Part shown: positions 1 through 64,000 of the stretch, piece after piece
How the letters are laid out: every line of letters starts with the position of its first letter
Numbering within the stretch: the stretch's first letter is position 1
DNA from: Terriglobia bacterium
GTDB lineage: Bacteria > Pseudomonadota > Alphaproteobacteria > Acetobacterales > Acetobacteraceae
Assembly (NCBI GenBank): GCA_023511585.1
Contig: JAIMBF010000001.1
Span: forward strand, 1-64,000
DNA: 64,000 bases
Direction of reading: 5' to 3'
Translations under genes and position numbers: made by a program
Notes under the pieces: model-generated
What the model was told of the DNA's origin: nothing
Databases searched by the model: none
What the model saw: only the letters and a program-made list of their open reading frames with translations

Positions 1-1205
1 GTCTCTTCCAGCACTTTTGCAAGGTCGGCAAGCATCGCCCGTGCCTCGGCGTCCAGCAGGGCTTTCGCTTTGGCATCTATCGGCAAGGGCAGGCGGTGGG
101 CGAGAAAAGCCGCGCTTTCGGCAAGTTCGTTCAAGGTTTTGGCGCGTTCTTTCAAAGCCGGCATCAACGCGCGTATGCGCGCCTTCGCGGCGTCATCCAA
201 CACCAGGCCGGGCAGACCTGTAAGCCGCGCAACCACTTCCGCCACCAGCCGCGCATCATCGGCACGGCGAAGCCAGACCCCGTTCAGGTGCAGAAGCTTG
301 GCGTAATCCATCCGCGCTGCAGCCCGGCCCACCCCGCTCAGATCGAACAGCCGAATGGCTTCCTCACGGCTGATCACCTCCAGATCGCCGTGGCCCCACC
401 CCAATCTGAGCAGATAATTGCAAAGCGCCTCGGGCAGGAAACCCTGGGCGCGAAATTCCAACACGCTGACCGCGCCATGGCGCTTGGAGAGCTTGGTTCC
501 ATCCGGACCGTGAATGAGCGGAAGATGCGCAAACTCGGGCGGTGTCCACCCCAGGGCCTGATAAATCTGCACCTGGCGAAAGGTATTGGTGAGGTGATCA
601 TCGCCCCGAATAACATGGGTAATACCCATGTCATGGTCGTCCACCACAACGGCGTGAAGGTAGGTAGGCGTGCCGTCGCTTCTGAGCAGAATCATGTCAT
701 CCAGCTCGGCGTTGGCAACCCGCACCTCCCCCTGCACCAAATCATGCACGACGGTCTCGCCGGTGCGGGGCGCCTTGAGACGAATGGCCGGGGCCACGCC
801 GGGCGGGGCTTCGCTCGGGTCGCGGTCACGCCAGCGCCCGTCGTAACGCGGCGGCCGGCCTTCCGCCAAAGCGCGCTCCCGCATTGCCTGCAATTCTTCC
901 GCCGTACAGTAGCAACGATAGGCATGGCCTGTCGCCAGCAATTGCTGAGCGACTTCCACATGGCGGGCGACGCGTGATGATTGATAAATCGGGGGTTCAT
1001 CGGGATTGAGCTCGAGCCAGGCCAGCCCTTCCAAAATCACCTGGATGGCCTCCGGCGTGCTGCGCGCGCGGTCGGTGTCTTCAATCCGAAGCAAGAATTG
1101 CCCATTGTGATGGCGGGCAAAAAGATAGTTGAAGAGCGCGGTGCGGGCGCCGCCGATATGCAGCATGCCGGTGGGGCTTGGGGCAAAACGGGTGCGAACG
1201 GTCAT
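1..1205 (-). CDS. gltX: Glutamyl-tRNA synthetase, 5' part (C-terminus off the left edge)
   Basis: Charges tRNA-Glu (and possibly tRNA-Gln in an indirect-amidation organism) with glutamate in the cytoplasm. The frame is open from an ATG at 1205 to the left edge, giving about 401 codons of an expected 450-480, so the anticodon-binding end is outside the window. The N-terminus has the class I signature [18 protein letters not shown] (HIGH-type motif). [12 protein letters not shown] is the KMSKS-type loop. RIEDTD and the catalytic Rossmann core are present. The start is chosen because conserved residues begin immediately after it. The gene diverges from the DUF2147 gene with a 71-bp gap. Alphaproteobacteria often carry two GltX copies, and I cannot tell which this is. 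Confidence 0.93.
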
Positions 1206-1276
1206 TTCAATGGCTCGGCAATCGGGGTGCTTTTGCTATCTCAGTTGCCTGCGAAGATAAAGCGAAGGGGGAAGTA

Positions 1277-1807
1277 TTGATAGAGCATTGCAGGCAGTTC
1301 TTCGGGGTCCGGCGCCAAGGACGGGCGGCCGGCGCAAGCCTTGTCGGGGCATTGATGTCCGCGGGGCTTGCGTTTGGGCAGGGCACGGCAACTCCCGTGG
1401 GGGTTTGGCTGGTGGCTTCGGGCGATGCAGCCGTTGCCATCACCGAGTGCGGAGGGGAGCTTTGCGGCAAAATCGTTTGGCTGAAGGAGCCGCTGACCAG
1501 TGAAGGCAAGCCCAAGCGCGACGTTCACAACACCGATTTTGCGCAGAGGGAAAGGCCGATCTGCGGGCTACCCCTTCTTTACGGGTTCAAGCCGGAGGGG
1601 GGTCGCCGCTGGAGCGGCGGGTATATTTACAATCCGCGCAACGGCAAGACCTACCACGCAACCATCACCGCGGGTGCGGACGGCACCCTAAAGCTCAGGG
1701 GCTATGTCGGCTTGCCGATTTTCGGAGAAAGCCAAACCTGGACCCCGGTGCGGACAAATTTGCCGGACTGCTCCGCCGTTCACTCCCCAACTCCCGAGAG
1801 CCGCTAA
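1277..1807 (+). CDS. DUF2147 periplasmic protein
   Basis: This is a DUF2147 family protein of about 176 residues with unknown molecular function. Family members are small exported beta-rich proteins. The N-terminus has a basic stretch (residues 8-15) then a hydrophobic segment ending ...GLAFGQ, which fits a Sec signal peptide. The mature part opens with GVWLVASGDAAVAI, then the family pattern CGGELCGKIVWL, and later GGYIYNPRNGKTYHATI. I chose a TTG start at 1277 because a strong ribosome-binding stretch (gcgaagggggaag) lies just upstream and the start gives a clean signal peptide. A frame extension upstream overlaps gltX and looks non-coding. Confidence 0.8.
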   Translation: MIEHCRQFFGVRRQGRAAGASLVGALMSAGLAFGQGTATPVGVWLVASGDAAVAITECGGELCGKIVWLKEPLTSEGKPKRDVHNTDFAQRERPICGLPLLYGFKPEGGRRWSGGYIYNPRNGKTYHATITAGADGTLKLRGYVGLPIFGESQTWTPVRTNLPDCSAVHSPTPESR

Positions 1808-2075
1808 CGGTTTGACGCGAAGAGATCCGGCATCGGCAAAAGAGTTCGGAGTCTCCATGTGCGTGTTCTAAGTTGCGGCGCTTGGCTCGGCGATGGCATA
1901 GGCGCGCTTTCGCTCGGCGCTGCCGCTACGCGGAAGGCGAAGCCGGGTATCGCCATCCGAATTTCATTTCCGGCAAGCCATCCGGCGCTTGTCGCGAGCG
2001 CGCGAAACGGCATACGCCGGTTCCAGCCGATCGCTTGCCGGGTTTGGCGTCGGGGCCGGTGGGGGCCCCAGCTTG

Positions 2076-3830
2076 TCAAAAACGTAGACCAAGGCGCTTG
2101 AGCGCGTCTGAGAGAAGAGCAGTGGCCTCCTGCGCGTTCCAGACAGGACTGCGAACCCGCCAGGCCACATAACCGTCGGGGCGAACCAGCAGCGCACCCG
2201 CCTCTTCGATCTGGCTCGTGGCATGCCAGACATTGTAAAGATCCTGAGCATCCGGGTCCTCGTCGATCACGACAATGCGCAGGCATGGGCACCGTACGGT
2301 TTCTACAGCTACACGCCATGCCTGCCCCGAGAGACCGGTCAGCAGAGTGAAAAGTCCTTTGCCGACAATATCGAGCGTCGAAATGCGTCTGCCGTTGCGA
2401 TCCACGAGCCAGGCATGCGGGAGCTTGGCGCCTGGCCTCGTCGTCGGCTGTAAATACAGGTCGCGGTCGCGATGCCAGATTTCTTCGCCGGCATCAGGGT
2501 CGGGAATTACGGCAGACGAGACATAACGTTGATTCGATTCTATGCCGTGCGCATTGAATTCATAATTCTTTAATGCGAGCGCCTCGCGCAGCGCGGCACG
2601 GACCACGGCGCCTTCGGCCGTCGGCGCCTTGATCTTGCGCAAGCCTGCGGCAACAGGATCATCTTGGTCCGACGTCGCGAAGCAGGCGCGTAATGGTGCA
2701 TAGTCGATGCGCGACTGATTGGCGCGTTCGACAACCTGTTTGCCTATCGGCGCGCGCTCCAACGAGTAGCTCTCGAGCAATTTGATATCCGCTTGCTCTT
2801 TTACCACCAGGGCCAACTTCCAAGCGAGGTTGAAGCCGTCCTGCATAGAGGTGTTGGAGCCGAGGCCGCTGGACGGCGGGTGACGATGCACCGCGTCGCC
2901 CCCACAGAAGATGCGACCGACGCTGTAGTGCGTCGCGTAAGCGCGGTTTACGTACCAAGGTGCAATCGAAATGAAATCGACATCCAACGCAGGATCCCCG
3001 ACCATGGTGCGGATCTTAGACAGCGCGGTGGCGGGCGTTAAGTCAGGGTCACCTTTGGAGATATCGAACCCCCAACCCGCGATCCACTCGTACCAAGGGC
3101 GCACGGCACGCAACAGACCCATGCCGATTTCGCCGAATCCAACCGCGGGATTCATAATCCAATAGAGAATGCTGGGGCGATGCGCGACATAACGGGACAG
3201 GTCAGCGCGGAAATGGGCGTAAACCGTTCCGGCCCGCGCCATCTCGCCGACAATCGGCAGCCCGATCTCTTCTGCAACCCGTGATTTCGCCCCATCGGCG
3301 CCGACCAGAAAGCGGGCCCGCCGTGTGAAGATCGTGCCGCTGATAACATCCTTGAGTGTCGCGGTGACACCGTCTTCGTCCTGCTCGGATGATAAATATT
3401 CCGTGTTGAAGGCGATTTGCGCACCGCGTCGTGCAGCGTGGTTGACGAGAACCAACTCCATAAAAGGTTGGGGGAGGTCGAGATACGGGCACGGGCTGCC
3501 GCGCAGATAATCACCGAAGCGCTCGTCGCCGGTGCCCCAAGTGCGCAACCGCGCAACCTCAGGCCCGGCGAAACTTGTGGTAAACAGCGTGTCGCCCATT
3601 TGATCCCAAGGCGTGGCGTATTTCTTCGCGTCTTCCTCCACTCCGAGGTCTCGGAGGATTTCAATGGCACGCTGATTGGTGATGTGCGCCCGCGGCCTGT
3701 TGGCAACCCAATTCCATTTCGATATCGCCAGTACGCGCACGCCGTAGGTGGCCAGCGCCAGCGCAGTTGTCGCTCCCATCGGGCCAAGGCCGACAACCAG
3801 AACGTCGGTGTCAAAATCTGTGTTCCCCAT
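2076..3830 (-). CDS. FAD-dependent aromatic (phenol-type) hydroxylase, TfdB-like
   Basis: A 584-residue class A flavoprotein monooxygenase that probably hydroxylates a phenolic ring to a catechol using NAD(P)H and O2. The FAD-binding motif is VLVVGLGPMGATTALALA near the N-terminus. The ATG motif region is PRAHITNQRAIEILRDLG. The DG motif is FLVGADGAKSRVAEEIGLP. The GD motif is CGGDAVHRHPPSSGLGSNTS. The C-terminus is the thioredoxin-like fold of this family (GKGLFTLLTGLSG, then GALLVRPDGYVAWR). Its recognisable sequence pattern fits 2,4-dichlorophenol hydroxylases better than MhpA. The ATG at 3830 has a GGGAG box 7 nt upstream and is preferred to a TTG at 3863. It is the last gene of the catabolic operon, after a 358-bp gap. 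Substrate is not determinable from sequence. Confidence 0.85.
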   Translation of the reverse strand: MGNTDFDTDVLVVGLGPMGATTALALATYGVRVLAISKWNWVANRPRAHITNQRAIEILRDLGVEEDAKKYATPWDQMGDTLFTTSFAGPEVARLRTWGTGDERFGDYLRGSPCPYLDLPQPFMELVLVNHAARRGAQIAFNTEYLSSEQDEDGVTATLKDVISGTIFTRRARFLVGADGAKSRVAEEIGLPIVGEMARAGTVYAHFRADLSRYVAHRPSILYWIMNPAVGFGEIGMGLLRAVRPWYEWIAGWGFDISKGDPDLTPATALSKIRTMVGDPALDVDFISIAPWYVNRAYATHYSVGRIFCGGDAVHRHPPSSGLGSNTSMQDGFNLAWKLALVVKEQADIKLLESYSLERAPIGKQVVERANQSRIDYAPLRACFATSDQDDPVAAGLRKIKAPTAEGAVVRAALREALALKNYEFNAHGIESNQRYVSSAVIPDPDAGEEIWHRDRDLYLQPTTRPGAKLPHAWLVDRNGRRISTLDIVGKGLFTLLTGLSGQAWRVAVETVRCPCLRIVVIDEDPDAQDLYNVWHATSQIEEAGALLVRPDGYVAWRVRSPVWNAQEATALLSDALKRLGLRF

Positions 3831-4078
3831 CAAGTCGCTCCCGTTTCCTTCGATAGTTCTCAAGCACCTACGGTTCGGCGTGATGACGCGGCCGCGCAGA
3901 TCGAGACTGCCTAGTCCCCATCAGCTGACCGACGTGTTGTCGTACTTGAAACGTAACGAAAATCCGGCCCCTTTTAGGGCTATCACCGATTTCCAGCAGA
4001 TAAGTCCTGAAGCCGGATGCACAAACGTTGTCGGCCGGCGTCGGTGGTTCCGCAGGCAGGTCGCGCTCGAGGCCGGAT

Positions 4079-4192
4079 TCATTGAGGCAAAGCCGCATCG
4101 GAAGCTTTGTGCCTGTCGTACAGCGGCAGAGCAGTCCGGGCGCTGTCATATGCAGCGTGAAGCGCGTTTGCACATCGGCGCCAATCGGTCAT
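4079..4192 (-). pseudogene. Short ORF overlapping mhpC, possible hydratase N-terminal remnant
   Basis: A 37-codon frame begins with an ATG that overlaps the stop of the hydrolase gene (ATGA), the usual sign of translational coupling. Its product contains ANALHAAYDSARTALPLYD, which resembles the N-terminal helix of 2-hydroxypenta-2,4-dienoate hydratases (MhpD type), the next enzyme expected in this pathway. The frame then stops and nothing similar continues in any frame up to the hydroxylase gene. It is probably the stump of a deleted hydratase gene. The similarity is short, so the identification is weak. The rest of the gap (3831-4078) shows no gene I can support. Confidence 0.3.
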
Positions 4193-5097
4193 GACAGCAT
4201 CCCTTCGATACCGTCAAGGCTTTCACCGCGCAAAAAAGCGATGTGGGCTTTGTTAAAGACTGCGGCTTTTTCATACTGCGGCCAATGGCCACATTCGTTG
4301 ATCACCATGTAGCGCGCGCCGGGGATCATCTTGGCGATCTGCAAACCCTCCGCAGGGGTTGCCGTCGGATCGTGCGACGTCCAGATCACCAAAGTCGGAG
4401 CCTTGATTGCGTTGTACTGCGCCTCGGTGATCATATTCCGCCGACGCGTATTCATATCCTGCAGGCACATGATCCGCTGCATGGTATCGGCAAAGCCGGG
4501 TTGGGCATAAATGGCGCGGCGGGTTTCGACCAGGTCATCGGAGACCGATGCCTTGTCGTACATCAAAAACTCCAACCGTGCGCGGATACGCTCCCAACTT
4601 GGGTCCAAAGCGGCTTCAATCGACAGTTTTTTGATGCGCGCCATCACCTCGGGGTGCGCCGTCCAGCCGCCGGCTGTATTGAGCACCAGCTTTTCAACAG
4701 CCTGCGCATGATGCACTGCAAGCCAGGTGGCGACCCAGCCGCCTAAGCTTTCACCCGAAAGCATTGCGCTGTCACGTCCGAGGGCGCGCATGACCGCCAG
4801 CACATGTTTTCCGTAATCGGGGATTTCATAGTCGATTTCGGGTTTTTCGGTCCACCCGTGGCCGACCATATCAATGGCGACCGTCCAGAAATGCGGAGCG
4901 TGCGCGCCGAGATTGCGACTATAGGCTTCCGCATGGCCGCCCACGCCATGAAGCAGAATCAGCAACGGCTTTGTGTCATCTCCGGCCATCAGATAGCGGG
5001 TTCGCACGCCGTCGGCCTCAAGAAAATCTTGCTTAAAAGCCGTATTTCGGAGATCCGACCAGATACTCGAGAAACCGGATGGAGGAACATTCGTCAT
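4189..5097 (-). CDS. mhpC: Alpha/beta hydrolase, meta-cleavage product hydrolase (MhpC-like)
   Basis: A 302-residue alpha/beta hydrolase that likely performs C-C bond hydrolysis of the ring-opened product made by the neighbouring dioxygenase. The oxyanion region is LLILLHGVGGHAEAYSRN. The nucleophile elbow is LSGESLGGWVATW (Ser in GESLGG). The acid residue is in VIWTSHDPTATP and the histidine in NECGHWPQYEKA, completing a Ser-Asp-His triad. Length is close to E. coli MhpC (about 290). A good ribosome-binding site (aggagaaagcccg) precedes the ATG at 5097. It follows the dioxygenase gene by 14 bp in the same operon. The gene symbol is by family resemblance and the exact substrate is unknown. 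Confidence 0.87.
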   Translation of the reverse strand: MTNVPPSGFSSIWSDLRNTAFKQDFLEADGVRTRYLMAGDDTKPLLILLHGVGGHAEAYSRNLGAHAPHFWTVAIDMVGHGWTEKPEIDYEIPDYGKHVLAVMRALGRDSAMLSGESLGGWVATWLAVHHAQAVEKLVLNTAGGWTAHPEVMARIKKLSIEAALDPSWERIRARLEFLMYDKASVSDDLVETRRAIYAQPGFADTMQRIMCLQDMNTRRRNMITEAQYNAIKAPTLVIWTSHDPTATPAEGLQIAKMIPGARYMVINECGHWPQYEKAAVFNKAHIAFLRGESLDGIEGMLS

Positions 5098-5111
5098 CGG
5101 GCTTTCTCCTG

Positions 5112-6062
5112 TTACACCCCAGCAGCCACCGTTTCTCCGGTGACCATTGCCATACCGGCGATCCAGCCGGGAATCGCTTCGTAGAACAAGTTACGAACCT
5201 GATACGGGCCTGCTGCAGACAGCGCGGAGAACGCAGCAACCCAGCAGAGCACTTCGTTGCCGCCGCGCCCGGCCGCGGAGCGCACTGCATCAGCTGTCAA
5301 CGCATCGAAAGCGTCCAGATTTCCTTGCCGCAGCTGGTCAAGAAAATTCAGGTCCCAGGCTTGATTCAACGGCAGGCAGGGACCTTTTCCTTCGGCAGCG
5401 AGACGCCCGACTTCCAAAATACGCGCTTCGCGTTGTCGGCGCGCTTCGGAGCTCGGGTTGCGTCCGTCGATGAGCCGCTCCCGTAATTCCGGTGACGCTC
5501 CTTCAATCGCCGGCAGCGGCGGATCGTGCGAAAGACCGCCGGATCCTGCAAACAAAATGCGCCGTCCGGATACAAGCGCGAAACGACCAATAGCCTCTCC
5601 TAGCAAACGCACGCGCCGATAACTCGGAAGCGGCGGCGCTGCGCAGTTGATGAAAACCGGCACAATCGGGTAGCGCTGAAAGCTACCAAACATTGCCTCC
5701 CAAATTTGTACAAAGCCATGGTCAACTGGCATGCGATAAGAAACCGCCGGATCAAAATCCGCTGCCCGTACAGCGTTCAGCACGCACAGCGCGAAGTCCT
5801 CCGGCACCGGCAACGGGCCTGTGCCGCTGCCCCAATCGCCAATGGAAACCGCGCCGACGCCGATACAGAACGGTGGCATGAGATCGTAAAAGAACCCGTT
5901 GAAATGATCCGGTGCAAACTGAATAATGCAGTCTGGTTGAAACGCCTCAACCCACGCCGCAAGAGATGCGAAACCCGATGTGACCTTCTCACGGGTTTCC
6001 GGGGGTGCCACACCATCACGCATCAGAGGCGTGTGAGAGGCGCAGACGAGACCGATCGTCAT
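5112..6062 (-). CDS. mhpB: Class III extradiol ring-cleavage dioxygenase (MhpB-like)
   Basis: A 316-residue LigB-superfamily dioxygenase, Fe(II)-dependent, cleaving the catechol ring of a 2,3-dihydroxyphenylpropionate-like substrate. Residues characteristic of MhpB are evident: ASHTPLMRD at the start, FAPDHFNGFFYDLMPPFCIG, VSYRMPVDHGF, and LFAGSGGLSHDPP. It also has the C-terminal pattern IPGWIAGMA. The His residues in SHTP and PDH fit the metal ligands of the family. The ATG at 6062 overlaps the stop of the upstream binding-protein gene (ATGA), and the homologous N-terminus begins there. An upstream extension is not needed. Together with the hydroxylase and the hydrolase it makes a ring-hydroxylation, ring-cleavage and hydrolysis sequence. 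Confidence 0.9.
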   Translation of the reverse strand: MTIGLVCASHTPLMRDGVAPPETREKVTSGFASLAAWVEAFQPDCIIQFAPDHFNGFFYDLMPPFCIGVGAVSIGDWGSGTGPLPVPEDFALCVLNAVRAADFDPAVSYRMPVDHGFVQIWEAMFGSFQRYPIVPVFINCAAPPLPSYRRVRLLGEAIGRFALVSGRRILFAGSGGLSHDPPLPAIEGASPELRERLIDGRNPSSEARRQREARILEVGRLAAEGKGPCLPLNQAWDLNFLDQLRQGNLDAFDALTADAVRSAAGRGGNEVLCWVAAFSALSAAGPYQVRNLFYEAIPGWIAGMAMVTGETVAAGV

Positions 6063-7300
6063 TGTTTTACCGTAGAAACAAGAGGGCACGGACTTTCTGA
6101 GAGCGGTCGAGCTAGGGCTTCTCCAGGAAGTGTTTTTACCACGTCATAAAGGTCCCATTCTCCGGTTGACTCCGAGGGCTTTTTTACCTGCAACAGGTAC
6201 ATGTCGTGCACCATTTTGCCGTCGATGCGTACCTTGCCGGGATCGGCGAAAAAGTCATGAATTGTCGTCGCCCGCAATTGACGCATAACAGCGTCGGGGT
6301 CATCCGTGCCTGCTCGTTGAATGGCGGCGAGGTAATTATGAACTGCGGAATACACACCCGCCTGAAAGCCGCTCGGCATCGCGTTCGTCCGCGCGAAGAA
6401 TTTCTTTGACCACGCGCGCGTTGCATCCGTCCGATTCCAGTAGAACGGCGCTGTTTCATACGTTCCCTGGGCGATCGGGAGCCCGATGGCATGAATATCC
6501 GTCAAAACCGATTGCAGGGGGATTATCTTCATTGTCTTGTTGAGGCCGAATTCCGCGGCCTGCTTCATGGCGGTGATGGTATCCCCGCTGGCCGAGGCCA
6601 AGGCAAGGACATCGGCGCCGGATGTTTGGGCTTGAAGCAGGAGCGGCGCGAAATCCATGTTGCCGGCTGGGAAAGTCGCGTCACCCACTATCGTTCCACC
6701 AGCACGCTTCACCTGTTCCATCGTGTCACGGGTCAATGCGTGACCATAGGCCTGATCAACCGTTAAAAAGAACCAGCGCTTGCCGCCAATCTCTGTCATC
6801 GCGCGGGCGGCGCTTACAGCAAGGCTGTATGTATCCACCGTCCATTGCACAGTGGTGGGCGAGCAGGATTTGCCGGTGAATTCCGAAGATGTCGAACTGG
6901 ATAACAAAAGTATCTTGTGTCTTTCCCGTGCGATCGACTGCACCGCAAGACCGATCGGTGATCCTTGCAAATCGGCGATTGCATCGACGCCTTCGATATC
7001 GAACCAGTGGCGCGCAATGGCTGCGCCAATGTCGGGCTTGCCTTGATGATCGGCGAACAGGATTTCTATTTTTGCGCCATTGACGGTATTGCCGAAATCC
7101 TCAGCCGCCATGCGCGCAGCAACGACGGCACCGGGACCGCTCGCAGCGGATTGCGGGCCGCTCATATCCGTCAAGACGCCGATCCGAATTACCTTATGGT
7201 TATGATCTTTTGCGTCCGACGCAGCTTGAGCCTTCGCGATTGACACAAAACCAAATACAGCTGTTGCAAACCCGATCATTCCGAGACGAAGAATTCGCAT
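6059..7300 (-). CDS. ABC transporter substrate-binding protein (LivK/type I periplasmic binding fold)
   Basis: A 413-residue periplasmic binding protein of the branched-chain amino acid/aromatic compound type. A signal peptide spans roughly residues 1-27 (LGMIGFATAVFGFVSIAKA then QAASDA). The mature start IRIGVLTDMSGPQSAASGPG is the typical peripla_BP_6 opening. FFLTVDQAYGHALTRDT and VHDMYLLQVKKP are conserved later blocks. The ATG at 7300 has gaaaggcaataacgcg upstream and is preferred to a TTG at 7318. First gene of the catabolic operon, so it probably captures the aromatic substrate or its precursor. No permease or ATPase genes are beside it, so it must rely on components elsewhere. A fragment of a paralogue lies at 8932-9290. 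Confidence 0.87.
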   Translation of the reverse strand: MRILRLGMIGFATAVFGFVSIAKAQAASDAKDHNHKVIRIGVLTDMSGPQSAASGPGAVVAARMAAEDFGNTVNGAKIEILFADHQGKPDIGAAIARHWFDIEGVDAIADLQGSPIGLAVQSIARERHKILLLSSSTSSEFTGKSCSPTTVQWTVDTYSLAVSAARAMTEIGGKRWFFLTVDQAYGHALTRDTMEQVKRAGGTIVGDATFPAGNMDFAPLLLQAQTSGADVLALASASGDTITAMKQAAEFGLNKTMKIIPLQSVLTDIHAIGLPIAQGTYETAPFYWNRTDATRAWSKKFFARTNAMPSGFQAGVYSAVHNYLAAIQRAGTDDPDAVMRQLRATTIHDFFADPGKVRIDGKMVHDMYLLQVKKPSESTGEWDLYDVVKTLPGEALARPLSESPCPLVSTVKQ

Positions 7301-7450
7301 CGCGTTATTGCCTTTCAAAATTCCTAGTTCCGACCCCTACAGATGGAATTCCGTGCCAGGCCAGGCGCTTGGCCGTAGCCTGCCGGTCATGAGGGCATGC
7401 GCCCTAGAAACTACTATTGCTAAGAGTAATTTAGCCCTCCCTCATCGATT

Positions 7451-7472
7451 TCTAGCATTCTAGCATGCTAGA
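7451..7472. promoter_or_regulatory. Probable GntR operator: 14-bp perfect palindrome with extra half-site
   Basis: The sequence tctagcatgctaga (7459-7472) is a perfect palindrome. It is preceded directly by another half-site, tctagcat (7451-7458). It overlaps the -10 region of the predicted minus-strand promoter and lies about 60 bp upstream of the divergent GntR-type gene. GntR/FadR-like repressors bind short palindromes of this kind in the promoters of the operons they flank. I therefore infer it is the operator for the adjacent regulator. The assignment is by position and symmetry only. Confidence 0.5.
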
Positions 7473-7484
7473 TGTGAGCGTCAA
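7457..7484 (-). promoter_or_regulatory. Predicted sigma-70 promoter of the catabolic operon
   Basis: On the minus strand a -35 TTGACG (7479-7484) and a -10 TAGAAT (7457-7462) are separated by 16 bp. The predicted transcript would start near 7450, leaving a leader of about 150 nt before the binding-protein ATG. The palindrome at 7459-7472 lies between and over these elements. Confidence 0.5.
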
Positions 7485-7532
7485 CTGCCCTTGCTCTTGT
7501 TGCTTGGGGCTGATGGTTCTAAATTTTTACGC

Positions 7533-8246
7533 GTGACCGAATCATTTGTAATCCCGACAATCCCGCCTTTGCCCGTAGCGCCGGGGATCCCGTCCGCTCC
7601 CGTGAGGGCACATGGCGACCGGAAGAAGGACGCGATCCGCGAGTTCGTGCTCGAGCGTCTGCTCACCCGGCAGTATCGCTTTGGTCGAAAGATTAGTGTG
7701 AGAGAAATTGCCGAGCAGACCGGCGCGAGCCGGCAACCCATCATGGCGGCGCTCGCGTCCCTCCAGGCAGACGGCTTCGTTCACATCACGGCGCAGGTCG
7801 GCTGCGAGGTCTTCTCACCTTCGATGCGAGAGATCGAGGACTTTTTTCTAATGTTCGGCCGGATAGAGGGTTTGCTTGCCGAATTGGCAGCCATCCGTCG
7901 ACAGCCCGAGGAAATAGCGGCGTTGCGCGCCATCAACGCGCAGATCCTGGCATTGTCCAGCCACGAGAAGGACGCAGCCATGCGCTACCGCGATCTCAAC
8001 CACCAATTCCACCACATGGTTCATGCCGCGGCGCGCTCGCCCATGCTGCATACCCGCCAGTTGATCAACTGGACGATGTCGGACGTGCTAATATGCCAAA
8101 CCAGCGGATTTTTGCCGAACTTGAAAGGCGCTGGCCAGCAGCATGCGGCGATCATCAACGCCATAGAAGCAGGCTCAGCGGAACACGCACGTGCAGCGGC
8201 CGAAGCACATATTAAAGCTGTTGCCAGCCTGGTTTCTCGCTTCTAG
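7533..8246 (+). CDS. GntR-family (FadR/FCD subfamily) transcriptional regulator
   Basis: A regulator of about 237 residues. The N-terminal winged helix-turn-helix contains ISVREIAEQTGASRQPIMAAL, with the typical GntR alternation of A-E-x-x-G-x-S-R-x-P. It is followed by LQADGFVHITAQVGCEV (wing). The C-terminal helical FCD-type ligand domain includes MRYRDLNHQFHHMVHAAA, where the His residues fit a metal or ligand site, and ends with HAAIINAIEAGSAEHARAAAEAHIKA. It is divergent from the catabolic operon and is its likely repressor, responding to an aromatic substrate or intermediate. The start is uncertain: GTG at 7533 is a reasonable choice, but TTG codons at 7491-7500 are also in frame and none has a strong ribosome-binding site. 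Confidence 0.85.
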   Translation: MTESFVIPTIPPLPVAPGIPSAPVRAHGDRKKDAIREFVLERLLTRQYRFGRKISVREIAEQTGASRQPIMAALASLQADGFVHITAQVGCEVFSPSMREIEDFFLMFGRIEGLLAELAAIRRQPEEIAALRAINAQILALSSHEKDAAMRYRDLNHQFHHMVHAAARSPMLHTRQLINWTMSDVLICQTSGFLPNLKGAGQQHAAIINAIEAGSAEHARAAAEAHIKAVASLVSRF

Positions 8247-8470
8247 GAGTTTGAAAGCCGCTTTTGCGCCTGCCTTTCTTCAAAACCGCAGCAATCCGGC
8301 TGCTGCTGATACCGCTCCCGCCGGAAGACCCAGGAAGTTACGAAAAAAGGATATCTTAATACTCTGAAGGTGGTATGTGCATATCCCCTGAGCGCCGGCG
8401 GCATGGCATGCCGGATGTCGAGGTTGACGCAATAGGCGTGCAGATCCACGCTCGTTCACAAAATTGAGAG

Positions 8471-8931
8471 ATGAAGAAAAAAATCGGGAGGCCAAAATGG
8501 CGGGGAGCAGCACAGTGCCGGCCGCAGGGGGAATCTGCAGAAGATGAGTCTGCAGAAAATCTGGAAAATTTGGCGCGCCGCTTTACGGCGCTCCCGGCAT
8601 TGGTTGCCAAGGATGAAGATCTCCGCCGCCGCGGCGTGGAGTTGTGCACCACCTGCCTGATCGGCATCAGGAAGATGTTCTTCATGAGCGTGGAGCGCGG
8701 CATTCGGCTTGATCTCTCGCACGGGCCGCAGCTGATGTGTTCGCTCCGCTTTGCGGTGCGCGGCTCGACACTCTCATGGGCGCAATTCTGGCAAGCGGTG
8801 CCGCCGCCGGGCTGGCATGATCTCTTTGCTCTCACCAAACGGGGCGAGATGACGATTGAGGGGGACCTGCATCCGTTCATGGCGCATCTGCAGGTGATGA
8901 AGGATCTTCTCCCCTTGCCGCGTTACCGGCG
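8471..8931 (+). pseudogene. SCP2-like protein fragment (frameshifted and truncated)
   Basis: The frame from 8471 encodes a segment like small SCP2/sterol-carrier-type proteins often seen beside CoA-dependent or aromatic catabolic genes. Its pattern includes RFAVRGSTLSWAQFWQAV, PPPGWHDLFALTKRGE and IEGDLHPFMAHLQVMKDLL. A strong ribosome-binding site (gggaggccaaa) precedes an ATG at 8497 in a different frame that stops after 16 codons, so a frameshift near 8540 probably separates the true start from the body. At about 8930 the frame runs directly into an unrelated gene fragment. Both ends are therefore damaged. The family name is from memory of the conserved block and is moderately certain. Confidence 0.5.
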
Positions 8932-9290
8932 ACGCAGGCCTGGTTACAACGCTTCATCGCCCATAAGCCGAAACCGCCGTCCATGTTGCAGGTCAGTGTC
9001 AATGGCGACGTCCGACATTACCTGCAGGCGGTCAAGGACGAAAAAACCACGGATCCCGTCGCCGTCGCCGCACGTATGCACCGAACTCCGGTCAATGACA
9101 TGAACAATACCAATGTTTCGACCCGCGAGGACGGCCGCGTGATGTGCACGATGTATGTCATGCAGGTGAAATCGCCCGACGAGTCCAATGCGCTGTTCGA
9201 TGTCTATCGCGAGATCGCAGCAATGCCGGACGGCGCCGCGTTCCGGCCAGAAAAAGTAGGCGGCTGCAGGTTGGTCTCGCTAAGAGCGCC
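8932..9290 (+). pseudogene. C-terminal fragment of a second ABC substrate-binding protein
   Basis: From about 8935 the frame reads QAWLQRFIAHKPKPPSMLQV, then DVRHYLQAVKDEKTTDPVAV and CTMYVMQVKSPDESNALFDV. These align block by block with the C-terminal third of the intact binding protein at 6059-7300 (TRAWSKKFFARTNAMPSGFQ, VHNYLAAIQRAGTDDPDAV, VHDMYLLQVKKPSESTGEWD). The first two thirds of the gene are missing. The fragment lacks its own start and stop and continues in frame into the dehydrogenase fragment that follows. It is a relic. Confidence 0.7.
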
Positions 9291-9297
9291 GTCGGGT

Positions 9298-9560
9298 AGT
9301 ACTCTTGGCTGCATCGGTCTCGGCTTTATGGGTGAGCCGGTCTGCCGCAATCTTGCGCAGAAATCGGGACGGCGCGTGATCGGCTACGACATCAGGCGCG
9401 AACTGCTCGGACGCCTCGCGGCGCATAGCGTGGGCGCGGCAGCGACCGTCGCCGACGTGATTCGCGAGGCCGATATCATTTTTCTCTCGCTCCCCAGCTG
9501 CGTGAAGTCGCGGCGCTCTGCCGTGGCGCCGAGAGTACGCTTGCCCATGCCCGGCGCAGA
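9298..9560 (+). pseudogene. N-terminal fragment of a 3-hydroxyisobutyrate dehydrogenase-type enzyme
   Basis: The frame contains GCIGLGFMGEPVCRNLAQKS, then VIGYDIRRELLGRLAAH and VIREADIIFLSLP. This is the NAD(P)-binding Rossmann start of beta-hydroxyacid dehydrogenases. After the SLP at 9495 one base appears to be missing: the next frame continues QLREVAALCRGAESTLAHA, as expected for the family. The homology then fades near 9560. It is fused in frame to the preceding binding-protein fragment, with no start codon of its own. From 9560 to 9742 I see no gene. Confidence 0.65.
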
Positions 9561-9742
9561 AAATGTGGCACGGCTTTTGGAGCGTGTGATCGGGGCAGGT
9601 GATGGCGAGCGCGACTGCCCGGGCTTGAGCCCCGCGCGTTCAGGCCAAAGACTCCCCAGCCTCCTTGACTTCGTACGAACACCCTGCGCCGCCGAGCCCG
9701 TGTTAAAACCCGCTGTTGGGCTCAGAGCACGCTCTTCGTCAG

Positions 9743-10003
9743 TCAGTGGACTAAGGTGGGCAGCATGTCGTGCTCGCGAATGGCCGCAATCGCCGCCGCA
9801 AGCCCCCCGGCAATTCCGAGCGGCCGTCCGTCCGCGGCATGAATGGCATAAGCGGGCATCCCGTTCACCGAGATTTCGCGCACATAGGCCACGTGTTCCA
9901 CGCCCAGCTGAGCAAATTGGCTCGGCGAAATCTGGCGAATATCAAATACCACCTCGTTGGAACCGAGTTGAGGACCATTGGGGTTAGAAGAGTTCGTCTG
10001 CAT
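9743..10003 (-). CDS. DUF1150 family protein
   Basis: An 86-residue DUF1150 protein of unknown function. The core pattern is YVREISVNGMPAYAIHAADG followed by a hydrophobic, alanine-rich helix (AGGLAAAIAAIREHD). The ATG at 10003 has a strong site (ggagaataag) directly upstream and is preferred over longer starts. It lies 89 bp downstream of an hsp20 gene on the same strand, the arrangement usual in alphaproteobacteria. A role linked to heat shock or protein quality control is therefore likely, but is inferred from context only. Confidence 0.82.
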   Translation of the reverse strand: MQTNSSNPNGPQLGSNEVVFDIRQISPSQFAQLGVEHVAYVREISVNGMPAYAIHAADGRPLGIAGGLAAAIAAIREHDMLPTLVH

Positions 10004-10092
10004 CTTATTCTCCTCGGCCGAGCCCCTTGGCGGGGACCCGAGCGTGCTTTTGGTTGAAAGCATTGAGAAGGAAAGCCCCTTTAACCCGTGCG

Positions 10093-10521
10093 CTACTTAA
10101 TCCCATTGCCGGCGTTTTTCCGGATTTCGATCGTGCGCACGCGGCTTTCCGGTTGCGGGCGAACCAAATCGATGTGTAACAGCCCGTTATCGAGCCAGGC
10201 ATTCTTAACCTCGATGCCCTCTGCTAACACAAAGGTGCGCTGAAATTGCCGCGCGGCGATCCCACGATGCAGAAACACGCGCCCCGGCGCATCCTCGGCT
10301 TGCTTGCCGCGAATGATCAGCTGATTGTCTTCCTGAACGATTTGCAGATCGTCCATATCAAAACCAGCCACCGCCAGGGTGATGCGCAGCCCCGTGGAGC
10401 CGATCTGTTCAATATTATAAGGCGGGTATCCGTCAGCCGCGTTTTTGGCTGCGCGTTCGATCATCTGTTCCAGATGATCGAAACCCAAAAATAAAGGCGA
10501 TGCGAACATCCGAGCACTCAC
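10093..10521 (-). CDS. hsp20: Small heat shock protein, Hsp20/IbpA type
   Basis: A 142-residue ATP-independent holdase that binds unfolding proteins and forms large oligomers. The alpha-crystallin domain spans roughly residues 35-125. YPPYNIEQIGSTGLRITLAV, GFDMDDLQIVQEDNQLIIRG and HRGIAARQFQRTFVLAEGI are typical, and the C-terminus VRTIEIRKN carries the I-x-I-type anchoring motif. I chose the GTG start at 10521 because a near-perfect site (gaggaggcaaca) precedes it. Upstream in-frame codons overlap the def promoter region. It precedes DUF1150 and diverges from def. Confidence 0.88.
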   Translation of the reverse strand: MSARMFASPLFLGFDHLEQMIERAAKNAADGYPPYNIEQIGSTGLRITLAVAGFDMDDLQIVQEDNQLIIRGKQAEDAPGRVFLHRGIAARQFQRTFVLAEGIEVKNAWLDNGLLHIDLVRPQPESRVRTIEIRKNAGNGIK

Positions 10522-10584
10522 TGTTGCCTCCTCTCCATGAGCGAAGCTTACCGCCGGGGCCCCTTCGGCGCCCAGGCAACTTGG

Positions 10585-10613
10585 ATTTTGGGTTGCATCG
10601 CTCCTGTTACAAG
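10585..10613 (-). promoter_or_regulatory. Possible heat-shock-type promoter for hsp20
   Basis: On the minus strand CTTGTA (10608-10613) and CCCAAAAT (10585-10592) are separated by 15 bp, loosely resembling a sigma-32 promoter. It is about 65 bp upstream of the hsp20 start. The match is partial, and only position and gene function support it. Confidence 0.25.
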
Positions 10614-10676
10614 GGGACATTGCGGAAGAGAGCGGAAGACGTTGCAGAAGCGCCCGCGCGCCGCTACATCCCGCTT

Positions 10677-11204
10677 ATGCTGGATGTTCCAACGCTCTCG
10701 ATTGTTCTGGCGCCGGCGCCGATTTTGAAGCGCCCGGCACGGGCCGTACGCAATGAGGATTATGAAACCGTCCGCGCCCTGGTTCCGCGGATGTTTGCCA
10801 CAATGTATCAAGCCCCAGGCATCGGGCTTGCCGCGCCGCAGGTCGGGGTCGGGCTGCGTGTGGCGGTTGTGGATTTGAAACCCGAGGAAAAACCTTCCCC
10901 GATTGTCCTGATCAATCCCGAAGTTGTGGCGACAAGCACCGAGATGGTGACACGCGAAGAGGGATGCCTCTCGCTGCCCAATCAATATGCCGAAGTGACC
11001 CGTCCCGCGCGGGTGAAGGTGCGGTTCTTCGACCTAGACGGCAGAAGCCAGGAAATCGAGGCCGAAGGGCTTTTGTCGGCTTGCTTGCAGCATGAGATCG
11101 ATCATCTGAACGGGATCCTGTTTATCGATTACCTCTCACCGCTCAAGCGCAACATCATTCTTCGCAGGCTGGCGAAGGAACAGCGGCAGAAACAGAGCCG
11201 CTGA
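10677..11204 (+). CDS. def: Peptide deformylase
   Basis: Removes the formyl group from N-terminal formyl-methionine of new proteins, a metal (Fe/Zn) hydrolase of 175 residues. All three family motifs are present: GIGLAAPQVG, EGCLSLP (metal-binding Cys) and QHEIDHLNG (HExxH with two metal-binding His). The ATG at 10677 fits the usual N-terminus but has no ribosome-binding site. An in-frame TTG at 10620 is preceded by aaggggaca and could add 19 residues. The stop overlaps the fmt start by one base (TGATG), making a def-fmt-truA unit. Confidence 0.93.
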   Translation: MLDVPTLSIVLAPAPILKRPARAVRNEDYETVRALVPRMFATMYQAPGIGLAAPQVGVGLRVAVVDLKPEEKPSPIVLINPEVVATSTEMVTREEGCLSLPNQYAEVTRPARVKVRFFDLDGRSQEIEAEGLLSACLQHEIDHLNGILFIDYLSPLKRNIILRRLAKEQRQKQSR

Positions 11205-12118
11205 TGCCCGAGGATCGGTTGCGCCTAGCATTTTTTGGCACCGCACCATTCGCGGTGCCGGCACTTCGGGCACTCTATACGGCCGGGCATGACATTCGTT
11301 GTGTTTACACCCAGCCTCCGCGAAAGGCCGGGCGCGGGTTTGCCGTGCAGCGATCGGCCGTGCACGAAGCGGCGCTTAGGCTCGGCTTGCGGGTGGAAAC
11401 CCCCGAGCGCCTGACGGCGGAAACGGCGGCGGCGTTTGCAGCGCTCGGGCTCGACGTCGCCGTGGTGGCCGCCTACGGGCTTTTGCTTCCCCCTGCGATC
11501 CTCTCCGCCCCGGCGCGCGGTTGCCTCAATATTCATGCAAGCCTCTTGCCGCGTTGGCGCGGGGCCGCGCCGATCCAAGCGGCGATCCTTGCCGGAGATA
11601 CCGAAACCGGCGTTTCCATTATGCAAATGGAAGCCGGGCTTGATACCGGCCCCGTTTTGTTGGCAGAGGCGGTGCCGATCGGGCCTCGCACCACGGCGGC
11701 CGAGCTTCATGATCAATTGGCCGAGCTCGGTGCTCGGTTGATTTTGCGCGCTCTCGCGGAAAACCCCAAGCCGGTGCCGCAGCCGCAAACGGGTGTGACC
11801 TACGCGAAAAAACTCACGCGGGAAGATGGGCGAATTGATTGGACGGCAAGTGCGGAAGAGATTGATCGGCGGGTCCGCGCGTTGAACCCTTGGCCCGGGA
11901 CGTTCACCACGCTGATGGATAAGCCTTTGAAGATCCTCGCGGTGTCCTTGGCCGAAGGCTCAGGCCCGCCGGGCGTGACGTTGGACGATCGGCTCACCGT
12001 TGCCTGCGGCCGGGGTGCTTTGCGGCTGGAGCGGGTTCAGCTCGCCGGCGGCAAGGCCCTTACGGCTGCCGATTTTCTGCGCGGCCATCCGGTTCCCAAA
12101 GGCACGCGCTTGCACTGA
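11204..12118 (+). CDS. fmt: Methionyl-tRNA formyltransferase
   Basis: Formylates initiator Met-tRNA from 10-formyltetrahydrofolate. It is 304 residues long, the usual length. The N-terminal domain starts LRLAFFGTAPFAVPALRAL. The catalytic region has NIHASLLPRWRGAAPIQAAI and GVSIMQMEAGLDTGP. The C-terminal tRNA-binding OB-like domain begins near ARDLNPWPGTF-type sequence (VRALNPWPGTFTTL). It is translationally coupled on both sides: TGATG overlaps with def upstream and truA downstream. Confidence 0.95.
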   Translation: MPEDRLRLAFFGTAPFAVPALRALYTAGHDIRCVYTQPPRKAGRGFAVQRSAVHEAALRLGLRVETPERLTAETAAAFAALGLDVAVVAAYGLLLPPAILSAPARGCLNIHASLLPRWRGAAPIQAAILAGDTETGVSIMQMEAGLDTGPVLLAEAVPIGPRTTAAELHDQLAELGARLILRALAENPKPVPQPQTGVTYAKKLTREDGRIDWTASAEEIDRRVRALNPWPGTFTTLMDKPLKILAVSLAEGSGPPGVTLDDRLTVACGRGALRLERVQLAGGKALTAADFLRGHPVPKGTRLH

Positions 12119-12873
12119 TGCCCACATTTGCGTTGCTTCTGGAATACGATGGCACGCCTTTTGTCGGCTGGCAGCGTCAGAAAGACGGGCTTTCCGTGCA
12201 GGAGGCCTTGGAGCAGGCAGCAGAGCGTCTTTGCGCCGGCAGGCCGGTCAGCACCATCGTTGCCGGACGAACGGATGCCGGCGTGCATGCCGAAGGTCAG
12301 GTGGTACAGCTTTCACTGCCCGCCGATTTTCCTCCCGAAAAGCTTCGTACGGCGCTGAATTATCATTTGAAGCCTCACCCTGTTGCCGTGCTTGCGGCGG
12401 TGCTTGCGCCGGAGGGTTGGAACGCACGATTTTCGGCCCTCGCGCGGGCTTATCGTTACGTTATTCTCAACCGGCAGGCGCCGCCCGCGCTTCTTTCCGG
12501 CCGCGTGTGGCATGTGCGGCAGATGCTGGATGCGGCGGCAATGGACAAGGCGGCCAAACTCCTGGTCGGCCGGCACGACTTTTCCTCCTTTCGGGCCGCC
12601 GAATGCCAAGCGAAAAATCCGCTGCGCACGCTTGATCGGTTGGATGTCCGACGCTTCGGCGAGCGTATCGAAATTTTCGCCGAAGCGCGGAGCTTTTTGC
12701 ACCATCAGGTGCGCAACATGGTAGGCACGCTGAAATTGGTGGGAGAGGGAAAGTTAAAGGTTGCCGAAGTTGCGCGAATTTTGGCCGCGCGAGATCGGCG
12801 CGTCGCCGGCCCCACTGCTCCTGCCGAGGGGCTTTATTTTGTCGGGGTGCGCTATCCCACCGCCCTATTTTGA
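12118..12873 (+). CDS. truA: tRNA pseudouridine(38-40) synthase
   Basis: Isomerises uridines 38-40 in the anticodon arm of tRNAs. It is 251 residues long. The N-terminus FALLLEYDGTPFVGWQRQ and the catalytic motif AGRTDAGVHAEGQVV (catalytic Asp in RTDAG) identify it, with VRNMVGTL near the C-terminus. It starts at the last base of the fmt stop codon (TGATG). It converges with lepA across 80 bp. That gap has a short inverted repeat (aagtaa...ttactt, about 12934-12953) but no convincing terminator. Confidence 0.95.
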   Translation: MPTFALLLEYDGTPFVGWQRQKDGLSVQEALEQAAERLCAGRPVSTIVAGRTDAGVHAEGQVVQLSLPADFPPEKLRTALNYHLKPHPVAVLAAVLAPEGWNARFSALARAYRYVILNRQAPPALLSGRVWHVRQMLDAAAMDKAAKLLVGRHDFSSFRAAECQAKNPLRTLDRLDVRRFGERIEIFAEARSFLHHQVRNMVGTLKLVGEGKLKVAEVARILAARDRRVAGPTAPAEGLYFVGVRYPTALF

Positions 12874-12953
12874 AGCCTATAGATTTGGAGTTCGGGCCCA
12901 TCTCGGCAAAGTTTGGCCGGAACACACAAATTAAGTAAGTACGGCTTTACTTT

Positions 12954-14753
12954 CTACACCTTCAGCGCGGCAAGAAAGGCAGATTGCGGAATTTCCACTT
13001 TGCCGAATTGGCGCATGCGCTTTTTACCGGCTTTTTGCTTTTCCAGCAGCTTTCGCTTGCGCGTAATATCGCCGCCATAGCATTTCGCGGTCACATCCTT
13101 CGCCAAGGCGCTGATGGTTTCACGCGCAATAACCTTGCCGCCGATTGCCGCTTGAATGGGGATTTTAAACAACTGCCTGGGAATCAAGTCTTTGAGCTTC
13201 TGGCAAATTGCGCGCCCCCGGTTTTCCGCCGCACTGCGATGCGTAATGAAGGAGAGCGCGTCCACGGGTTCGCCGTTTACCAAAATGCTTACGCGAACCA
13301 GATCGCTTTCGGAATAGCCGTCGAGTTGGTAGTCAAAGCTCGCATAGCCGCGCGAAACGGATTTCAACTTGTCATAAAAATCGAAGACCACTTCATTCAA
13401 CGGCAGGCGGTAGACCACCATGGCGCGGTTCCCGACATAGGTGAGATCCACCTGCTGTCCGCGCCGTTCGTTGCAGAGCTGAAGGACTGCACCAAGGTAG
13501 TCATCCGGCACCATGATCGTGGCCTTGATCCAAGGCTCTTCAATATGGTCGATAACGCTGCCGTCAGGCATATCGGCCGGGTTGTGCAGCTCTTGCACTT
13601 GGCCGTTGGTCCGATAAATCCGATAGACCACGGAAGGAGCGGTGGCAATCAAATCAAGGTCGAATTCGCGCCGCAGGCGTTCCTGGATAATTTCCAAATG
13701 CAAGAGGCCCAAGAATCCGCAGCGAAAACCGAAGCCGAGCGCCGATGACGTTTCCGGTTCAAAATGGAAACTCGCATCATTCAGCCGCAGCTTGGCAAGA
13801 CTATCGCGCAATTTTTCGAAATCGTCGGCATCTACGGGATAAAGCCCGCACCAGACAACCGGCACCGAGGGTTTGAACCCGGGCAAAGGTTCGGAGGCCG
13901 GGTTACGGTCGTCCGTAATGGTATCGCCCACGCGGCAGTCCGCAACCGTCTTGATGGCCGCGGTGATGTAGCCGATTTCGCCCGGGCCAAGGTCATCCAC
14001 GGGTTGCATCTTCGGCGTAAACACGCCGACCTGTTCCACCGTGTGCACCGCCCCGGTGGACATCATGCGCACGCGTTGCCCGCGCTTAAGCCGCCCGTCT
14101 TTCACGCGCACCAGGGCGATGACGCCCAGATAAGGATCGTACCAGCTATCCACGATCAGGGCCTTGAGCGGTGCGGCGGAATCCCCGCGCGGCGGCGGCA
14201 GGCGGTGAACCAGCGCTTCCAGGACATCGTCGATCCCTTGCCCGGTCTTGGCGCTGATCAGCAGCGCGTCGCTGGCATCAAGGCCGATCACCTCTTCGAT
14301 TTGCCGGCGCACGCGTTCGGGGTCTGCGGCGGGAAGGTCGATTTTGTTCAAAACGGGCAAGATCTCGTGCCCCGCCTCGATCGCCTGATAGGCGTTGGCC
14401 AGCGTTTGCGCCTCTACCCCTTGGCTGGCGTCCACCACCAAAAGCGAGCCTTCGCAGGCCGCAAGGCTGCGGCTGACCTCATAGGCAAAATCCACATGGC
14501 CCGGCGTATCCATCAGGTTCAGCTCATAGGTCTGGTTATCTTTCGCCCGATAGGTCAGCCTGACCGTTTGCGCCTTAATCGTGATGCCGCGCTCGCGCTC
14601 GAGCTCCATACTATCCAGCACCTGCTCAGTCATCTCGCGTAGGGGCAGCGCTCCCGTGGCTTGGATCAGCCGATCCGCCAGGGTCGATTTGCCGTGGTCG
14701 ATATGCGCGATGATGGCAAAGTTGCGGATGCGTTCGATGGGGGTCTCGGTCAT
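12954..14753 (-). CDS. lepA: Elongation factor 4 (LepA), back-translocating GTPase
   Basis: A 599-residue ribosome-associated GTPase that remodels stalled or mis-translocated ribosomes. G motifs are clear: [14 protein letters not shown] (G1), RGITI (G2), DTPGHVDF (G3) and NKIDLP (G4). EF-G-like domains II, III and V follow, and the LepA-specific C-terminal domain ends with [20 protein letters not shown], characteristic of the family. The N-terminus begins with [16 protein letters not shown], so the ATG at 14753 is well supported. The ribosome-binding site is weak (gagggaatatg, 13 nt or more upstream). It stands alone between truA and pheT. Confidence 0.96.
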
Positions 14754-14846
14754 ACTGCTTGGCTCATATTCCCTCTCGGAAGCGAGCGGATGCGGCAGAG
14801 ATAGGTGAAAACCGAGCCGCTGTCAGCCGTCTCGGGCCGGCGCCGT

Positions 14847-17315
14847 TCAGCCGCGCAGCCGGCCGCCGCTGGCCTTGATGACGGCATTGACCACTTTCTC
14901 GGAGAAGCTTTCGATTTCCGCATCCGTGAATGTGCGTTCACGGGGCTGGAAGGTCACTTCAATTGCCAGTGACTTTTTCCCGGCGGGAAGCTGCTCGCCG
15001 GCGTAGAGGTCAAACAGCACCACGCTTGTGATCACTCCCCGTTCCGCCTCGCGTGCCGCGCGCAAGACGGTTTCCGCAGGCACCGCTTCATCCACGACAA
15101 AGGCGAAATCCCGCCGCACAGGTTGGAACGGCGACAAATCCGGCTGTATCTTGGTGCCGCGCTTGGGGGCGGGAAGCGCCTCTAAGAAGACTTCAAAGGC
15201 AACGGCCGGGCGCGGCAGATCAAGCCGTTCGACAATCATGGGGTGCAGCTCGCCGAAACGGGCCAAAACCATCTTTGGGCCCAAGCGCAGTAGGCCGGAG
15301 CGGCCGGGATGATAGAATTCCGGCGCATCGGGGCTTGCTTTCAAAGACTCGCTTGCAACCCCAAGCGCCGCCAACAAAGCAAGCGCGTCGGCCTTGGCGT
15401 CCAGGGCCTCGACAGGACGGGACGGTTCGCGCCAGTTGCGCGGGGTTGCGCCGGTACGAAGCCCGGCGGCAATCAGGAGTTGGCCCTCAGGCGAATCGTT
15501 CAAAAAGCCGGGCCCCACTTCGAAAAGGGCGCCATCCGGAAATCCGCGCGCGGCATTGCGACTGGCCGCCAAGGCAAGGCTTGGCAGCGGGCTTGGCCGC
15601 ATGATGTCGAGATCGGCGGCAATCGGGTTGCAGAGCGAGAGAGAGGCGGGGGTTGCGCCGAACAAGGCCGCAACGTTTTGCGCGATAAAGCTGAAGGTGA
15701 CGCATTCCACAAGGCCGCGGGCGGCCAGAACGCGGCGTGCCAGCGCCGTTCGCGCTTGGGTTGGAGAAAGTGTGGCGGCGGGCACCGGCGCCAACGGCGG
15801 CAGCGAACGGGCCGGCACTTTGTCGAGCCCGCGAATGCGCAAGACTTCTTCGATCAAGTCACACTCGGCCTCGATCTCCGTAACCCCGCTTGCGGCTTGT
15901 TCGGCTTTGGCGGGAGGGAGCCCCGGAGCCTGATCAAGCACGATAGGGGCGGCAATGTCATGGCGCCAAGAAGGGACCTGAACCCGCACCTCGTCAGCTG
16001 TTTGTTCCTCAACGGCAAAGCCCAGCCGCTGCAAAATCGCAACCGCTTCCTCGGAAGCAACCTCGGCGCCGCCGAATTCGCGGATCCGGGCAAAGCGCAA
16101 GCGCGCACTTCGCCGCCAATCGGGAGGCTCGCCGGCGGCAACCACCGTGCTCGGCTCGCCGCCGCACAACTCCAGCACCATGTGCGTTGCCGCTTCTAAC
16201 GCAGGTTCCATCAAAGCCGGATCGACCCCGCGCTCAAATCGCTGGCGGGCATCGGAAGCGATTTGCAGCCGCCTGCCGGTCAAAGCGATGCGGACGGGGT
16301 CGAACAACGCGCATTCGATGAAGACCTCGGTGGTGTTCTCATCGCACCCCGTGGCTTCACCGCCAATGATGCCGGCTAACGATTGCGCACCGGCCGCATC
16401 GGCAATGACGCAATCTTCCTCGGTTGCAAGGATATCACGCCCGTTCAGCGCCCGAAACGTTTCGCCGCGCCCCTGGCGCATGGTCAGCAGGTTTCCGGAC
16501 AATTTGGAAATGTCGAAAACATGCAGCGGCCGGCCGAGATCGATCGTGAAAAAGTTGGTGATATCCACAAGGGCGTTGATCGGGCGCAGGCCCACCGCGC
16601 GCAGCCGATCGGCCAGCCATTTGGGGCTTGCATGGTTGCGCACCCCGCGAATCGCGCGCCCCAGCACAAAGGGACAGGCTTCTGGCCATTCAATCCGCCA
16701 CCGAACGGGGCTTGGAAACCGCGAAGCCACCGGTTCTGCGTTCCATTCGCGCAAATGCCCAAGCCCGGCCGCCGCCAAATCGCGCGCAATGCCGCGCACG
16801 CCCAAAGCATCGCCCCGGTTTGGGGTGACCGCCACTTCTATAACGGGGTCATCCAGCCCGGCCCATTGCGCATAGGCCATGCCGACCGGCGCGTCATCGG
16901 GGAGCGCCACAATGCCGCTGTGATCGTCGCCCAAGCCCAATTCATAAGCGGAAAGCAGCATCCCTGCGCTTTTCACACCGCGAATATCGCCGATTTTCAG
17001 TACCATCCCCGTGCCGGGGATAACGCTTCCGGGCGGCGCAAACACCGCTTTCATACCGGTTCTTGCATTGGGGGCGCCGCAAACAACGGAAATAGGCGCG
17101 CCCTCTCCGAGATCCACCTCGCAGACTTTCAGCCGATCGGCGTTGGGATGCGGCTTTGCCTCGCGCACATACGCAATCCGAAACGGTGCAAGCGCGGCCG
17201 CCGGGTCTGCAACGCTTTCAACTTCAATCCCGATGGCGTTCAGGGTCTCCGCAATCTGCGCATGCGAAGCCTCTGTCTCCAAATGCGTGCGAAGCCAGGA
17301 AAGCGTGAATTTCAC
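14847..17315 (-). CDS. pheT: Phenylalanyl-tRNA synthetase beta subunit
   Basis: The editing and tRNA-binding subunit of the alpha2-beta2 PheRS, 822 residues. It shows the N-terminal KFTLSWLRTHLE, the EMAP/OB-type tRNA-binding domain (VCEVDLGEGAPISVVCGAPN), the B3/B4 editing domain, B5, and the C-terminal FDX-ACB anticodon-binding domain (DLSPFQPVRRDFAFVVDE). I chose the GTG at 17315, where the family N-terminus begins. It is 4 bp downstream of pheS and has an aggggatt site. B5 carries an unusual insertion of about 27 residues after SWRHDI (residues 455-485). Confidence 0.95.
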   Translation of the reverse strand: MKFTLSWLRTHLETEASHAQIAETLNAIGIEVESVADPAAALAPFRIAYVREAKPHPNADRLKVCEVDLGEGAPISVVCGAPNARTGMKAVFAPPGSVIPGTGMVLKIGDIRGVKSAGMLLSAYELGLGDDHSGIVALPDDAPVGMAYAQWAGLDDPVIEVAVTPNRGDALGVRGIARDLAAAGLGHLREWNAEPVASRFPSPVRWRIEWPEACPFVLGRAIRGVRNHASPKWLADRLRAVGLRPINALVDITNFFTIDLGRPLHVFDISKLSGNLLTMRQGRGETFRALNGRDILATEEDCVIADAAGAQSLAGIIGGEATGCDENTTEVFIECALFDPVRIALTGRRLQIASDARQRFERGVDPALMEPALEAATHMVLELCGGEPSTVVAAGEPPDWRRSARLRFARIREFGGAEVASEEAVAILQRLGFAVEEQTADEVRVQVPSWRHDIAAPIVLDQAPGLPPAKAEQAASGVTEIEAECDLIEEVLRIRGLDKVPARSLPPLAPVPAATLSPTQARTALARRVLAARGLVECVTFSFIAQNVAALFGATPASLSLCNPIAADLDIMRPSPLPSLALAASRNAARGFPDGALFEVGPGFLNDSPEGQLLIAAGLRTGATPRNWREPSRPVEALDAKADALALLAALGVASESLKASPDAPEFYHPGRSGLLRLGPKMVLARFGELHPMIVERLDLPRPAVAFEVFLEALPAPKRGTKIQPDLSPFQPVRRDFAFVVDEAVPAETVLRAAREAERGVITSVVLFDLYAGEQLPAGKKSLAIEVTFQPRERTFTDAEIESFSEKVVNAVIKASGGRLRG

Positions 17316-17319
17316 CGCC

Positions 17320-18429
17320 TCAAATCCCCTCGTGCAGAATGGCCGGGCTAAGAGGGTTTGCCCCGTAATGCCGCAACCAGCGGATGTCGCTTTCAAAGAA
17401 GTTGCGCAGATCGGTAATGCCGTGCTTCAGCATGGTAAGCCGCTCCACTCCCATACCGAACGCAAAGCCTTGCCATTCCCGTGGATCAAGCCCGCAATTG
17501 GCCAACACGCGCGGATGCACCATTCCGCTGCCCAAAATTTCAAGCCAATCGCTGCCCTGGCCGAGTTTGCCGCTGGCGCGATCCCAACCGATATCGACTT
17601 CCATAGAAGGTTCGGTGAACGGGAAGTAACTCGCGCGGAAGCGCACCGCAAGCTCGGGCAGAGAGAAAAATGCGCGCAGAAAATCAACCAAACAGCCCTT
17701 CAGATGCGCAAGCGTAATGTTGCGATCGATCACAAGCCCTTCGCATTGATGGAACATCGGGCTGTGCGTGGCATCATGATCCGCGCGATAAGCGCGCCCC
17801 GGCGCGATAATACGAAACGGCGGGTTGCGCGAAAGCATGGTGATGATTTGCACGGTCGAGGTGTGCGTGCGCAGAACAAGCGGTCGGCCGTCGCGCTTGC
17901 CCGGAAGATAGAACGTATCGTGCTCGGTGCGTGCCGGGTGATGCTCGGGTATGTTGAGAGCGGAAAAATTATGCCAATCCGTCTCGATATCCGGGCCTTC
18001 CGCGACCTCAAAGCCCATCGCCCCAAAGATGGCGACCATTTCCTCAATGGTGCGCGTAATCGGATGAATGAACCCCTGCGGCTGCGGCCGCGGCGGAAGG
18101 GTGATATCAAAGCGCTCCTGCGCCAGCCTGGCATTCAGTTCAGCCGCTTCGAGAACCTGCTTGCGTGCCTCGATTAAGGCCGAGATTTCCTCCTTCAGGC
18201 TGTTCAGCGCCGCACCTTGCTTTCGCCGCTCTTCCGCCGGCAGCGTGCCCAACTGTTTCAGCAGGCTTGTAAGCCTACCGCCTTTGCCGAGCATCCGAAC
18301 ACGCACCGCTTCCAGTGCGCGCAAATCATCTGCTTCGGCAAGCGCCATCTCGGTTTCGCGCCTGAGTGCAACAAGATCATCCGTCATGGCCGTCTCTTGC
18401 ACGGAAAGAGCGCCAAAGCGGCGCTCCAT
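17320..18429 (-). CDS. pheS: Phenylalanyl-tRNA synthetase alpha subunit
   Basis: The catalytic class II subunit of PheRS, 369 residues. Motif 2 region GRAYRADHDATHSPMFHQCE and motif 3 region FGMGVERLTMLKHGI are intact. An N-terminal coiled coil (about residues 15-110) precedes the catalytic core. The ATG at 18429 has ggagatatgacgcg upstream. A second ATG at 18387 (MTDDLVALRRE) is also possible and closer to the common family start. It sits in an operon rpmI-rplT-pheS-pheT. Confidence 0.95.
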   Translation of the reverse strand: MERRFGALSVQETAMTDDLVALRRETEMALAEADDLRALEAVRVRMLGKGGRLTSLLKQLGTLPAEERRKQGAALNSLKEEISALIEARKQVLEAAELNARLAQERFDITLPPRPQPQGFIHPITRTIEEMVAIFGAMGFEVAEGPDIETDWHNFSALNIPEHHPARTEHDTFYLPGKRDGRPLVLRTHTSTVQIITMLSRNPPFRIIAPGRAYRADHDATHSPMFHQCEGLVIDRNITLAHLKGCLVDFLRAFFSLPELAVRFRASYFPFTEPSMEVDIGWDRASGKLGQGSDWLEILGSGMVHPRVLANCGLDPREWQGFAFGMGVERLTMLKHGITDLRNFFESDIRWLRHYGANPLSPAILHEGI

Positions 18430-18496
18430 CGCGTCATATCTCCGTTTTATCTCGCAAATAACGCATCGTGTTCGCGTGGGCGAGCTTGCCCGAGCC

Positions 18497-18853
18497 TCAG
18501 CCCAGCGCTTCCCGCGCCTTTTTCACAATTTCCGCGAAATTTTGCTCATCGTCATAGGCCATCGCGGCAAGGATTTTCCGGTCCATGGTGATGCCTGCTT
18601 TTTTCAGCCCGGCGATGAATTTCGAATAGGTTAACCCATGCGCCCGCACCGCCGCATTGATCCGCTGGATCCACAGCGCCCGAAAATCGCGCTTTTTGTT
18701 GCGCCGGTCGCGATACGCGTAACGCAGCGCCTTTTCGAGCCGCTCCAAGGCTATGCGGTAATTGGTGGAAGATCTGCCAACATAGCCCTTGGCCTGCTTC
18801 AGAACCTTTTTGTGACGGGCATGCTGCGTCACACCCCGCTTCACGCGTGCCAT
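18497..18853 (-). CDS. rplT: 50S ribosomal protein L20
   Basis: An early-assembly 23S rRNA-binding protein of 118 residues. The N-terminus [20 protein letters not shown] and [20 protein letters not shown] are diagnostic. The site ttaggaggcagagga precedes the ATG at 18853. It lies 40 bp after rpmI and 67 bp before pheS. In many bacteria L20 represses its own operon through the leader RNA. Confidence 0.97.
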
Positions 18854-18893
18854 TCCTCTGCCTCCTAATCGCCTGAGTGATGGATTGCCCGGC

Positions 18894-19097
18894 TTAGCGC
18901 AACCCGTAGGGCGCCCACTGCCGCACCGTCCGCGCATCCGGCGCGGCGAGTACCCGATAACCGCGATTGGCGCGCTTGGCCTTCTGCGTGCGCGCCATAA
19001 GGTTGTGACGCTTATACCCGGGCGGGGACATGACTTTGCCGGAGGCCGTCATCTTAAAGCGTTTCTTGACCGAAGACTTGGTCTTGCGCTTGGGCAT
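18894..19097 (-). CDS. rpmI: 50S ribosomal protein L35
   Basis: A 67-residue basic ribosomal protein. [20 protein letters not shown] and [10 protein letters not shown] are conserved L35 sequence. The site aaaggagaacaaa precedes the ATG. It is the first gene of rpmI-rplT-pheS-pheT. infC, which usually precedes rpmI, is absent here because the next gene upstream (dapF) diverges. Confidence 0.97.
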
Positions 19098-19219
19098 TTT
19101 GTTCTCCTTTCATCTGCCGTGTTTTGCGCCCGGGCCCTTGACTTAAGGGAAACAGACTCTCCCCGGGCTACCATGCGGCCGGGCATGCCCCAGAGGCCCG
19201 GACGCGCAATGTGGCGCGG

Positions 19220-19248
19220 CTTATAGCGGCAGGGAAGGAGGCTTGCAA
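19220..19248 (-). promoter_or_regulatory. Predicted promoter of the rpmI-rplT-pheST operon
   Basis: On the minus strand TTGCAA (19243-19248) and TATAAG (19220-19225) are 17 bp apart. Transcription from here would leave a leader of about 115 nt before rpmI. That leader contains GC-rich inverted segments (about 19180-19205, ccgggc...gcccgg) that could form a regulatory hairpin. Confidence 0.45.
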
Positions 19249-19312
19249 GAACCGCCCTTCCAGAAGGCGATCTGTCTCCATATAAGGCAAAGGGCCGCGA
19301 GAAGAGAGAGGC

Positions 19313-20146
19313 ATGCGCGCACGGTTTTGGAAAATGCACGGGCTCGGCAACGATTTCGTCATTATCGACGAACGGGCCGAGCCGCTTGCCCTGACACCCG
19401 GCCAGGCGCAGGCCATTGCCGCGCGCCATACCGGGGTCGGCTGCGACCAGGTCATTCGTCTCACTCCCCCATCCCGCGCCGGTGCGGATGCCGCAATGGC
19501 CATTCTGAACGCCGATGGTTCGCCCGCCGGGGCGTGCGGAAACGCCACACGCTGCGTCGCAGAGCTTTTGTTTCGCGAAACCGGGCAGGCCAGATTTCGC
19601 ATAGAAACCCAAACCGGCATCCTGGAGGCCGAGCGCTGCGACGACGGCCGCATTCAAGTAGACATGGGTGAGCCGCGCCTTGGCTGGGCGGACGTGCCGC
19701 TCGCCGAACCTCTGGACACCCTCTCGCTGCCGCTTGCGCTCGGGCCGTTATCCTCTCCGGCGGCCTGTTCTATGGGAAACCCGCATACGACGTTTTTTGT
19801 TCCCGATGCTGAGTCCGTCCCCCTGGCCACCCTCGGCCCCGCATTGGAACGCGCGCCTTTATTTCCCGAGCGGGCCAATATCGGGGTTGCACAAATCCTT
19901 GCCCCGGACCGGGTGCGGCTCAGGGTATGGGAGCGGGGCGCGGGCCTCACGCGGGCGTGCGGCTCGGGGGCTTGTGCTGCCGTGGTGAATGCCAACCGGC
20001 GCGGGCTTGCAAACCGTCGTGTCACGGTTGTGCTCGACGGAGGAGAGCTTGAGATTTTCTGGCGTGACGACAATCACGTGCTGATGACCGGACCGGTTGC
20101 CCGCGTTTTCGTCGGCGAGCTGGATCTTTCCGTCTTTCCGTCATGA
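19313..20146 (+). CDS. dapF: Diaminopimelate epimerase
   Basis: Converts LL- to meso-diaminopimelate for lysine and peptidoglycan synthesis, 277 residues, PLP-independent. [13 protein letters not shown] marks the N-terminus. The two catalytic cysteines are in [13 protein letters not shown] and [21 protein letters not shown] lies between them. A gagagaggc site precedes the ATG. Its stop overlaps the mtaB start (ATGA), beginning a dapF-mtaB-ftsY unit. Confidence 0.95.
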
Positions 20147-21372
20147 GCGCAGAGATCATCACCTTCGGCTGCCGCCTGAACGCTTATGAAAGCGAGGTGA
20201 TCCGCAGCCACGCTGCGGCCTTGGAGAACACGGTGATCGTGAACACGTGTGCGGTTACCGCCGAAGCGGAACGGCAAGCGCGTCAAGCCATTCGTCGCAT
20301 CGTCCGTACCCGCCCCGGGACGCAAGTCATTGCCACCGGTTGCGCCGTGCAACTTAATCCGGCGCGGTGGAGCGCTTTGCCCGGAGTAAGCCGGGTGGTC
20401 GGCAACGCCGAAAAATTACGCGCCGAGACTTGGGCCGCGGATACTTCCGTTGGCCGCCGTGATCTCACGGTTTTGCGTGAAGAGCCGCCGCAACTGATCA
20501 CCGAATTTGGCGGGCGTGCGCGTGCCTTTGTGCAAATCCAACAAGGCTGCGATCATCGTTGCACTTTTTGTACTATTCCGTTCGCACGCGGGCCCAGCCG
20601 TTCGCTCTCGCTTGCGCGCATCATCGAACAAACGCAGCTGCTTGTGGCACGCGGCTTTCAGGAGGTGGTGCTGACGGGGGTGGATCTCACCAGCTACGGG
20701 CTGGATTTGCCCGACCAGCCGCGGCTTGGGCAAATGGTGCGGCGCCTTTTGGCCGAGGTGCCCGAGCTGCCGCGGCTCAGGCTCTCTTCGCTGGATCCTG
20801 CCGAGATTGATGAAGACCTCTGGCGTGTCATTGCCGAAGAGCCAAGGCTCATGCCGCACGTGCATCTCTCCCTTCAGGCCGGAAGCGATCTTATTCTCAA
20901 GCGCATGAAGCGCAGACACAGCACGGCAACGGCGAAGGAGGCCATTACGCGCGCGCGCCTGCTGCGGCCGGGAATTGCCATCGGGGCCGACCTGATTGCG
21001 GGTTTCCCCACCGAAACCGAAGCATTGTTTCGGGAAACGTTTGAGTTCGTGCAAGAAATGGAATTGCCTTATCTGCACGTCTTTCCTTTTAGCTCCCGCC
21101 CCGGCACGCCGGCGGCGCGCATGCCGCAAGTACCGCCCAGCGAGCGTGACCGACGGGCCGCCCTTTTGCGCGAACTGGGCGAGGCGGCAAGGAAACGGTT
21201 TTTCTCCGCACATATCGGCCGGCGGGTCGAGATTCTTCTGGAATCGCCGGAGCGCGGGCACACGGAACATTTCTGCCCCGTCTCTCTCTCCTCGCCGCGC
21301 GCAGCGGGGACGCTGGTGAGCGCTCTGGTCAGCAGAGCGGACGCAAAAGGGCTCACTGCAGAGGCATCCTGA
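20143..21372 (+). CDS. mtaB: tRNA t6A37 methylthiotransferase (MtaB-type radical SAM enzyme)
   Basis: Adds a methylthio group to N6-threonylcarbamoyladenosine at tRNA position 37, using two [4Fe-4S] clusters. It is 409 residues long. The UPF0004 domain starts [15 protein letters not shown] and has further Cys residues in [13 protein letters not shown] and [10 protein letters not shown]. The radical SAM triad is in [18 protein letters not shown] (CxxxCxxC). The opening [10 protein letters not shown] is typical of MtaB rather than MiaB or RimO. A C-terminal TRAM-like part follows. Overlaps with both neighbours (ATGA, TGATG) show tight coupling. Confidence 0.9.
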
Positions 21373-22292
21373 TGGCGTCTTCCGGTTTTTTCTCTCGGCT
21401 GAAAGAAGGGCTAGCACGAAGCAAGCAAAAGCTTACCAGCGGGATTGCCGGCGTCCTAACCCGCAGGAAGCTTGACGAGAAGGCTTTAGAAGAGCTGGAA
21501 GAGGCGCTGATTGCGGCGGATCTCGGCCCTGCAGCTGCGGCAAAAATCATCGCCGACTTCCGCAAAACACGCTTTAACAAAGATGTTAGCGAGGAGGAGG
21601 TCCGCGCCCAGCTTGCCGAGGACATCGCTGCCATCCTTGCGCCGGTGGCTCGGCCTCTGGAGCTTGATCCCGCACGCAAGCCGAACGTGATTCTTGTGGT
21701 GGGCGTCAATGGCACGGGCAAGACGACCACCATCGGCAAGCTTGCGCTCTTTTGGAAAGAGCAGGGTCTTTCGCCGATCCTGGTGGCCGGAGACACGTTT
21801 CGCGCGGCTGCCGTCGAGCAATTGCAGATCTGGGGCGAACGCGTGGGCGCGCCGGTGATCGCGGGACCACCGGGCGCCGATCCGGCCGGCCTTGCCTTCG
21901 ATGCTCTCAGCAAAGCAAAGGCCGAAGGGCGCGATGTGCTGTTGATCGACACCGCCGGGCGACTGCACAACAAGCGCGCGCTGATGGAGGAATTGCAGAA
22001 AATTATCCGGGTTTTACGCAAACAAGACGCCACCGCGCCGCATTCCGTTTTGCTGGTGCTGGATGCCACGACCGGACAAAACGCCATTGAACAGGTGCGC
22101 GTATTCAAAGAAATGGTTGACGTCACAGGGATTGTTGTGACGAAGTTGGATGGCAGCGCGCGGGGAGGGGTGGTGGTTGCCCTGGCAGAAGGCTTCGGCT
22201 TGCCGCTTCACGCGGTTGGGGTAGGCGAGAAGGCGGAGGATCTCCGCCCCTTTGATGCACTGGAATTCGCCCGCGGGCTCGTCGAGGTTTGA
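21372..22292 (+). CDS. ftsY: Signal recognition particle receptor FtsY
   Basis: The SRP receptor GTPase that docks ribosome-SRP complexes at the inner membrane for membrane-protein insertion. It is a short 306-residue form without a long acidic A domain. The N helical domain begins FFSRLKEGLARSKQKL. G1 is GVNGTGKTTTIGKLA, with DTAGRLHNK (G3), TKLDGSARGG (G4) and the closing GVGEKAEDLRPFD also present. It starts on the last base of the mtaB stop. Confidence 0.96.
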   Translation: MASSGFFSRLKEGLARSKQKLTSGIAGVLTRRKLDEKALEELEEALIAADLGPAAAAKIIADFRKTRFNKDVSEEEVRAQLAEDIAAILAPVARPLELDPARKPNVILVVGVNGTGKTTTIGKLALFWKEQGLSPILVAGDTFRAAAVEQLQIWGERVGAPVIAGPPGADPAGLAFDALSKAKAEGRDVLLIDTAGRLHNKRALMEELQKIIRVLRKQDATAPHSVLLVLDATTGQNAIEQVRVFKEMVDVTGIVVTKLDGSARGGVVVALAEGFGLPLHAVGVGEKAEDLRPFDALEFARGLVEV

Positions 22293-22417
22293 ACACGTTT
22301 CCGCAATTTATTGTAATACGGATACGCAAGAGGCTGATTTTCCACAGGCATGTTCATAACATTCCGATATTAACCCCGTAAAGTAACAAGATCGCCGGCA
22401 GAAGGAGAATGCACACG

Positions 22418-22756
22418 ATGAAAGTCCATATCGGTTTTGCCATTTTTGCATTCCTTACCCTGGCCGCCGCAGTGGCCGAGGCTCAGCCAAAGTCGAACAG
22501 CATCGAGGCAGGGCACCAAATCGCCACGCGTTGGTGCAGCCATTGTCATCTCGTCGGCCCGGAACAAATGCGGGCAACCGATGCCGTGCCGACATTTGCC
22601 GCAATTGCGAACAAACCGACGACCACTGCTTCATCGTTGCGCGCCTTTCTCCAGGCGCCGCATTGGGCCAGCCGGATGCCCGATTTGCATCTCTCCCGCA
22701 CCGAGATCAATGACGTGGCCGCTTACATCCTAAGCCTGCGCAAGCCTTCTCATTGA
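22418..22756 (+). CDS. Small periplasmic c-type cytochrome
   Basis: A 112-residue monohaem cytochrome c, exported by a signal peptide (IGFAIFAFLTLAAAVAEA, cleavage near residue 22). The haem motif is CSHCH at residues 40-44, and RMPDLHLSRTEINDVAAYI supplies a probable axial Met. Probably an electron carrier or a subunit-like domain for an unidentified redox enzyme. I chose the ATG at 22418, about 10 nt from gaaggag. The ATG at 22409 is too close to that site. It follows ftsY by 125 bp and faces kdpE. Confidence 0.82.
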   Translation: MKVHIGFAIFAFLTLAAAVAEAQPKSNSIEAGHQIATRWCSHCHLVGPEQMRATDAVPTFAAIANKPTTTASSLRAFLQAPHWASRMPDLHLSRTEINDVAAYILSLRKPSH

Positions 22757-22790
22757 CCTCCGGCAATTTTTAAAGCTTTGCCCAAGGCCG

Positions 22791-23468
22791 CTATTCTTCC
22801 GGGATTCTGAGGCGATAGCCTACACCCGGCTCATTGACCAAAATTTTCTCTGCTTCGGGACCAAGCTTGCGCCGCAATTGCCAGACATAAACCCGGAGAT
22901 AGGCAATATCCTCCGTATGGGCCGGGCCCCAAAGCGCCGTCAGTAACTGGCGATGCGTCAGCACACGGCCGCTATGGCGTGCCAGCAAGGCAAGCAAAGA
23001 AAATTCGCGGCGCGTAAGCGGCAGCACTTCGCCGTTGCGGCGCGCCTCGCCGCGGAGAAAATCCACCTCGATATCGCCGATGCGAACCGATTCCGCATCC
23101 TTGCCGGAGGATGCCTTGCGACGCAACGCGGCCCGCATCCGCGCTAACAATTCCCCGAGCGCGAAAGGCTTTTCCACATAATCATCGGCACCGTTATCGA
23201 GGGCTGCAATCTTTTCCGCCTCTTGCTCTCGGGCGGAGAGGATAATGACCGGCACATCGGAAAAGCTGCGGAGCTTGCGCAACACATCCTGTCCGTCGAT
23301 ATCCGGGAGGCCAAGATCCAACAGCACGAGATCCGGGGCGTTATTGGCAGCCAAACGCAAGCCTTCTGCACCGTTTTCCGCCTGAACGATCGTATAGCCC
23401 GCTGCTTCCAGCGCAGGGCGAAGAAAACGATGAATTTGTTTTTCATCGTCGATGATCAGGATCCGCAT
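22791..23468 (-). CDS. kdpE: Response regulator KdpE
   Basis: An OmpR-family response regulator of 225 residues. The receiver domain has the phosphoacceptor in LVLLDLGLPDIDG, ILIIDDEKQI at the start and the conserved Lys in VEKPFALGELLARMR. The C-terminal winged helix contains LTRREFSLLALLARHSGRVLT and VWQLRRKLGPE. It lies 8 bp after kdpD and is expected to activate kdpFABC at low potassium or turgor. Confidence 0.93.
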   Translation of the reverse strand: MRILIIDDEKQIHRFLRPALEAAGYTIVQAENGAEGLRLAANNAPDLVLLDLGLPDIDGQDVLRKLRSFSDVPVIILSAREQEAEKIAALDNGADDYVEKPFALGELLARMRAALRRKASSGKDAESVRIGDIEVDFLRGEARRNGEVLPLTRREFSLLALLARHSGRVLTHRQLLTALWGPAHTEDIAYLRVYVWQLRRKLGPEAEKILVNEPGVGYRLRIPEE

Positions 23469-23476
23469 CGCTCAAA

Positions 23477-26122
23477 TCACTCCGCTGCCGGCAGCGAAAT
23501 GGTGATCACCGTACCGGGAAAGCCTCCCGGCAGAGCGTCGGGACGGGGGCTGATTGCGCTGATGCGCCCGCCCATAGCCTCCGTAAAACCGCGAGCGATA
23601 GCGAGCCCAAGCCCGGTGCCCGGTGGCACGCGGTCGCCGCGGCTGGCGCGATAGAAACTATCAAAGATATGCGGCAAATCCTCGGGCGGAATGCCCACCC
23701 CTTCATCGCTGACGCGAATCGCCACCTCTTTTCCGTCTCGGCTTGCCGCCACGGAAACCAGGCTGTTTGCGGGAGAATATTTCAACGCATTGTCGAGTAC
23801 GTTCACCAACACATGTTCGAGCAAAACGGGGTCGGCCAACACCTTGGGCACATCCGGCGGAATGTTCACGGTAATCAAAAGCCCCCCTTCCAACCGCGCA
23901 ATGGCCGCCTCTACGATTTCGTTCAACTGAACGGGGGCAAGCCGGGGTACAATCTGACCGCTCTCCAGGCGCATCATATCCGTGATGTTGGCCAGAAAGC
24001 GATGCATGCGCGCCGTATCTTGTTCGATACTTTGCAGCAAATCCGCCCGTGTGGCGGCATCGAGCCGGTCCCAGGCGGTGCGCAAAGTTTCCGCCGCGCC
24101 GCGAATCGCGGTCAACGGCGTGCGAAGATCATGCGAAAGCGAGGAAAGCAGGGCGGTGCGTAGCTGTTGCGTTTCCGATTGAGCCGCACTTCGGGCAGCC
24201 TCTTGGGCCAGGCGCAAACGCTCGAGCGTGACCGCAGCAATATCGGCAAGCGCTGTAAGCGCCTGCAACTGGGGCTCGGTGAATGCTACACCTTCGCCTG
24301 CCGCAACGCCGAGTACGCCCTGCACCCCTTGCATGGTGGAAAGCGGCAAAAAACGCCAGGAAGCGGAAGGCAGCGTCGAGGTGCCGCTGCCCGCCGGCTC
24401 ATTGTGCGCAACCGCCCAACGCGCGGCAGCCCATGCGGTTTCATCCAAAGCTGCTCCGGCGGGATCCGCAGCCCTGAGCGTAAGTTCACCGCCTTCTTGC
24501 GTGGTGAGAACCACAGCTTTCCCGGCTATGCCGGCACCCTGGCGTGCGAGTTCCGCAAGCAGTTCGTGTTCTGTGCGTGCCGCGTCGAGTACCCGACGAA
24601 AACCACTGATCCGGTGCAGGCTCTGCACGCGGTTTTGCGCCGCCGCGACTTCATTGCGCACCCGGCTTGCCATGCCTCCGGTGATCGCGGCCACGGTCAA
24701 GAAGACACAAATGGTAACAATATGCCCCGCATCGCCGATGGCAAACGAGTAAAATGGCGGGATGAAGAAGAAATTCCAGCTGAGAAAACCGAGCACTGCC
24801 GTGAAAAGGGCAACCCGCAGGCCATAGATACTCGCCCCGATAACCACCGCGGCGAGAAACAACATCCCCATTGCTTCGTGCGGAATGGCGGGGATCATTA
24901 TGCCGATGAAAATCACCAGCGCAACGAGCGCGGCACTCGCAAGCCACGGCCATGGACCGCTTGGCAGAGGCGGAGGACGCTCTAGCCAGCGCACGGGACC
25001 GACGGGCCGAGCCACGATATGCACGGTGAATGCCTCAGCCCGGCGCGCGAGAGCCTGTGCCAGCGTTCGCCCTGTGAGTCTGCGCCAGAGTGGCGGCCGG
25101 CCCCGGCCGATGACGATCTGGGTGACATTGCGTCGCAGAGCAGCATCGAGCGTGAGTGCGACGATGTCGTTGCCGGTTACGGTTTCAATCTCCGCTCCGA
25201 GCTGTTCGGCAAGCGCGAAAGGTCCGTGAAGATCGACCAGTCGTCCCGGCCGTTCGACATGCAAAACAATCCAGGGCGCTTTCAATACATCCGCAAGCTT
25301 GGCCGCATAACGTATCACCCCTTCGGCATCCGTGGCATCGGGGCCGATGAGCGCAAGCACGCGTTCCCCAGCGGGCCAAGGCCCGGGGATCGCTTTCGCG
25401 CGCATATAATCGGCAACGGCGGCGTCCACGTGTTGCGCAGCGTGGCGCAACGCCATCTCCCGCAGCGCTGCCAGATTGCCCTCGCGAAAAAATCCCTCCA
25501 ACGCCCGGCGCGCCGTCTCCGGCGGATAAACGCGCCCTTCGGCAAGCCGCGCACGGAGCTCGGCCGGAGGAAGATCAACAAGTTCGATATCGGAGGCAAG
25601 CGAAAGCACGCGATCGGGAATGGTTTCGGCAACCCTTATTCCGGTGATACGCGCAATCGCGTCGTTCAGGCTTTCGAGATGCTGAATATTGAGCGTGGTC
25701 CAGACATCAATCCCGGCTTCCAAGAGCTCGGCCACATCTTCCCAACGCTTGGCGTGCCGGCTTCCGGGCACGTTGGTGTGAGCCAGCTCGTCCAACAACA
25801 ATAGCTGGGGGCGTCGGGCCAGTGCGGCGTCGAGATCGAATTCCTCGAACTCCCGTCCCCGGTAAAGAATTTTCTTTCGCGGCAGCACGGGCAAGTCGCC
25901 AATCTGCGCCTCGGTCTCCTTACGGCCGTGCGTTTCCACAAGCCCCACCACGACGTCTGTGCCCGCTTCGTATTTGCGGCGCGCTGCGGCAAGCATTTCC
26001 CAGGTCTTACCAACCCCGGGCGCCATGCCGAGGAACACTTTAAGCCGACCTTTGCCCTCGCGCGCGGCCGCAAGAATTAAGGCATCGGGGTCCGGGCGGT
26101 GTTCATCATCCTCGCGTGGCAT
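23477..26122 (-). CDS. kdpD: Osmosensitive potassium sensor histidine kinase KdpD
   Basis: An 881-residue membrane sensor kinase. The N-terminal KdpD domain carries a Walker A (GMAPGVGKTWEML) and LLLDELAHTNVPGSRH. A UspA-like domain follows (about residues 250-370). Four clustered TM segments lie around residues 395-490, then a GAF-like domain, the H-box LSHDLRTPLTAIRGAAETL with the phosphorylated His, the N-box NALKYSP and a G-box (GTGLGLAIARGF). All parts of a full-length KdpD are present. It is downstream of kdpC by 19 bp and followed by kdpE. Confidence 0.95.
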   Translation of the reverse strand: MPREDDEHRPDPDALILAAAREGKGRLKVFLGMAPGVGKTWEMLAAARRKYEAGTDVVVGLVETHGRKETEAQIGDLPVLPRKKILYRGREFEEFDLDAALARRPQLLLLDELAHTNVPGSRHAKRWEDVAELLEAGIDVWTTLNIQHLESLNDAIARITGIRVAETIPDRVLSLASDIELVDLPPAELRARLAEGRVYPPETARRALEGFFREGNLAALREMALRHAAQHVDAAVADYMRAKAIPGPWPAGERVLALIGPDATDAEGVIRYAAKLADVLKAPWIVLHVERPGRLVDLHGPFALAEQLGAEIETVTGNDIVALTLDAALRRNVTQIVIGRGRPPLWRRLTGRTLAQALARRAEAFTVHIVARPVGPVRWLERPPPLPSGPWPWLASAALVALVIFIGIMIPAIPHEAMGMLFLAAVVIGASIYGLRVALFTAVLGFLSWNFFFIPPFYSFAIGDAGHIVTICVFLTVAAITGGMASRVRNEVAAAQNRVQSLHRISGFRRVLDAARTEHELLAELARQGAGIAGKAVVLTTQEGGELTLRAADPAGAALDETAWAAARWAVAHNEPAGSGTSTLPSASWRFLPLSTMQGVQGVLGVAAGEGVAFTEPQLQALTALADIAAVTLERLRLAQEAARSAAQSETQQLRTALLSSLSHDLRTPLTAIRGAAETLRTAWDRLDAATRADLLQSIEQDTARMHRFLANITDMMRLESGQIVPRLAPVQLNEIVEAAIARLEGGLLITVNIPPDVPKVLADPVLLEHVLVNVLDNALKYSPANSLVSVAASRDGKEVAIRVSDEGVGIPPEDLPHIFDSFYRASRGDRVPPGTGLGLAIARGFTEAMGGRISAISPRPDALPGGFPGTVITISLPAAE

Positions 26123-26141
26123 GCCGTATTATAGCGGATCG

Positions 26142-26735
26142 CTACGGCTTTGGCATTTGATCCAACGCATCATTCAGCATAAGCACGTTAACCCGCTCCT
26201 CACCGATGAATCCGAGCGTCGGGGTCTTAACGAAGCGGTTCACCAAATCTCGCACGGCCGTTTCCGGCAAATGCCGGGCGGCCGCCACCCTCGCGACCTG
26301 CCGTTCGGCATAAGCACGAGAGATGTCTGGGTCAAGGCCGGAGCCGGAAGCGGTCACGGCGTCGGCGGGTACCGGGTGCGGCCCCATGGAGGGCAAATCG
26401 CTCTTTACACGCTCGATCAAAGCTTTCGCGCTCGGTGCCAGATTGGAGCCTGCGGAATTATCGGCAGCATAAGGAACGGAAATGGTCTTGCTCGGGTCTT
26501 TGGGATCGGGCTCGGTGGTGGCGGAGGGGCGCGGATGAAAATAGCGCGCGGCGGTGAAATTTTGCCCGATCAAAACGGAACCAAAAATCTTGCCGTCTTT
26601 TTTCAACAAGCTTCCATGCGCTTGAAAAGGAAAAACAAGGCTAGCAAGGCCGGTGAAAGCAAGCGGCATCAACACGCCGCTGAGCAGCGTAAGCAACCCG
26701 ACCAGAATAAGCGCGGGGCGAAATGTACCAATCAT
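26142..26735 (-). CDS. kdpC: Potassium-transporting ATPase subunit C
   Basis: A 197-residue subunit with one N-terminal membrane segment (ALILVGLLTLLSGVLMPLAFTG shortened here to the hydrophobic stretch, residues 8-30) and a periplasmic domain. GSVLIGQNFTAARYFHPRPS and ASGSGLDPDISRAYAERQVA are hallmark KdpC sequence. It stabilises the KdpA-KdpB assembly and assists K+ capture. It is 44 bp downstream of kdpB. Confidence 0.95.
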   Translation of the reverse strand: MIGTFRPALILVGLLTLLSGVLMPLAFTGLASLVFPFQAHGSLLKKDGKIFGSVLIGQNFTAARYFHPRPSATTEPDPKDPSKTISVPYAADNSAGSNLAPSAKALIERVKSDLPSMGPHPVPADAVTASGSGLDPDISRAYAERQVARVAAARHLPETAVRDLVNRFVKTPTLGFIGEERVNVLMLNDALDQMPKP

Positions 26736-26779
26736 GATGTATCCCCCTCATTTCCAAACGGAGCTCATCCAATCTCTTG

Positions 26780-28840
26780 TTAGGAAAGCCCAAGCGCGGT
26801 GATGAACATATCGATCAGTTTGATGCCGATAAACGGCGCAACGATGCCCCCAACACCGTAGAGAAGCAGATTGCGTCGGAGCAGCTCGGCAGCTCCGATG
26901 GGGCGAAAGCGCACGCCGCGCAATGCAAGCGGCACCAGTAAAACGATGATGAGTGCATTGAAGATCACCGCCGAAAGTATCGCCGATTGCGGAGAGTTCA
27001 GCCGCATGACGTTGAGCGCCTCAAGCTCGGGATAGGCGGTAACGAAAATTGCTGGAAGAATTGCAAAATATTTGGAAACATCGTTCGCAATGGAAAACGT
27101 CGTGAGTGCTCCGCGCGTAATCAACAATTGTTTGCCGATTTCAACAATTTCGATCAGCTTGGTAGGATCGCTGTCGAGATCCACCATGTTGCCCGCCTCG
27201 CGCGCCGCCTGGGTGCCGGTTTGCATCACCACGCCGACATCGGCCTGTGCCAGCGCGGGGGCATCATTGGTGCCGTCGCCCGTCATGGCAACAAGCCGCC
27301 CTTCGGATTGCACACGGCGAATATAGCTAAGTTTGTCTTGTGGCGTGGCTTCGGCGATGAAGTCATCTACTCCTGCCTCTCCGGCAATCGCAGCGGCCGT
27401 CAGGCGGTTATCGCCGGTAACCATAACGGTGCGTATCCCCATCCGCCTGAGCGCGGCGAAGCGCTCGCGAATGCCGGGTTTCACAATGTCCTTGAGCTCA
27501 ATCACACCCATGATTTGCCGTCCGCGTGCTACCGCAAGCGGTGTGCCGCCGGCACGCGCAATCCGCTCAACCGCATTCGTCAAAACGGAAGGCATGTTCT
27601 CCACGCCTGCCCATTGACAGATCGAGTCTACCGCGCCCTTGCGCCATGTCTGCCCTTCATGATCCAGCCCGGAGAGTCGTGTCTGGGCACTAAAGGGGAC
27701 AACTTTTGCCCCCTCGGGCTTTTCCGCGGCAATGCCGTAGCGACCGCGTGCAAAAGCAAGGATAGAACGGCCCTCCGGTGTATCGTCGCCAAGGCTCGCG
27801 AGCACCGCAGCTTGCGCGAGTTCTTGCTCCGTCACGCCAGGCCCGGGAACGATGGATGCTGCCATGCGATTGCCGAGCGTAATGGTGCCGGTTTTGTCGA
27901 GAAGCAGCGTATCCACATCGCCTGCCGCTTCGACTGCCCGTCCCGAAGTCGCAAGCACGTTAAAGCGCAGTAGCCGATCCATCCCGGCGATGCCGATGGC
28001 CGAGAGCAGCCCGCCGATGGTTGTCGGGATCAGGCAGACAAACAAGGCCGCTAATACCGGTATACTCAGTGTGGCACCGGAATAGTGCGCAAAGCTCACC
28101 AACGTGACCACAGCGATGAGAAAAATCAGCGTCAGACCGGCCAACAGAATATCAAGGGCGATTTCATTGGGCGTCTTGCGCCGCTCTGCGCCCTCGACAA
28201 GTCGGATCATGCGGTCAAGAAATGTCGTACCGCGCGCTGCGGTAATGCGGATAACAAGCCAATCGGAAACAACCAGGGTGCCGCCCGTCACGGCGCTCCG
28301 ATCCCCTCCTGCTTCGCGAATGACAGGTGCAGACTCGCCCGTGATTGCGGCTTCGTTCACGCTGGCAATGCCCTCGACCGCTTCGCCATCCGAAGGAATG
28401 ATATCGCCGGCTTCGACGAGAACATGATCGCCGACATTGAGTTCGCTTGCCGGTACCGGCTTAAAAACGGCCCGATCGGCAGGGTTGGGCAGGAGTTTCG
28501 CGAGCGTTTCCGTGCGCATTCGCCGCAGGGTTTCGGCGCGTGCTCGTCCTCGACCCTCGGCAATCGCTTCGGCAAAGGTCGCAAACAACACCGTAAGCCA
28601 GAGAAAAACGGCGATGGACAGAGAAAAAAGAGACGGTTTACCGATTGCAAAATCGCGCACGGCAAGCAAAGTAACCAAGGCAGAAACGATTTCGGTAACA
28701 AAGATAACCGGGTTACGAATCAGTTCTCTGGGATCCAGTTTGCGGAACGCATCCTGCAATGCGCGAGACAGAAGCGAGCGATCAAGCAGGGGAATTCTCT
28801 CGGCTTTGGAATGATGGCTGGTCATGGCGCTGTTCTGCAC
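26780..28840 (-). CDS. kdpB: Potassium-transporting P-type ATPase subunit B
   Basis: The catalytic P-type ATPase subunit, 686 residues. The phosphorylation motif is [13 protein letters not shown], the actuator motif is ITGESAPVI and the hinge is [18 protein letters not shown] segments flank these, with a final pair near the C-terminus. The GTG at 28840 (ggaagaac upstream) and the ATG at 28825 are both possible starts. It lies 20 bp after kdpA. Confidence 0.96.
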
Positions 28841-28860
28841 TCCGTTCTTCCAGAATCCAT

Positions 28861-30570
28861 CTAGAAAGACTTCCCGGCAAAGAGAGCAAAATGTTCAGCG
28901 AGCGGTCCAAGAGAAAGTGCCGGCATGAACTGAAGTCCACCGACAATGAAAACAACCCCGCACAGAAGCCCCACAAAGAGCAAACCGTCGGTTGGAAACG
29001 TCCCGGTGGACGCAGGAACTTTTACCTTTTCCCCAAGTGAGCCCGCAATGGCGAGCACAGGGACAAGAAATGCGTATCGACCAAGCAACATCGCGATACC
29101 GAGCGTGGTATCCAGCCATGGCGTATCGGCCGAAATACCGGCAAACGCACTGCCGTTGTTGGCGGTGGCCGAGGTAAAGGCATAAAGCATTTCCGAAAGT
29201 CCGTGCGGCCCGCCGATCGCGAGGGAAGCTCGCGCTTCCGGGAGAGCAAGCGAGAGTGCCGTTCCGCCCAGTATGGAAAGCGGCAGGATCAGCACCGCAA
29301 GCACGGCAAGTTTTACTTCTTTTGCCTGAATTTTTTTGCCGAGATATTCGGGCGTGCGTCCGACCATCAACCCGGCCAGGAATACCGCGAGCACCGCGAA
29401 CACGATCAAACCGTAAAGCCCGGAACCCACGCCGCCTGGAACCACTTCGCCAAGCTGCATAAGAAACATCGATACCATGCCGCCGAGCGGCATATAGCTA
29501 TCCAGCATCGCGTTCACGGCTCCGCAAGATGTCGCGGTCGTTACCACATTGAACAAAACCGAAAGCGGAATGCCGAAGCGTATCTCCTTTCCTTCCATAT
29601 TCCCCTGTGTTGCATCAACGCCGATTGCCGTCAGCAACGGGTTGCCCTGCGCCTCGGAGGAGTAGGCAACGGCTACAGCAGCAAGGAGGAATATTCCCGC
29701 CACGGCCAAAAGCACGTAACCCTGTCGCTTCTCGCCGACGATGTGCCCGAACGTGAACGTGAGCGCAAAAGGGATGAGCAATACCAAGAGAATTTCGAGA
29801 ATACAGGAAAAGGCGTTAGGATTCTCGAACGGATGCGCGCTGTTGGCATTAAAGTACCCGCCGCCGTTGGTGCCGAGCTGTTTGATAGCCTCCATAAACG
29901 CAACCGGCCCCATCGCAATCGTCTGCCTGAGACCTTCGAGGGTTGTTGCATCCGCGTGTGTGGCAAGAGTTTGCGGTACGCCAAGAGCAACGAGCACAAA
30001 TGCCGCAACCACGGCAATCGGGAGTAAGACGTAAAGCACAATGCGCGTCAGATCGACCCAGAAATTGCCCAAAGTTTTTAGGCCACCGCGCGCGAACGCG
30101 CGTGAGAGGGCTAATGCCACGGTGATGCCGGTCCCTGCCGAGACAAACATGTGTGAGGTTAGCCCCCACATTTGGCTGCCGGGGGAGAGCGTTGTTTCGC
30201 CGCTATAGGCTTGCCAGTTGGTATTGGTAACAAAACTCATCGCGGTGTTGAAGGCAAGTCTCGGCGACATTCCTGCAAGATGATCCGGATTGAGCGGGAG
30301 ATAGAATTGCAATCTGAGTATCGCGTAGAGCATCAGGAAATGGATGGCATTCAGCGCGAGCAACGCGAACGTATACTGTTGCCAGCTCATTTCCTGCGCG
30401 GGATCGATTCTCGAAAGCGTGTAAAATGTTCGCTCAATCGGCCCCAGCAAGGGGTGCAGAAAAGTGCGTTTTCCTTCCGCAACGCGGGCGATGTGTATGC
30501 CCACCGGCCATGCCAGAAGCACGGCCACAACAAGAACCAATAGGATCTCTGCCCAACCGCGGATTGTCAT
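28861..30570 (-). CDS. kdpA: Potassium-transporting ATPase subunit A (K+ channel-like subunit)
   Basis: The K+-selective membrane subunit, 569 residues with about 10 TM segments. The four selectivity-filter loops can be seen: [41 protein letters not shown] and [13 protein letters not shown]. The length matches the family. It follows kdpF by 13 bp and is followed by kdpB. Confidence 0.96.
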
Positions 30571-30583
30571 GGGAGTGCTTGCC

Positions 30584-30673
30584 TTAAATCAGATCTTCCG
30601 GGCGAAGCAACGCCCATAGAAGATAGACGAAGAGAACCACTGCAACGATGCCGCCGAGGACAAGATCAAGCAT
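30584..30673 (-). CDS. kdpF: KdpF, small membrane subunit of the Kdp ATPase
   Basis: A 29-residue single-TM peptide whose core is LVLGGIVAVVLFVYLLWAL followed by LRPEDLI. The pattern Y-L-x-x-A-L-x-R-P-E-x is the KdpF signature. KdpF stabilises the KdpABC complex in the membrane. The ATG at 30673 follows the stop of another tiny ORF by 3 bp and precedes kdpA by 13 bp. Confidence 0.88.
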   Translation of the reverse strand: MLDLVLGGIVAVVLFVYLLWALLRPEDLI

Positions 30674-30676
30674 CGC

Positions 30677-30760
30677 TTAAATCCGTGCGCAAAAAGAGGC
30701 ATAGGGGGCCATCAGCAAAATGCCGCCCACGCCGAGTAGAATGAATAGGAAATCGGCCAT
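30677..30760 (-). CDS. Tiny membrane peptide leading the kdp operon
   Basis: A 27-residue frame: a short acidic start, one hydrophobic segment (FLFILLGVGGILLMA), then YASFCARI. A site (gaggatgaaagcc) is suitably placed before the ATG at 30760. It ends 3 bp before kdpF, so it is the first gene of the kdp operon. I recall similar unnamed peptides (acidic N-terminus, one TM, Y-A-x-x-C-x-R-L/I ending) before kdpF in other proteobacteria, but I cannot check this. A role as an additional Kdp subunit or a leader peptide is inferred. Confidence 0.6.
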   Translation of the reverse strand: MADFLFILLGVGGILLMAPYASFCARI

Positions 30761-30857
30761 GGCTTTCATCCTCAAGCATAGGGACATGCAACGAGGATTA
30801 AGTTTCGCCGGAACCTTATCAAAATGCCATCTGGATTGGGCGGGGTTGCCATAAAGG

Positions 30858-30882
30858 AAAAATTAAACGGCTCCCGCCCCAA
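30858..30882 (-). promoter_or_regulatory. AT-rich tract upstream of kdp, possible KdpE site
   Basis: About 100-120 bp before the first kdp ORF, the minus strand reads gtttaatttttcctttat. This is the only strongly T-rich tract in the 150-bp gap and loosely resembles T-rich KdpE targets of other bacteria. Evidence is composition and position only. Confidence 0.2.
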
Positions 30883-30910
30883 CCTCAGCCCATTCCATGC
30901 GAATCGGCGC

Positions 30911-31432
30911 TTATACCTTTCGCCAACCCGGCTTGGTGGGGTCAACCCATTTGAGCCCCACGGGCCCCATGCCGCAAAGTGCGATCACGGCCGGCTCCTT
31001 ACCGTCTGCCTTTACGCCGTCGTAATGCGGCGTGCCGGCAATGCGATGCACGAACGAACCTGCCGGTGCGGGAACGGTGTTTTCCGGCTCAAAATCGGCA
31101 CCGCTGTTTACCCACCACGTGCCGGAAACCACCACGCACAAGCGATCGGTAACATAGGTGTGCGGTGCGCTCATATAGCCCGGATACCATTTGATCAGCA
31201 CGTAATAAAGGCCGGGCGCATTGGTTGAGCCGAACAGCGGCACCGTCTCCACGCTTTGCGGCGGAGCACCGGGGATCGCCGGTTGCCATTTGAGCTCGTT
31301 TGGCAAGCGCACAATCGTCCAATCCGGATTGATCTTATCCGCTTTCGCGGCTTCCGCGCCCAAAAGAAGCGGCAGGCCCGCCAGCAGGGGGGCAAACAAC
31401 AATTCGCGTCGGGAACTCAAAAGCGGCTCCAT
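30911..31432 (-). CDS. Exported cupin-domain protein
   Basis: A 173-residue protein with a signal peptide that includes a near-twin-arginine start (SSRRELLFAPLLAGLPLLLG, cleavage near AKA). The mature part folds as a small beta-barrel cupin: KWYPGYMSAPHTYVTDRLCV, VVSGTWWVNSG and AGSFVHRIAGTPHYDG, with His residues placed as metal ligands. Function unknown. Related proteins are annotated only as cupin or DUF4437-like. The site gaggagatgccccc precedes the ATG. It lies between kdp and nrdJ on the same strand. Confidence 0.75.
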   Translation of the reverse strand: MEPLLSSRRELLFAPLLAGLPLLLGAEAAKADKINPDWTIVRLPNELKWQPAIPGAPPQSVETVPLFGSTNAPGLYYVLIKWYPGYMSAPHTYVTDRLCVVVSGTWWVNSGADFEPENTVPAPAGSFVHRIAGTPHYDGVKADGKEPAVIALCGMGPVGLKWVDPTKPGWRKV

Positions 31433-31473
31433 GGGGGCATCTCCTCTTTTCTTTTTTATTTTCGTTGTTTACA

Positions 31474-33282
31474 TTATTCACAGCTTCCAGTGATGTCGCA
31501 AGAGAGCTTCGTCGTTTGCGGCGGCGTGAGAACCACGGCCGGCATCGCCGCGGGCCGAAATGCCGTGCATCCCTTCAGCCCCTTTTCATAAGCGTCTCGA
31601 TAGATAGGGGCAAACTCCGCAAAACTCGTTTCGGGAGGGACTTGAACGGTCTTGGAGATCGAGTTGTCCACATACGTCTGCAGCACGGCCTGCATATCAA
31701 GATGTGCGGCAATGGGAAGTTCCTCCGCCGTCACCAGAGCTTCCGGCACTTCCTTGCTTTGGCCGGTAATCTTCCGCCAGAGCCGCACCGCATAGTCGGT
31801 GAGCAAAAAGTGTTTTGGTACGCCGTTTTTATCCAACACGGCCCGCTCGTAATCGGCTGCAAAAATCGGCTCGATGCCGCTGGAGACGTTTCCGGCAAGC
31901 AAACTGATCGTCCCAGTCGGCGCGATAGAAAGCAGGTGGCTGTTACGGATTCCCCATCGCGCGATGCCGTCGCGGATATCCGCGGGAAGCTTTTGAATAA
32001 ACGGCCCGGCAAGATAGCGCTCGCGCGAAAAATTCGGAAAGCTTCCCTTTTCCTTGGCAAGCGCCACGGATTGCCGATAGGCCGCATAACACATCGTGCG
32101 CATGATATCGGCCGCAAATGCCAGCGAAGCATCGCTGCCGTAACGAAGCCCGAGCATGACCAAAGCGTCCCCAAGCCCGGTAATGCCAAGCCCGATCCGT
32201 CGCGCTTTATGGACCGCATCGCGTTGTTGCGGAAGCGGAAAGCGTGATACATCAATCACGTTATCCAGCATGCGGACGGCAACGGCCGTAATTTTTTCCA
32301 GCGCGTCCTTGTCGAAGGAAGCCTCTTGCGTGAACGGGTTGCGGACAAGCCGTGTCAGGTTGATGGAGCCAAGATCGCATGCCCCATAGGGCGGGAGCGG
32401 CACTTCCCCGCAAGGGTTCGTGGCTGAGATCCGTTCGGCGTACCAGAGGTTGTTCAGCCGGTTGATCCGGTCGATAAACAACACACCCGGCTCGCCGGTA
32501 TCATAGGTTGCCCGCAGCAAGCTCTCCCACAACGCTCGGGCAGGCAGCTCTTTCAAGATGCGGCAGGGCACCGCGTTTGCTTCGCCCGGCCATTCCCGGA
32601 TCAGAGTGGGTCCTTCGCCGGCAAGCCGTTTTGCAGGAAACACCAACGGCCAGTTCTCATCCTTTTCGATCGCCTGCATGAAAGCATCCGTCACCTGGAC
32701 GGAAAGGTTAAAATGCGAGAGCTTGCCCGGCTGGCGCTTGGCCTCGATAAAGGCAAGAATATCGGGATGGTCGCAGCGCAACGTGGCCATCATCGCGCCG
32801 CGACGCGCCCCGGTGGATTGGATCGTGGCACACATGGCCTCCCAGACCTCCATGAAAGAAACCGGGCCGGAGGCAACGGCGCCGGTTTTGCGTGCCAGCG
32901 CGCCGTGCGGACGGATCGTGGAAAAATCGTAGCCCACGCCGCCGCCGCGCTGCATGGTTAACGCCCCTTCTTGGAGGGAACGAAAAATGCCCGGAATGGA
33001 GTCTTCGATCAGCCCCATCACAAAGCAATTGAAGAGGGTAACATCGCGCCCCGTGCCGGCGCCCGCCTGAATGCGCCCGCCCGGCAGAAATTGAAATCCT
33101 TTCAGAACACTCAGAAAGCGCTCTTCCCAATTGTCGCGCTCGGCCGGCTCCACTTCTGCCAAGGCATGCGCCACGCGTTGCCAAGTTGCCTCGATGGAGG
33201 CTTCGCCGCCTTCTTCCCAGCGGTACCGTGTCTCCCAGACATGCCGTGCGATCTCGGTATCAAGGTAAGGATCAGCTTGCAT
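31474..33282 (-). CDS. nrdJ: Adenosylcobalamin-dependent (class II) ribonucleotide reductase
   Basis: Reduces ribonucleotides to deoxyribonucleotides with a B12 radical, so it works with or without oxygen. It is 602 residues long, a compact form. Active-site features include FNCFVMGL (first Cys of the redox pair), TNPCGEVPLPPYGACDL (radical Cys within NPCGE) and APTGTISLLAGNVSSGIEP. QRGGGVGYDFS and STGARRGAMMATL are also typical. The C-terminus KLSCDITGSCE has a Cys pair suited to re-reduction of the active site. The site ggaggagcgctcgtc precedes the ATG. Only 83 bp separate it from pyrE, too short for a cobalamin riboswitch. Confidence 0.92.
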   Translation of the reverse strand: MQADPYLDTEIARHVWETRYRWEEGGEASIEATWQRVAHALAEVEPAERDNWEERFLSVLKGFQFLPGGRIQAGAGTGRDVTLFNCFVMGLIEDSIPGIFRSLQEGALTMQRGGGVGYDFSTIRPHGALARKTGAVASGPVSFMEVWEAMCATIQSTGARRGAMMATLRCDHPDILAFIEAKRQPGKLSHFNLSVQVTDAFMQAIEKDENWPLVFPAKRLAGEGPTLIREWPGEANAVPCRILKELPARALWESLLRATYDTGEPGVLFIDRINRLNNLWYAERISATNPCGEVPLPPYGACDLGSINLTRLVRNPFTQEASFDKDALEKITAVAVRMLDNVIDVSRFPLPQQRDAVHKARRIGLGITGLGDALVMLGLRYGSDASLAFAADIMRTMCYAAYRQSVALAKEKGSFPNFSRERYLAGPFIQKLPADIRDGIARWGIRNSHLLSIAPTGTISLLAGNVSSGIEPIFAADYERAVLDKNGVPKHFLLTDYAVRLWRKITGQSKEVPEALVTAEELPIAAHLDMQAVLQTYVDNSISKTVQVPPETSFAEFAPIYRDAYEKGLKGCTAFRPAAMPAVVLTPPQTTKLSCDITGSCE

Positions 33283-33365
33283 GACGAGCGCTCCTCCGTG
33301 CGCATTGCATCGTTCTGCGCGGCGGGCTCATTGATCGATGTCAAGTCCGGGGCTTGCCCGGCAAG

Positions 33366-34064
33366 CTATTTTTCTTTCGGTTCGCTCTCTTCTTCGCCCT
33401 TTCCCCCGTGTGCGCGCGACCACGCCACCGGATCCTCCAGAAAACGGCGGACTTCTTGCAAGAGCGAGGGATCAAAAACCGGCTTCTCCCGACAAGCTTC
33501 CAGAACATCCCACCACGTGCACAGGTGATGCAACTGCACGCCCATGCGGCTCAGCATCTCTAGGCTTCCCGGAAAGACACCGTAGAAAAATACGACGAAT
33601 GCATGGTTCACAATGGCGCCGGCTGCGCGCAAGGCGGTGGCAAACCGCACTTTAGACTGGCCGTCGGTAGTGAGATCTTCCACAAGCAGCGTGCGTTTGT
33701 TTTCCGGCACATCCCCCTCGATCAAGGAATTGCGGCCGAAACCCTTGGGTTGCTTGCGCACATAGGCCATCGGAAGCAACATCCGGTCGGCAATCCAGGC
33801 GGCGAACGGAATGCCGGCGGTTTCACCCCCCGCCACCACGTCGATGCTCTCATAGCCCACGTGGCGGCCGATCTTCTCCACTGCAAGCTCGCAAATCCGC
33901 GCCCGTGCACGTGGAAAATAAATAATTCTGCGGCAATCGATATAGACCGGCGAAGCCCAGCCGGAAGTCAGGATGAACGGCTTCTCCGGCCGCACATTAA
34001 TGGCCGAAATTTCCAAAAGAATCCGCGCCGTGGCTAATGCCGCGTCCCGATCCGTCTCGCTCAT
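33366..34064 (-). CDS. pyrE: Orotate phosphoribosyltransferase
   Basis: Pyrimidine biosynthesis: transfers phosphoribose from PRPP to orotate. It is 232 residues long. The PRPP-binding motif is TLLVEDLTTDGQSKVRF, with VVAGGETAGIPFAAWIADRM and FILTSGWASPVYIDCRR. A charged tail (GGKGEEESEPKEK) extends beyond the fold. The site ggaggcgtcagccag precedes the ATG. It is divergent from the ELM1-like gene. Confidence 0.94.
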   Translation of the reverse strand: MSETDRDAALATARILLEISAINVRPEKPFILTSGWASPVYIDCRRIIYFPRARARICELAVEKIGRHVGYESIDVVAGGETAGIPFAAWIADRMLLPMAYVRKQPKGFGRNSLIEGDVPENKRTLLVEDLTTDGQSKVRFATALRAAGAIVNHAFVVFFYGVFPGSLEMLSRMGVQLHHLCTWWDVLEACREKPVFDPSLLQEVRRFLEDPVAWSRAHGGKGEEESEPKEK

Positions 34065-34172
34065 CTGGCTGACGCCTCCGCGTATTGTCTTTTCCGGGGC
34101 ACAATCCGTGCCGGCTTGATTTGATTCGCAGCGGTCTCGTCAAGTGCGCCCATGCGCGCTAGGTAATGGGAA

Positions 34173-35207
34173 ATGGCGGATGCGTCCACAAGGATTGAGC
34201 CGGGCTTTGCCGAAACACTCGGAATCCCCGAAATCTGGGTGTTGGAGGATCCGGATCCCGATATCGCAAACCCGGCGCTCGGCATTGCGGAACGGCTTTG
34301 TCTGCCGTTCCGGCGTATTCCGCTCGTCCGAAACTGGCGGGCAGTGCTGGCGCGTTTCGTCCCGATCGGCCTGGGTTCGGGCCTTCTGTCGGGAGCTATG
34401 TTTCCGCAAAGCATGTTTGAGGAACCGCTCAGGCCTCCGCAACTCGTCATCGGAGCCGGCCCTCGTGCGGGGGCCGCTGCGGTTTGGCTGAAGCGGCGCT
34501 TCGGGGCGCACGTGGCCCTGTTTCATCGGCCGGGGCTCGGCGCGCAGCATCCCGATCTCCTGGTTGCGGGATGGCACGATCGGCCGCAAGCAGGGCCGAA
34601 CGTGATCGGCATCTTGGGGGAGCCGCATCGTCTCTCCCCGCTGATCTTGCAAACGGCGGCCTATGTCTGGCGGCCGCGATTTGCCTATCTGCCGCGGCCC
34701 TTGATTGCGCTTTTGGTCGGCGGGGCTCAATTTGGCCTAGAGATGCCCCCGGCGCTCGCGCATGGGCTGGCGGCGCATGTCGCGGGTCTCGCCCGCCGCT
34801 ACGGCGGCTCGGTGCTGGCGGCCACCTCTCGGTCCACGGGCGCGGAAGCAACCGAGGCGCTGGCCGCGGGGCTTGGCTCCGTCATGCATGTGCTGCATCG
34901 CTGGGGCGACCCGACCGATAGCCCTTACGAAGCCTTCATCGCTTTGGCCGATGCCATTGTGGTGACCGCCGATGCCCGCCGTGCGCTCAGCGAAGCCTGC
35001 GCCTCATCAGCGCCGGTTTTCGTCGCTTTACCGGAACTGGCGGGGCTCCGGCAGCGGCGCTTCGTGGCAAGCTTCTTTGCGGCAGGGCATGCACGCCCCT
35101 TGCAGCACAGCCTCCGTCCTTGGCAACGCGCTCCGCTCGATGAAACGCTGCGGGTAGCGCTGGAAATCCGCAGCCGTTTTCTTGCCGAGCTGCCCGTCGG
35201 CGAATGA
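34173..35207 (+). CDS. Mitochondrial-fission ELM1-like protein (DUF1022)
   Basis: A 344-residue protein of the ELM1/DUF1022 family with a glycosyltransferase-B-like fold. PQLVIGAGPRAGAAAVWLKR, HRPGLGAQHPDLLVAGWHD and LLVGGAQFGLEMPP mark the family, and TADARRALSEACASSAPVFV the second nucleotide-binding half. In bacteria it is common in alphaproteobacteria, with no firmly assigned function. It is followed by the dehydrogenase gene at 74 bp. Confidence 0.82.
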   Translation: MADASTRIEPGFAETLGIPEIWVLEDPDPDIANPALGIAERLCLPFRRIPLVRNWRAVLARFVPIGLGSGLLSGAMFPQSMFEEPLRPPQLVIGAGPRAGAAAVWLKRRFGAHVALFHRPGLGAQHPDLLVAGWHDRPQAGPNVIGILGEPHRLSPLILQTAAYVWRPRFAYLPRPLIALLVGGAQFGLEMPPALAHGLAAHVAGLARRYGGSVLAATSRSTGAEATEALAAGLGSVMHVLHRWGDPTDSPYEAFIALADAIVVTADARRALSEACASSAPVFVALPELAGLRQRRFVASFFAAGHARPLQHSLRPWQRAPLDETLRVALEIRSRFLAELPVGE

Positions 35208-35281
35208 TCGGAGAGATCCTCGCCCGCCATTGACGTGTGCCCGGCTTCGCTTAAACCTCGGCCTTTTAAAGAGAGGAATTC

Positions 35282-36367
35282 ATGAGCAAAACCTATCGCA
35301 TCGCAACGATTCCCGGGGATGGAATCGGCCAGGAAACCGTGCCCGAAGGCATGCGCGTGCTGGATGCCGCTGCCGCGCGGTTCGGGTTCACCTTGCAGTA
35401 TCAGCACTATGATTGGTCCTGCGTGCGCTATCAGAAAACCGGCACCATGATGCCGCCCGACGGGCTCGATCGGCTTCGCGAGGCGGACGCGATCTTCCTC
35501 GGCGCGGTGGGCTGGCCGGGGGTTCCCGACCATATCTCCCTCTGGGGGCTTTTGATTCCGATCCGTCGCCGATTTGACCAATATATCAATCTCCGTCCTT
35601 GCCGGCTTCTGCCCGGAGTGCGTTCGCCGCTTGCCGACCGCAGCCCGGAAGAGATCGATTTTTACGTCGTGCGCGAGAACACCGAAGGGGAATACTCCAA
35701 TGTCGGCGGGCGTATGTTCGAGGGCACGGAGCGGGAACTCGTCAGCCAAGAGAGCATTTTCACCCGTCATGGGGTAGATCGCGTACTGCGCTATGCGTTT
35801 CGCTTGGCACGCTCGCGCCCGCGCAAGCACCTCACTTCGGCGACCAAATCGAACGGCATCGTGTTCACCATGCCCTTTTGGGACGAAAGGTTTGCCGCGA
35901 TTGCGGCTGAATTTCCCGATGTGCGCACTTCGCAGTACCACATCGATATTCTGACCGCCCATTTTGTCCAACACCCCGATTGGTTTGACGTGGTCGTGGG
36001 TTCGAACCTCTTCGGCGATATTCTCTCCGATTTGGGTCCCGCTGTTGCCGGCTCTATCGGCATCGCGCCTTCTGCCAATCTCAACCCGGAGCGCGTTTAT
36101 CCCTCGATGTTCGAGCCGGTGCACGGGTCTGCCCCGGATATTGCCGGCAAGCGGATCTGCAATCCGATCGGGCAGATCTGGTCGGGGGCGATGATGCTGG
36201 AGCATTTGGGCGAGACGGCTGCGGCTGCAGCCATCGTGCAGGCGATTGAAACGCTGCTCGCCGAGGGCGGTCCGCGCACGCGCGATATGGGCGGCAATGC
36301 CGGCACCGAAGATGTGGGCAAGGCGCTTGCTGCGCTGGTGGCGAAGGCCCCGCTGCCGCCGGGTTGA
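35282..36367 (+). CDS. Tartrate/D-malate dehydrogenase-type decarboxylating dehydrogenase
   Basis: A 361-residue member of the isocitrate/isopropylmalate dehydrogenase family, NAD- and Mg-dependent. RIATIPGDGIGQETVPEGMR opens it. FYVVRENTEGEYSNVGGRMF, TKSNGIVFTMPFWD and VGSNLFGDILSDLGPAVAGS follow. The combination of WSCVRYQKTG and GWPGVPDHISLWGLLIPIRR points to the TtuC/DmlA subgroup (tartrate or D-malate) rather than LeuB. The site gagaggaattc precedes the ATG. Substrate preference is not decidable here. Confidence 0.87.
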   Translation: MSKTYRIATIPGDGIGQETVPEGMRVLDAAAARFGFTLQYQHYDWSCVRYQKTGTMMPPDGLDRLREADAIFLGAVGWPGVPDHISLWGLLIPIRRRFDQYINLRPCRLLPGVRSPLADRSPEEIDFYVVRENTEGEYSNVGGRMFEGTERELVSQESIFTRHGVDRVLRYAFRLARSRPRKHLTSATKSNGIVFTMPFWDERFAAIAAEFPDVRTSQYHIDILTAHFVQHPDWFDVVVGSNLFGDILSDLGPAVAGSIGIAPSANLNPERVYPSMFEPVHGSAPDIAGKRICNPIGQIWSGAMMLEHLGETAAAAAIVQAIETLLAEGGPRTRDMGGNAGTEDVGKALAALVAKAPLPPG

Positions 36368-36418
36368 GGGTGCTCAACGGCCGCGGCGGGGCCTTCGTGC
36401 CTTGCCCGGAATACCGCC

Positions 36419-39400
36419 CTAAGCCGCCTGGGTGAGGGGGGTGGTGGGTTGGAGCCAGGCGGGCATGGTTTGGGGGATGAAGAGCTCCAAGAGGGCGTGG
36501 CGCGCGAGGGGTGCGGGCAGCGCCAGAAGCGCGTTACCATCGGTCCAGCGCCAGCGCTCTGCGGCGTTTTGCTCGATGGGGTAAAACCCTTCGGCAAAAG
36601 CGGGGCCCTCCAGCGGCAGCAGTTTCTCTGCAAGCAGCGCGCCGGCGATGCGCAGTCCGAGCGTGCGGCAATCGCTGGCCGCGAGGTCATGGCCTGCAGG
36701 CACGCCGGCACGGCTGCAAATGCGCACGGCGGTGCAGCCGGGCGGCAGCGAGAACTGATGGAGGGGGCCGCGGATGGCGAGCGGGCGAAGCGTCCGGCCC
36801 GCGGCGAGAAGGTGAACATCCGGGGCGGTTTCCCGCCGATAGCCGAGCGCAGGCAGACGCTCGAGCAAGCGCCGGCGCAGCGCGATCACCGGCGCGCCTT
36901 CGGTGTGCAGCGGGGCGCAGGCCTTCTCCCAGTCCCAGCCGCGCGGGGCGAAATCCGCCACCAGCGCGATCGGCCCAGTCCCGTTGGCGAATTGCCCGCG
37001 GTTGCCGGTATCGAGGTAGCTTTCTACCGGCAAGTCTTCCGCGAGCAGAATATCGTGGCGGGGCAGCTCGATATGGAAATACTGCACCGCATCGACCCGT
37101 TCCTGCACCACGGAGGCGCCGTTGCGGAGGTATTTGACCGGGATCAGCCCGCCATCGGCAAACACCGCGTGATCGGGCGAGAGCCAAAGATCGTGCGCGG
37201 GCAAGCCGGGGGCGAAGGCGCCGGCCTGCACCCGCACCGGCCGGACCAGCTCGGGCTCGGGATGGCGGCGGCAATCGACGCGGCGGGTGCCGATCCAGAC
37301 GATGGGCTGCAGCGCACCCGAGGCGGTGCGCACGCGATCGCCGGGACGCAGCTCTTCCACCGCCACGGCGCCGCGCTCCGTTTGAATGCGCGTGCCGGCG
37401 GCAAAGCAGGGCATATCCGTGGTGATGTCGATGCCGCTGTTCACCGGATCCTGCGCGAGCATGAAGTTGCTCGTGGTATAGGGCTCGCCGACCAGCGTGA
37501 GGCTGGCCAGCACCGTCCCGCCGCTCTGCACGCTCAGTGTGGTGCCGCTGTAGGTGGCGGAGTCACCCGAGGTAAAGGGGATGCTCGCGAGGTTGATGGT
37601 ATCGCCGGAGACGAAGGCCGAGATGGTGTTGGTGGGCATGGTTTGCCCGTCGATCCGGAGCGTCGGATCGCCACCGAAGAGCAGCGTCGCACTGCCGGCA
37701 GCCCCGCCGCTGGCGAGCTCTACAATGCCGCCGTCGATGCCCAGCGTGCCGCTGAAGGCGGATTCATCGCCCTCCAGCACCAGCGTGCCGCTGCCGACAT
37801 TGGCAAGCAGGCCGCCGCCCGAGAGAATGCCCGCGAAAGTGGTGCTCCCGGAATTGGTGTAGACAAGGGTGCCGGAATCGACAACCACGCCGCCAGAGCT
37901 GACCACGGTGCCGCTGGCCAAGCCGCTGAAGAACACATTCTCAATGCCGCCGGCGCTGACCACGGTGCCGATGGCTTGGCCGCCCGCCACATCCTCAGTG
38001 CCACCCGAGCTGACCACGGTGCCGCTGGCCAAGCCGCCCACGGACACAAACTCAACGCCGCCGGAGCTGACCGTGGTGCCGGCGGCCCCGCCGCCCGCGG
38101 ACACAAACTCAGCGCCGAAGGCGCTGACTACGGTGAAGCTGGCCACGCCGTCCGAAGAGACATACTCGAAGCCGAAGCCGCTGACCACGGTGCCGCTGGC
38201 TACACCATATACATACTGAGAGCCACCGGAGCTGACCACGGTGCCGCTGGCCACGCCGCCCGAAGAGACAATCTCCGTGCCGCCGGAGGTGACATCGGTG
38301 CCGCTGGCCACGCCGCCGGAGGACACAAGCTCTTGGCCACCGGAGCCGACCACAGTGCCGCTGGCTAGGCCGCCCGAGAACACAAACTCCTGGCCGCCGG
38401 CGCTGACCACGGTGCCGCTGGCCACGCCGCCCGAGGCCGCAAACTCAAAGCCGCCGGCGCTGACCACGGTGCCGCTGGCCACGCCGCCCGACTCCACATC
38501 CTCAGCGCCACCCGAGCTGACCACGGTGCCGCTGGCCACGCCGCCCGAAAACACACGCTGACCGCCGCCGGAGCTAACCACGGTGCCGTTGGCGACGCCG
38601 CCCGACAACACATTCTCAACGCCGTAGCTGACCCTAGTGACGTAGGTCTCGCCGCCCGAGAACACATCCTCAAAGCCGCCGGTGCTGACCACGGTGCCGC
38701 TGGCCACGCCGCCCGACTCCACTTCCTCAATGCCGCCGTAGCTGACCACGGTGCCGCTGGCCACGCCACCTGAGGACACAATCTGAAAGCTATAAAGATA
38801 CCCACTGCCGCTGAAAACTAACCCAATGCCGCTGACCATGGTGCCGCTGGCCACACCGCCCGCGGACACAACCTCCGTGCCGCCGACGCTGACCACGGCG
38901 TTGCTGGTTACGCCGCCCGAAGAGACAATCTCCGTGCCGCCGGAGCTGACCACGGTGCTGCTGGCCACGCCGCCCGAGGAGACAATCTCCTTGCCACCGG
39001 AGCTAACCACGGTGTCGCTGGCCACGCCGCCCGAGGAGACAATCTCCGTGCCACCGGAGCTAACCACGGTGTCGCTGGCCACGCCGCCCGCGGACACAAC
39101 CTCAAAGCCGCCGGAGCTGACCGTGGTATCGCTGGCCACGCCACCCGCAGACACAGTCTCCGCACCGCCGCTGAACACCATCGCACCGCTGGCCACACCG
39201 CCCGAGGACACAATCTCCGCACCGCCGCTGAACACCACCGCACCGCTGGCCACGCCGCCCGCGGACACAATCTCCGCACCGCCGCTGAACACCACCGTGC
39301 CGCTGGCCACACCGCCCGAGGACACAATCTCCGCACCGCCGCTGAACACCACCGTGCCGCTGGCCACGCCGCCCGCAGACACAATCTCCGCACCGCCGCT

Positions 39401-39787
39401 GAACACCACTGTGCCGCTGGCCACACCGCCCGAGGAGACAATCTCCTCGCCACCGCTGAACACCACCGTGCCGCTGGCCGTGCCGCTCGAAAGCACATAC
39501 TCAGCGCCGCCGGAGCTGACCATCGTGCTAATGGCCACGCCGCCTGCGTCTACAGACTGAAAGCCGGCGTAGCCGACCATAGTGCCGCTGGCCACACCGC
39601 CGGAAAAAATCGTGTCGCTGCCGCCAGCCTCGATCAGGCTGCTGATCAGGAACCCCGAATCGTTGATTGTCCCGCCGGAATCCGTGATGCTCACCGCCGA
39701 GCCGCCGGAGGAGATGTTCATCACATCGCTGCTGCTCATCACAATGCCGGAAGAAGTCTGGCCGGAGCTGATGTTATAAGTCGTCAT
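36419..39787 (-). CDS. Repeat-rich surface protein with AIDA-like repeats and C-terminal Hint domain
   Basis: A 1122-residue protein. Residues 62-640 are about 30 copies of a 19-residue AIDA/autotransporter-type repeat (consensus GGVASGTVVSSGGxEIVSS), expected to form a beta-helix. Residues 640-785 continue as an autotransporter-passenger-like segment (TTFAGILSGGGLLANVGSGT). The Hint_2 domain starts at CFAAGTRIQTERG with the catalytic-position Cys794, followed by VAVEELRPGDRVRT and LWLSPDHAVFADGG (conserved His). There is no classical signal peptide and no beta-barrel, so export is unlikely to be type V. The N-terminus MTTYNISSGQTSSGIVMSSS is typical of Acetobacteraceae repeat-Hint proteins. 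The site gggagaacgctt precedes the ATG. Probably an extracellular adhesin or matrix protein. Confidence 0.87.
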   Translation of the reverse strand: MTTYNISSGQTSSGIVMSSSDVMNISSGGSAVSITDSGGTINDSGFLISSLIEAGGSDTIFSGGVASGTMVGYAGFQSVDAGGVAISTMVSSGGAEYVLSSGTASGTVVFSGGEEIVSSGGVASGTVVFSGGAEIVSAGGVASGTVVFSGGAEIVSSGGVASGTVVFSGGAEIVSAGGVASGAVVFSGGAEIVSSGGVASGAMVFSGGAETVSAGGVASDTTVSSGGFEVVSAGGVASDTVVSSGGTEIVSSGGVASDTVVSSGGKEIVSSGGVASSTVVSSGGTEIVSSGGVTSNAVVSVGGTEVVSAGGVASGTMVSGIGLVFSGSGYLYSFQIVSSGGVASGTVVSYGGIEEVESGGVASGTVVSTGGFEDVFSGGETYVTRVSYGVENVLSGGVANGTVVSSGGGQRVFSGGVASGTVVSSGGAEDVESGGVASGTVVSAGGFEFAASGGVASGTVVSAGGQEFVFSGGLASGTVVGSGGQELVSSGGVASGTDVTSGGTEIVSSGGVASGTVVSSGGSQYVYGVASGTVVSGFGFEYVSSDGVASFTVVSAFGAEFVSAGGGAAGTTVSSGGVEFVSVGGLASGTVVSSGGTEDVAGGQAIGTVVSAGGIENVFFSGLASGTVVSSGGVVVDSGTLVYTNSGSTTFAGILSGGGLLANVGSGTLVLEGDESAFSGTLGIDGGIVELASGGAAGSATLLFGGDPTLRIDGQTMPTNTISAFVSGDTINLASIPFTSGDSATYSGTTLSVQSGGTVLASLTLVGEPYTTSNFMLAQDPVNSGIDITTDMPCFAAGTRIQTERGAVAVEELRPGDRVRTASGALQPIVWIGTRRVDCRRHPEPELVRPVRVQAGAFAPGLPAHDLWLSPDHAVFADGGLIPVKYLRNGASVVQERVDAVQYFHIELPRHDILLAEDLPVESYLDTGNRGQFANGTGPIALVADFAPRGWDWEKACAPLHTEGAPVIALRRRLLERLPALGYRRETAPDVHLLAAGRTLRPLAIRGPLHQFSLPPGCTAVRICSRAGVPAGHDLAASDCRTLGLRIAGALLAEKLLPLEGPAFAEGFYPIEQNAAERWRWTDGNALLALPAPLARHALLELFIPQTMPAWLQPTTPLTQAA
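37868..39604 (-). repeat. 57-bp tandem coding repeats (about 30 units)
   Basis: Within the surface-protein gene a 57-bp unit repeats in frame. Units at about 39140-39480 are nearly identical at the DNA level (for instance the recurring ctgaacaccaccgtgccgct), while those nearer 37900-38900 are more diverged. Two units (near 38770-38830 and 38140-38220) have irregular length. The pattern points to recent unit duplication at the 5' end of the gene. Confidence 0.85.
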
Positions 39788-39818
39788 AAGCGTTCTCCCG
39801 AAGCGTTCCCCCGATGGT

Positions 39819-40118
39819 TTAGTGCTCGGCGCGGCGCCGAGCGGCCAAGTGCGCAGCTCCGAACCCCGGAATGCGCCGAATGGTCGCTTTCACATGCTCC
39901 GCGGTGATCAGCCGCGTGCATTCAAACTGCCGCGGCGTGGCAAACGCGTTCTTGGTTTTTATGAAGAGGCTAACGCCGTGGATCAGCGCTGCTTTGGTCT
40001 CGGTCTCGAAGAAGATATTGACTGTATGAAGGGCGGAAAGCCGCACCCACCATTTCCCCACCGGCGCACTGCCGAGGGGCCTTTCGGACGACCCGCTCCT
40101 GCTGCCCTCCGCGGCCAC
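39819..40118 (-). CDS. Small hypothetical protein (uncertain)
   Basis: An open frame of up to 99 codons from a GTG. The C-terminal 70 residues (TVNIFFETETKAALIHGVSL, FIKTKNAFATPRQFECTRLI) look protein-like, with mixed hydrophobic and charged residues, while the first 25 do not. It lies just upstream of the repeat-Hint gene on the same strand. I recognise no family. The opposite strand is also open, so it may not be a gene. The rest of 39788-40425 is AT-rich near 40180-40250 and otherwise shows nothing I can name. Confidence 0.35.
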   Translation of the reverse strand: MAAEGSRSGSSERPLGSAPVGKWWVRLSALHTVNIFFETETKAALIHGVSLFIKTKNAFATPRQFECTRLITAEHVKATIRRIPGFGAAHLAARRRAEH

Positions 40119-40230
40119 GGCCGTCGAGGCGATGGGGTGATCTGACGTTCTCGGCCCCCTCCTTCCGCAACCGTTTTACATAAAAAAATCGCTGATTTCC
40201 CGTCAAGTAATTACAAATTACCACGGCATC

Positions 40231-40258
40231 AAATCATCGTGAACAAATCATCGTGAAC
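40231..40258. repeat. Perfect 14-bp tandem duplication
   Basis: The unit aaatcatcgtgaac occurs twice head to tail (40231-40244 and 40245-40258) in an AT-rich intergenic stretch. It could be a pair of protein-binding sites or simply replication slippage. Confidence 0.6.
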
Positions 40259-40425
40259 GTTCCCGCGGCTCGCCCCTCAAGCCGCCCGCCACCCCTCAGA
40301 CCCAAAGGCGTCGCGTTCCCCGCCCAAGCAAGGCAAGAGATGCCTTGCCCTCAAGCGCGGCTCTCGCTATGTTTGTTGCGGAAGTTGCGAGCCGTTCGCA
40401 ACTACAGAGCCGCTTCGAGGGACGC

Positions 40426-40683
40426 ATGGGCAACGATTACAGCCAAATCGCACGGCGTTGCGAGCGCGCGGTGGTCACCGCTTATCGCGACCTCCGCGAG
40501 CACGGCCTCTCCGATCTTGAGGCTTTCACCGCCTGCACCACGCTCTATCGGATCCATCACCCCGAAGCTTCCATCAGCGAAGCCCGCCGCTTGGTGGCGG
40601 AGTGGATCGACCACCACGTGGTGCGGCATGCCACCGGCCCCACGCCCGGCTGCAACTGCCCGGCCGATGAACCGAACCCCTAA
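40426..40683 (+). CDS. Conserved-looking small cytoplasmic protein, function unknown
   Basis: An 85-residue helical protein beginning MGNDYSQIARRCERAVVTAY, then HGLSDLEAFTACTTLYRIHH and SEARRLVAEWIDHH. A site (gaggg) lies 4 nt before the ATG at 40426. An in-frame ATG at 40369 and a TTG at 40345 would lengthen it to 104 or 112 residues. A Cys-x-Cys pair and Pro-rich tail end the protein. No family recognised. It converges with moaB. Confidence 0.5.
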   Translation: MGNDYSQIARRCERAVVTAYRDLREHGLSDLEAFTACTTLYRIHHPEASISEARRLVAEWIDHHVVRHATGPTPGCNCPADEPNP

Positions 40684-40710
40684 ACTCCCGAAGATTTAAC
40701 CCTTAAAAAT

Positions 40711-41259
40711 TTATTCCGCCGCGGCGGTGCGGTGTTCCTGAAGCCGCGGCATCAATTCGACGAGATTGCAGGGGCGATGGCGCGCATCGAGCTGCCAGAC
40801 CAGGATCTCGTCCCAAGCATCTTTCACCGCGTTCGGGCTGCCCGGCAGCGCGAACAGATAGGTGCCTTCAGCCACACCCCCGAGCGCGCGCGATTGCATG
40901 GTGGAGGTGCCGATCTTTTGGTAGCTCAGCATCCGGAAGAGCTCGCCAAATCCCTCGATGCGCTTTTCCATGACGCGTTCGAAGGCCTCGGGCGTCACAT
41001 CCCGCCCGGTAATGCCGGTCCCACCCGTGGTAATGATGACATCCACCTCGGGGTCGCTGATCCAGGCGCGGAGCTTGGCCTCAATCGCTGCGATCTCGTC
41101 GCGAACGATGCCGCGCGCGACCAGCCGATGCCCGGCCTTGGCAATCCGTTCGGCCAACGCATCGCCGGACGTGTCGGTGGCTGCGGTGCGTGAATCCGAA
41201 ATCGTGAGAATGGCGATATTAACGGGGACAAAGGCTTTGGTTTCGTCGATTCGGGCCAT
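40711..41259 (-). CDS. moaB: Molybdenum cofactor biosynthesis protein MoaB
   Basis: A 182-residue MoCF-fold protein binding molybdopterin. It starts MARIDETKAFVPVNIAILTI, and TTGGTGITGRDVTPEAFERV is the family motif. FALPGSPNAVKDAWDEIL ends the fold. In many organisms MoaB-type proteins adenylylate molybdopterin or are vestigial; the exact step is not certain. The ATG at 41259 has gaggttttgcc upstream, and the longer open frame upstream overlaps nothing conserved. No other moa genes are adjacent. Confidence 0.9.
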   Translation of the reverse strand: MARIDETKAFVPVNIAILTISDSRTAATDTSGDALAERIAKAGHRLVARGIVRDEIAAIEAKLRAWISDPEVDVIITTGGTGITGRDVTPEAFERVMEKRIEGFGELFRMLSYQKIGTSTMQSRALGGVAEGTYLFALPGSPNAVKDAWDEILVWQLDARHRPCNLVELMPRLQEHRTAAAE

Positions 41260-41315
41260 GGCAAAACCTCGCTCATGCATGCGCTCAGGCGCACACACAC
41301 GCCTGCGCACTGAGG

Positions 41316-43166
41316 TTAGTGGTACGCCGTTTTTTGCACCGCCGCGCGCTTGCTGCCGGGTCGCATTTCGGCAGAAAGCTGCGGGAAGCGGCCTTCGGCA
41401 AGCGCCTCCAGGCTCGGCGCGGAAAGCCCGAGCCGTGCCGCATAGAGCCAAGTATAGACAAGGACACGCTGAAGATAAAGGCGGGTTTGCTCGGCCGGAA
41501 TGGCTTCGATGAAGAGCAACGGGTCGCCCTTGTCTCGGATGGCCGCGGCCCAATGCGCAAACGCGCTCGGCCCGGCATTATAGCTTCCCAAAAGCCGCAG
41601 CAAATCGCCCCGAACGTCCGAAAGCCCGGCGAGGTGCAGCAAGTATCGTTGCCCAAGCTCCAGATTCACCGCCGGATCCCGCAAAAGCGGTCGCGCGGCT
41701 TGGGTTTTGCTCATGCTTGCCAGAAACTCCGCGGTCAGCGGCCGGATCTGAAGCAGCCCCTGCGCGCCCTTGGGAGAGGTTGCAGAGGCGTCGAAATTCG
41801 ATTCAAGCCGAGCCAGCGCGTAAATCAGAGCGGGGTTGAGGCAAAAGCCGCTGCGGGGCGCAAGATGCGGCACGGGCAGGGCGGAAATTTCCTGGACGGT
41901 TACCGGCCCATCGCCGCCGCGCTGCACGAGGGGGCCGAATTCCGCCGTAACATCAAAAAGCTCGGCCGCCTCCGCCACACGTAGCACCGCGCCTTGAAGC
42001 CCGGGCGTGTTTTGGCTGCGGGTCAGCAATTGGCGAAGTTCCGCACCGGCACGCTTGCTCTGGTGGATTTGCAAGAGGGCAAAGGCGCGGCTTCCTTCCT
42101 CGGTGGCTGCAATTGCCTCGACATCGGCTTCTCCGAGCACGCCGAAGCCGCGGGCGGAGTGCAGCCGTTTCAGAAGACGCGCGGCCAGAATACCGTAAAA
42201 GCTTCGCGGCACCGAGGCGGCGCGTTCCAGGCGAACCCGGGCCCCCTCCGCATCGTGCATCACCCGATGCGCGCGCGCAGCCCAGAAGTTTCCGGCGGCC
42301 ACAAGCGCTTTCGGAGCGTTCACACTGCCGGCAGCCGCATCAAACCAGCGCGCGGCTTCGGCAGGGCGATCTTCGCGCCAGGCGACAAGTCCCGCGACAT
42401 AGGCCGCAAGCCCTACCTCTCCGCGGCTTTGGTGCCATGCCGCAACGGCCAGCGCGCGTGCGGTGGCGTCTTTGTTGGCGGCGAAGGCCGCGCGCGCCAG
42501 CTCTGCGCGCAGCGTCGCGCCGTAAAGCGGCGTCAGGCCCTTTGTGCGTGCCAAAAGCCGCAAAGCCCGGCCGGGATTCCCGTCACGGGAAAAAATGCGC
42601 ACGGTTTGGTCCAAAGCGGGGTTGCGTGGAAAAGACGGCCCGAACGCATCTTCGATCACCGCCATGCTTTCGGAAGCGGCGGGGCTCGCTGCCGTCGCTT
42701 GAGGCTGCGAAGGCGGCGCTGCGGTGTGCGGCTGGCGGCGCAGCAGCAGCGCACGAATGGCCGGCGCGTCCGGAAGGGTGGGGTAGCGGTTCAGCCAATC
42801 CGTCAATTCTTCGATACTGGCCCGATAATGCGGGTTCAAGAACCGATCGGCGAGCACGTGGCCAAAAAGCCCGGCGCCAAGCGGGGAATGGATATCCAAC
42901 CCTTCCGACTCGCGCACCGCGGCCGCGATATCGCCGCGCGCCTGCAACGCAAACACCCGCTGGAACCGCACCGCCATCCCCGGCTCCAAGGGCTGCGGCA
43001 GCATCACCTCTGTTCTGCCGTCGGGCGAGACGCGCGGCAGCGCAAAAGCGGTATCATCCGCCTCGGCATACGCTTTGGAAACCGTTGCCCCTGCGATGAA
43101 GGCGGCGCCGGCCAGAATGACGTGCGCGGCCGGAAAGTTCCAGAACGCGTGACCTATTCCTCGCAT
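41316..43166 (-). CDS. Soluble-type lytic murein transglycosylase
   Basis: A 616-residue periplasmic enzyme cutting peptidoglycan with 1,6-anhydro product formation. A signal segment (FPAAHVILAGAAFIAGATVS) is followed by a long alpha-helical superhelix (about residues 60-440) as in Slt70. The SLT catalytic domain contains LARLESNFDASATSPKGAQG (catalytic Glu) and LGSYNAGPSAFAHW. The ATG at 43166 follows agggcgctggctc. It is 56 bp upstream of moaB on the same strand, possibly cotranscribed. Confidence 0.9.
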   Translation of the reverse strand: MRGIGHAFWNFPAAHVILAGAAFIAGATVSKAYAEADDTAFALPRVSPDGRTEVMLPQPLEPGMAVRFQRVFALQARGDIAAAVRESEGLDIHSPLGAGLFGHVLADRFLNPHYRASIEELTDWLNRYPTLPDAPAIRALLLRRQPHTAAPPSQPQATAASPAASESMAVIEDAFGPSFPRNPALDQTVRIFSRDGNPGRALRLLARTKGLTPLYGATLRAELARAAFAANKDATARALAVAAWHQSRGEVGLAAYVAGLVAWREDRPAEAARWFDAAAGSVNAPKALVAAGNFWAARAHRVMHDAEGARVRLERAASVPRSFYGILAARLLKRLHSARGFGVLGEADVEAIAATEEGSRAFALLQIHQSKRAGAELRQLLTRSQNTPGLQGAVLRVAEAAELFDVTAEFGPLVQRGGDGPVTVQEISALPVPHLAPRSGFCLNPALIYALARLESNFDASATSPKGAQGLLQIRPLTAEFLASMSKTQAARPLLRDPAVNLELGQRYLLHLAGLSDVRGDLLRLLGSYNAGPSAFAHWAAAIRDKGDPLLFIEAIPAEQTRLYLQRVLVYTWLYAARLGLSAPSLEALAEGRFPQLSAEMRPGSKRAAVQKTAYH

Positions 43167-43278
43167 GAGCCAGCGCCCTAACGGGCAAGGGCGCCGTTGG
43201 CAATGCCTCAAGAATAAGAAAAGTTTAAAAAATAAGAAAAATTTTATTTAGAGAGTTTTTTGAGATCGGTCATTTTAA

Positions 43279-44076
43279 TCAATTTTTTGTGAAAACACGA
43301 TCGAGACGTAATTTTAACGTTATCAAGTCCGCCCATGCCTCCCGCTTCGCCCCCGGGGTGCGCAACAAATAGGCCGGATGATACATCGGCAGCGCCGGCA
43401 CCGGATCTGCCAGAGAAGGAATGCGCACGTCCAGCCATTTTCCGCGCAAGCGGCGGATCCCGGCGTTGTTGCCGGTGATGGCTTTGGTTGCCAGCGCGCC
43501 AAGCAGCACCAAAAGCTTCGGCCGCACCAAGGCAATATGGCGCAACACAAACGGCAAACACAGCGTCACCTCGGCATCGGTGGGGTTGCGGTTGCCCGGC
43601 GGGCGCCAGGGAATAACGTTGGTAATCAAAAACTTACTCCGATCCAGGCCGATGCTGCGGAGCATCCGGTCAAGCAACTGCCCCGAAGGGCCGACGAAAG
43701 GCAGGCCGGCACGGTCTTCTTCGGCGCCTGGGGCTTCGCCGATGAACATCAGACCCGCTTCGGGGTTCCCGTCGGCAAAGACCAGATTGGTCGCGGCGGC
43801 GCGGAGCGTGCAGTCCTCGAAACCGGCGAGGGCAAGCCGGAGTTCCTCGAGAGTCTGCGCCGCGTTCGCGAGGGCTTCGGCGCGCGAGACCGCCCCGCCG
43901 CGAAACAAATCCGGCGCAAGCGCGAAAGAGGCGGGCGATGCAGGGATCGCGCTCGCGACGCTCGGCTGGGACGCCGGCGGCACGGCGCGCCCGCGTCGGT
44001 CCAGAGCCTGTTCGCACAGCGCTTCATCGGCTCCCCATTCCAGTTGCAGTTTCAGCGCCGACAACGCATCCGACAT
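43279..44076 (-). CDS. Uracil-DNA glycosylase, family 4-like
   Basis: A 265-residue DNA-repair enzyme that removes uracil. The catalytic block is MFIGEAPGAEEDRAGLPFVG (G-E-A-P-G-x-E-E-D), with a second block PMYHPAYLLRTPGAKRE. About 80 N-terminal residues are variable linker. Of the four Fe-S cysteines of classical family 4 enzymes only two positions keep Cys (C89 and C173). The others are Arg92 and Trp157, so an intact [4Fe-4S] cluster is doubtful. The ATG at 44076 has ggagagagcgaaa upstream. It is divergent from the ETF-QO gene. Confidence 0.88.
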   Translation of the reverse strand: MSDALSALKLQLEWGADEALCEQALDRRGRAVPPASQPSVASAIPASPASFALAPDLFRGGAVSRAEALANAAQTLEELRLALAGFEDCTLRAAATNLVFADGNPEAGLMFIGEAPGAEEDRAGLPFVGPSGQLLDRMLRSIGLDRSKFLITNVIPWRPPGNRNPTDAEVTLCLPFVLRHIALVRPKLLVLLGALATKAITGNNAGIRRLRGKWLDVRIPSLADPVPALPMYHPAYLLRTPGAKREAWADLITLKLRLDRVFTKN

Positions 44077-44175
44077 TTTCGCTCTCTCCACGCGTGGCCG
44101 ATATTGCTCCGTTTGCGCATTGCTTTATAGCCAAACCTCCATAGCCAAAGGCAATGCAGCAAGGAGCTCTGGAGA

Positions 44176-45813
44176 ATGAGTGAGCAAACGCCCGCGCGCG
44201 AGGTCATGGAGTTTGATGTCGTCGTGGTCGGCGCGGGGCCGGCCGGGCTTGCCGCGGCCATCCGGCTCAAGCAGTTGGAGCCGGAGCGGAGCGTCTGCGT
44301 GGTCGAGAAAGGCAGCGAGGTCGGGGCACATATCCTCTCCGGCGCGGTCATGGAACCCAGGGCTTTGAACGAGCTTCTGCCTGGCTGGAACCCGGAGGAG
44401 ATTCCGCTTGCCACGCCTGCCCGGGACGATCGGTTTCTCTTGCTGACCGAAAAACGCGCGTTTCGTTTGCCCACGCCGCCGCAGATGCGGAACGAGGGCA
44501 ACTATGTCGTCAGCCTCGGCAATGTCTGCCGCTGGCTTGCGCAAAAGGCGGAAGCCCTGGGCGTGGAGATTTATCCGGGATTTGCCGCGGCGGATTTTCT
44601 GGAAGAAGACGGCCGCGTGGTCGGCATTCTCACGGGCGATATGGGGGTGCGTAAGGATGGCACGCCGGGCCCGAACTATCAGCCGGGCATGGCGCTTCGC
44701 GCCGCTTACACGCTGGTTGCGGAAGGCTGCCGCGGGTCGCTGGCGAAGCGGCTCATCGGGCGGTTCGGGCTGGCAAAGGAGTCCGCGCCGCAAACCTACG
44801 CTCTGGGCGTTAAGGAATTGTGGGAAATTCCCCGCGAAAAACATACGCCGGGTTTGGTCATTCACACCATCGGCTGGCCGCTGGATTGGAAAACCTACGG
44901 CGGCTCGTTTATCTATCATTTCGGCGAAGGGCTGGTATCGCTCGGCTTCGTGGTGGGGCTTGATTACCGCAACCCGTGGCTTTCGCCGTTTGAGGAACTG
45001 CAGCGATTCAAGATCCATCCGGCCATCCGGACCATGTTCGAGGGCGGCCGGCGCATCGGTTACGGGGCGCGCGCCTTGGTAGAGGGCGGGCTGCAAGCCC
45101 TGCCGGGATTGACCTTTCCGGGCGGGCTTTTGATCGGCGATGCCGCCGGGTTTCTGAACGTGCCGAAAATCAAGGGCTCGCATGCGGCGATGAAATCCGG
45201 CATGATGGCGGCCGAAGCGGTGGCGGAGGCATTGCGTGGCGATCGCCCGGCCGAACTTTCCACCTATCCGGAGCGATTCCGCGCAAGCTGGCTTTGGCAG
45301 GAGCTTTATCAGGCGCGGAATATCCGCCCGGGCTTTGCCAAGTTTGGGCTATGGGGCGGGCTTTTGCACGCGGGGCTGGACACTTATGTCTTCCGCGGAC
45401 GCGCGCCCTGGACGTTGCGGCATGCCCATCCCGACCACGCCACGCTGCTTCCCGCGGACAAAGCCACGCCCATTGCTTACCCGAAACCCGATGGCATACT
45501 CACATTCGATCGGTTGAGTTCGGTGTTTATCAGCAATGCCAACCATGAGGAGGATCAGCCTTGCCACTTGAAGCTTCGGGATCCTGCGCGTTGGTTTCCG
45601 GAGAATTGGCAACGTTTTCGAAGCCCGGAAAGTCGCTACTGCCCGGCAGGGGTCTACGAGGTGGTCGGGGCGGAAGAGGGAGCACCGAAATTACAAATCA
45701 ATGCACCCAATTGCGTGCATTGCAAAACCTGCGACATAAAGGATCCCGGGCAAAACATCGATTGGGTTCCCCCCGAGGGCGGCGGCGGGCCCAATTATCC
45801 GGGCGGTATGTGA
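44176..45813 (+). CDS. etfD: Electron transfer flavoprotein-ubiquinone oxidoreductase
   Basis: A membrane-associated FAD/[4Fe-4S] enzyme of 545 residues that passes electrons from ETF (fatty-acid and amino-acid oxidation) to ubiquinone. FAD motif VVVVGAGPAGLAAAIRLKQL, GDAAGFLNVPKIKGSHAAMK and the C-terminal cluster ligands NCVHCKTCDIKDPGQNI with YCPAGVYEVV are all present. The site ggagctctggaga precedes the ATG. The symbol follows common usage for ETF-QO. Confidence 0.95.
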   Translation: MSEQTPAREVMEFDVVVVGAGPAGLAAAIRLKQLEPERSVCVVEKGSEVGAHILSGAVMEPRALNELLPGWNPEEIPLATPARDDRFLLLTEKRAFRLPTPPQMRNEGNYVVSLGNVCRWLAQKAEALGVEIYPGFAAADFLEEDGRVVGILTGDMGVRKDGTPGPNYQPGMALRAAYTLVAEGCRGSLAKRLIGRFGLAKESAPQTYALGVKELWEIPREKHTPGLVIHTIGWPLDWKTYGGSFIYHFGEGLVSLGFVVGLDYRNPWLSPFEELQRFKIHPAIRTMFEGGRRIGYGARALVEGGLQALPGLTFPGGLLIGDAAGFLNVPKIKGSHAAMKSGMMAAEAVAEALRGDRPAELSTYPERFRASWLWQELYQARNIRPGFAKFGLWGGLLHAGLDTYVFRGRAPWTLRHAHPDHATLLPADKATPIAYPKPDGILTFDRLSSVFISNANHEEDQPCHLKLRDPARWFPENWQRFRSPESRYCPAGVYEVVGAEEGAPKLQINAPNCVHCKTCDIKDPGQNIDWVPPEGGGGPNYPGGM

Positions 45814-45931
45814 ATTCTCGGGAAGAAAGCGAGGCGAAAGCGACTATTTTTACACGCAGCCGGCCGGGTGTCGGTGGGAGGAAAGTTTCCGAAACCTTTT
45901 ACGGCGTGGCGAAACCCTGTAGGATTGAAAA

Positions 45932-47620
45932 ATGATGCAAATGGTTTCTCGTCCGCGCGGCGTCCTTCTTGCAATCACGCTCCTGTCCGCCTGCGCGGCA
46001 AGGAATGCGGTGGACCCGCCGGATCCATCCAATTTGTATGGAGATTTCCTGATCGGCACCTATGCCGCCGATCACGATGATTTTGAAACCGCCGCCACCG
46101 CGCTGCTGGCCGCGCATGAAAAAGATCCGTCCAGCCAGGACATTCTGGAGCGCGCGTTTTTGGCGAGCCTCCTGGACGGGCAACCCGAAGCTTTGCGGCT
46201 TGCTCCCCAGCTTCCCCAGAATGCAACGGCCCAGTTGCTGCTTGCTAATGAAGCGGCCCGCGCCGGGGATTGGGACCGCGCCGCCGCGCGCTTCGATGCG
46301 CTGCCGCATGAAGGAGTAACCCAGCTGGTCCAGCCCTTGCTGGTGGCCTGGGCAGAGCAAGGCGCCGGCCGCACGGATGCGGCAGAGGCCACCCTGCGGC
46401 CCTATCTGGAACGCAGCCAATTGCGGGCGGTCTATCTGCTGCATGCGGCCTTGATCGCCGATGTTGCCGGCCGCGGCGCGGATGCCGAGCGATTTTACCA
46501 GGCTGCGGCGCAGCAATATGGCGGGCTCAATTTGCGGCTTGGGCAGCTTCTGGCAAGCTGGAAAGCCCGTCAGGGGCAAATGGCCGAGGCCACGAATATC
46601 CTCGAGGCGCTTGGGCGCACCGGCGATCCGATCGGCATTGTCGTTCCAACCCTGATGAAACACATCACCGCCCAGCCGATCGCAACGCCTACGGACGGAA
46701 TGGCGGAGGCGTATCTTGCGCTCGGCGCCTCGTTGGTGCAACAAAACGAACGCGAATACTCCATGGTGCTGGCGCGGCTTGCTCTGGATTTGCGCCCCGA
46801 TTTCACCGCCGCGCGGTTGTTGATGGCCGACAATTTTGCCGCCGCCAAGCATTTTCATGCGGCGCTCCATGCGCTCGCGCGTGTGCCGGAGAGCGACCCC
46901 TATTATCCGCTTGTGCAATTGCGCCGGGCTTCCTTCGAAAACCAGGCGGGTGAGAGCGAAGAAGCCATCGCGCTGCTGCACGAGCTGATTGCGGAATATC
47001 CCTCGCGCCCCGAAGCGGCGGCGGAGCTTGGCGATATTCTGCGCGAAAAGAACCGCTATGCGGAGGCCATCGCGGCCTATAATACCGCTATTTCCAGAAT
47101 CGGCGAACCCCAGCCGGGGAATTGGGTGTTGTTCTTCGCCCGCGGGATCGCGTATGACCGCTCCCATGAGTGGGAAAAGGCGGAGGCCGATCTCAAAGAG
47201 GCGTTACGCCTTGCGCCCAATCAACCTTACGTGCTGAATTATCTCGCCTATTCTTGGGCCGAGCAAAGACGAAATCTCACCGAGGCGCGGCAGATGCTGG
47301 AAGCGGCGCTTCGCCAACGCTCCGACGACGGCGCCATTATCGATAGTCTCGGTTGGGTACTCTTCCGCCAAGGAGATATCCGAGGCGCGGTGCGCATGCT
47401 GGAACGGGCGGCAGAGCTGGAACCCGAGGATGCCACCATCAATGCCCATTTGGGTGATGCCTATTGGGCGGATGGAGCTAAGCTGCAGGCCGCGTATCAA
47501 TGGCAACTGGCGCTGACGCTGAAGCCCGATCCCGAGGATATCCCCGCACTGAAAGCAAAGCTGCGGGAAGCACAACTTGCTTTAAGCGGGCAGACAGCGG
47601 CGAATGAACAGGCTCGCTAA
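45932..47620 (+). CDS. TPR-repeat lipoprotein
   Basis: A 562-residue lipoprotein. The lipobox LLSAC places the lipidated Cys at residue 21, after the short signal VLLAITLLSA. The rest is tetratricopeptide-like helical hairpins. The clearest TPRs are in residues 330-540 (for instance ELGDILREKNRYAEAIAAYN and DSLGWVLFRQGDIRGAVRML). Function unknown. Such proteins may scaffold envelope complexes. Its stop abuts the ispE start directly, so the two are cotranscribed. Confidence 0.87.
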   Translation: MMQMVSRPRGVLLAITLLSACAARNAVDPPDPSNLYGDFLIGTYAADHDDFETAATALLAAHEKDPSSQDILERAFLASLLDGQPEALRLAPQLPQNATAQLLLANEAARAGDWDRAAARFDALPHEGVTQLVQPLLVAWAEQGAGRTDAAEATLRPYLERSQLRAVYLLHAALIADVAGRGADAERFYQAAAQQYGGLNLRLGQLLASWKARQGQMAEATNILEALGRTGDPIGIVVPTLMKHITAQPIATPTDGMAEAYLALGASLVQQNEREYSMVLARLALDLRPDFTAARLLMADNFAAAKHFHAALHALARVPESDPYYPLVQLRRASFENQAGESEEAIALLHELIAEYPSRPEAAAELGDILREKNRYAEAIAAYNTAISRIGEPQPGNWVLFFARGIAYDRSHEWEKAEADLKEALRLAPNQPYVLNYLAYSWAEQRRNLTEARQMLEAALRQRSDDGAIIDSLGWVLFRQGDIRGAVRMLERAAELEPEDATINAHLGDAYWADGAKLQAAYQWQLALTLKPDPEDIPALKAKLREAQLALSGQTAANEQAR

Positions 47621-48505
47621 GTGCTGAAGGATCAAGAGATTGCGAACGGAGCGGAGGAACCCGCGCCGGCGAAAGTCAATCTGTTTCTACACATTTTGGG
47701 AAAACGCGCCGACGGCTATCACCTGCTTGAGAGTTTGGTGGTCTTCGCCGCGGCGGCGGATACCTTAAGCCTCACCCAGGCCGAGACGCTTTCGCTGCAG
47801 GTCGCCGGACCCTTTGCCCAAGCGCTGGATGATTCCGAGAATTTGGTGTTGCGCGCCGTGAAGGCTTGGGGAGAACGTTCCGGAATCATTCCGAATGCGG
47901 CATTGAAGCTTGTGAAAAATCTTCCGGTTGCGGCCGGGCTTGGCGGAGGCTCGGCGGATGCCGCCGCTGCGCTGCGTTTGCTTGCACGCCGTTATGCCCC
48001 GCTTGCCAAGGCGGAGCTCTTTAAGGTTGCCCTCTCTCTCGGCGCCGATGTGCCGGTCTGTCTTCGCTCCCGCCCCGCCCGCATCTCCGGCGTGGGCGAG
48101 CACGTCGCAGAAGCCCCGAAACTTCCAACCTTCGGCTTGGTGCTTGCCAATCCCGGCATCAAGCTTGCCACCGCTTCGGTCTTTCGTGCCCATTCCTTGC
48201 CGCCGAGCGAGCCGGTAAGGCTTCCGCCTTTTTGGCTGAACGCGCGGAAGATGGCGGAGGATCTTCGGCCTTTGCGCAACGATCTGGAACAGGCGGCGTG
48301 CGCGCTTTGCCCGCCTATTGCCGAGGTTTTGGCCGCAATTGCGGCAACCGAAGGCTGCCTTCTTGCGCGCATGAGCGGCTCCGGGCCGACATGTTTCGGG
48401 CTTTATGAGCGCGCGGAACAAGCCAAGCGTGCGGCGGAACTTCTGCCCAAATCCTGGTGGCGATGGGGAGGGGCTTCCTTTAGTTGGGGAGAACAAGAAG
48501 AATGA
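47621..48505 (+). CDS. ispE: 4-diphosphocytidyl-2-C-methyl-D-erythritol kinase
   Basis: A GHMP kinase of the non-mevalonate isoprenoid pathway, 294 residues. [20 protein letters not shown] is the substrate region, [20 protein letters not shown] the ATP loop and [14 protein letters not shown] the third GHMP motif. It begins with GTG immediately after the TPR gene stop, and its own stop overlaps cysD (ATGA). Confidence 0.95.
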
Positions 48506-49410
48506 ATGCGTTTCGTAACAATGCGCTGAAGCAGCTTGAAGACGAAAGCATTGCAATTTTTCGGGAAGTTGCCGCAGAGGCAAGAAATCCCGTTATGCTT
48601 TACTCCATCGGCAAGGATTCCTCGGTGCTGTTGCATTTGGCGCGTAAGGCTTTCTATCCGGCGCCGTTACCCTTTCCGCTTTTGCATATCGATACGAAAT
48701 GGAAATTTCGCGAGATGATTGCCTTTCGCGATCGCCTGCCGGAGCGGTACGGCGTTCGCGTCATCGTCTACACCAATGAGGAAGGGCTTCGCCAAGGTAT
48801 CACTCCGTTTACCCACGATCCGACGACGTATACGCACATCATGAAAACGGAAGCCCTTAAGCAAGCGCTTGATCGTTACAAGTTCGATTTTGCCTTCGGC
48901 GGCGCGCGGCGCGATGAGGAAGCTTCGCGCGCGAAAGAGCGGATCATTTCGGTTCGCAACAGCAACCATGCCTGGGATCCGCGCAGGCAAAGACCGGAAC
49001 TTTGGAATCTTTATAATACGCGTCTCGGCCCCGGTGAAACTGCGCGCGTCTTCCCCCTCTCCAACTGGACCGAACTCGATATCTGGCGCTATATTGCACA
49101 AGAAAATATCGAGGTGGTGCCGCTTTATTTCGCTTCCGAAAGGCCGGTGGTGGAACGGGACGGGACGTTGATCATGGTCGATGACGATCGGTTTCCCCTT
49201 GCGCCGGGCGAGGAAGTCAAACTGCAACGCGTGCGTTTTCGCACGCTCGGCTGCTACCCGTTGACCGGCGCGGTGCTCTCCGACGCTACAAGCCTTGCCG
49301 ATATCATTCGCGAGACCGAAGAATCCCGCTTTTCCGAGCGAAGCGGGCGGGTTATCGATCACGACCAGCCGGCCTCCATGGAGCGCAAGAAGCGCGAAGG
49401 ATATTTCTAA
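48502..49410 (+). CDS. cysD: Sulfate adenylyltransferase subunit 2 (CysD)
   Basis: The catalytic PP-loop subunit that makes adenylylsulfate from ATP and sulfate, 302 residues. [20 protein letters not shown] is the nucleotide-binding loop, and [17 protein letters not shown] and [12 protein letters not shown] are conserved. The C-terminus [10 protein letters not shown] is intact. The ATG at 48502 overlaps the ispE stop. Its GTPase partner cysN, normally next, is absent: a glycosyltransferase gene follows after 29 bp. Confidence 0.94.
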
Positions 49411-49439
49411 ACCAGGCGAAACCGATAGCGGGAAAACTC

Positions 49440-51821
49440 ATGGCGCGCCTGAAACAAAAAACCAAAACCCCGCCGGAGCGTGCAAAGTTCCCAAGAGTGC
49501 CGGAGCTACCCGAGCCGCGCTGGTGCATCGATTTTGCATACCTGCGCGACGGCAATCTTTTCATTATCGGCTGGCTTTTGGAGGGGGTGCGGAGCATCAC
49601 GGCCATGGCGGCGGAGCTCGGCGCGGCCCGCTATGATTTGACGCACCATTTTTGCCGTCTCCCGCGCCCGGATGTGGCGCTTGTGCTTGGGCCGGAAGCG
49701 GCGTGCGGGCCGGAGCAATGCGGCTTAATGGCGCTGGCGCGCGTGGATGCGCGCCGTGTCGATGGCAAAGTCCTTGTGCTGCACCTCGCACTTTCAGACG
49801 GCAGCGCGCTTCGGTTGGAAGCCCCGCTTTCCGATGATTCCGAGATGTTCGCTTCGTTCACCCATCAATACCGGAACGAATTACGGCAAATGTTGGCGCG
49901 GCTTGCCCCCGCCGTTTCCGCACCGCTCGCAGCCGCGGCGTTCGCGGGCGAGGGGGCGAGGCTTTTGGTTCGACTGCCCCACGAAATCGAGCGGCATGTG
50001 CGGCTTTCCCTCGACGCCGCCGTTTTGCCCATTCCCGGCCGGCTTCTGCTTTTGGGTAAAATTGCAGATCCTGCCGGGGTGATCACCGTGCTTTCCGCCT
50101 TAGACCCTACCGGAGAGCCCTTCGTGCCGCAGTGGACATCGCGCGGGCGATTGCCGAACCCGAAACCTTGGGAAGAGGCGCTGGAGCGTTTTGTGCTTTT
50201 GGCGCGGATCCCACCCTACGAAACCGGAGAGGGCTGTGTCTTTACCGCTGCTTCGGAGGCCCGAGCCTGGCAACAACCCCTGCAGGATGCCTTTGCCGCC
50301 GACCACGGCATAGACGCGCTTGCCGAGGTGTTTGCCACTCTCGATGCGCCCACGCGCCTCACGGCGCTCGATTTGCTCGCGCAATCGAGCGCCGAAGAAG
50401 CCCTGACAGGAGAAGAAAGCGCCACGCTGCGCCGTTTGTGGCACGAGGCCATCGAGGATCTTCCCGAGCGGCTTTCCTCCCCCAGACGCGGATTGTTCAT
50501 CTCGCCGGATCCCGCCTTTGCCATTCCGGGCCTTGGGGTATTGGTTCGCGGTTGGGCAACCTTCGATCCGGCGCTTTCTCTTTCGCTCACATTCTGCACC
50601 CCGGGTGGTATGCCCGTAGAGCTGATCGGCGCATGGCATCGTCATCCGCGGTTTGACGCGCGGGCGGAGCTTCTCAAAGCCGGCGCCGCGCAACCCGACG
50701 ACGAGGCAGGCTTCATCGCTTTGGTCCGCGTGCCGGCGGCTGCTCAGGCCGCTTGCGGGTATCTCCTTGTGCGGCAGGGGACAACGCGGGAAGCCTATCT
50801 TCGAGTGCCGATTGAGCCGTTGCCTGCGGAGCCCCGCCTGGCCGCCCAGGCGTTGATGGATGCCCTGCCGTTTTCCTTGCGCGAGGTCCGCACGGCATTG
50901 GCCGATCACTTAGCACCGGCCCTGGCTGCTGTCTGGCCGCCGAAAGCCGCGGCGCCGGTGGCCCCGATGGTGTTTTCCCCCTCTCGCGCGCAAGCGGAAA
51001 TCACCGTCTCCTTCATTATTCGCGTGGCGGAAGAACCCGAGCGGATTGCGCGCCAGCTCGCCGCCTTTGCCGATGACGCTGACCTTCATCGGGCCGAGAT
51101 GCTCTACGTGATCGATAACCCGGCACTCTACGAGGCTGCCCTGCTGCTCTGTCAGGACCTGCCTTTGTTCGAAGAGCTCTCGTCGCGGCTGCTCTACGGC
51201 AAGCGGGTGCTCGGGCAGGCGGGGGCCTACAATCTCGGCGCAAATTTTGCCCGTGGGCGGTATCTTTTTCTGCTTGCCCCCGATGTCTTGCCGACCAAGC
51301 CGGGCTGGCTTTCCGAGATGCTTGCCGCTTATACCGCGTTGCCCAAAGCGGGTGCTTTGGGCCCTCGGCTTATCATGGACGGAGCCGACAACACCGAGCA
51401 TCCGGCCGCGTTTCGCTTTCGCCGGCTTTCGGCCTGCGAGGGGCTATGGTCGGCAGAGCGAACCCTTCCCCCTTCCTCTGCCGAGGGCAGAAAACCCAAG
51501 CCGCTTCCGGTTCCCGCCCTTTCTGCCGCGGCGCTCTTGGTCGAGCGTGCGCGGTATGAAGAAGCCGGCGGGTTTACCGATGCCTATTGCGAGGATGCGT
51601 TCGCCGAAGCGGATTTCTGCCTGAAGCTCGCACAGCGCGGCCTTCGGCATTTTGTGCTGCCCGAGTTGGTGATGCAGAAGTCGCTTCCTTTCCCTACCTC
51701 TCTGCTTTCCACGGCCCGGCTGGTCAATATGTGGCGCTTCACCAATACCTGGGAGGCAAAACTTACGAGCATGCAGGAGCAAGGCACCCTAAGCCCTGAG
51801 GGAGCACGGCTACTCACGTAA
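49440..51821 (+). CDS. Large protein with C-terminal family 2-like glycosyltransferase domain
   Basis: A 793-residue protein. Roughly residues 520-760 form a GT-A domain: ITVSFIIRVAEEPERIARQL, GAYNLGANFARGRYLFLLAP (nucleotide-sugar core with APDV as DxD-like site) and YCEDAFAEADFCLKLAQRG. Residues 1-520 are not recognised. They contain repeated all-beta-like modules (for instance LFIIGWLLEGVRSITAMAAE) with Trp and Gly patterns. It probably works in surface polysaccharide or glycoprotein synthesis. The site gggaaaactc precedes the ATG. It may be cotranscribed with ispE-cysD. Confidence 0.75.
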   Translation: MARLKQKTKTPPERAKFPRVPELPEPRWCIDFAYLRDGNLFIIGWLLEGVRSITAMAAELGAARYDLTHHFCRLPRPDVALVLGPEAACGPEQCGLMALARVDARRVDGKVLVLHLALSDGSALRLEAPLSDDSEMFASFTHQYRNELRQMLARLAPAVSAPLAAAAFAGEGARLLVRLPHEIERHVRLSLDAAVLPIPGRLLLLGKIADPAGVITVLSALDPTGEPFVPQWTSRGRLPNPKPWEEALERFVLLARIPPYETGEGCVFTAASEARAWQQPLQDAFAADHGIDALAEVFATLDAPTRLTALDLLAQSSAEEALTGEESATLRRLWHEAIEDLPERLSSPRRGLFISPDPAFAIPGLGVLVRGWATFDPALSLSLTFCTPGGMPVELIGAWHRHPRFDARAELLKAGAAQPDDEAGFIALVRVPAAAQAACGYLLVRQGTTREAYLRVPIEPLPAEPRLAAQALMDALPFSLREVRTALADHLAPALAAVWPPKAAAPVAPMVFSPSRAQAEITVSFIIRVAEEPERIARQLAAFADDADLHRAEMLYVIDNPALYEAALLLCQDLPLFEELSSRLLYGKRVLGQAGAYNLGANFARGRYLFLLAPDVLPTKPGWLSEMLAAYTALPKAGALGPRLIMDGADNTEHPAAFRFRRLSACEGLWSAERTLPPSSAEGRKPKPLPVPALSAAALLVERARYEEAGGFTDAYCEDAFAEADFCLKLAQRGLRHFVLPELVMQKSLPFPTSLLSTARLVNMWRFTNTWEAKLTSMQEQGTLSPEGARLLT

Positions 51822-51903
51822 GCATCATTGGTGCAGATAGAGATTCCGGGTCGCCTCACCCATCCTGTTTTCTCCAAGGTTTAGCCCGGCCTATTCTCGG
51901 GTC

Positions 51904-52017
51904 ATGCAACAAAACCTGTTGGAGATTCTATCGCCGTCGGCCGAACTATCAAAATCTGGAGCTAAAAATGACCTGCTGACTCCACAGGCTATTCAAGAGC
52001 TGGGCCCCGAGTATTGA
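51904..52017 (+). CDS. Very short ORF of unknown status
   Basis: A 37-codon frame from ATG, with NLLEILSPSAELSKSGAKND and LLTPQAIQELG. It has no clear ribosome-binding site and no family I recognise. It precedes the toxin-antitoxin relic by one base and may itself be a gene fragment. Confidence 0.18.
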   Translation: MQQNLLEILSPSAELSKSGAKNDLLTPQAIQELGPEY

Positions 52018-52018
52018 A

Positions 52019-52294
52019 ATGCAAGAAGTGGTAGCGATCGACACCGACATACGATCCGCCAGGAACGCAGTGGTCATGGAAATCCCACAGTGTGCCGAGA
52101 AAACAACGAGCACGCCGACGCCGAACATCGAGCGGTCGCACTACCGTCCGGGCAATGCCGTTACGGTAAAGATACCGCACAGTATCGAAGAATTGGGCTG
52201 GACCCCCGACGAGGCGTTGGAAACCTGTCTTCGTTTGCGGACGTTTGCCGAAGGCTGGGATGCCCCGGGCATGGAGGCTTACGATAATTTATAA
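52019..52294 (+). CDS. Antitoxin-like protein of a PemK/MazF-type locus
   Basis: A frame of 91 codons. Its last 45 residues, IEELGWTPDEALETCLRLRT followed by FAEGWDAPGMEAYDNL, resemble short antitoxins that end in W-x-x-P-x-M-x-x-Y-D-x-L and lie just before PemK/MazF-type toxins. The N-terminal half looks less protein-like, and the true start may be further inside, near 52150. The stop is 2 bp before the toxin relic. Moderately sure of the C-terminal resemblance, unsure of function. Confidence 0.45.
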   Translation: MQEVVAIDTDIRSARNAVVMEIPQCAEKTTSTPTPNIERSHYRPGNAVTVKIPHSIEELGWTPDEALETCLRLRTFAEGWDAPGMEAYDNL

Positions 52295-52296
52295 GC

Positions 52297-52473
52297 GTGG
52301 CGATCAAGCGAGTGGACCCGGCGGGTCAAACAATGGGCCTACGCACGGACTCCGTGGTCGTGACGGACAACTTGGCCACGGTGCTGAATCGCGAAATCGA
52401 CAAAACCATAGGGCACTGCCGGCTCATGCATCAGGTGGATCAGGCCTTGAAGCTGACGCTCGGGTTGAATTGA
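52297..52473 (+). pseudogene. C-terminal relic of a PemK/MazF-type toxin
   Basis: A 58-codon frame from GTG contains GLRTDSVVVTDNLATVLNRE and IDKTIGHCRLMHQVDQALKL, the C-terminal half of PemK/MazF-family endoribonuclease toxins. The N-terminal half is missing. Another frame just upstream, at the antitoxin stop, reads KRGD, the usual start of such toxins. An internal deletion and a damaged start codon are therefore likely. The product would not be an active toxin. Confidence 0.6.
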
Positions 52474-52546
52474 GGTTAAGCTCTGAAGGAACAAGACTTG
52501 CTCCGCATCATTTGCACCTCCAATCCCTCGCGAATGAGCGCATGAA

Positions 52547-53644
52547 TCACGGAAGTGCGAAGCTCAGCCTGCCGCCGGACATCCCGAACAAAATCACAAA
52601 AGCGAGCCCCGCCGCTGCCGTTGCGCTCCCGATCAGAAAGCGATCCGCGTAAGCCTTGCGCACCCCATGCGTCAACATCACTGCTCGCGCCCCGGCCGCT
52701 AAATGCGAAAGAACGAAAAAGACACCAAGGCCATAATGTGGTACCAAGCGAATATTCCAGGCGTCCTTGATCAATCCGGCCGGCGCGCCGGTTGCGAAAC
52801 TCCAATCGGTATCAATGCCGAGATAGAGCCGCCCAAATACAAACACCGAATTCATATGGCCGAGCACATAAGCGGCGAGAAAAACACCGCTGCCGATCTG
52901 AAAACTGCGGAAGCGATCCATCGGCTGCGCACTCGCCCGCGTGGCGAGATAAACGCCGCTGCCGACCTGGAACAAAAACAGCGCAATCAGCAGCGGCTGC
53001 AACACCTCCTGCCGATAGACGCGGCGCACGGTCTTCATCACCGCGCGGTAGACCTCCGGCCCGGCCACGAACGTCAAATGATTCGCCAAATGGAGAGCAA
53101 GAAAAATCACCAGAATGCCGAGCGCCGACAGGCCGTGCACCACGCGAAGGCCGGCACGGGCAGGTTTGGCACCGGGCAGGGAGGCAATCGTGGTCTTGCT
53201 ATCGGAGAATACCACCAACCCTGCCGCGGCCAGCCAGAACGCAGCCCAAAGCCAAAGCTCCGGCACCGGGTCTTTCAATATGTAGAGCTCGACGCCCAAA
53301 AACACGAACATCGGCGGCGCCGCCACGGCAAGCAGAGCCACCGCTCGCGCGCGCCTTTGTGCGAGGCTCGGCTCTTGGATCTCCCCAAGCGAGAATGCGC
53401 TCAGCAGCGCGAGCATCGGCATTGCCAGGGCGAGGATCAGCAACAGCACGGCAAGCGCCGTCCGGAGAGCAGGGGCGGCCGCATGGCCGCTCATCAACGA
53501 GGTCACGCACGCGTGAAAAGCTTCCAGAATCAGCGGGTAGACCAGCGCGGCAAACGGCGGCACTACCAGCGGCAAGGCCGTCCGGGCCGCCAAGCCGCCG
53601 ATGCGGCTTGAAAGAAGAGCACCGGACGGCCTTGATTCGCTCAT
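52547..53644 (-). CDS. Polytopic membrane protein resembling succinate dehydrogenase-type cytochrome b
   Basis: A 365-residue inner-membrane protein with about 10 hydrophobic segments. Histidines within membrane segments (HGLSALGILVIFLALHLANH and YGLGVFFVLSHLAAGARAVM) are arranged as in haem-b membrane anchors of succinate dehydrogenase, as is QIGSGVFLAAYVLGHMNSVF. No catalytic subunits lie beside it. Function unknown, and a haem-binding role is an inference. It precedes nothing on its strand and follows guaB by 66 bp. Confidence 0.6.
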   Translation of the reverse strand: MSESRPSGALLSSRIGGLAARTALPLVVPPFAALVYPLILEAFHACVTSLMSGHAAAPALRTALAVLLLILALAMPMLALLSAFSLGEIQEPSLAQRRARAVALLAVAAPPMFVFLGVELYILKDPVPELWLWAAFWLAAAGLVVFSDSKTTIASLPGAKPARAGLRVVHGLSALGILVIFLALHLANHLTFVAGPEVYRAVMKTVRRVYRQEVLQPLLIALFLFQVGSGVYLATRASAQPMDRFRSFQIGSGVFLAAYVLGHMNSVFVFGRLYLGIDTDWSFATGAPAGLIKDAWNIRLVPHYGLGVFFVLSHLAAGARAVMLTHGVRKAYADRFLIGSATAAAGLAFVILFGMSGGRLSFALP

Positions 53645-53710
53645 CGGACTCTCCGAGAAGGTCTCGCTCGCACCTTCTCTCTTGAAGCGATTGCAATTTC
53701 CCCGTGGGGT

Positions 53711-55321
<1,611 letters not shown>

Positions 55322-56023
55322 TCAGGCGAGCGGCCGAAAGCCCTGCGCAACCACGTAAAGTTCCCGCGATTCCGGCCGGCTCGCCGGGGGTTTGGCATGT
55401 CGCACCCGGGCAAAACTTTTTTTCAGCGTGGCCAGCAGCTCCCGTTCCGTCCCGCCTTGCCAGACCTTCGCAAGAAACGCCCCGCCGGGGGCAAGGATGG
55501 AAAGCGCAAAAGCCGCTGCCGCCTCCGCCAAGGCGATGATGCGCAGATGATCGGTCGCCGCATGCCCCGTCGCATTCGGCGCCATGTCCGAAAGCACGAG
55601 GTTCGCCGGGCCTCCGAGCGCCGCGGTAATCCGCGTTTGCACGGCGGGATCGGTAAAATCCCCTTCGATAAAACGCACGCCCGGAAGCGGCGCAATCGGC
55701 AAAAGATCGACGGCAACCACGATGCCCGCCCCGCGGTTTCGGGCAACCTGGCTCCAACCGCCCGGGGCCGCGCCCAAATCCAGCACGCGTGCGCCGCGGC
55801 ACAAAAGGCCGAAGCGCTCATCCAGTTCGATCAGCTTAAACGCCGCGCGAGAGCGCCATCCGGCGGCATGTGCCGCCTGCACATAAGGGTCGTTGAGCTG
55901 GCGGGCAAGCCAGCGCTGCGAGCTCGCCGAGCGGCCCTTGCCCGGCTTCAAGACCACGGAAACCGCGCGTCCGGGCAACACATCCGGTTTCTTTCCGAAG
56001 GGCTTCTTCGGCATTTGGCTCAT
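55322..56023 (-). CDS. rlmE: 23S rRNA (uridine-2552-2'-O) methyltransferase
   Basis: The heat-shock-associated FtsJ/RrmJ enzyme methylating U2552 in the ribosomal A loop, 233 residues. SAM-binding motif VLDLGAAPGGWSQVARNRG, the catalytic K-D-K-E set spread through AAFKLIELDE, LVLSDMAPNATGH and FLAKVWQGG. A basic N-terminal tail is typical of alphaproteobacteria. The ATG overlaps the ppx stop (ATGA). Confidence 0.94.
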   Translation of the reverse strand: MSQMPKKPFGKKPDVLPGRAVSVVLKPGKGRSASSQRWLARQLNDPYVQAAHAAGWRSRAAFKLIELDERFGLLCRGARVLDLGAAPGGWSQVARNRGAGIVVAVDLLPIAPLPGVRFIEGDFTDPAVQTRITAALGGPANLVLSDMAPNATGHAATDHLRIIALAEAAAAFALSILAPGGAFLAKVWQGGTERELLATLKKSFARVRHAKPPASRPESRELYVVAQGFRPLA

Positions 56024-57084
56024 GCGCAACGTCCGTTTTCGGGAGAAAAGCCGGCAGCATTGCGCCGCGCACGCCCTCGCCGTGCGGAGGCCATCATGCG
56101 CAAAAGCATGCCTTCGCGGAGGCCTCGATCGGCCACCACCGCGCGCGGCGTTTGCCAGAGCTTGAAAATGGCGGCGAGAATCGCGCAGCCCGGCAGCACA
56201 AAGTCAACCCTGTCGGCGCCCACGCAAGGGTGGGCGGCAAGCCGCTCGGGATCCAAGGCGGAAAGCCGCGCCAGCGCTTGCGTGACATCGGTATGCGAAA
56301 GCACCACTCCGTCAATTTGCGGGCGGTGGTAGCGGGGCAGGCCCAACACCACCCCGGCCACCGTGGTCAGCGTTCCGCTGGTGCCCAAAAGCAGCACCCC
56401 GCCCAGGGCAATCTCGCGGGAGATGCAATGCACCTGCTCAAACGGCAACAAGCGCGACTCGATTTCCGCAACCGCTGCTGCAAAAGTCCCTTGGCTGAAA
56501 GCCCCTGTTCCGAAGCGTTCCGCAAGGCTTGCCACCCCGAGCGGCAACGAGCAGTAGCCGACGAAGTGCGGCCGCTTCGGGGGCCGTGCCAACCGCACCC
56601 AGATCAGCTCGGTCGAGCCGCCACCAATGTCGAAGAGCAGGGCGCGTCTGCCCTTCTCGCGCCAAAGCAGCGGTGTGCAGCCCTCCAAAGCGAGTTCGGC
56701 TTCCTCGCGCGGCGAGATCACTTCCAGCGCAATGCCGGTCTGCTCCCGCACGCGTTCCAAAAACGCCTCGCCGTTTCGGGCTTGTCTGACGGCTGCGGTC
56801 GCCACCGCACGCATGCCCGCCAGCTTGCGAGGCCCAAGCTTTTCCGCGCAAGCCGAAAGCGCAGCCACGGCGCGGTCCATCGCCGCGGCGGAAAGCTCGC
56901 CCGTACGCAGCAGACCTTCACCCAAGCGAACCGGGCGGCTGTAACTGTCCAGCACGCGAAAGCCGCTGCCGGCCGGGGTGGCCACCAAAAGCCGGCAATT
57001 GTTGGTGCCGAGATCAATGGCGGCGAAAACCGGGCCGTCTTGCCTGGCAGAGGCACGTTGCGGAGAGGCGGCACGCTGGAGCAT
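56020..57084 (-). CDS. ppx: Ppx/GppA-family exopolyphosphatase or pppGpp phosphohydrolase (short form)
   Basis: A 354-residue ASKHA-fold phosphatase without the C-terminal HD domain of long Ppx. AAIDLGTNNCRLLVATPAG, SPREEAELALEGCTPL, LLFDIGGGSTELIWVRL and LLGTSGTLTTVAGVVLGL are the four nucleotide/phosphate loops. The ATG at 57084 (caaggttctgcc upstream) is preferred to a TTG at 57126. It is coupled to rlmE, an arrangement common in this group. Whether polyphosphate or pppGpp is the main substrate cannot be told. Confidence 0.9.
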   Translation of the reverse strand: MLQRAASPQRASARQDGPVFAAIDLGTNNCRLLVATPAGSGFRVLDSYSRPVRLGEGLLRTGELSAAAMDRAVAALSACAEKLGPRKLAGMRAVATAAVRQARNGEAFLERVREQTGIALEVISPREEAELALEGCTPLLWREKGRRALLFDIGGGSTELIWVRLARPPKRPHFVGYCSLPLGVASLAERFGTGAFSQGTFAAAVAEIESRLLPFEQVHCISREIALGGVLLLGTSGTLTTVAGVVLGLPRYHRPQIDGVVLSHTDVTQALARLSALDPERLAAHPCVGADRVDFVLPGCAILAAIFKLWQTPRAVVADRGLREGMLLRMMASARRGRARRNAAGFSPENGRCA

Positions 57085-57244
57085 GGCAGAACCTTGCACG
57101 GTTCTCTGACGAAAACATTCTTCCAAAGCTTTCTACCCCTCGCAAGCTTCGGAGCTTGCCCTTGCAGGCGCCCCCGCTCACACACTCTACACGTGCTATA
57201 TATTGCTATACCGTGCCGCAAATGGCACCCTTAAGCTTTCCGGG

Positions 57245-58186
57245 GTGGCCCTTATCTTGATCGAGTCTCCTATTCGCCCGTCTCGTGCGAATTTCTATTC
57301 CGGCAGCCCGCTCGATCGCGCGGTCGAACGGCGCGAAGATGCGGCGTGGATTGCCGCGGCTCTTGAGAATGCGGAGAGTTTGTTCGTGCCGGTCTGGCGC
57401 GGGCGGCATCTCGTGCGGCTGCAGGAAGAGGGCACGCCGCAGGCGGTTTTTCTGAGGGCTGATCAGGCAGCGGCGCTCCGAGCCGATGCGCAAGCCTGGG
57501 TCTTCCTCGGCCTCTGGGAGGAGAGAGCCTGTTTTGCTCTGGAGATCGGGGCCGAAGATCCACTCGCGCTCTTGCCGGAAGGAGGCGCCGCATTCGAGGA
57601 GCTGCGCAACCTTGCGGGCGTCTTGCCGGCTCCGGAGGCTGCCGTGCTTGCCCATGCGCGCGCGATGATGCATTGGCGGGCGCGGCATCGGTTCTGCGGC
57701 GTCTGCGGCCATCCCTGCGAGCCGCGCAGCGCCGGCCATATTATGGCCTGCACGCACTGCGGCGCCGAGCATTTCCCCCGCACGGATCCCGCCGTCATCA
57801 TGCTGGTCGTGCGGGGCGAGCGGGCGCTGCTGGGCCATTCGCACCGGTTTCCGCGGCTCAACATGTATTCCACCTTGGCCGGTTTCGTCGAACCCGGTGA
57901 AACCTTAGAGGAAGCGGTCGCGCGCGAGGTCTTGGAAGAAACCGGCGTGCGGGTCGGCCGCGTGTTCTATCATTCCAGCCAACCCTGGCCGTTTCCGGCC
58001 TCCATCATGCTCGGCTTTTATGCCGAGGGGCTGAGCGAGGAGATCCGCATCGACCCCCAGGAACTCCGCGATGCGCGCTGGTTCACGCGCGAAGAGCTCC
58101 GCAACCACAAGGCCTTGGGCTTCGCGTTGCCGCGCGGCGATTCCATCGCGCGGCGGCTGATTGAAGACTGGCTCGCCGCCGGCTAA
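57245..58186 (+). CDS. nudC: NADH pyrophosphatase (NAD-capped RNA hydrolase)
   Basis: A Nudix hydrolase of about 313 residues. The zinc ribbon is FCGVCGHPCEP...MACTHCGAEHFPRTDP, with CxxC pairs. The Nudix box is GFVEPGETLEEAVAREVLEE. The downstream motif SQPWPFPASIMLGFYA, typical of NudC, confirms the subfamily. It removes NMN from NADH or NAD caps of RNA. The start is unsure: GTG at 57245 is used, and a TTG at 57203 is also in frame. Neither has a clear ribosome-binding site. Confidence 0.9.
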   Translation: MALILIESPIRPSRANFYSGSPLDRAVERREDAAWIAAALENAESLFVPVWRGRHLVRLQEEGTPQAVFLRADQAAALRADAQAWVFLGLWEERACFALEIGAEDPLALLPEGGAAFEELRNLAGVLPAPEAAVLAHARAMMHWRARHRFCGVCGHPCEPRSAGHIMACTHCGAEHFPRTDPAVIMLVVRGERALLGHSHRFPRLNMYSTLAGFVEPGETLEEAVAREVLEETGVRVGRVFYHSSQPWPFPASIMLGFYAEGLSEEIRIDPQELRDARWFTREELRNHKALGFALPRGDSIARRLIEDWLAAG

Positions 58187-58211
58187 GCCAATCTTCAACA
58201 CTCTTGGTGCA

Positions 58212-60023
58212 TCAGTCGCCGCACGCCGCGAGCGCCATCTCCAGGTCGCGGATGAGATCCTCGGCGCTTTCCAGCCCGATGGAAAGCCGCACCACGTCCG
58301 GCCCTGCTCCGGCCGCGATTTGCTGCTCTTCGGTTAACTGGCGGTGCGTCGTGGAAGCCGGATGCAAAATCAGGCTTCGGGTATCGCCGATATTGGCGAG
58401 GTGCGAAAACAGCCGCACGCTCTCCACAAGCTTCACCCCTGCCGCGTAGCCGCCTTTCACGCCGAAGGTGAAGACCGCGCCGGGGCCTCGGGGCATGTAT
58501 TTTTGCGCCAAGGCGTAAAACGGGCTTGATTTCAGCCCCGCATAGGAAACCCAGGCCACTTTGGGGTGGGCCTCGAGAAATTCCGCTACTTTTTGCGCAT
58601 TCTGCACATGCCGCTCCATGCGCACCGGCAGGGTTTCGATGCCGGTGATGGTCAGAAACGCGTTCATGGGCGCCATGGTCGGGCCGAAATCGCGCAACGC
58701 CACCGCACGCGCCTTGGTGGTGAAGGCGAAATCGCCGAAATTCTCAAAGAAGCGCAAGCCGTGATAAGCGGGCTCGGGCTCGGTCAGCGAAGGAAACCGC
58801 CCGTCCTGCGACCAGTCAAACTTCCCCGATTCCACCAAGACCCCGCCCAAAGCATGGCCGTGGCCGGAAAGGAACTTGGTGGTGGAGTGCACAACGAGGT
58901 CCGCCCCCCATTCGATCGGGCGGCAGAGATAGGGCGAGGCCAGCGTGTTATCGACAATCAGGGGAATGCCGGCGTCATGCGCAATCCTGGCGATGGCTTC
59001 GAGATCGACGACAATCCCGCCGGGGTTGGCCAGGCTTTCCACGAAAATCGCCTTGCAGCGCGGGGTCAGCGCACGCGCGAAATTCTCCGGCTCGCGGGGG
59101 TCGACAAAATGGCACTTCCAGCCGAGCCTTGGGAAAGAGCGGCCGAATTGCGTCAGCGATCCGCCATAGAGATTGCGCGAGGCAACAAATTCATCGCCCG
59201 GCTCGAGCAAGGTGAAAAACGCGAGAAACTGCGCCGCATGGCCGGATGCCGCGGCAACCGCCGCGCGCCCGCCTTCGAGGTTTGCCACCCGCTCTTCCAA
59301 CACCGCAACCGTCGGGTTGGTGAGGCGCGAATAAATATAGCCGAAATTGTGCAGGTTAAACAAAGAGGCCGCGTGGTCCACATCCTTAAACACATAGGAC
59401 GTGGTCTGATAAATCGGCGTGGAACGCGCTCCGGTGGTCGGATCGGGCGCCGCTCCCGCGTGGATCGCCCGCGTTTCAAATCCATAGGTGATGTTATGTT
59501 CGGGCAGGGGCTGCGTGCGGGTTGCTGCTTCCGTCGGGGCCTCGGGCGGGCGATTGCGCACCAGGCCCGAATCGACCCCGCTCCAGGAAAGCTCTCCTGC
59601 AAGGCGGCCGTATTCGATCTTGGGGCAGCGGTTCATCACCACCTCAAGCCCCGCCGCTTCCGCCCGAGCGCCTGCCGCGTCATTGCGCACGCCAAGCTGC
59701 ATCCAGACGACTTTCGCCCCGATGGCAATCGCATCATCGACAATGGGGTCGACCTGATCGGAGGCGCGGAAAATCTCCACCATATCCACCGGCTCGGGGA
59801 TCTCGCGGAGATTGGCATAAACCCGCTCGCCGAGAAGTATTTCCCCGGCAAGACCCGGGTTCACGGGGATCACGCGATAGCCTTTGCTTTGCAGGTATTT
59901 CATCACGAAATAGCTTGGCCGGTTCCAGTTGGCCGAGGCGCCGACCAAGGCAATCACGCGCACCGAGCTTAAAATTCGGCGCAGTTTGGCATCGGAATAG
60001 GGAATGGGGGCTAATGTGGTCAT
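58212..60023 (-). CDS. metY: Fusion of CoA-binding (YccU-like) domain and O-acetylhomoserine sulfhydrylase
   Basis: A 603-residue two-domain protein. Residues about 10-150 are a Rossmann CoA_binding_2 domain: VIALVGASANWNRPSYFVMK, GYRVIPVNPG and KVVWMQLGVRND. Residues about 175-603 are a Cys/Met-metabolism PLP enzyme. ETRAIHAGAAPDPTTGARST begins it, and HSTTKFLSGHGHALGG carries the PLP Lys383. It makes homocysteine from O-acetylhomoserine and sulfide. The ATG at 60023 follows gtaggcaaagcg. It lies 111 bp downstream of the DUF2249 operon on the same strand. The CoA-binding part may sense acyl-CoA, which is an inference. Confidence 0.9.
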   Translation of the reverse strand: MTTLAPIPYSDAKLRRILSSVRVIALVGASANWNRPSYFVMKYLQSKGYRVIPVNPGLAGEILLGERVYANLREIPEPVDMVEIFRASDQVDPIVDDAIAIGAKVVWMQLGVRNDAAGARAEAAGLEVVMNRCPKIEYGRLAGELSWSGVDSGLVRNRPPEAPTEAATRTQPLPEHNITYGFETRAIHAGAAPDPTTGARSTPIYQTTSYVFKDVDHAASLFNLHNFGYIYSRLTNPTVAVLEERVANLEGGRAAVAAASGHAAQFLAFFTLLEPGDEFVASRNLYGGSLTQFGRSFPRLGWKCHFVDPREPENFARALTPRCKAIFVESLANPGGIVVDLEAIARIAHDAGIPLIVDNTLASPYLCRPIEWGADLVVHSTTKFLSGHGHALGGVLVESGKFDWSQDGRFPSLTEPEPAYHGLRFFENFGDFAFTTKARAVALRDFGPTMAPMNAFLTITGIETLPVRMERHVQNAQKVAEFLEAHPKVAWVSYAGLKSSPFYALAQKYMPRGPGAVFTFGVKGGYAAGVKLVESVRLFSHLANIGDTRSLILHPASTTHRQLTEEQQIAAGAGPDVVRLSIGLESAEDLIRDLEMALAACGD

Positions 60024-60133
60024 CGCTTTGCCTACGACTGTTTCGGCAATCTTTGCGACCGCTGTCGTCGCTTGGCAAGCACAAGCATGGGACGGGTTGC
60101 CGCGCAACCCGTCCTGTTCCTTGGACGTTCCGA

Positions 60134-60385
60134 TTACGCGCCTGCTGGGGAAGACTTGGTCCGCCCGATCTCAACCCGCCAAACTTCCGGACCCTGTTCC
60201 AGGTAACGCCACGAAAACGCGCCCTTGTGCTCGTAATCAAACTGATAATACAGCGGCTTGGGGTCGTGATCGTTCACCAGCACGAAAGACTCGCCGACCC
60301 CCAGATTGTCGTAAGTCTCGAAAATCTTCTGGTGTCGTGCCGCGGGAATCAGCGCCCGCACATCCAAAACTTTGGGTTCAGCCAT
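60134..60385 (-). CDS. DUF2249 single-domain protein
   Basis: An 83-residue protein of the DUF2249 (TusA/SirA-like fold) family. VLDVRALIPAARHQKIFETY, GVGESFVLVNDHDPKPLYYQ and GAFSWRYLEQGPEVWRVEI are the family blocks. DUF2249 proteins recur in operons for nitric-oxide, denitrification and hypoxia responses, without a known activity. A strong site (aggagagttccc) precedes the ATG at 60385, which lies inside the end of the upstream small gene. It is the last gene of the five-gene operon. Confidence 0.85.
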   Translation of the reverse strand: MAEPKVLDVRALIPAARHQKIFETYDNLGVGESFVLVNDHDPKPLYYQFDYEHKGAFSWRYLEQGPEVWRVEIGRTKSSPAGA

Positions 60386-60620
60386 GGGAACTCTCCTTTT
60401 CTGCTTGAGAAGATGATCGGAAGTGCACAAGACCGTGCAGTGCCGCGTTCAAGCGCTCTGCTTCGTGCGGAAGATCTCGGCGGAGCTTGGACCAGCCTTC
60501 GGCGGCAAGCCGGCAGGCTTCCTCCGCATTGCCGCTCTTTGCCAAGGCCACGAGCGCCGTAATGAAGAGCCGGTTGAGCACGGCCACAGGCGTGCTTTCG
60601 GCCTCCGGGTTCTCCGTCAT
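60378..60620 (-). CDS. Small helical protein of the DUF2249 operon
   Basis: An 80-residue protein predicted to be all-helical (VAVLNRLFITALVALAKSGN, AEEACRLAAEGWSKLRRDLP, HEAERLNAALHGLVHF). No family recognised. It begins 6 bp after the DUF59 gene stop, with gaggaatgatcgcga upstream, and overlaps the following DUF2249 start by 8 bp, so it is embedded in the operon. Confidence 0.65.
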   Translation of the reverse strand: MTENPEAESTPVAVLNRLFITALVALAKSGNAEEACRLAAEGWSKLRRDLPHEAERLNAALHGLVHFRSSSQAEKESSHG

Positions 60621-60626
60621 TCGCGA

Positions 60627-60950
60627 TCATTCCTCGCGAATTCGGAAATGCGCCTTCGCGACGGGGGACATCATGCGCGGCGACCATGGCGGGTCCCAGA
60701 CCACATCGACGAAAACCCCCGTGATCCCCTCTTCTTGCGCCAGACGCTCTTCCACGCCGGAGACAATGAAACCCTGCGCGGGGCACCCCGGCGTCGTCAT
60801 GGTCATCCGCACGTCAACCACCCGGCCGTCGATGTTCACGTCGTAAACCAGGCCGAGATCGACGATATTGAAGCCGAGCTCGGGGTCGATCACGTCATGG
60901 AGTGCCTCCCGAACACTGGCTTCGGTGGGCAGCGGCGCATCCTCGCGCAT
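60627..60950 (-). CDS. DUF59/MIP18-family iron-sulfur assembly-type protein
   Basis: A 107-residue DUF59 protein. VREALHDVIDPELGFNIVDL and TMTTPGCPAQGFIVSGVEER (conserved Cys in TTPGCP) define it. Relatives (SufT, PaaD, MIP18) help mature Fe-S proteins. In this operon it could repair or assemble a cluster or metal centre damaged by NO or O2. The ATG at 60950 has an ideal ggagg site 9 nt upstream. It starts 5 bp after the preceding gene. Confidence 0.87.
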   Translation of the reverse strand: MREDAPLPTEASVREALHDVIDPELGFNIVDLGLVYDVNIDGRVVDVRMTMTTPGCPAQGFIVSGVEERLAQEEGITGVFVDVVWDPPWSPRMMSPVAKAHFRIREE

Positions 60951-60954
60951 CGGC

Positions 60955-61485
60955 TTAACCTCCACGCCGAATTAGGAGCCGAAACGCGCCGTCATCGCGT
61001 TGCTCGACCTTGATCGCGGCCCCGCGCGCCTCGAGCTCGGGATAAAGAAACACGGGGTTGCGCTCGTTGATCGCCTCCAAAACCTCGCCGGGGGCAAGCT
61101 CTTCCAAGGTCTGCAAAATGCGGATCATGGGCTCCGGCGGCATCAACCCGCGGTTATCCAGCGTGGTCTTGGGGGTTGGCCAATCGGTGTGGGCAACGGG
61201 TTCGGTGCGGTTCGCATCCGGCTGCCGCTTCGGCGTTTCGCTCGCCGAGGCTTGGCCTGGCGTAAACAAAATTTCCCATTCCCCTTCGCCGTGACGCGAT
61301 GCCACGTGCCCGAAACCCTTCCGTCCCAGCACGTGGTAAAGGGGGATCGGCTCGAATGTGGTCAGCAAGCGCAGCGGTTGGCCCGGCTCAAGCTTGCCGA
61401 CCGCCTCGAGAATTCTTGGCAGCGGTTCGCCGCCGCGGCGGAGCTCGTCCCGAACATCGAGCGTCAATGGCGCGAGCATCGTCAT
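60955..61485 (-). CDS. Tandem DUF2249 protein
   Basis: A 176-residue protein with two DUF2249 domains. The first (residues 1-75) has LTLDVRDELRRGGEPLPRIL and LLTTFEPIPLYHVLGRKGF. The second (about 105-176) has LDNRGLMPPEPMIRILQTLE and AINERNPVFLYPELEARG. The two are joined by a Pro/Thr-rich linker. The P-P-E-P motif of the second domain resembles the TusA/SirA active-site loop but lacks its Cys. The ATG at 61485 follows agagaggttgaac. It lies 12 bp after the membrane-protein gene. Confidence 0.83.
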   Translation of the reverse strand: MTMLAPLTLDVRDELRRGGEPLPRILEAVGKLEPGQPLRLLTTFEPIPLYHVLGRKGFGHVASRHGEGEWEILFTPGQASASETPKRQPDANRTEPVAHTDWPTPKTTLDNRGLMPPEPMIRILQTLEELAPGEVLEAINERNPVFLYPELEARGAAIKVEQRDDGAFRLLIRRGG

Positions 61486-61497
61486 GTTCAACCTCTC

Positions 61498-62841
61498 TTA
61501 CGGTTGGGGAAGGTGGAAAGGAGAGCCGGGAACCGGCGCCGGCCGCGGCGTCTGCGCGTAATGCCCACGCCAGGCGCGCCGGTATTCGCGCGCGAGCAAA
61601 GCGGTGGCGACGAGGCTTACCGCGATTGCACCGCGCAGAAATGGAGCAAGGCCGAGCCAAGCCGCGGCAGCGCCGACGGCAATCGCCGCAAAATACGCGA
61701 CAAAGACGTATCGCGCGGATCTCTCGTTCACGAGGTCTTGCACGCGCGGCACCGGGCCTCTGCCGAGCCGACGCCCGAAGCGCGCAAGCCAGGCAAGGAA
61801 GGGGATGATTTTATAGAGCTGCGAGAGGCCAAGCCCGGAGAGCCAGCCGAAAAGTACGACAAAGAGCAGGCTCGGTGCGGCTCGGGTCCAGCCGTGCGAG
61901 AGAGCGGCTGCGAGCGCCAAAGCCAGGCCGATGCCGAGGCTGATGAAGGCGCCGATCGCGGCCTGGTTGTGCAGCTCGATCTGCCGGCGCTTGCGGTCGC
62001 GATAAAGCCGCGCAATGTCGATCAGATAGAGGAGAATCGCCAAGCCGATCGCCGCTTGCCCGAAGAGTTTGATGCTTTCAAAGCCACCCAGGAGTGCCGC
62101 GGCAAATCCGAGGATTGCGGTTCCGAACACGGCATGGCCCCAAGCGCCGCGCTCGTGCGGGGCCAGCATGAACATCGGCAAAAGCTCGTAAGAGACGCCG
62201 ATTGCGGTGAGAGTGAACCAGCCGCCGAGCCCGGCCAAAGCGTGATCGGCCACGCCGTTTGCCAGCATCGGCCCAAGGGCTTGTGCCGCAGCCGGCACCG
62301 TGAGCGCCAGCGCGAAAGCAAGGCCAAGGCTTACGGTCAGAAAGAGCAGCACCAACCCGGCGATAATAAAGCGCGCGCTCAGCGGAAGCGGGCGCTTGCG
62401 TGCCAGCGGCACGGCAAGATTGAGAATTCCTGCCAAAATCCCGATCACTACCAAGCTGCCGCCTGCCGGAAGGAGCGCCGCGAGCGGGCTGCCTAAGAGG
62501 AAAAATCCCAAGACCATCCCGGCAAGGCCAAGCTCGATGAACGATAGCGTTCCCAGCGAAAGGCGCTGGCTTAACAGCGGGCTGTTGGTCACCACCGGCA
62601 CGAATTGAAACAGCGCGCCAAACATCAAAAGCGTGATCCAGCCGATGGTCAGCAGATGCACCACCGCCAGAGTCGGGGCGGCCAAGTCGGCGACACCGGC
62701 CCATCGCACGCCTGCCGCCACAAGCGCCTGTGCCAAAGCGAAATTGCCCAAAGCGCAGGCGAAAATTGCGGGCGTCCAGCGCGAGATGCGATCTGTGGCG
62801 GTCGGCGTGAGCATGGGTTGGGCTCGGTCCGGCTTGCTCAT
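61498..62841 (-). CDS. Twelve-TM haem-copper-oxidase-like membrane protein
   Basis: A 447-residue inner-membrane protein with about 12 TM segments. Histidines sit in membrane contexts (LAVVHLLTIGWITLLMFGAL and VADHALAGLGGWFTLTAIG), with FQFVPVVTNSP and SYELLPMFMLAP after them. This H-L-x-T-x-G-W-x-T...G-A-L-x-Q-x-x-P-V pattern recalls proteins related to cbb3/NorB subunit I and NnrS, although the full haem-copper ligand set is not evident. A role in NO or O2 tolerance is inferred. The ATG at 62841 has no ribosome-binding site and lies about 14 nt from the predicted transcript start. An in-frame ATG at 62814 is an alternative. Confidence 0.75.
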   Translation of the reverse strand: MSKPDRAQPMLTPTATDRISRWTPAIFACALGNFALAQALVAAGVRWAGVADLAAPTLAVVHLLTIGWITLLMFGALFQFVPVVTNSPLLSQRLSLGTLSFIELGLAGMVLGFFLLGSPLAALLPAGGSLVVIGILAGILNLAVPLARKRPLPLSARFIIAGLVLLFLTVSLGLAFALALTVPAAAQALGPMLANGVADHALAGLGGWFTLTAIGVSYELLPMFMLAPHERGAWGHAVFGTAILGFAAALLGGFESIKLFGQAAIGLAILLYLIDIARLYRDRKRRQIELHNQAAIGAFISLGIGLALALAAALSHGWTRAAPSLLFVVLFGWLSGLGLSQLYKIIPFLAWLARFGRRLGRGPVPRVQDLVNERSARYVFVAYFAAIAVGAAAAWLGLAPFLRGAIAVSLVATALLAREYRRAWRGHYAQTPRPAPVPGSPFHLPQP

Positions 62842-62868
62842 AAAGATATATTATTAGTGTATCTTTAT
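62840..62868. promoter_or_regulatory. NsrR-like inverted repeat operator overlapping the promoter
   Basis: Nine-base arms ATAAAGATA (62840-62848) and TATCTTTAT (62860-62868) are perfect inverted repeats around an 11-bp centre. The inner 23 bp (62843-62865) begin AAGAT and end ATCTT with an 11-1-11 layout, the same geometry and outer bases as the NsrR consensus AAGATGCATTT-N-AAATGCATCTT. The repeat covers the -10 box and the predicted start site, as expected for a repressor site. The binding protein is not encoded in the window. Confidence 0.6.
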
Positions 62869-62892
62869 AAGTCAGAGATGCAATCCTGACAA
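62864..62892 (-). promoter_or_regulatory. Predicted sigma-70 promoter of the DUF2249 operon
   Basis: Minus strand: -35 TTGTCA (62887-62892), 17-bp spacer, -10 TATAAA (62864-62869). Transcription would start near 62855-62857, very close to the ATG at 62841. Confidence 0.6.
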
Positions 62893-63056
62893 GAGCCTTT
62901 TTATCTTTTTCCGCCGGGGGGCCTTTTCCGTTGTGAAGGCATGGACGGCGCGGCAAGGGCATTCACGTCGAATTAAGCCCGATCTGGCAGCCTCAGGAGA
63001 GAGGCAGGCAGAGCCACGCCTCTGGATGGAGCCACTTAGCCCGATCACGGAGATGC

Positions 63057-63482
63057 ATGTCCAATCTTGTTCTGGAGCTGCGCCAAGGAGAAATGATGAT
63101 CGTCAACGGTGCCGCCATTCGCTTCCGAACCAAGTCTCGGATCGAACTTGTGGCGCATGCGCGGTTTCTTTTCGGCAAGCAGATCATGCGGCCGGAGGAA
63201 GCTTGCAGCCCGGCGCGACGCATTTATTTCGCTCTGCAAATGGCGTATATCGGCACTGAAGAAGAACGCCAGATTGGCTTGGAAAACGCGCGAACCTTCA
63301 TTGCCGAGTTCAAGGCGGCCACCACTTCCGCCCTTGCCAGAGAAATTCTCGACCGGGCGCTTGCGGCCGCCGAGGCCGATGACGGCTACCAGGCATTGCG
63401 TCTGGCCCGGCGCATCATCCGCCACGAAGATGCGGTCTTGGGAACTCCGCCGCGGGCGAGCGCAGCCGAAGGGGGCGGGTGA
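63057..63482 (+). CDS. flbT: Flagellin synthesis repressor FlbT
   Basis: A 141-residue FlbT protein. In Caulobacter, FlbT binds flagellin mRNA and limits its translation until the hook is complete. LELRQGEMMIVNGAAIRFRT, IMRPEEACSPARRIYFALQM and TEEERQIGLENARTFI match the family. A gga-gatgc site precedes the ATG at 63057. It is divergent from the DUF2249 operon and converges with a DUF1217 flagellar gene. Its usual partner flaF is not visible in the window. Confidence 0.88.
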   Translation: MSNLVLELRQGEMMIVNGAAIRFRTKSRIELVAHARFLFGKQIMRPEEACSPARRIYFALQMAYIGTEEERQIGLENARTFIAEFKAATTSALAREILDRALAAAEADDGYQALRLARRIIRHEDAVLGTPPRASAAEGGG

Positions 63483-63590
63483 AATGCCCAACGCGTTTCG
63501 CCGAAATTGCAGCGAAGCGCGGAGGGCGCAAAGCCCCGCGGGCAAACACGGCGAATGGCCCTGTATCCGCCCGGCGTTGTGAGCCGCGCC

Positions 63591-64000
63591 TTATCCCAGA
63601 AGCGAGAGCATTTGGCCTAAGCCGCCGTTCGCAGTGTTGCTGGGCTGAAACAGCGCGAGCACCCCCGAAGGGCCGGGGGCGGGCGGCGGATTCTCCTGTG
63701 TCAGAGCGAGATACTGCTCCACATATTTTTGGATATAGGCCGGGTTCTTGAACTTGCTGAGATCCACGGCCTTGCTGAGGATGGCGACTTGCTGGTTGAA
63801 GTCCAGCAGGCCGAATTGCTGCGGCTGGTTGGTCACCGTTTCCACCACGTTCAGCAAGGCGGGATCCGCCATGAGCTGGTCGATGGAGGTGATATTGCCG
63901 ATGGTGCGCGTGAAATACAGCGCCTGTTGCATCCCGGGAATTTGGTTGCCTTCGTTCTGCTCGAACTGATTGAGTTGATATTGGCTGATAATCGTCTGGA
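63591..64000 (-). CDS. DUF1217 flagellar protein, C-terminal part (N-terminus off the right edge)
   Basis: The minus-strand frame is open to the window edge: ISQYQLNQFEQNEGNQIPGM, then QQALYFTRTIGNITSIDQLM and KNPAYIQKYVEQYLALTQ. This is the DUF1217 pattern found in alphaproteobacterial flagellar clusters. It ends with a Gly/Pro-rich tail and GLGQMLSLLG. About 136 residues are visible of a protein that is usually longer. Function in flagellar assembly is inferred from the family's genomic location. Confidence 0.8.
   Translation of the reverse strand, partial: QTIISQYQLNQFEQNEGNQIPGMQQALYFTRTIGNITSIDQLMADPALLNVVETVTNQPQQFGLLDFNQQVAILSKAVDLSKFKNPAYIQKYVEQYLALTQENPPPAPGPSGVLALFQPSNTANGGLGQMLSLLG

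Follow-up and report, generated by a model that had tools for sequence, protein, structure and literature searches.

COG4309 (DUF2249) was predicted in 2005 to be a member of the NsrR and NnrR regulons linked to NO reductase, according to Rodionov et al. (PMC1274295). In Haloferax, DUF2249 genes are induced during denitrification, and a fusion of DUF2249 with an Fe-S carrier P-loop NTPase is also present (PMC11218638). DUF2249 has also been tied to the haem-copper oxidase (HCO) superfamily by Pei et al. 2014, as cited in PMC11218638. The protein NnrS shields the iron pool against the formation of dinitrosyl-iron (PMC9246220).

A five-gene cluster containing DUF2249 and DUF59 genes was analysed in a window of 64,000 nucleotides (the whole stretch of DNA studied). 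The cluster is very probably an accessory operon of the NO regulon and denitrification.

Organization of the operon

All five open reading frames are on the minus strand, in the order given by the first-pass annotation (60134-62841). They encode a 12-TM membrane protein, a double-DUF2249 protein, a DUF59 protein, a helical peptide and a single-domain DUF2249 protein (Table 1). Counted from the ATG starts, the intergenic gaps are 12, 4 and 6 bp, with one 8-bp overlap. PF10006 (DUF2249) was found once in the single-domain protein (5.4e-30) and twice in the double-domain protein (1.2e-38), with scores of 103.5 and 131.2 bits against a cut-off of 29.5, and PF01883 (FeS_assembly_P) was found in the DUF59 protein (8.2e-19; 68.1 bits against a cut-off of 23.5). 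The open reading frames, Pfam matches and spacings confirm the tightly packed operon (gaps of 4-12 bp and one overlap), with three DUF2249 domains and one DUF59 domain, that had been annotated earlier.

Downstream of the operon, beyond a hairpin and on the same strand, positions 58212-60107 encode a MetY-like O-acetylhomoserine sulfhydrylase with a fused CoA-binding domain. This gene and the divergent flbT gene were considered as parts of the system and rejected, because they are not conserved as neighbours in relatives.

Table 1. Coordinates of the operon features in the window and of related genes in other loci
Feature	Coordinates	Strand	Basis and remarks
12-TM membrane protein, 447 aa	61498..62841	-	ORF; HCO subunit I fold in model; near-invariant His H62 (TM2) and H200 (TM6) only
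Double-DUF2249 protein, 178 aa from TTG 61491; probable ATG 61485	60955..61491	-	Pfam; without conserved Cys
DUF59 / FeS_assembly_P protein, GTG 60965; probable ATG 60950	60627..60965	-	Pfam; invariant Cys61 in TTPGCP
Helical peptide, 80 aa, three-helix	60378..60620	-	ORF; Cys36 and His62 conserved; DUF2249 fusions in several relatives
Single-domain DUF2249 protein, 83 aa from ATG 60385	60134..60385	-	Pfam; near-invariant H18 and H40 (NDHDP motif)
Operator, imperfect 17-nt inverted repeat	62837..62871		NsrR/Rrf2 type; core AAGATATATTATTAGTGTATCTT at 62843-62865; directly 5' of first ATG
Perfect 11-bp G+C-rich hairpin, no T-run	60090..60114		3' of operon; separates operon from metY-like gene
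FdxA-type ferredoxins	L108 2240-2614 (own genome, contig C175); L028 2667-2990; L066 8676-8945		
Helical peptide-DUF2249 fusions	L031 11170-11643; L060 11194-11664; L078 9346-9816		

Operator and regulation

The operator core is a near-perfect palindrome with one exact match in the window, where 0.01 would be expected by chance even allowing two mismatches. By its sequence, the operator is an NsrR-type palindrome at the promoter, to which NsrR would be expected to bind. Of 83 upstream regions from relatives, 22 contain NsrR-type palindromes (p <= 0.02), for example AAGATATATTGACAATATATCTT, several of them perfect, and 30 contain FNR/NnrR boxes (p <= 0.05). An nsrR-like gene is often close to the operon in these relatives. 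The genome that carries the window (own genome) contains the operator-like pattern at five places, and a reversed-pattern control gave none. One of these sites is 5' of norC-norB beside a perfect FNR box, and another lies between a ferredoxin gene and an AhpD-like gene. The operon is apparently co-regulated with NO-handling genes, and the operator-linked NO-type regulation proposed by the first-pass annotation is supported both by the palindromes or boxes of many relatives and by the similar sites before norCB and the ferredoxin gene.

The Rrf2 protein of the own genome (C124:252-635) has NsrR as its best NCBIfam match, at 114 bits against the equivalog cut-off of 182 bits, with a nearly equal score for RirA. 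The NsrR-like gene on this contig is divergent from a gene that encodes a CopD-like membrane protein of small size, and the intervening region contains partial AAGAT...ATCTT half-sites (L018 / L111 830-890).

Another reading considered is a role in the sensing or signalling of nitrogen oxides, which has been proposed for DrpA and DrpB of Thermus. DrpA is a DUF2249 protein (PMC6282519) and DrpB contains two tandem DUF2249 domains and a DUF1858 domain; DUF1858 genes occur in some of the present loci, and the single DUF2249 protein has conserved His. However, the set is already under dedicated sensors (NsrR, FNR/NnrR), sits at regulon output positions and lacks any recognised domain for DNA binding or kinase activity; a sensing role is very improbable.

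The 12-TM membrane protein

The 12-TM protein and the 80-aa peptide gave no significant match to a Pfam or NCBIfam family, and public annotation names the homologues of the 12-TM protein 'hypothetical protein'. A model generated from a 51-sequence alignment (pLDDT 92.5, pTM 0.91) contains 12 long membrane helices. The best structural matches of the model are CcoN of cbb3 oxidase and NorB, with Foldseek E values of 3.7e-6 (3mk7) to 8e-6. The structural matches overall reach Z 34-37 over 375-394 residues; they include 8smr_E (VIA Z 36.9, rmsd 2.7 over 384 residues) and 4xyd_A (VIA Z 36.2, rmsd 2.9 over 380 residues).

The only near-invariant His residues in 85 sequences are H62 (TM2) and H200 (TM6). 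With two of the six usual HCO ligand His, the protein cannot be a normal oxidase or NO reductase. H62 aligns with the TM2 His of NorB in 51 of 51 sequences and in three alignment modes, the position of a haem b ligand in NO reductase. No His is present at the positions aligned with the NorB His of TM7 and TM10; the TM7 pair and the TM10 HxH are missing, and there is therefore no dinuclear site. As modelled, the 12-TM protein has the oxidase/NO reductase fold without the reaction centre. The earlier description of the protein as 'haem-copper-like' stands for the fold (model, Z ~36) but not for the catalytic ligands, which are missing.

Other invariant residues are Q79, P82, Y218, M223, F224, K344, W351 and R366, together with loops at about 281-290 and 356-373. 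Judged from the helix order and an RKRR loop, the invariant residues and loops should face the cytoplasm. A possible internal three-fold repeat of 4-TM units has GWxTLxxxGxxxxxxP-like segments at 67-82, 207-222 and 332-347, with weak hhalign support (P 0.0013-0.011).

The window protein has no Pfam match to PF00115, and weak PF00115 matches occur in 7 of 51 relatives (best 1.8e-5; 23.2 against 34.8 bits in one detailed case). A profile search of PDB sequences with the 12-TM family gave no matches, and comparison of the family with a NorB profile was not significant. For NnrS, the window protein has no PF05940 match and the hhalign probability of the family is 1.9%. Because the NorB and NnrS profile comparisons are not significant, HCO homology rests on the fold and the weak COX1 matches.

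DUF2249 proteins, DUF59 protein and helical peptide

The DUF59 protein contains a Cys, C61, that is invariant in 64 sequences. Its NCBIfam scores are under the equivalog cut-offs of SufT (93.1 against 143.4 bits), SUF_assoc (86.4 against 202.6 bits) and PaaD (80.7 against 180 bits).

DUF2249 has sequence similarity to TusA (5.7e-12). The best matches to its fold, all weak (E >= 0.013), are the YeeE-YeeD complex and the TusA family. These likenesses are consistent with a module for sulfur relay or for the uptake of sulfur compounds, similar to YeeE-YeeD (TsuA/TsuB), in which DUF2249 would be a TusA-like carrier docking on the membrane protein. The DUF2249 proteins of the set, however, have no conserved Cys, the TusA CPxP position reads PPEP and the membrane protein has an HCO fold; a sulfur relay is the least credible of the readings considered and highly improbable. 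Without the TusA Cys or any other conserved Cys, the DUF2249 proteins are also no obvious candidates for Fe-S carriers.

In at least eight loci the helical peptide and DUF2249 form one in-frame fusion protein, and the partner is the single DUF2249 in L031, L060 and L078. The fusion, together with conservation in 19 of 80 loci, shows that the peptide is encoded by a real gene, and it links the peptide functionally to DUF2249. A model of the peptide with DUF2249 gave weak PDB matches, to the TusA-like half.

Conservation and gene neighbourhood

One genome per species was scanned, and 298 stretches encoding 12-TM relatives were identified, of which 80 loci were kept; these were chosen by similarity and are not independent. 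The stretches are at most 19 kb long and many are shorter, and the neighbourhood counts, obtained by tblastn with chosen queries, are lower bounds. Among the 80 loci, all found via the 12-TM protein, partners were detected as follows: double DUF2249 in 68, DUF59 in 60, single DUF2249 in 40 and the helical peptide in 19. Denitrification or NO genes (nirK, norB, nnrS, nos, nsrR) are located within about 9 kb in at least 51 of 80 loci. The tie to NO genes is not a strict one: for 29 loci, none was detected in the stretch examined, in some cases a short one.

The gene set is present across Alpha-, Beta- and Gammaproteobacteria, and the cores found in gammaproteobacterial and Acetobacteraceae MAGs have the gene content of the window. 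Matches to the 12-TM protein were detected by tblastn on 105 plasmid records from Rhizobiaceae and others. The order nor genes - hemN - DUF2249 - 12-TM - 2xDUF2249 - DUF59 - nnrS - nirK - Crp/Fnr regulator is found in R. etli, S. meliloti, Shinella and Ciceribacter. The set sits between nor-hemN and nnrS-nirK on Rhizobium etli p42f, in Roseateles and on Sinorhizobium meliloti pSymA, and adjoins nosRZDFYL in Aminobacter and Mesorhizobium. A lack of conserved association of these families would have counted against the first-pass annotation; the set instead recurs among denitrification and NO genes in all three proteobacterial classes.

The own genome encodes nirK, nnrS, the NsrR-like Rrf2 gene and norC-norB. 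In the host order, with the own genome left out, co-occurrence of the 12-TM gene with NnrS is significant (4/6, p = 0.0065). Co-occurrence with nirK or cNorB is not significant (1/6, p 0.08-0.10), because few genomes carry these genes. In two Bacillota loci (L071 and L074), a second, diverged 12-TM copy with 28-33% identity is located near the first.

The main rival explanation is that the operon serves the maturation or assembly of NO reductase, or of another metalloenzyme of denitrification. The HCO-like, DUF59 and DUF2249 proteins would then help to insert FeB/haem into NorB or to assemble the NOR complex. Relevance of COG4309 to NO reductase was proposed from nor/norB co-transcription by Rodionov et al. 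(PMC1274295), the set adjoins norECBQD-hemN in Rhizobiaceae, and the operator type is common to the set and norCB in the own genome. Nevertheless, the set often adjoins nosZ or nirK and not nor, five of the seven order genomes with a 12-TM gene contain no cNorB match (E <= 1e-30), and Sulfobacillus-type loci contain the 12-TM gene and a ferredoxin with no NorB match nearby. NOR activation, moreover, is already served by NorQ and NorD. A maturation role is considered rather unlikely.

Ferredoxin and other Fe-S or iron-related neighbours

A ferredoxin gene is located near or inside the operon in 26 of 80 loci and within 1 kb in 17. An FdxA-type ferredoxin gene begins 3 bp past the operon in the closest relative (L028) and 39 bp past it in L051; in seven Bacillota loci a ferredoxin gene immediately precedes the 12-TM gene. 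The FdxA homologue of the own genome is on another contig (C175), where it has an operator-like site and is divergent from an AhpD/CMD-like gene. A second ferredoxin of FdxA type (79% identity) is encoded on the operon's own contig (L112 15606-15932; C50:75606-75932), roughly 13 kb past the operator and roughly 11.6 kb past the end of the window. An Mrp/NUBPL Fe-S carrier is encoded in three Bacillota loci and adjoins DUF59 in two. A hemerythrin gene is present near the operon in one locus (L041 11580-12041), and the domain was found in 4 of 112 scanned flanking ORFs.

The HCO fold (Z ~36), the conserved haem-type His of TM2 and the adjacent ferredoxin would suit a ferredoxin-driven membrane redox enzyme, in which the 12-TM protein would hold one haem via H62 and H200 and itself catalyse NO- or iron-linked electron transfer. 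This reading is improbable, as only two near-invariant His are present and the absence of the TM7 His pair and TM10 HxH leaves no dinuclear site.

Proposed function

The best overall explanation is that the operon encodes an NO-regulon accessory module, membrane-anchored, which protects or repairs iron and Fe-S centres; it is put forward tentatively, with a probability somewhat short of even. The mechanism itself, protection or repair of NO-damaged iron or Fe-S centres, is possible but may well prove wrong; the metal-centre repair suggested by the first-pass annotation is still plausible. NO would inactivate an Fe-S repressor of the NsrR type, and the operon would be de-repressed together with norCB and the ferredoxin gene. 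The 12-TM protein would be a membrane anchor, an HCO relative without a dinuclear centre that may hold one haem or metal via H62/H200. Its most conserved loops, RKRRxxEL and PVPRVQDLV (predicted to be cytoplasmic), would dock soluble partners. These would be the DUF2249 proteins as TusA-like adaptors, the DUF59 protein as an Fe-S or metal carrier using its invariant Cys, the helical peptide, and the ferredoxin as electron source. The assembled parts could then reductively protect, rebuild or re-metallate NO-nitrosylated Fe-S and iron centres. By analogy, the most likely functional parallel is NnrS, a guardian of the iron pool against dinitrosyl-iron formation.

In a more specific form of this proposal, a membrane complex supplied by ferredoxin would rebuild nitrosylated Fe-S and iron centres; its core would be an oxidase fold lacking the catalytic centre, joined by DUF2249 and DUF59 proteins. 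The complex would differ from YtfE, NnrS and Suf/Isc and be distributed across Proteobacteria, and Bacillota would have a reduced version (12-TM gene and ferredoxin). In this full form the proposal is unlikely.

Denitrifiers and other bacteria exposed to NO suffer damage to their Fe-S enzymes, and the repair routes are only partly known. The present locus provides a widespread, conserved candidate NO-regulated set (80 loci examined, 298 stretches with a 12-TM relative) that is testable in model rhizobia. Its membrane protein is covered by no family model and has a respiratory oxidase fold minus the active site. If the proposal is true, the set would encode a membrane-bound machine for repairing NO damage, separate from YtfE, NnrS and Suf/Isc.

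Comparison with known systems

COG4309 of the NsrR/NnrR regulons shares with the operon the domain, the apparent regulators and the co-location with nor genes; the passages of PMC1274295 consulted discuss COG4309 only and do not mention the 12-TM gene, DUF59, the helical peptide or a ferredoxin partner. The DrpA and DrpB proteins of Thermus thermophilus carry DUF2249 domains, in tandem in one of them, and are encoded in clusters for nitrate respiration, whereas the pages of PMC6282519 consulted describe no 12-TM or DUF59 partner and propose a nitrate-sensing role. The DUF59 protein shares FeS_assembly_P and the TxPGCP Cys with SufT, PaaD and MIP18-type proteins but is under the SufT, SUF_assoc and PaaD cut-offs.

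The complete fold of HCO, cbb3 CcoN and NorB (PF00115; Z ~36-37) and the TM2 haem-b His position are found in the 12-TM protein, which differs in having no TM7 His pair, TM10 HxH or PF00115 match. Some of this fold relationship may already be published, e.g. by Pei et al. 2014. NnrS (PF05940), a haem/Cu protein, resembles the 12-TM protein as a multi-pass membrane protein of the NO regulon and is often encoded adjacent to the operon. Its conserved residues are different, however, and it is a separate gene in the same genomes. The operon was first annotated as a candidate undescribed system, and this holds in part: the NO link of DUF2249 was predicted in 2005 (PMC1274295), and its induction in Haloferax (PMC11218638) and HCO association (Pei et al. 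2014, as cited there) were described before, but the full gene set and its ferredoxin partner appear to be new.
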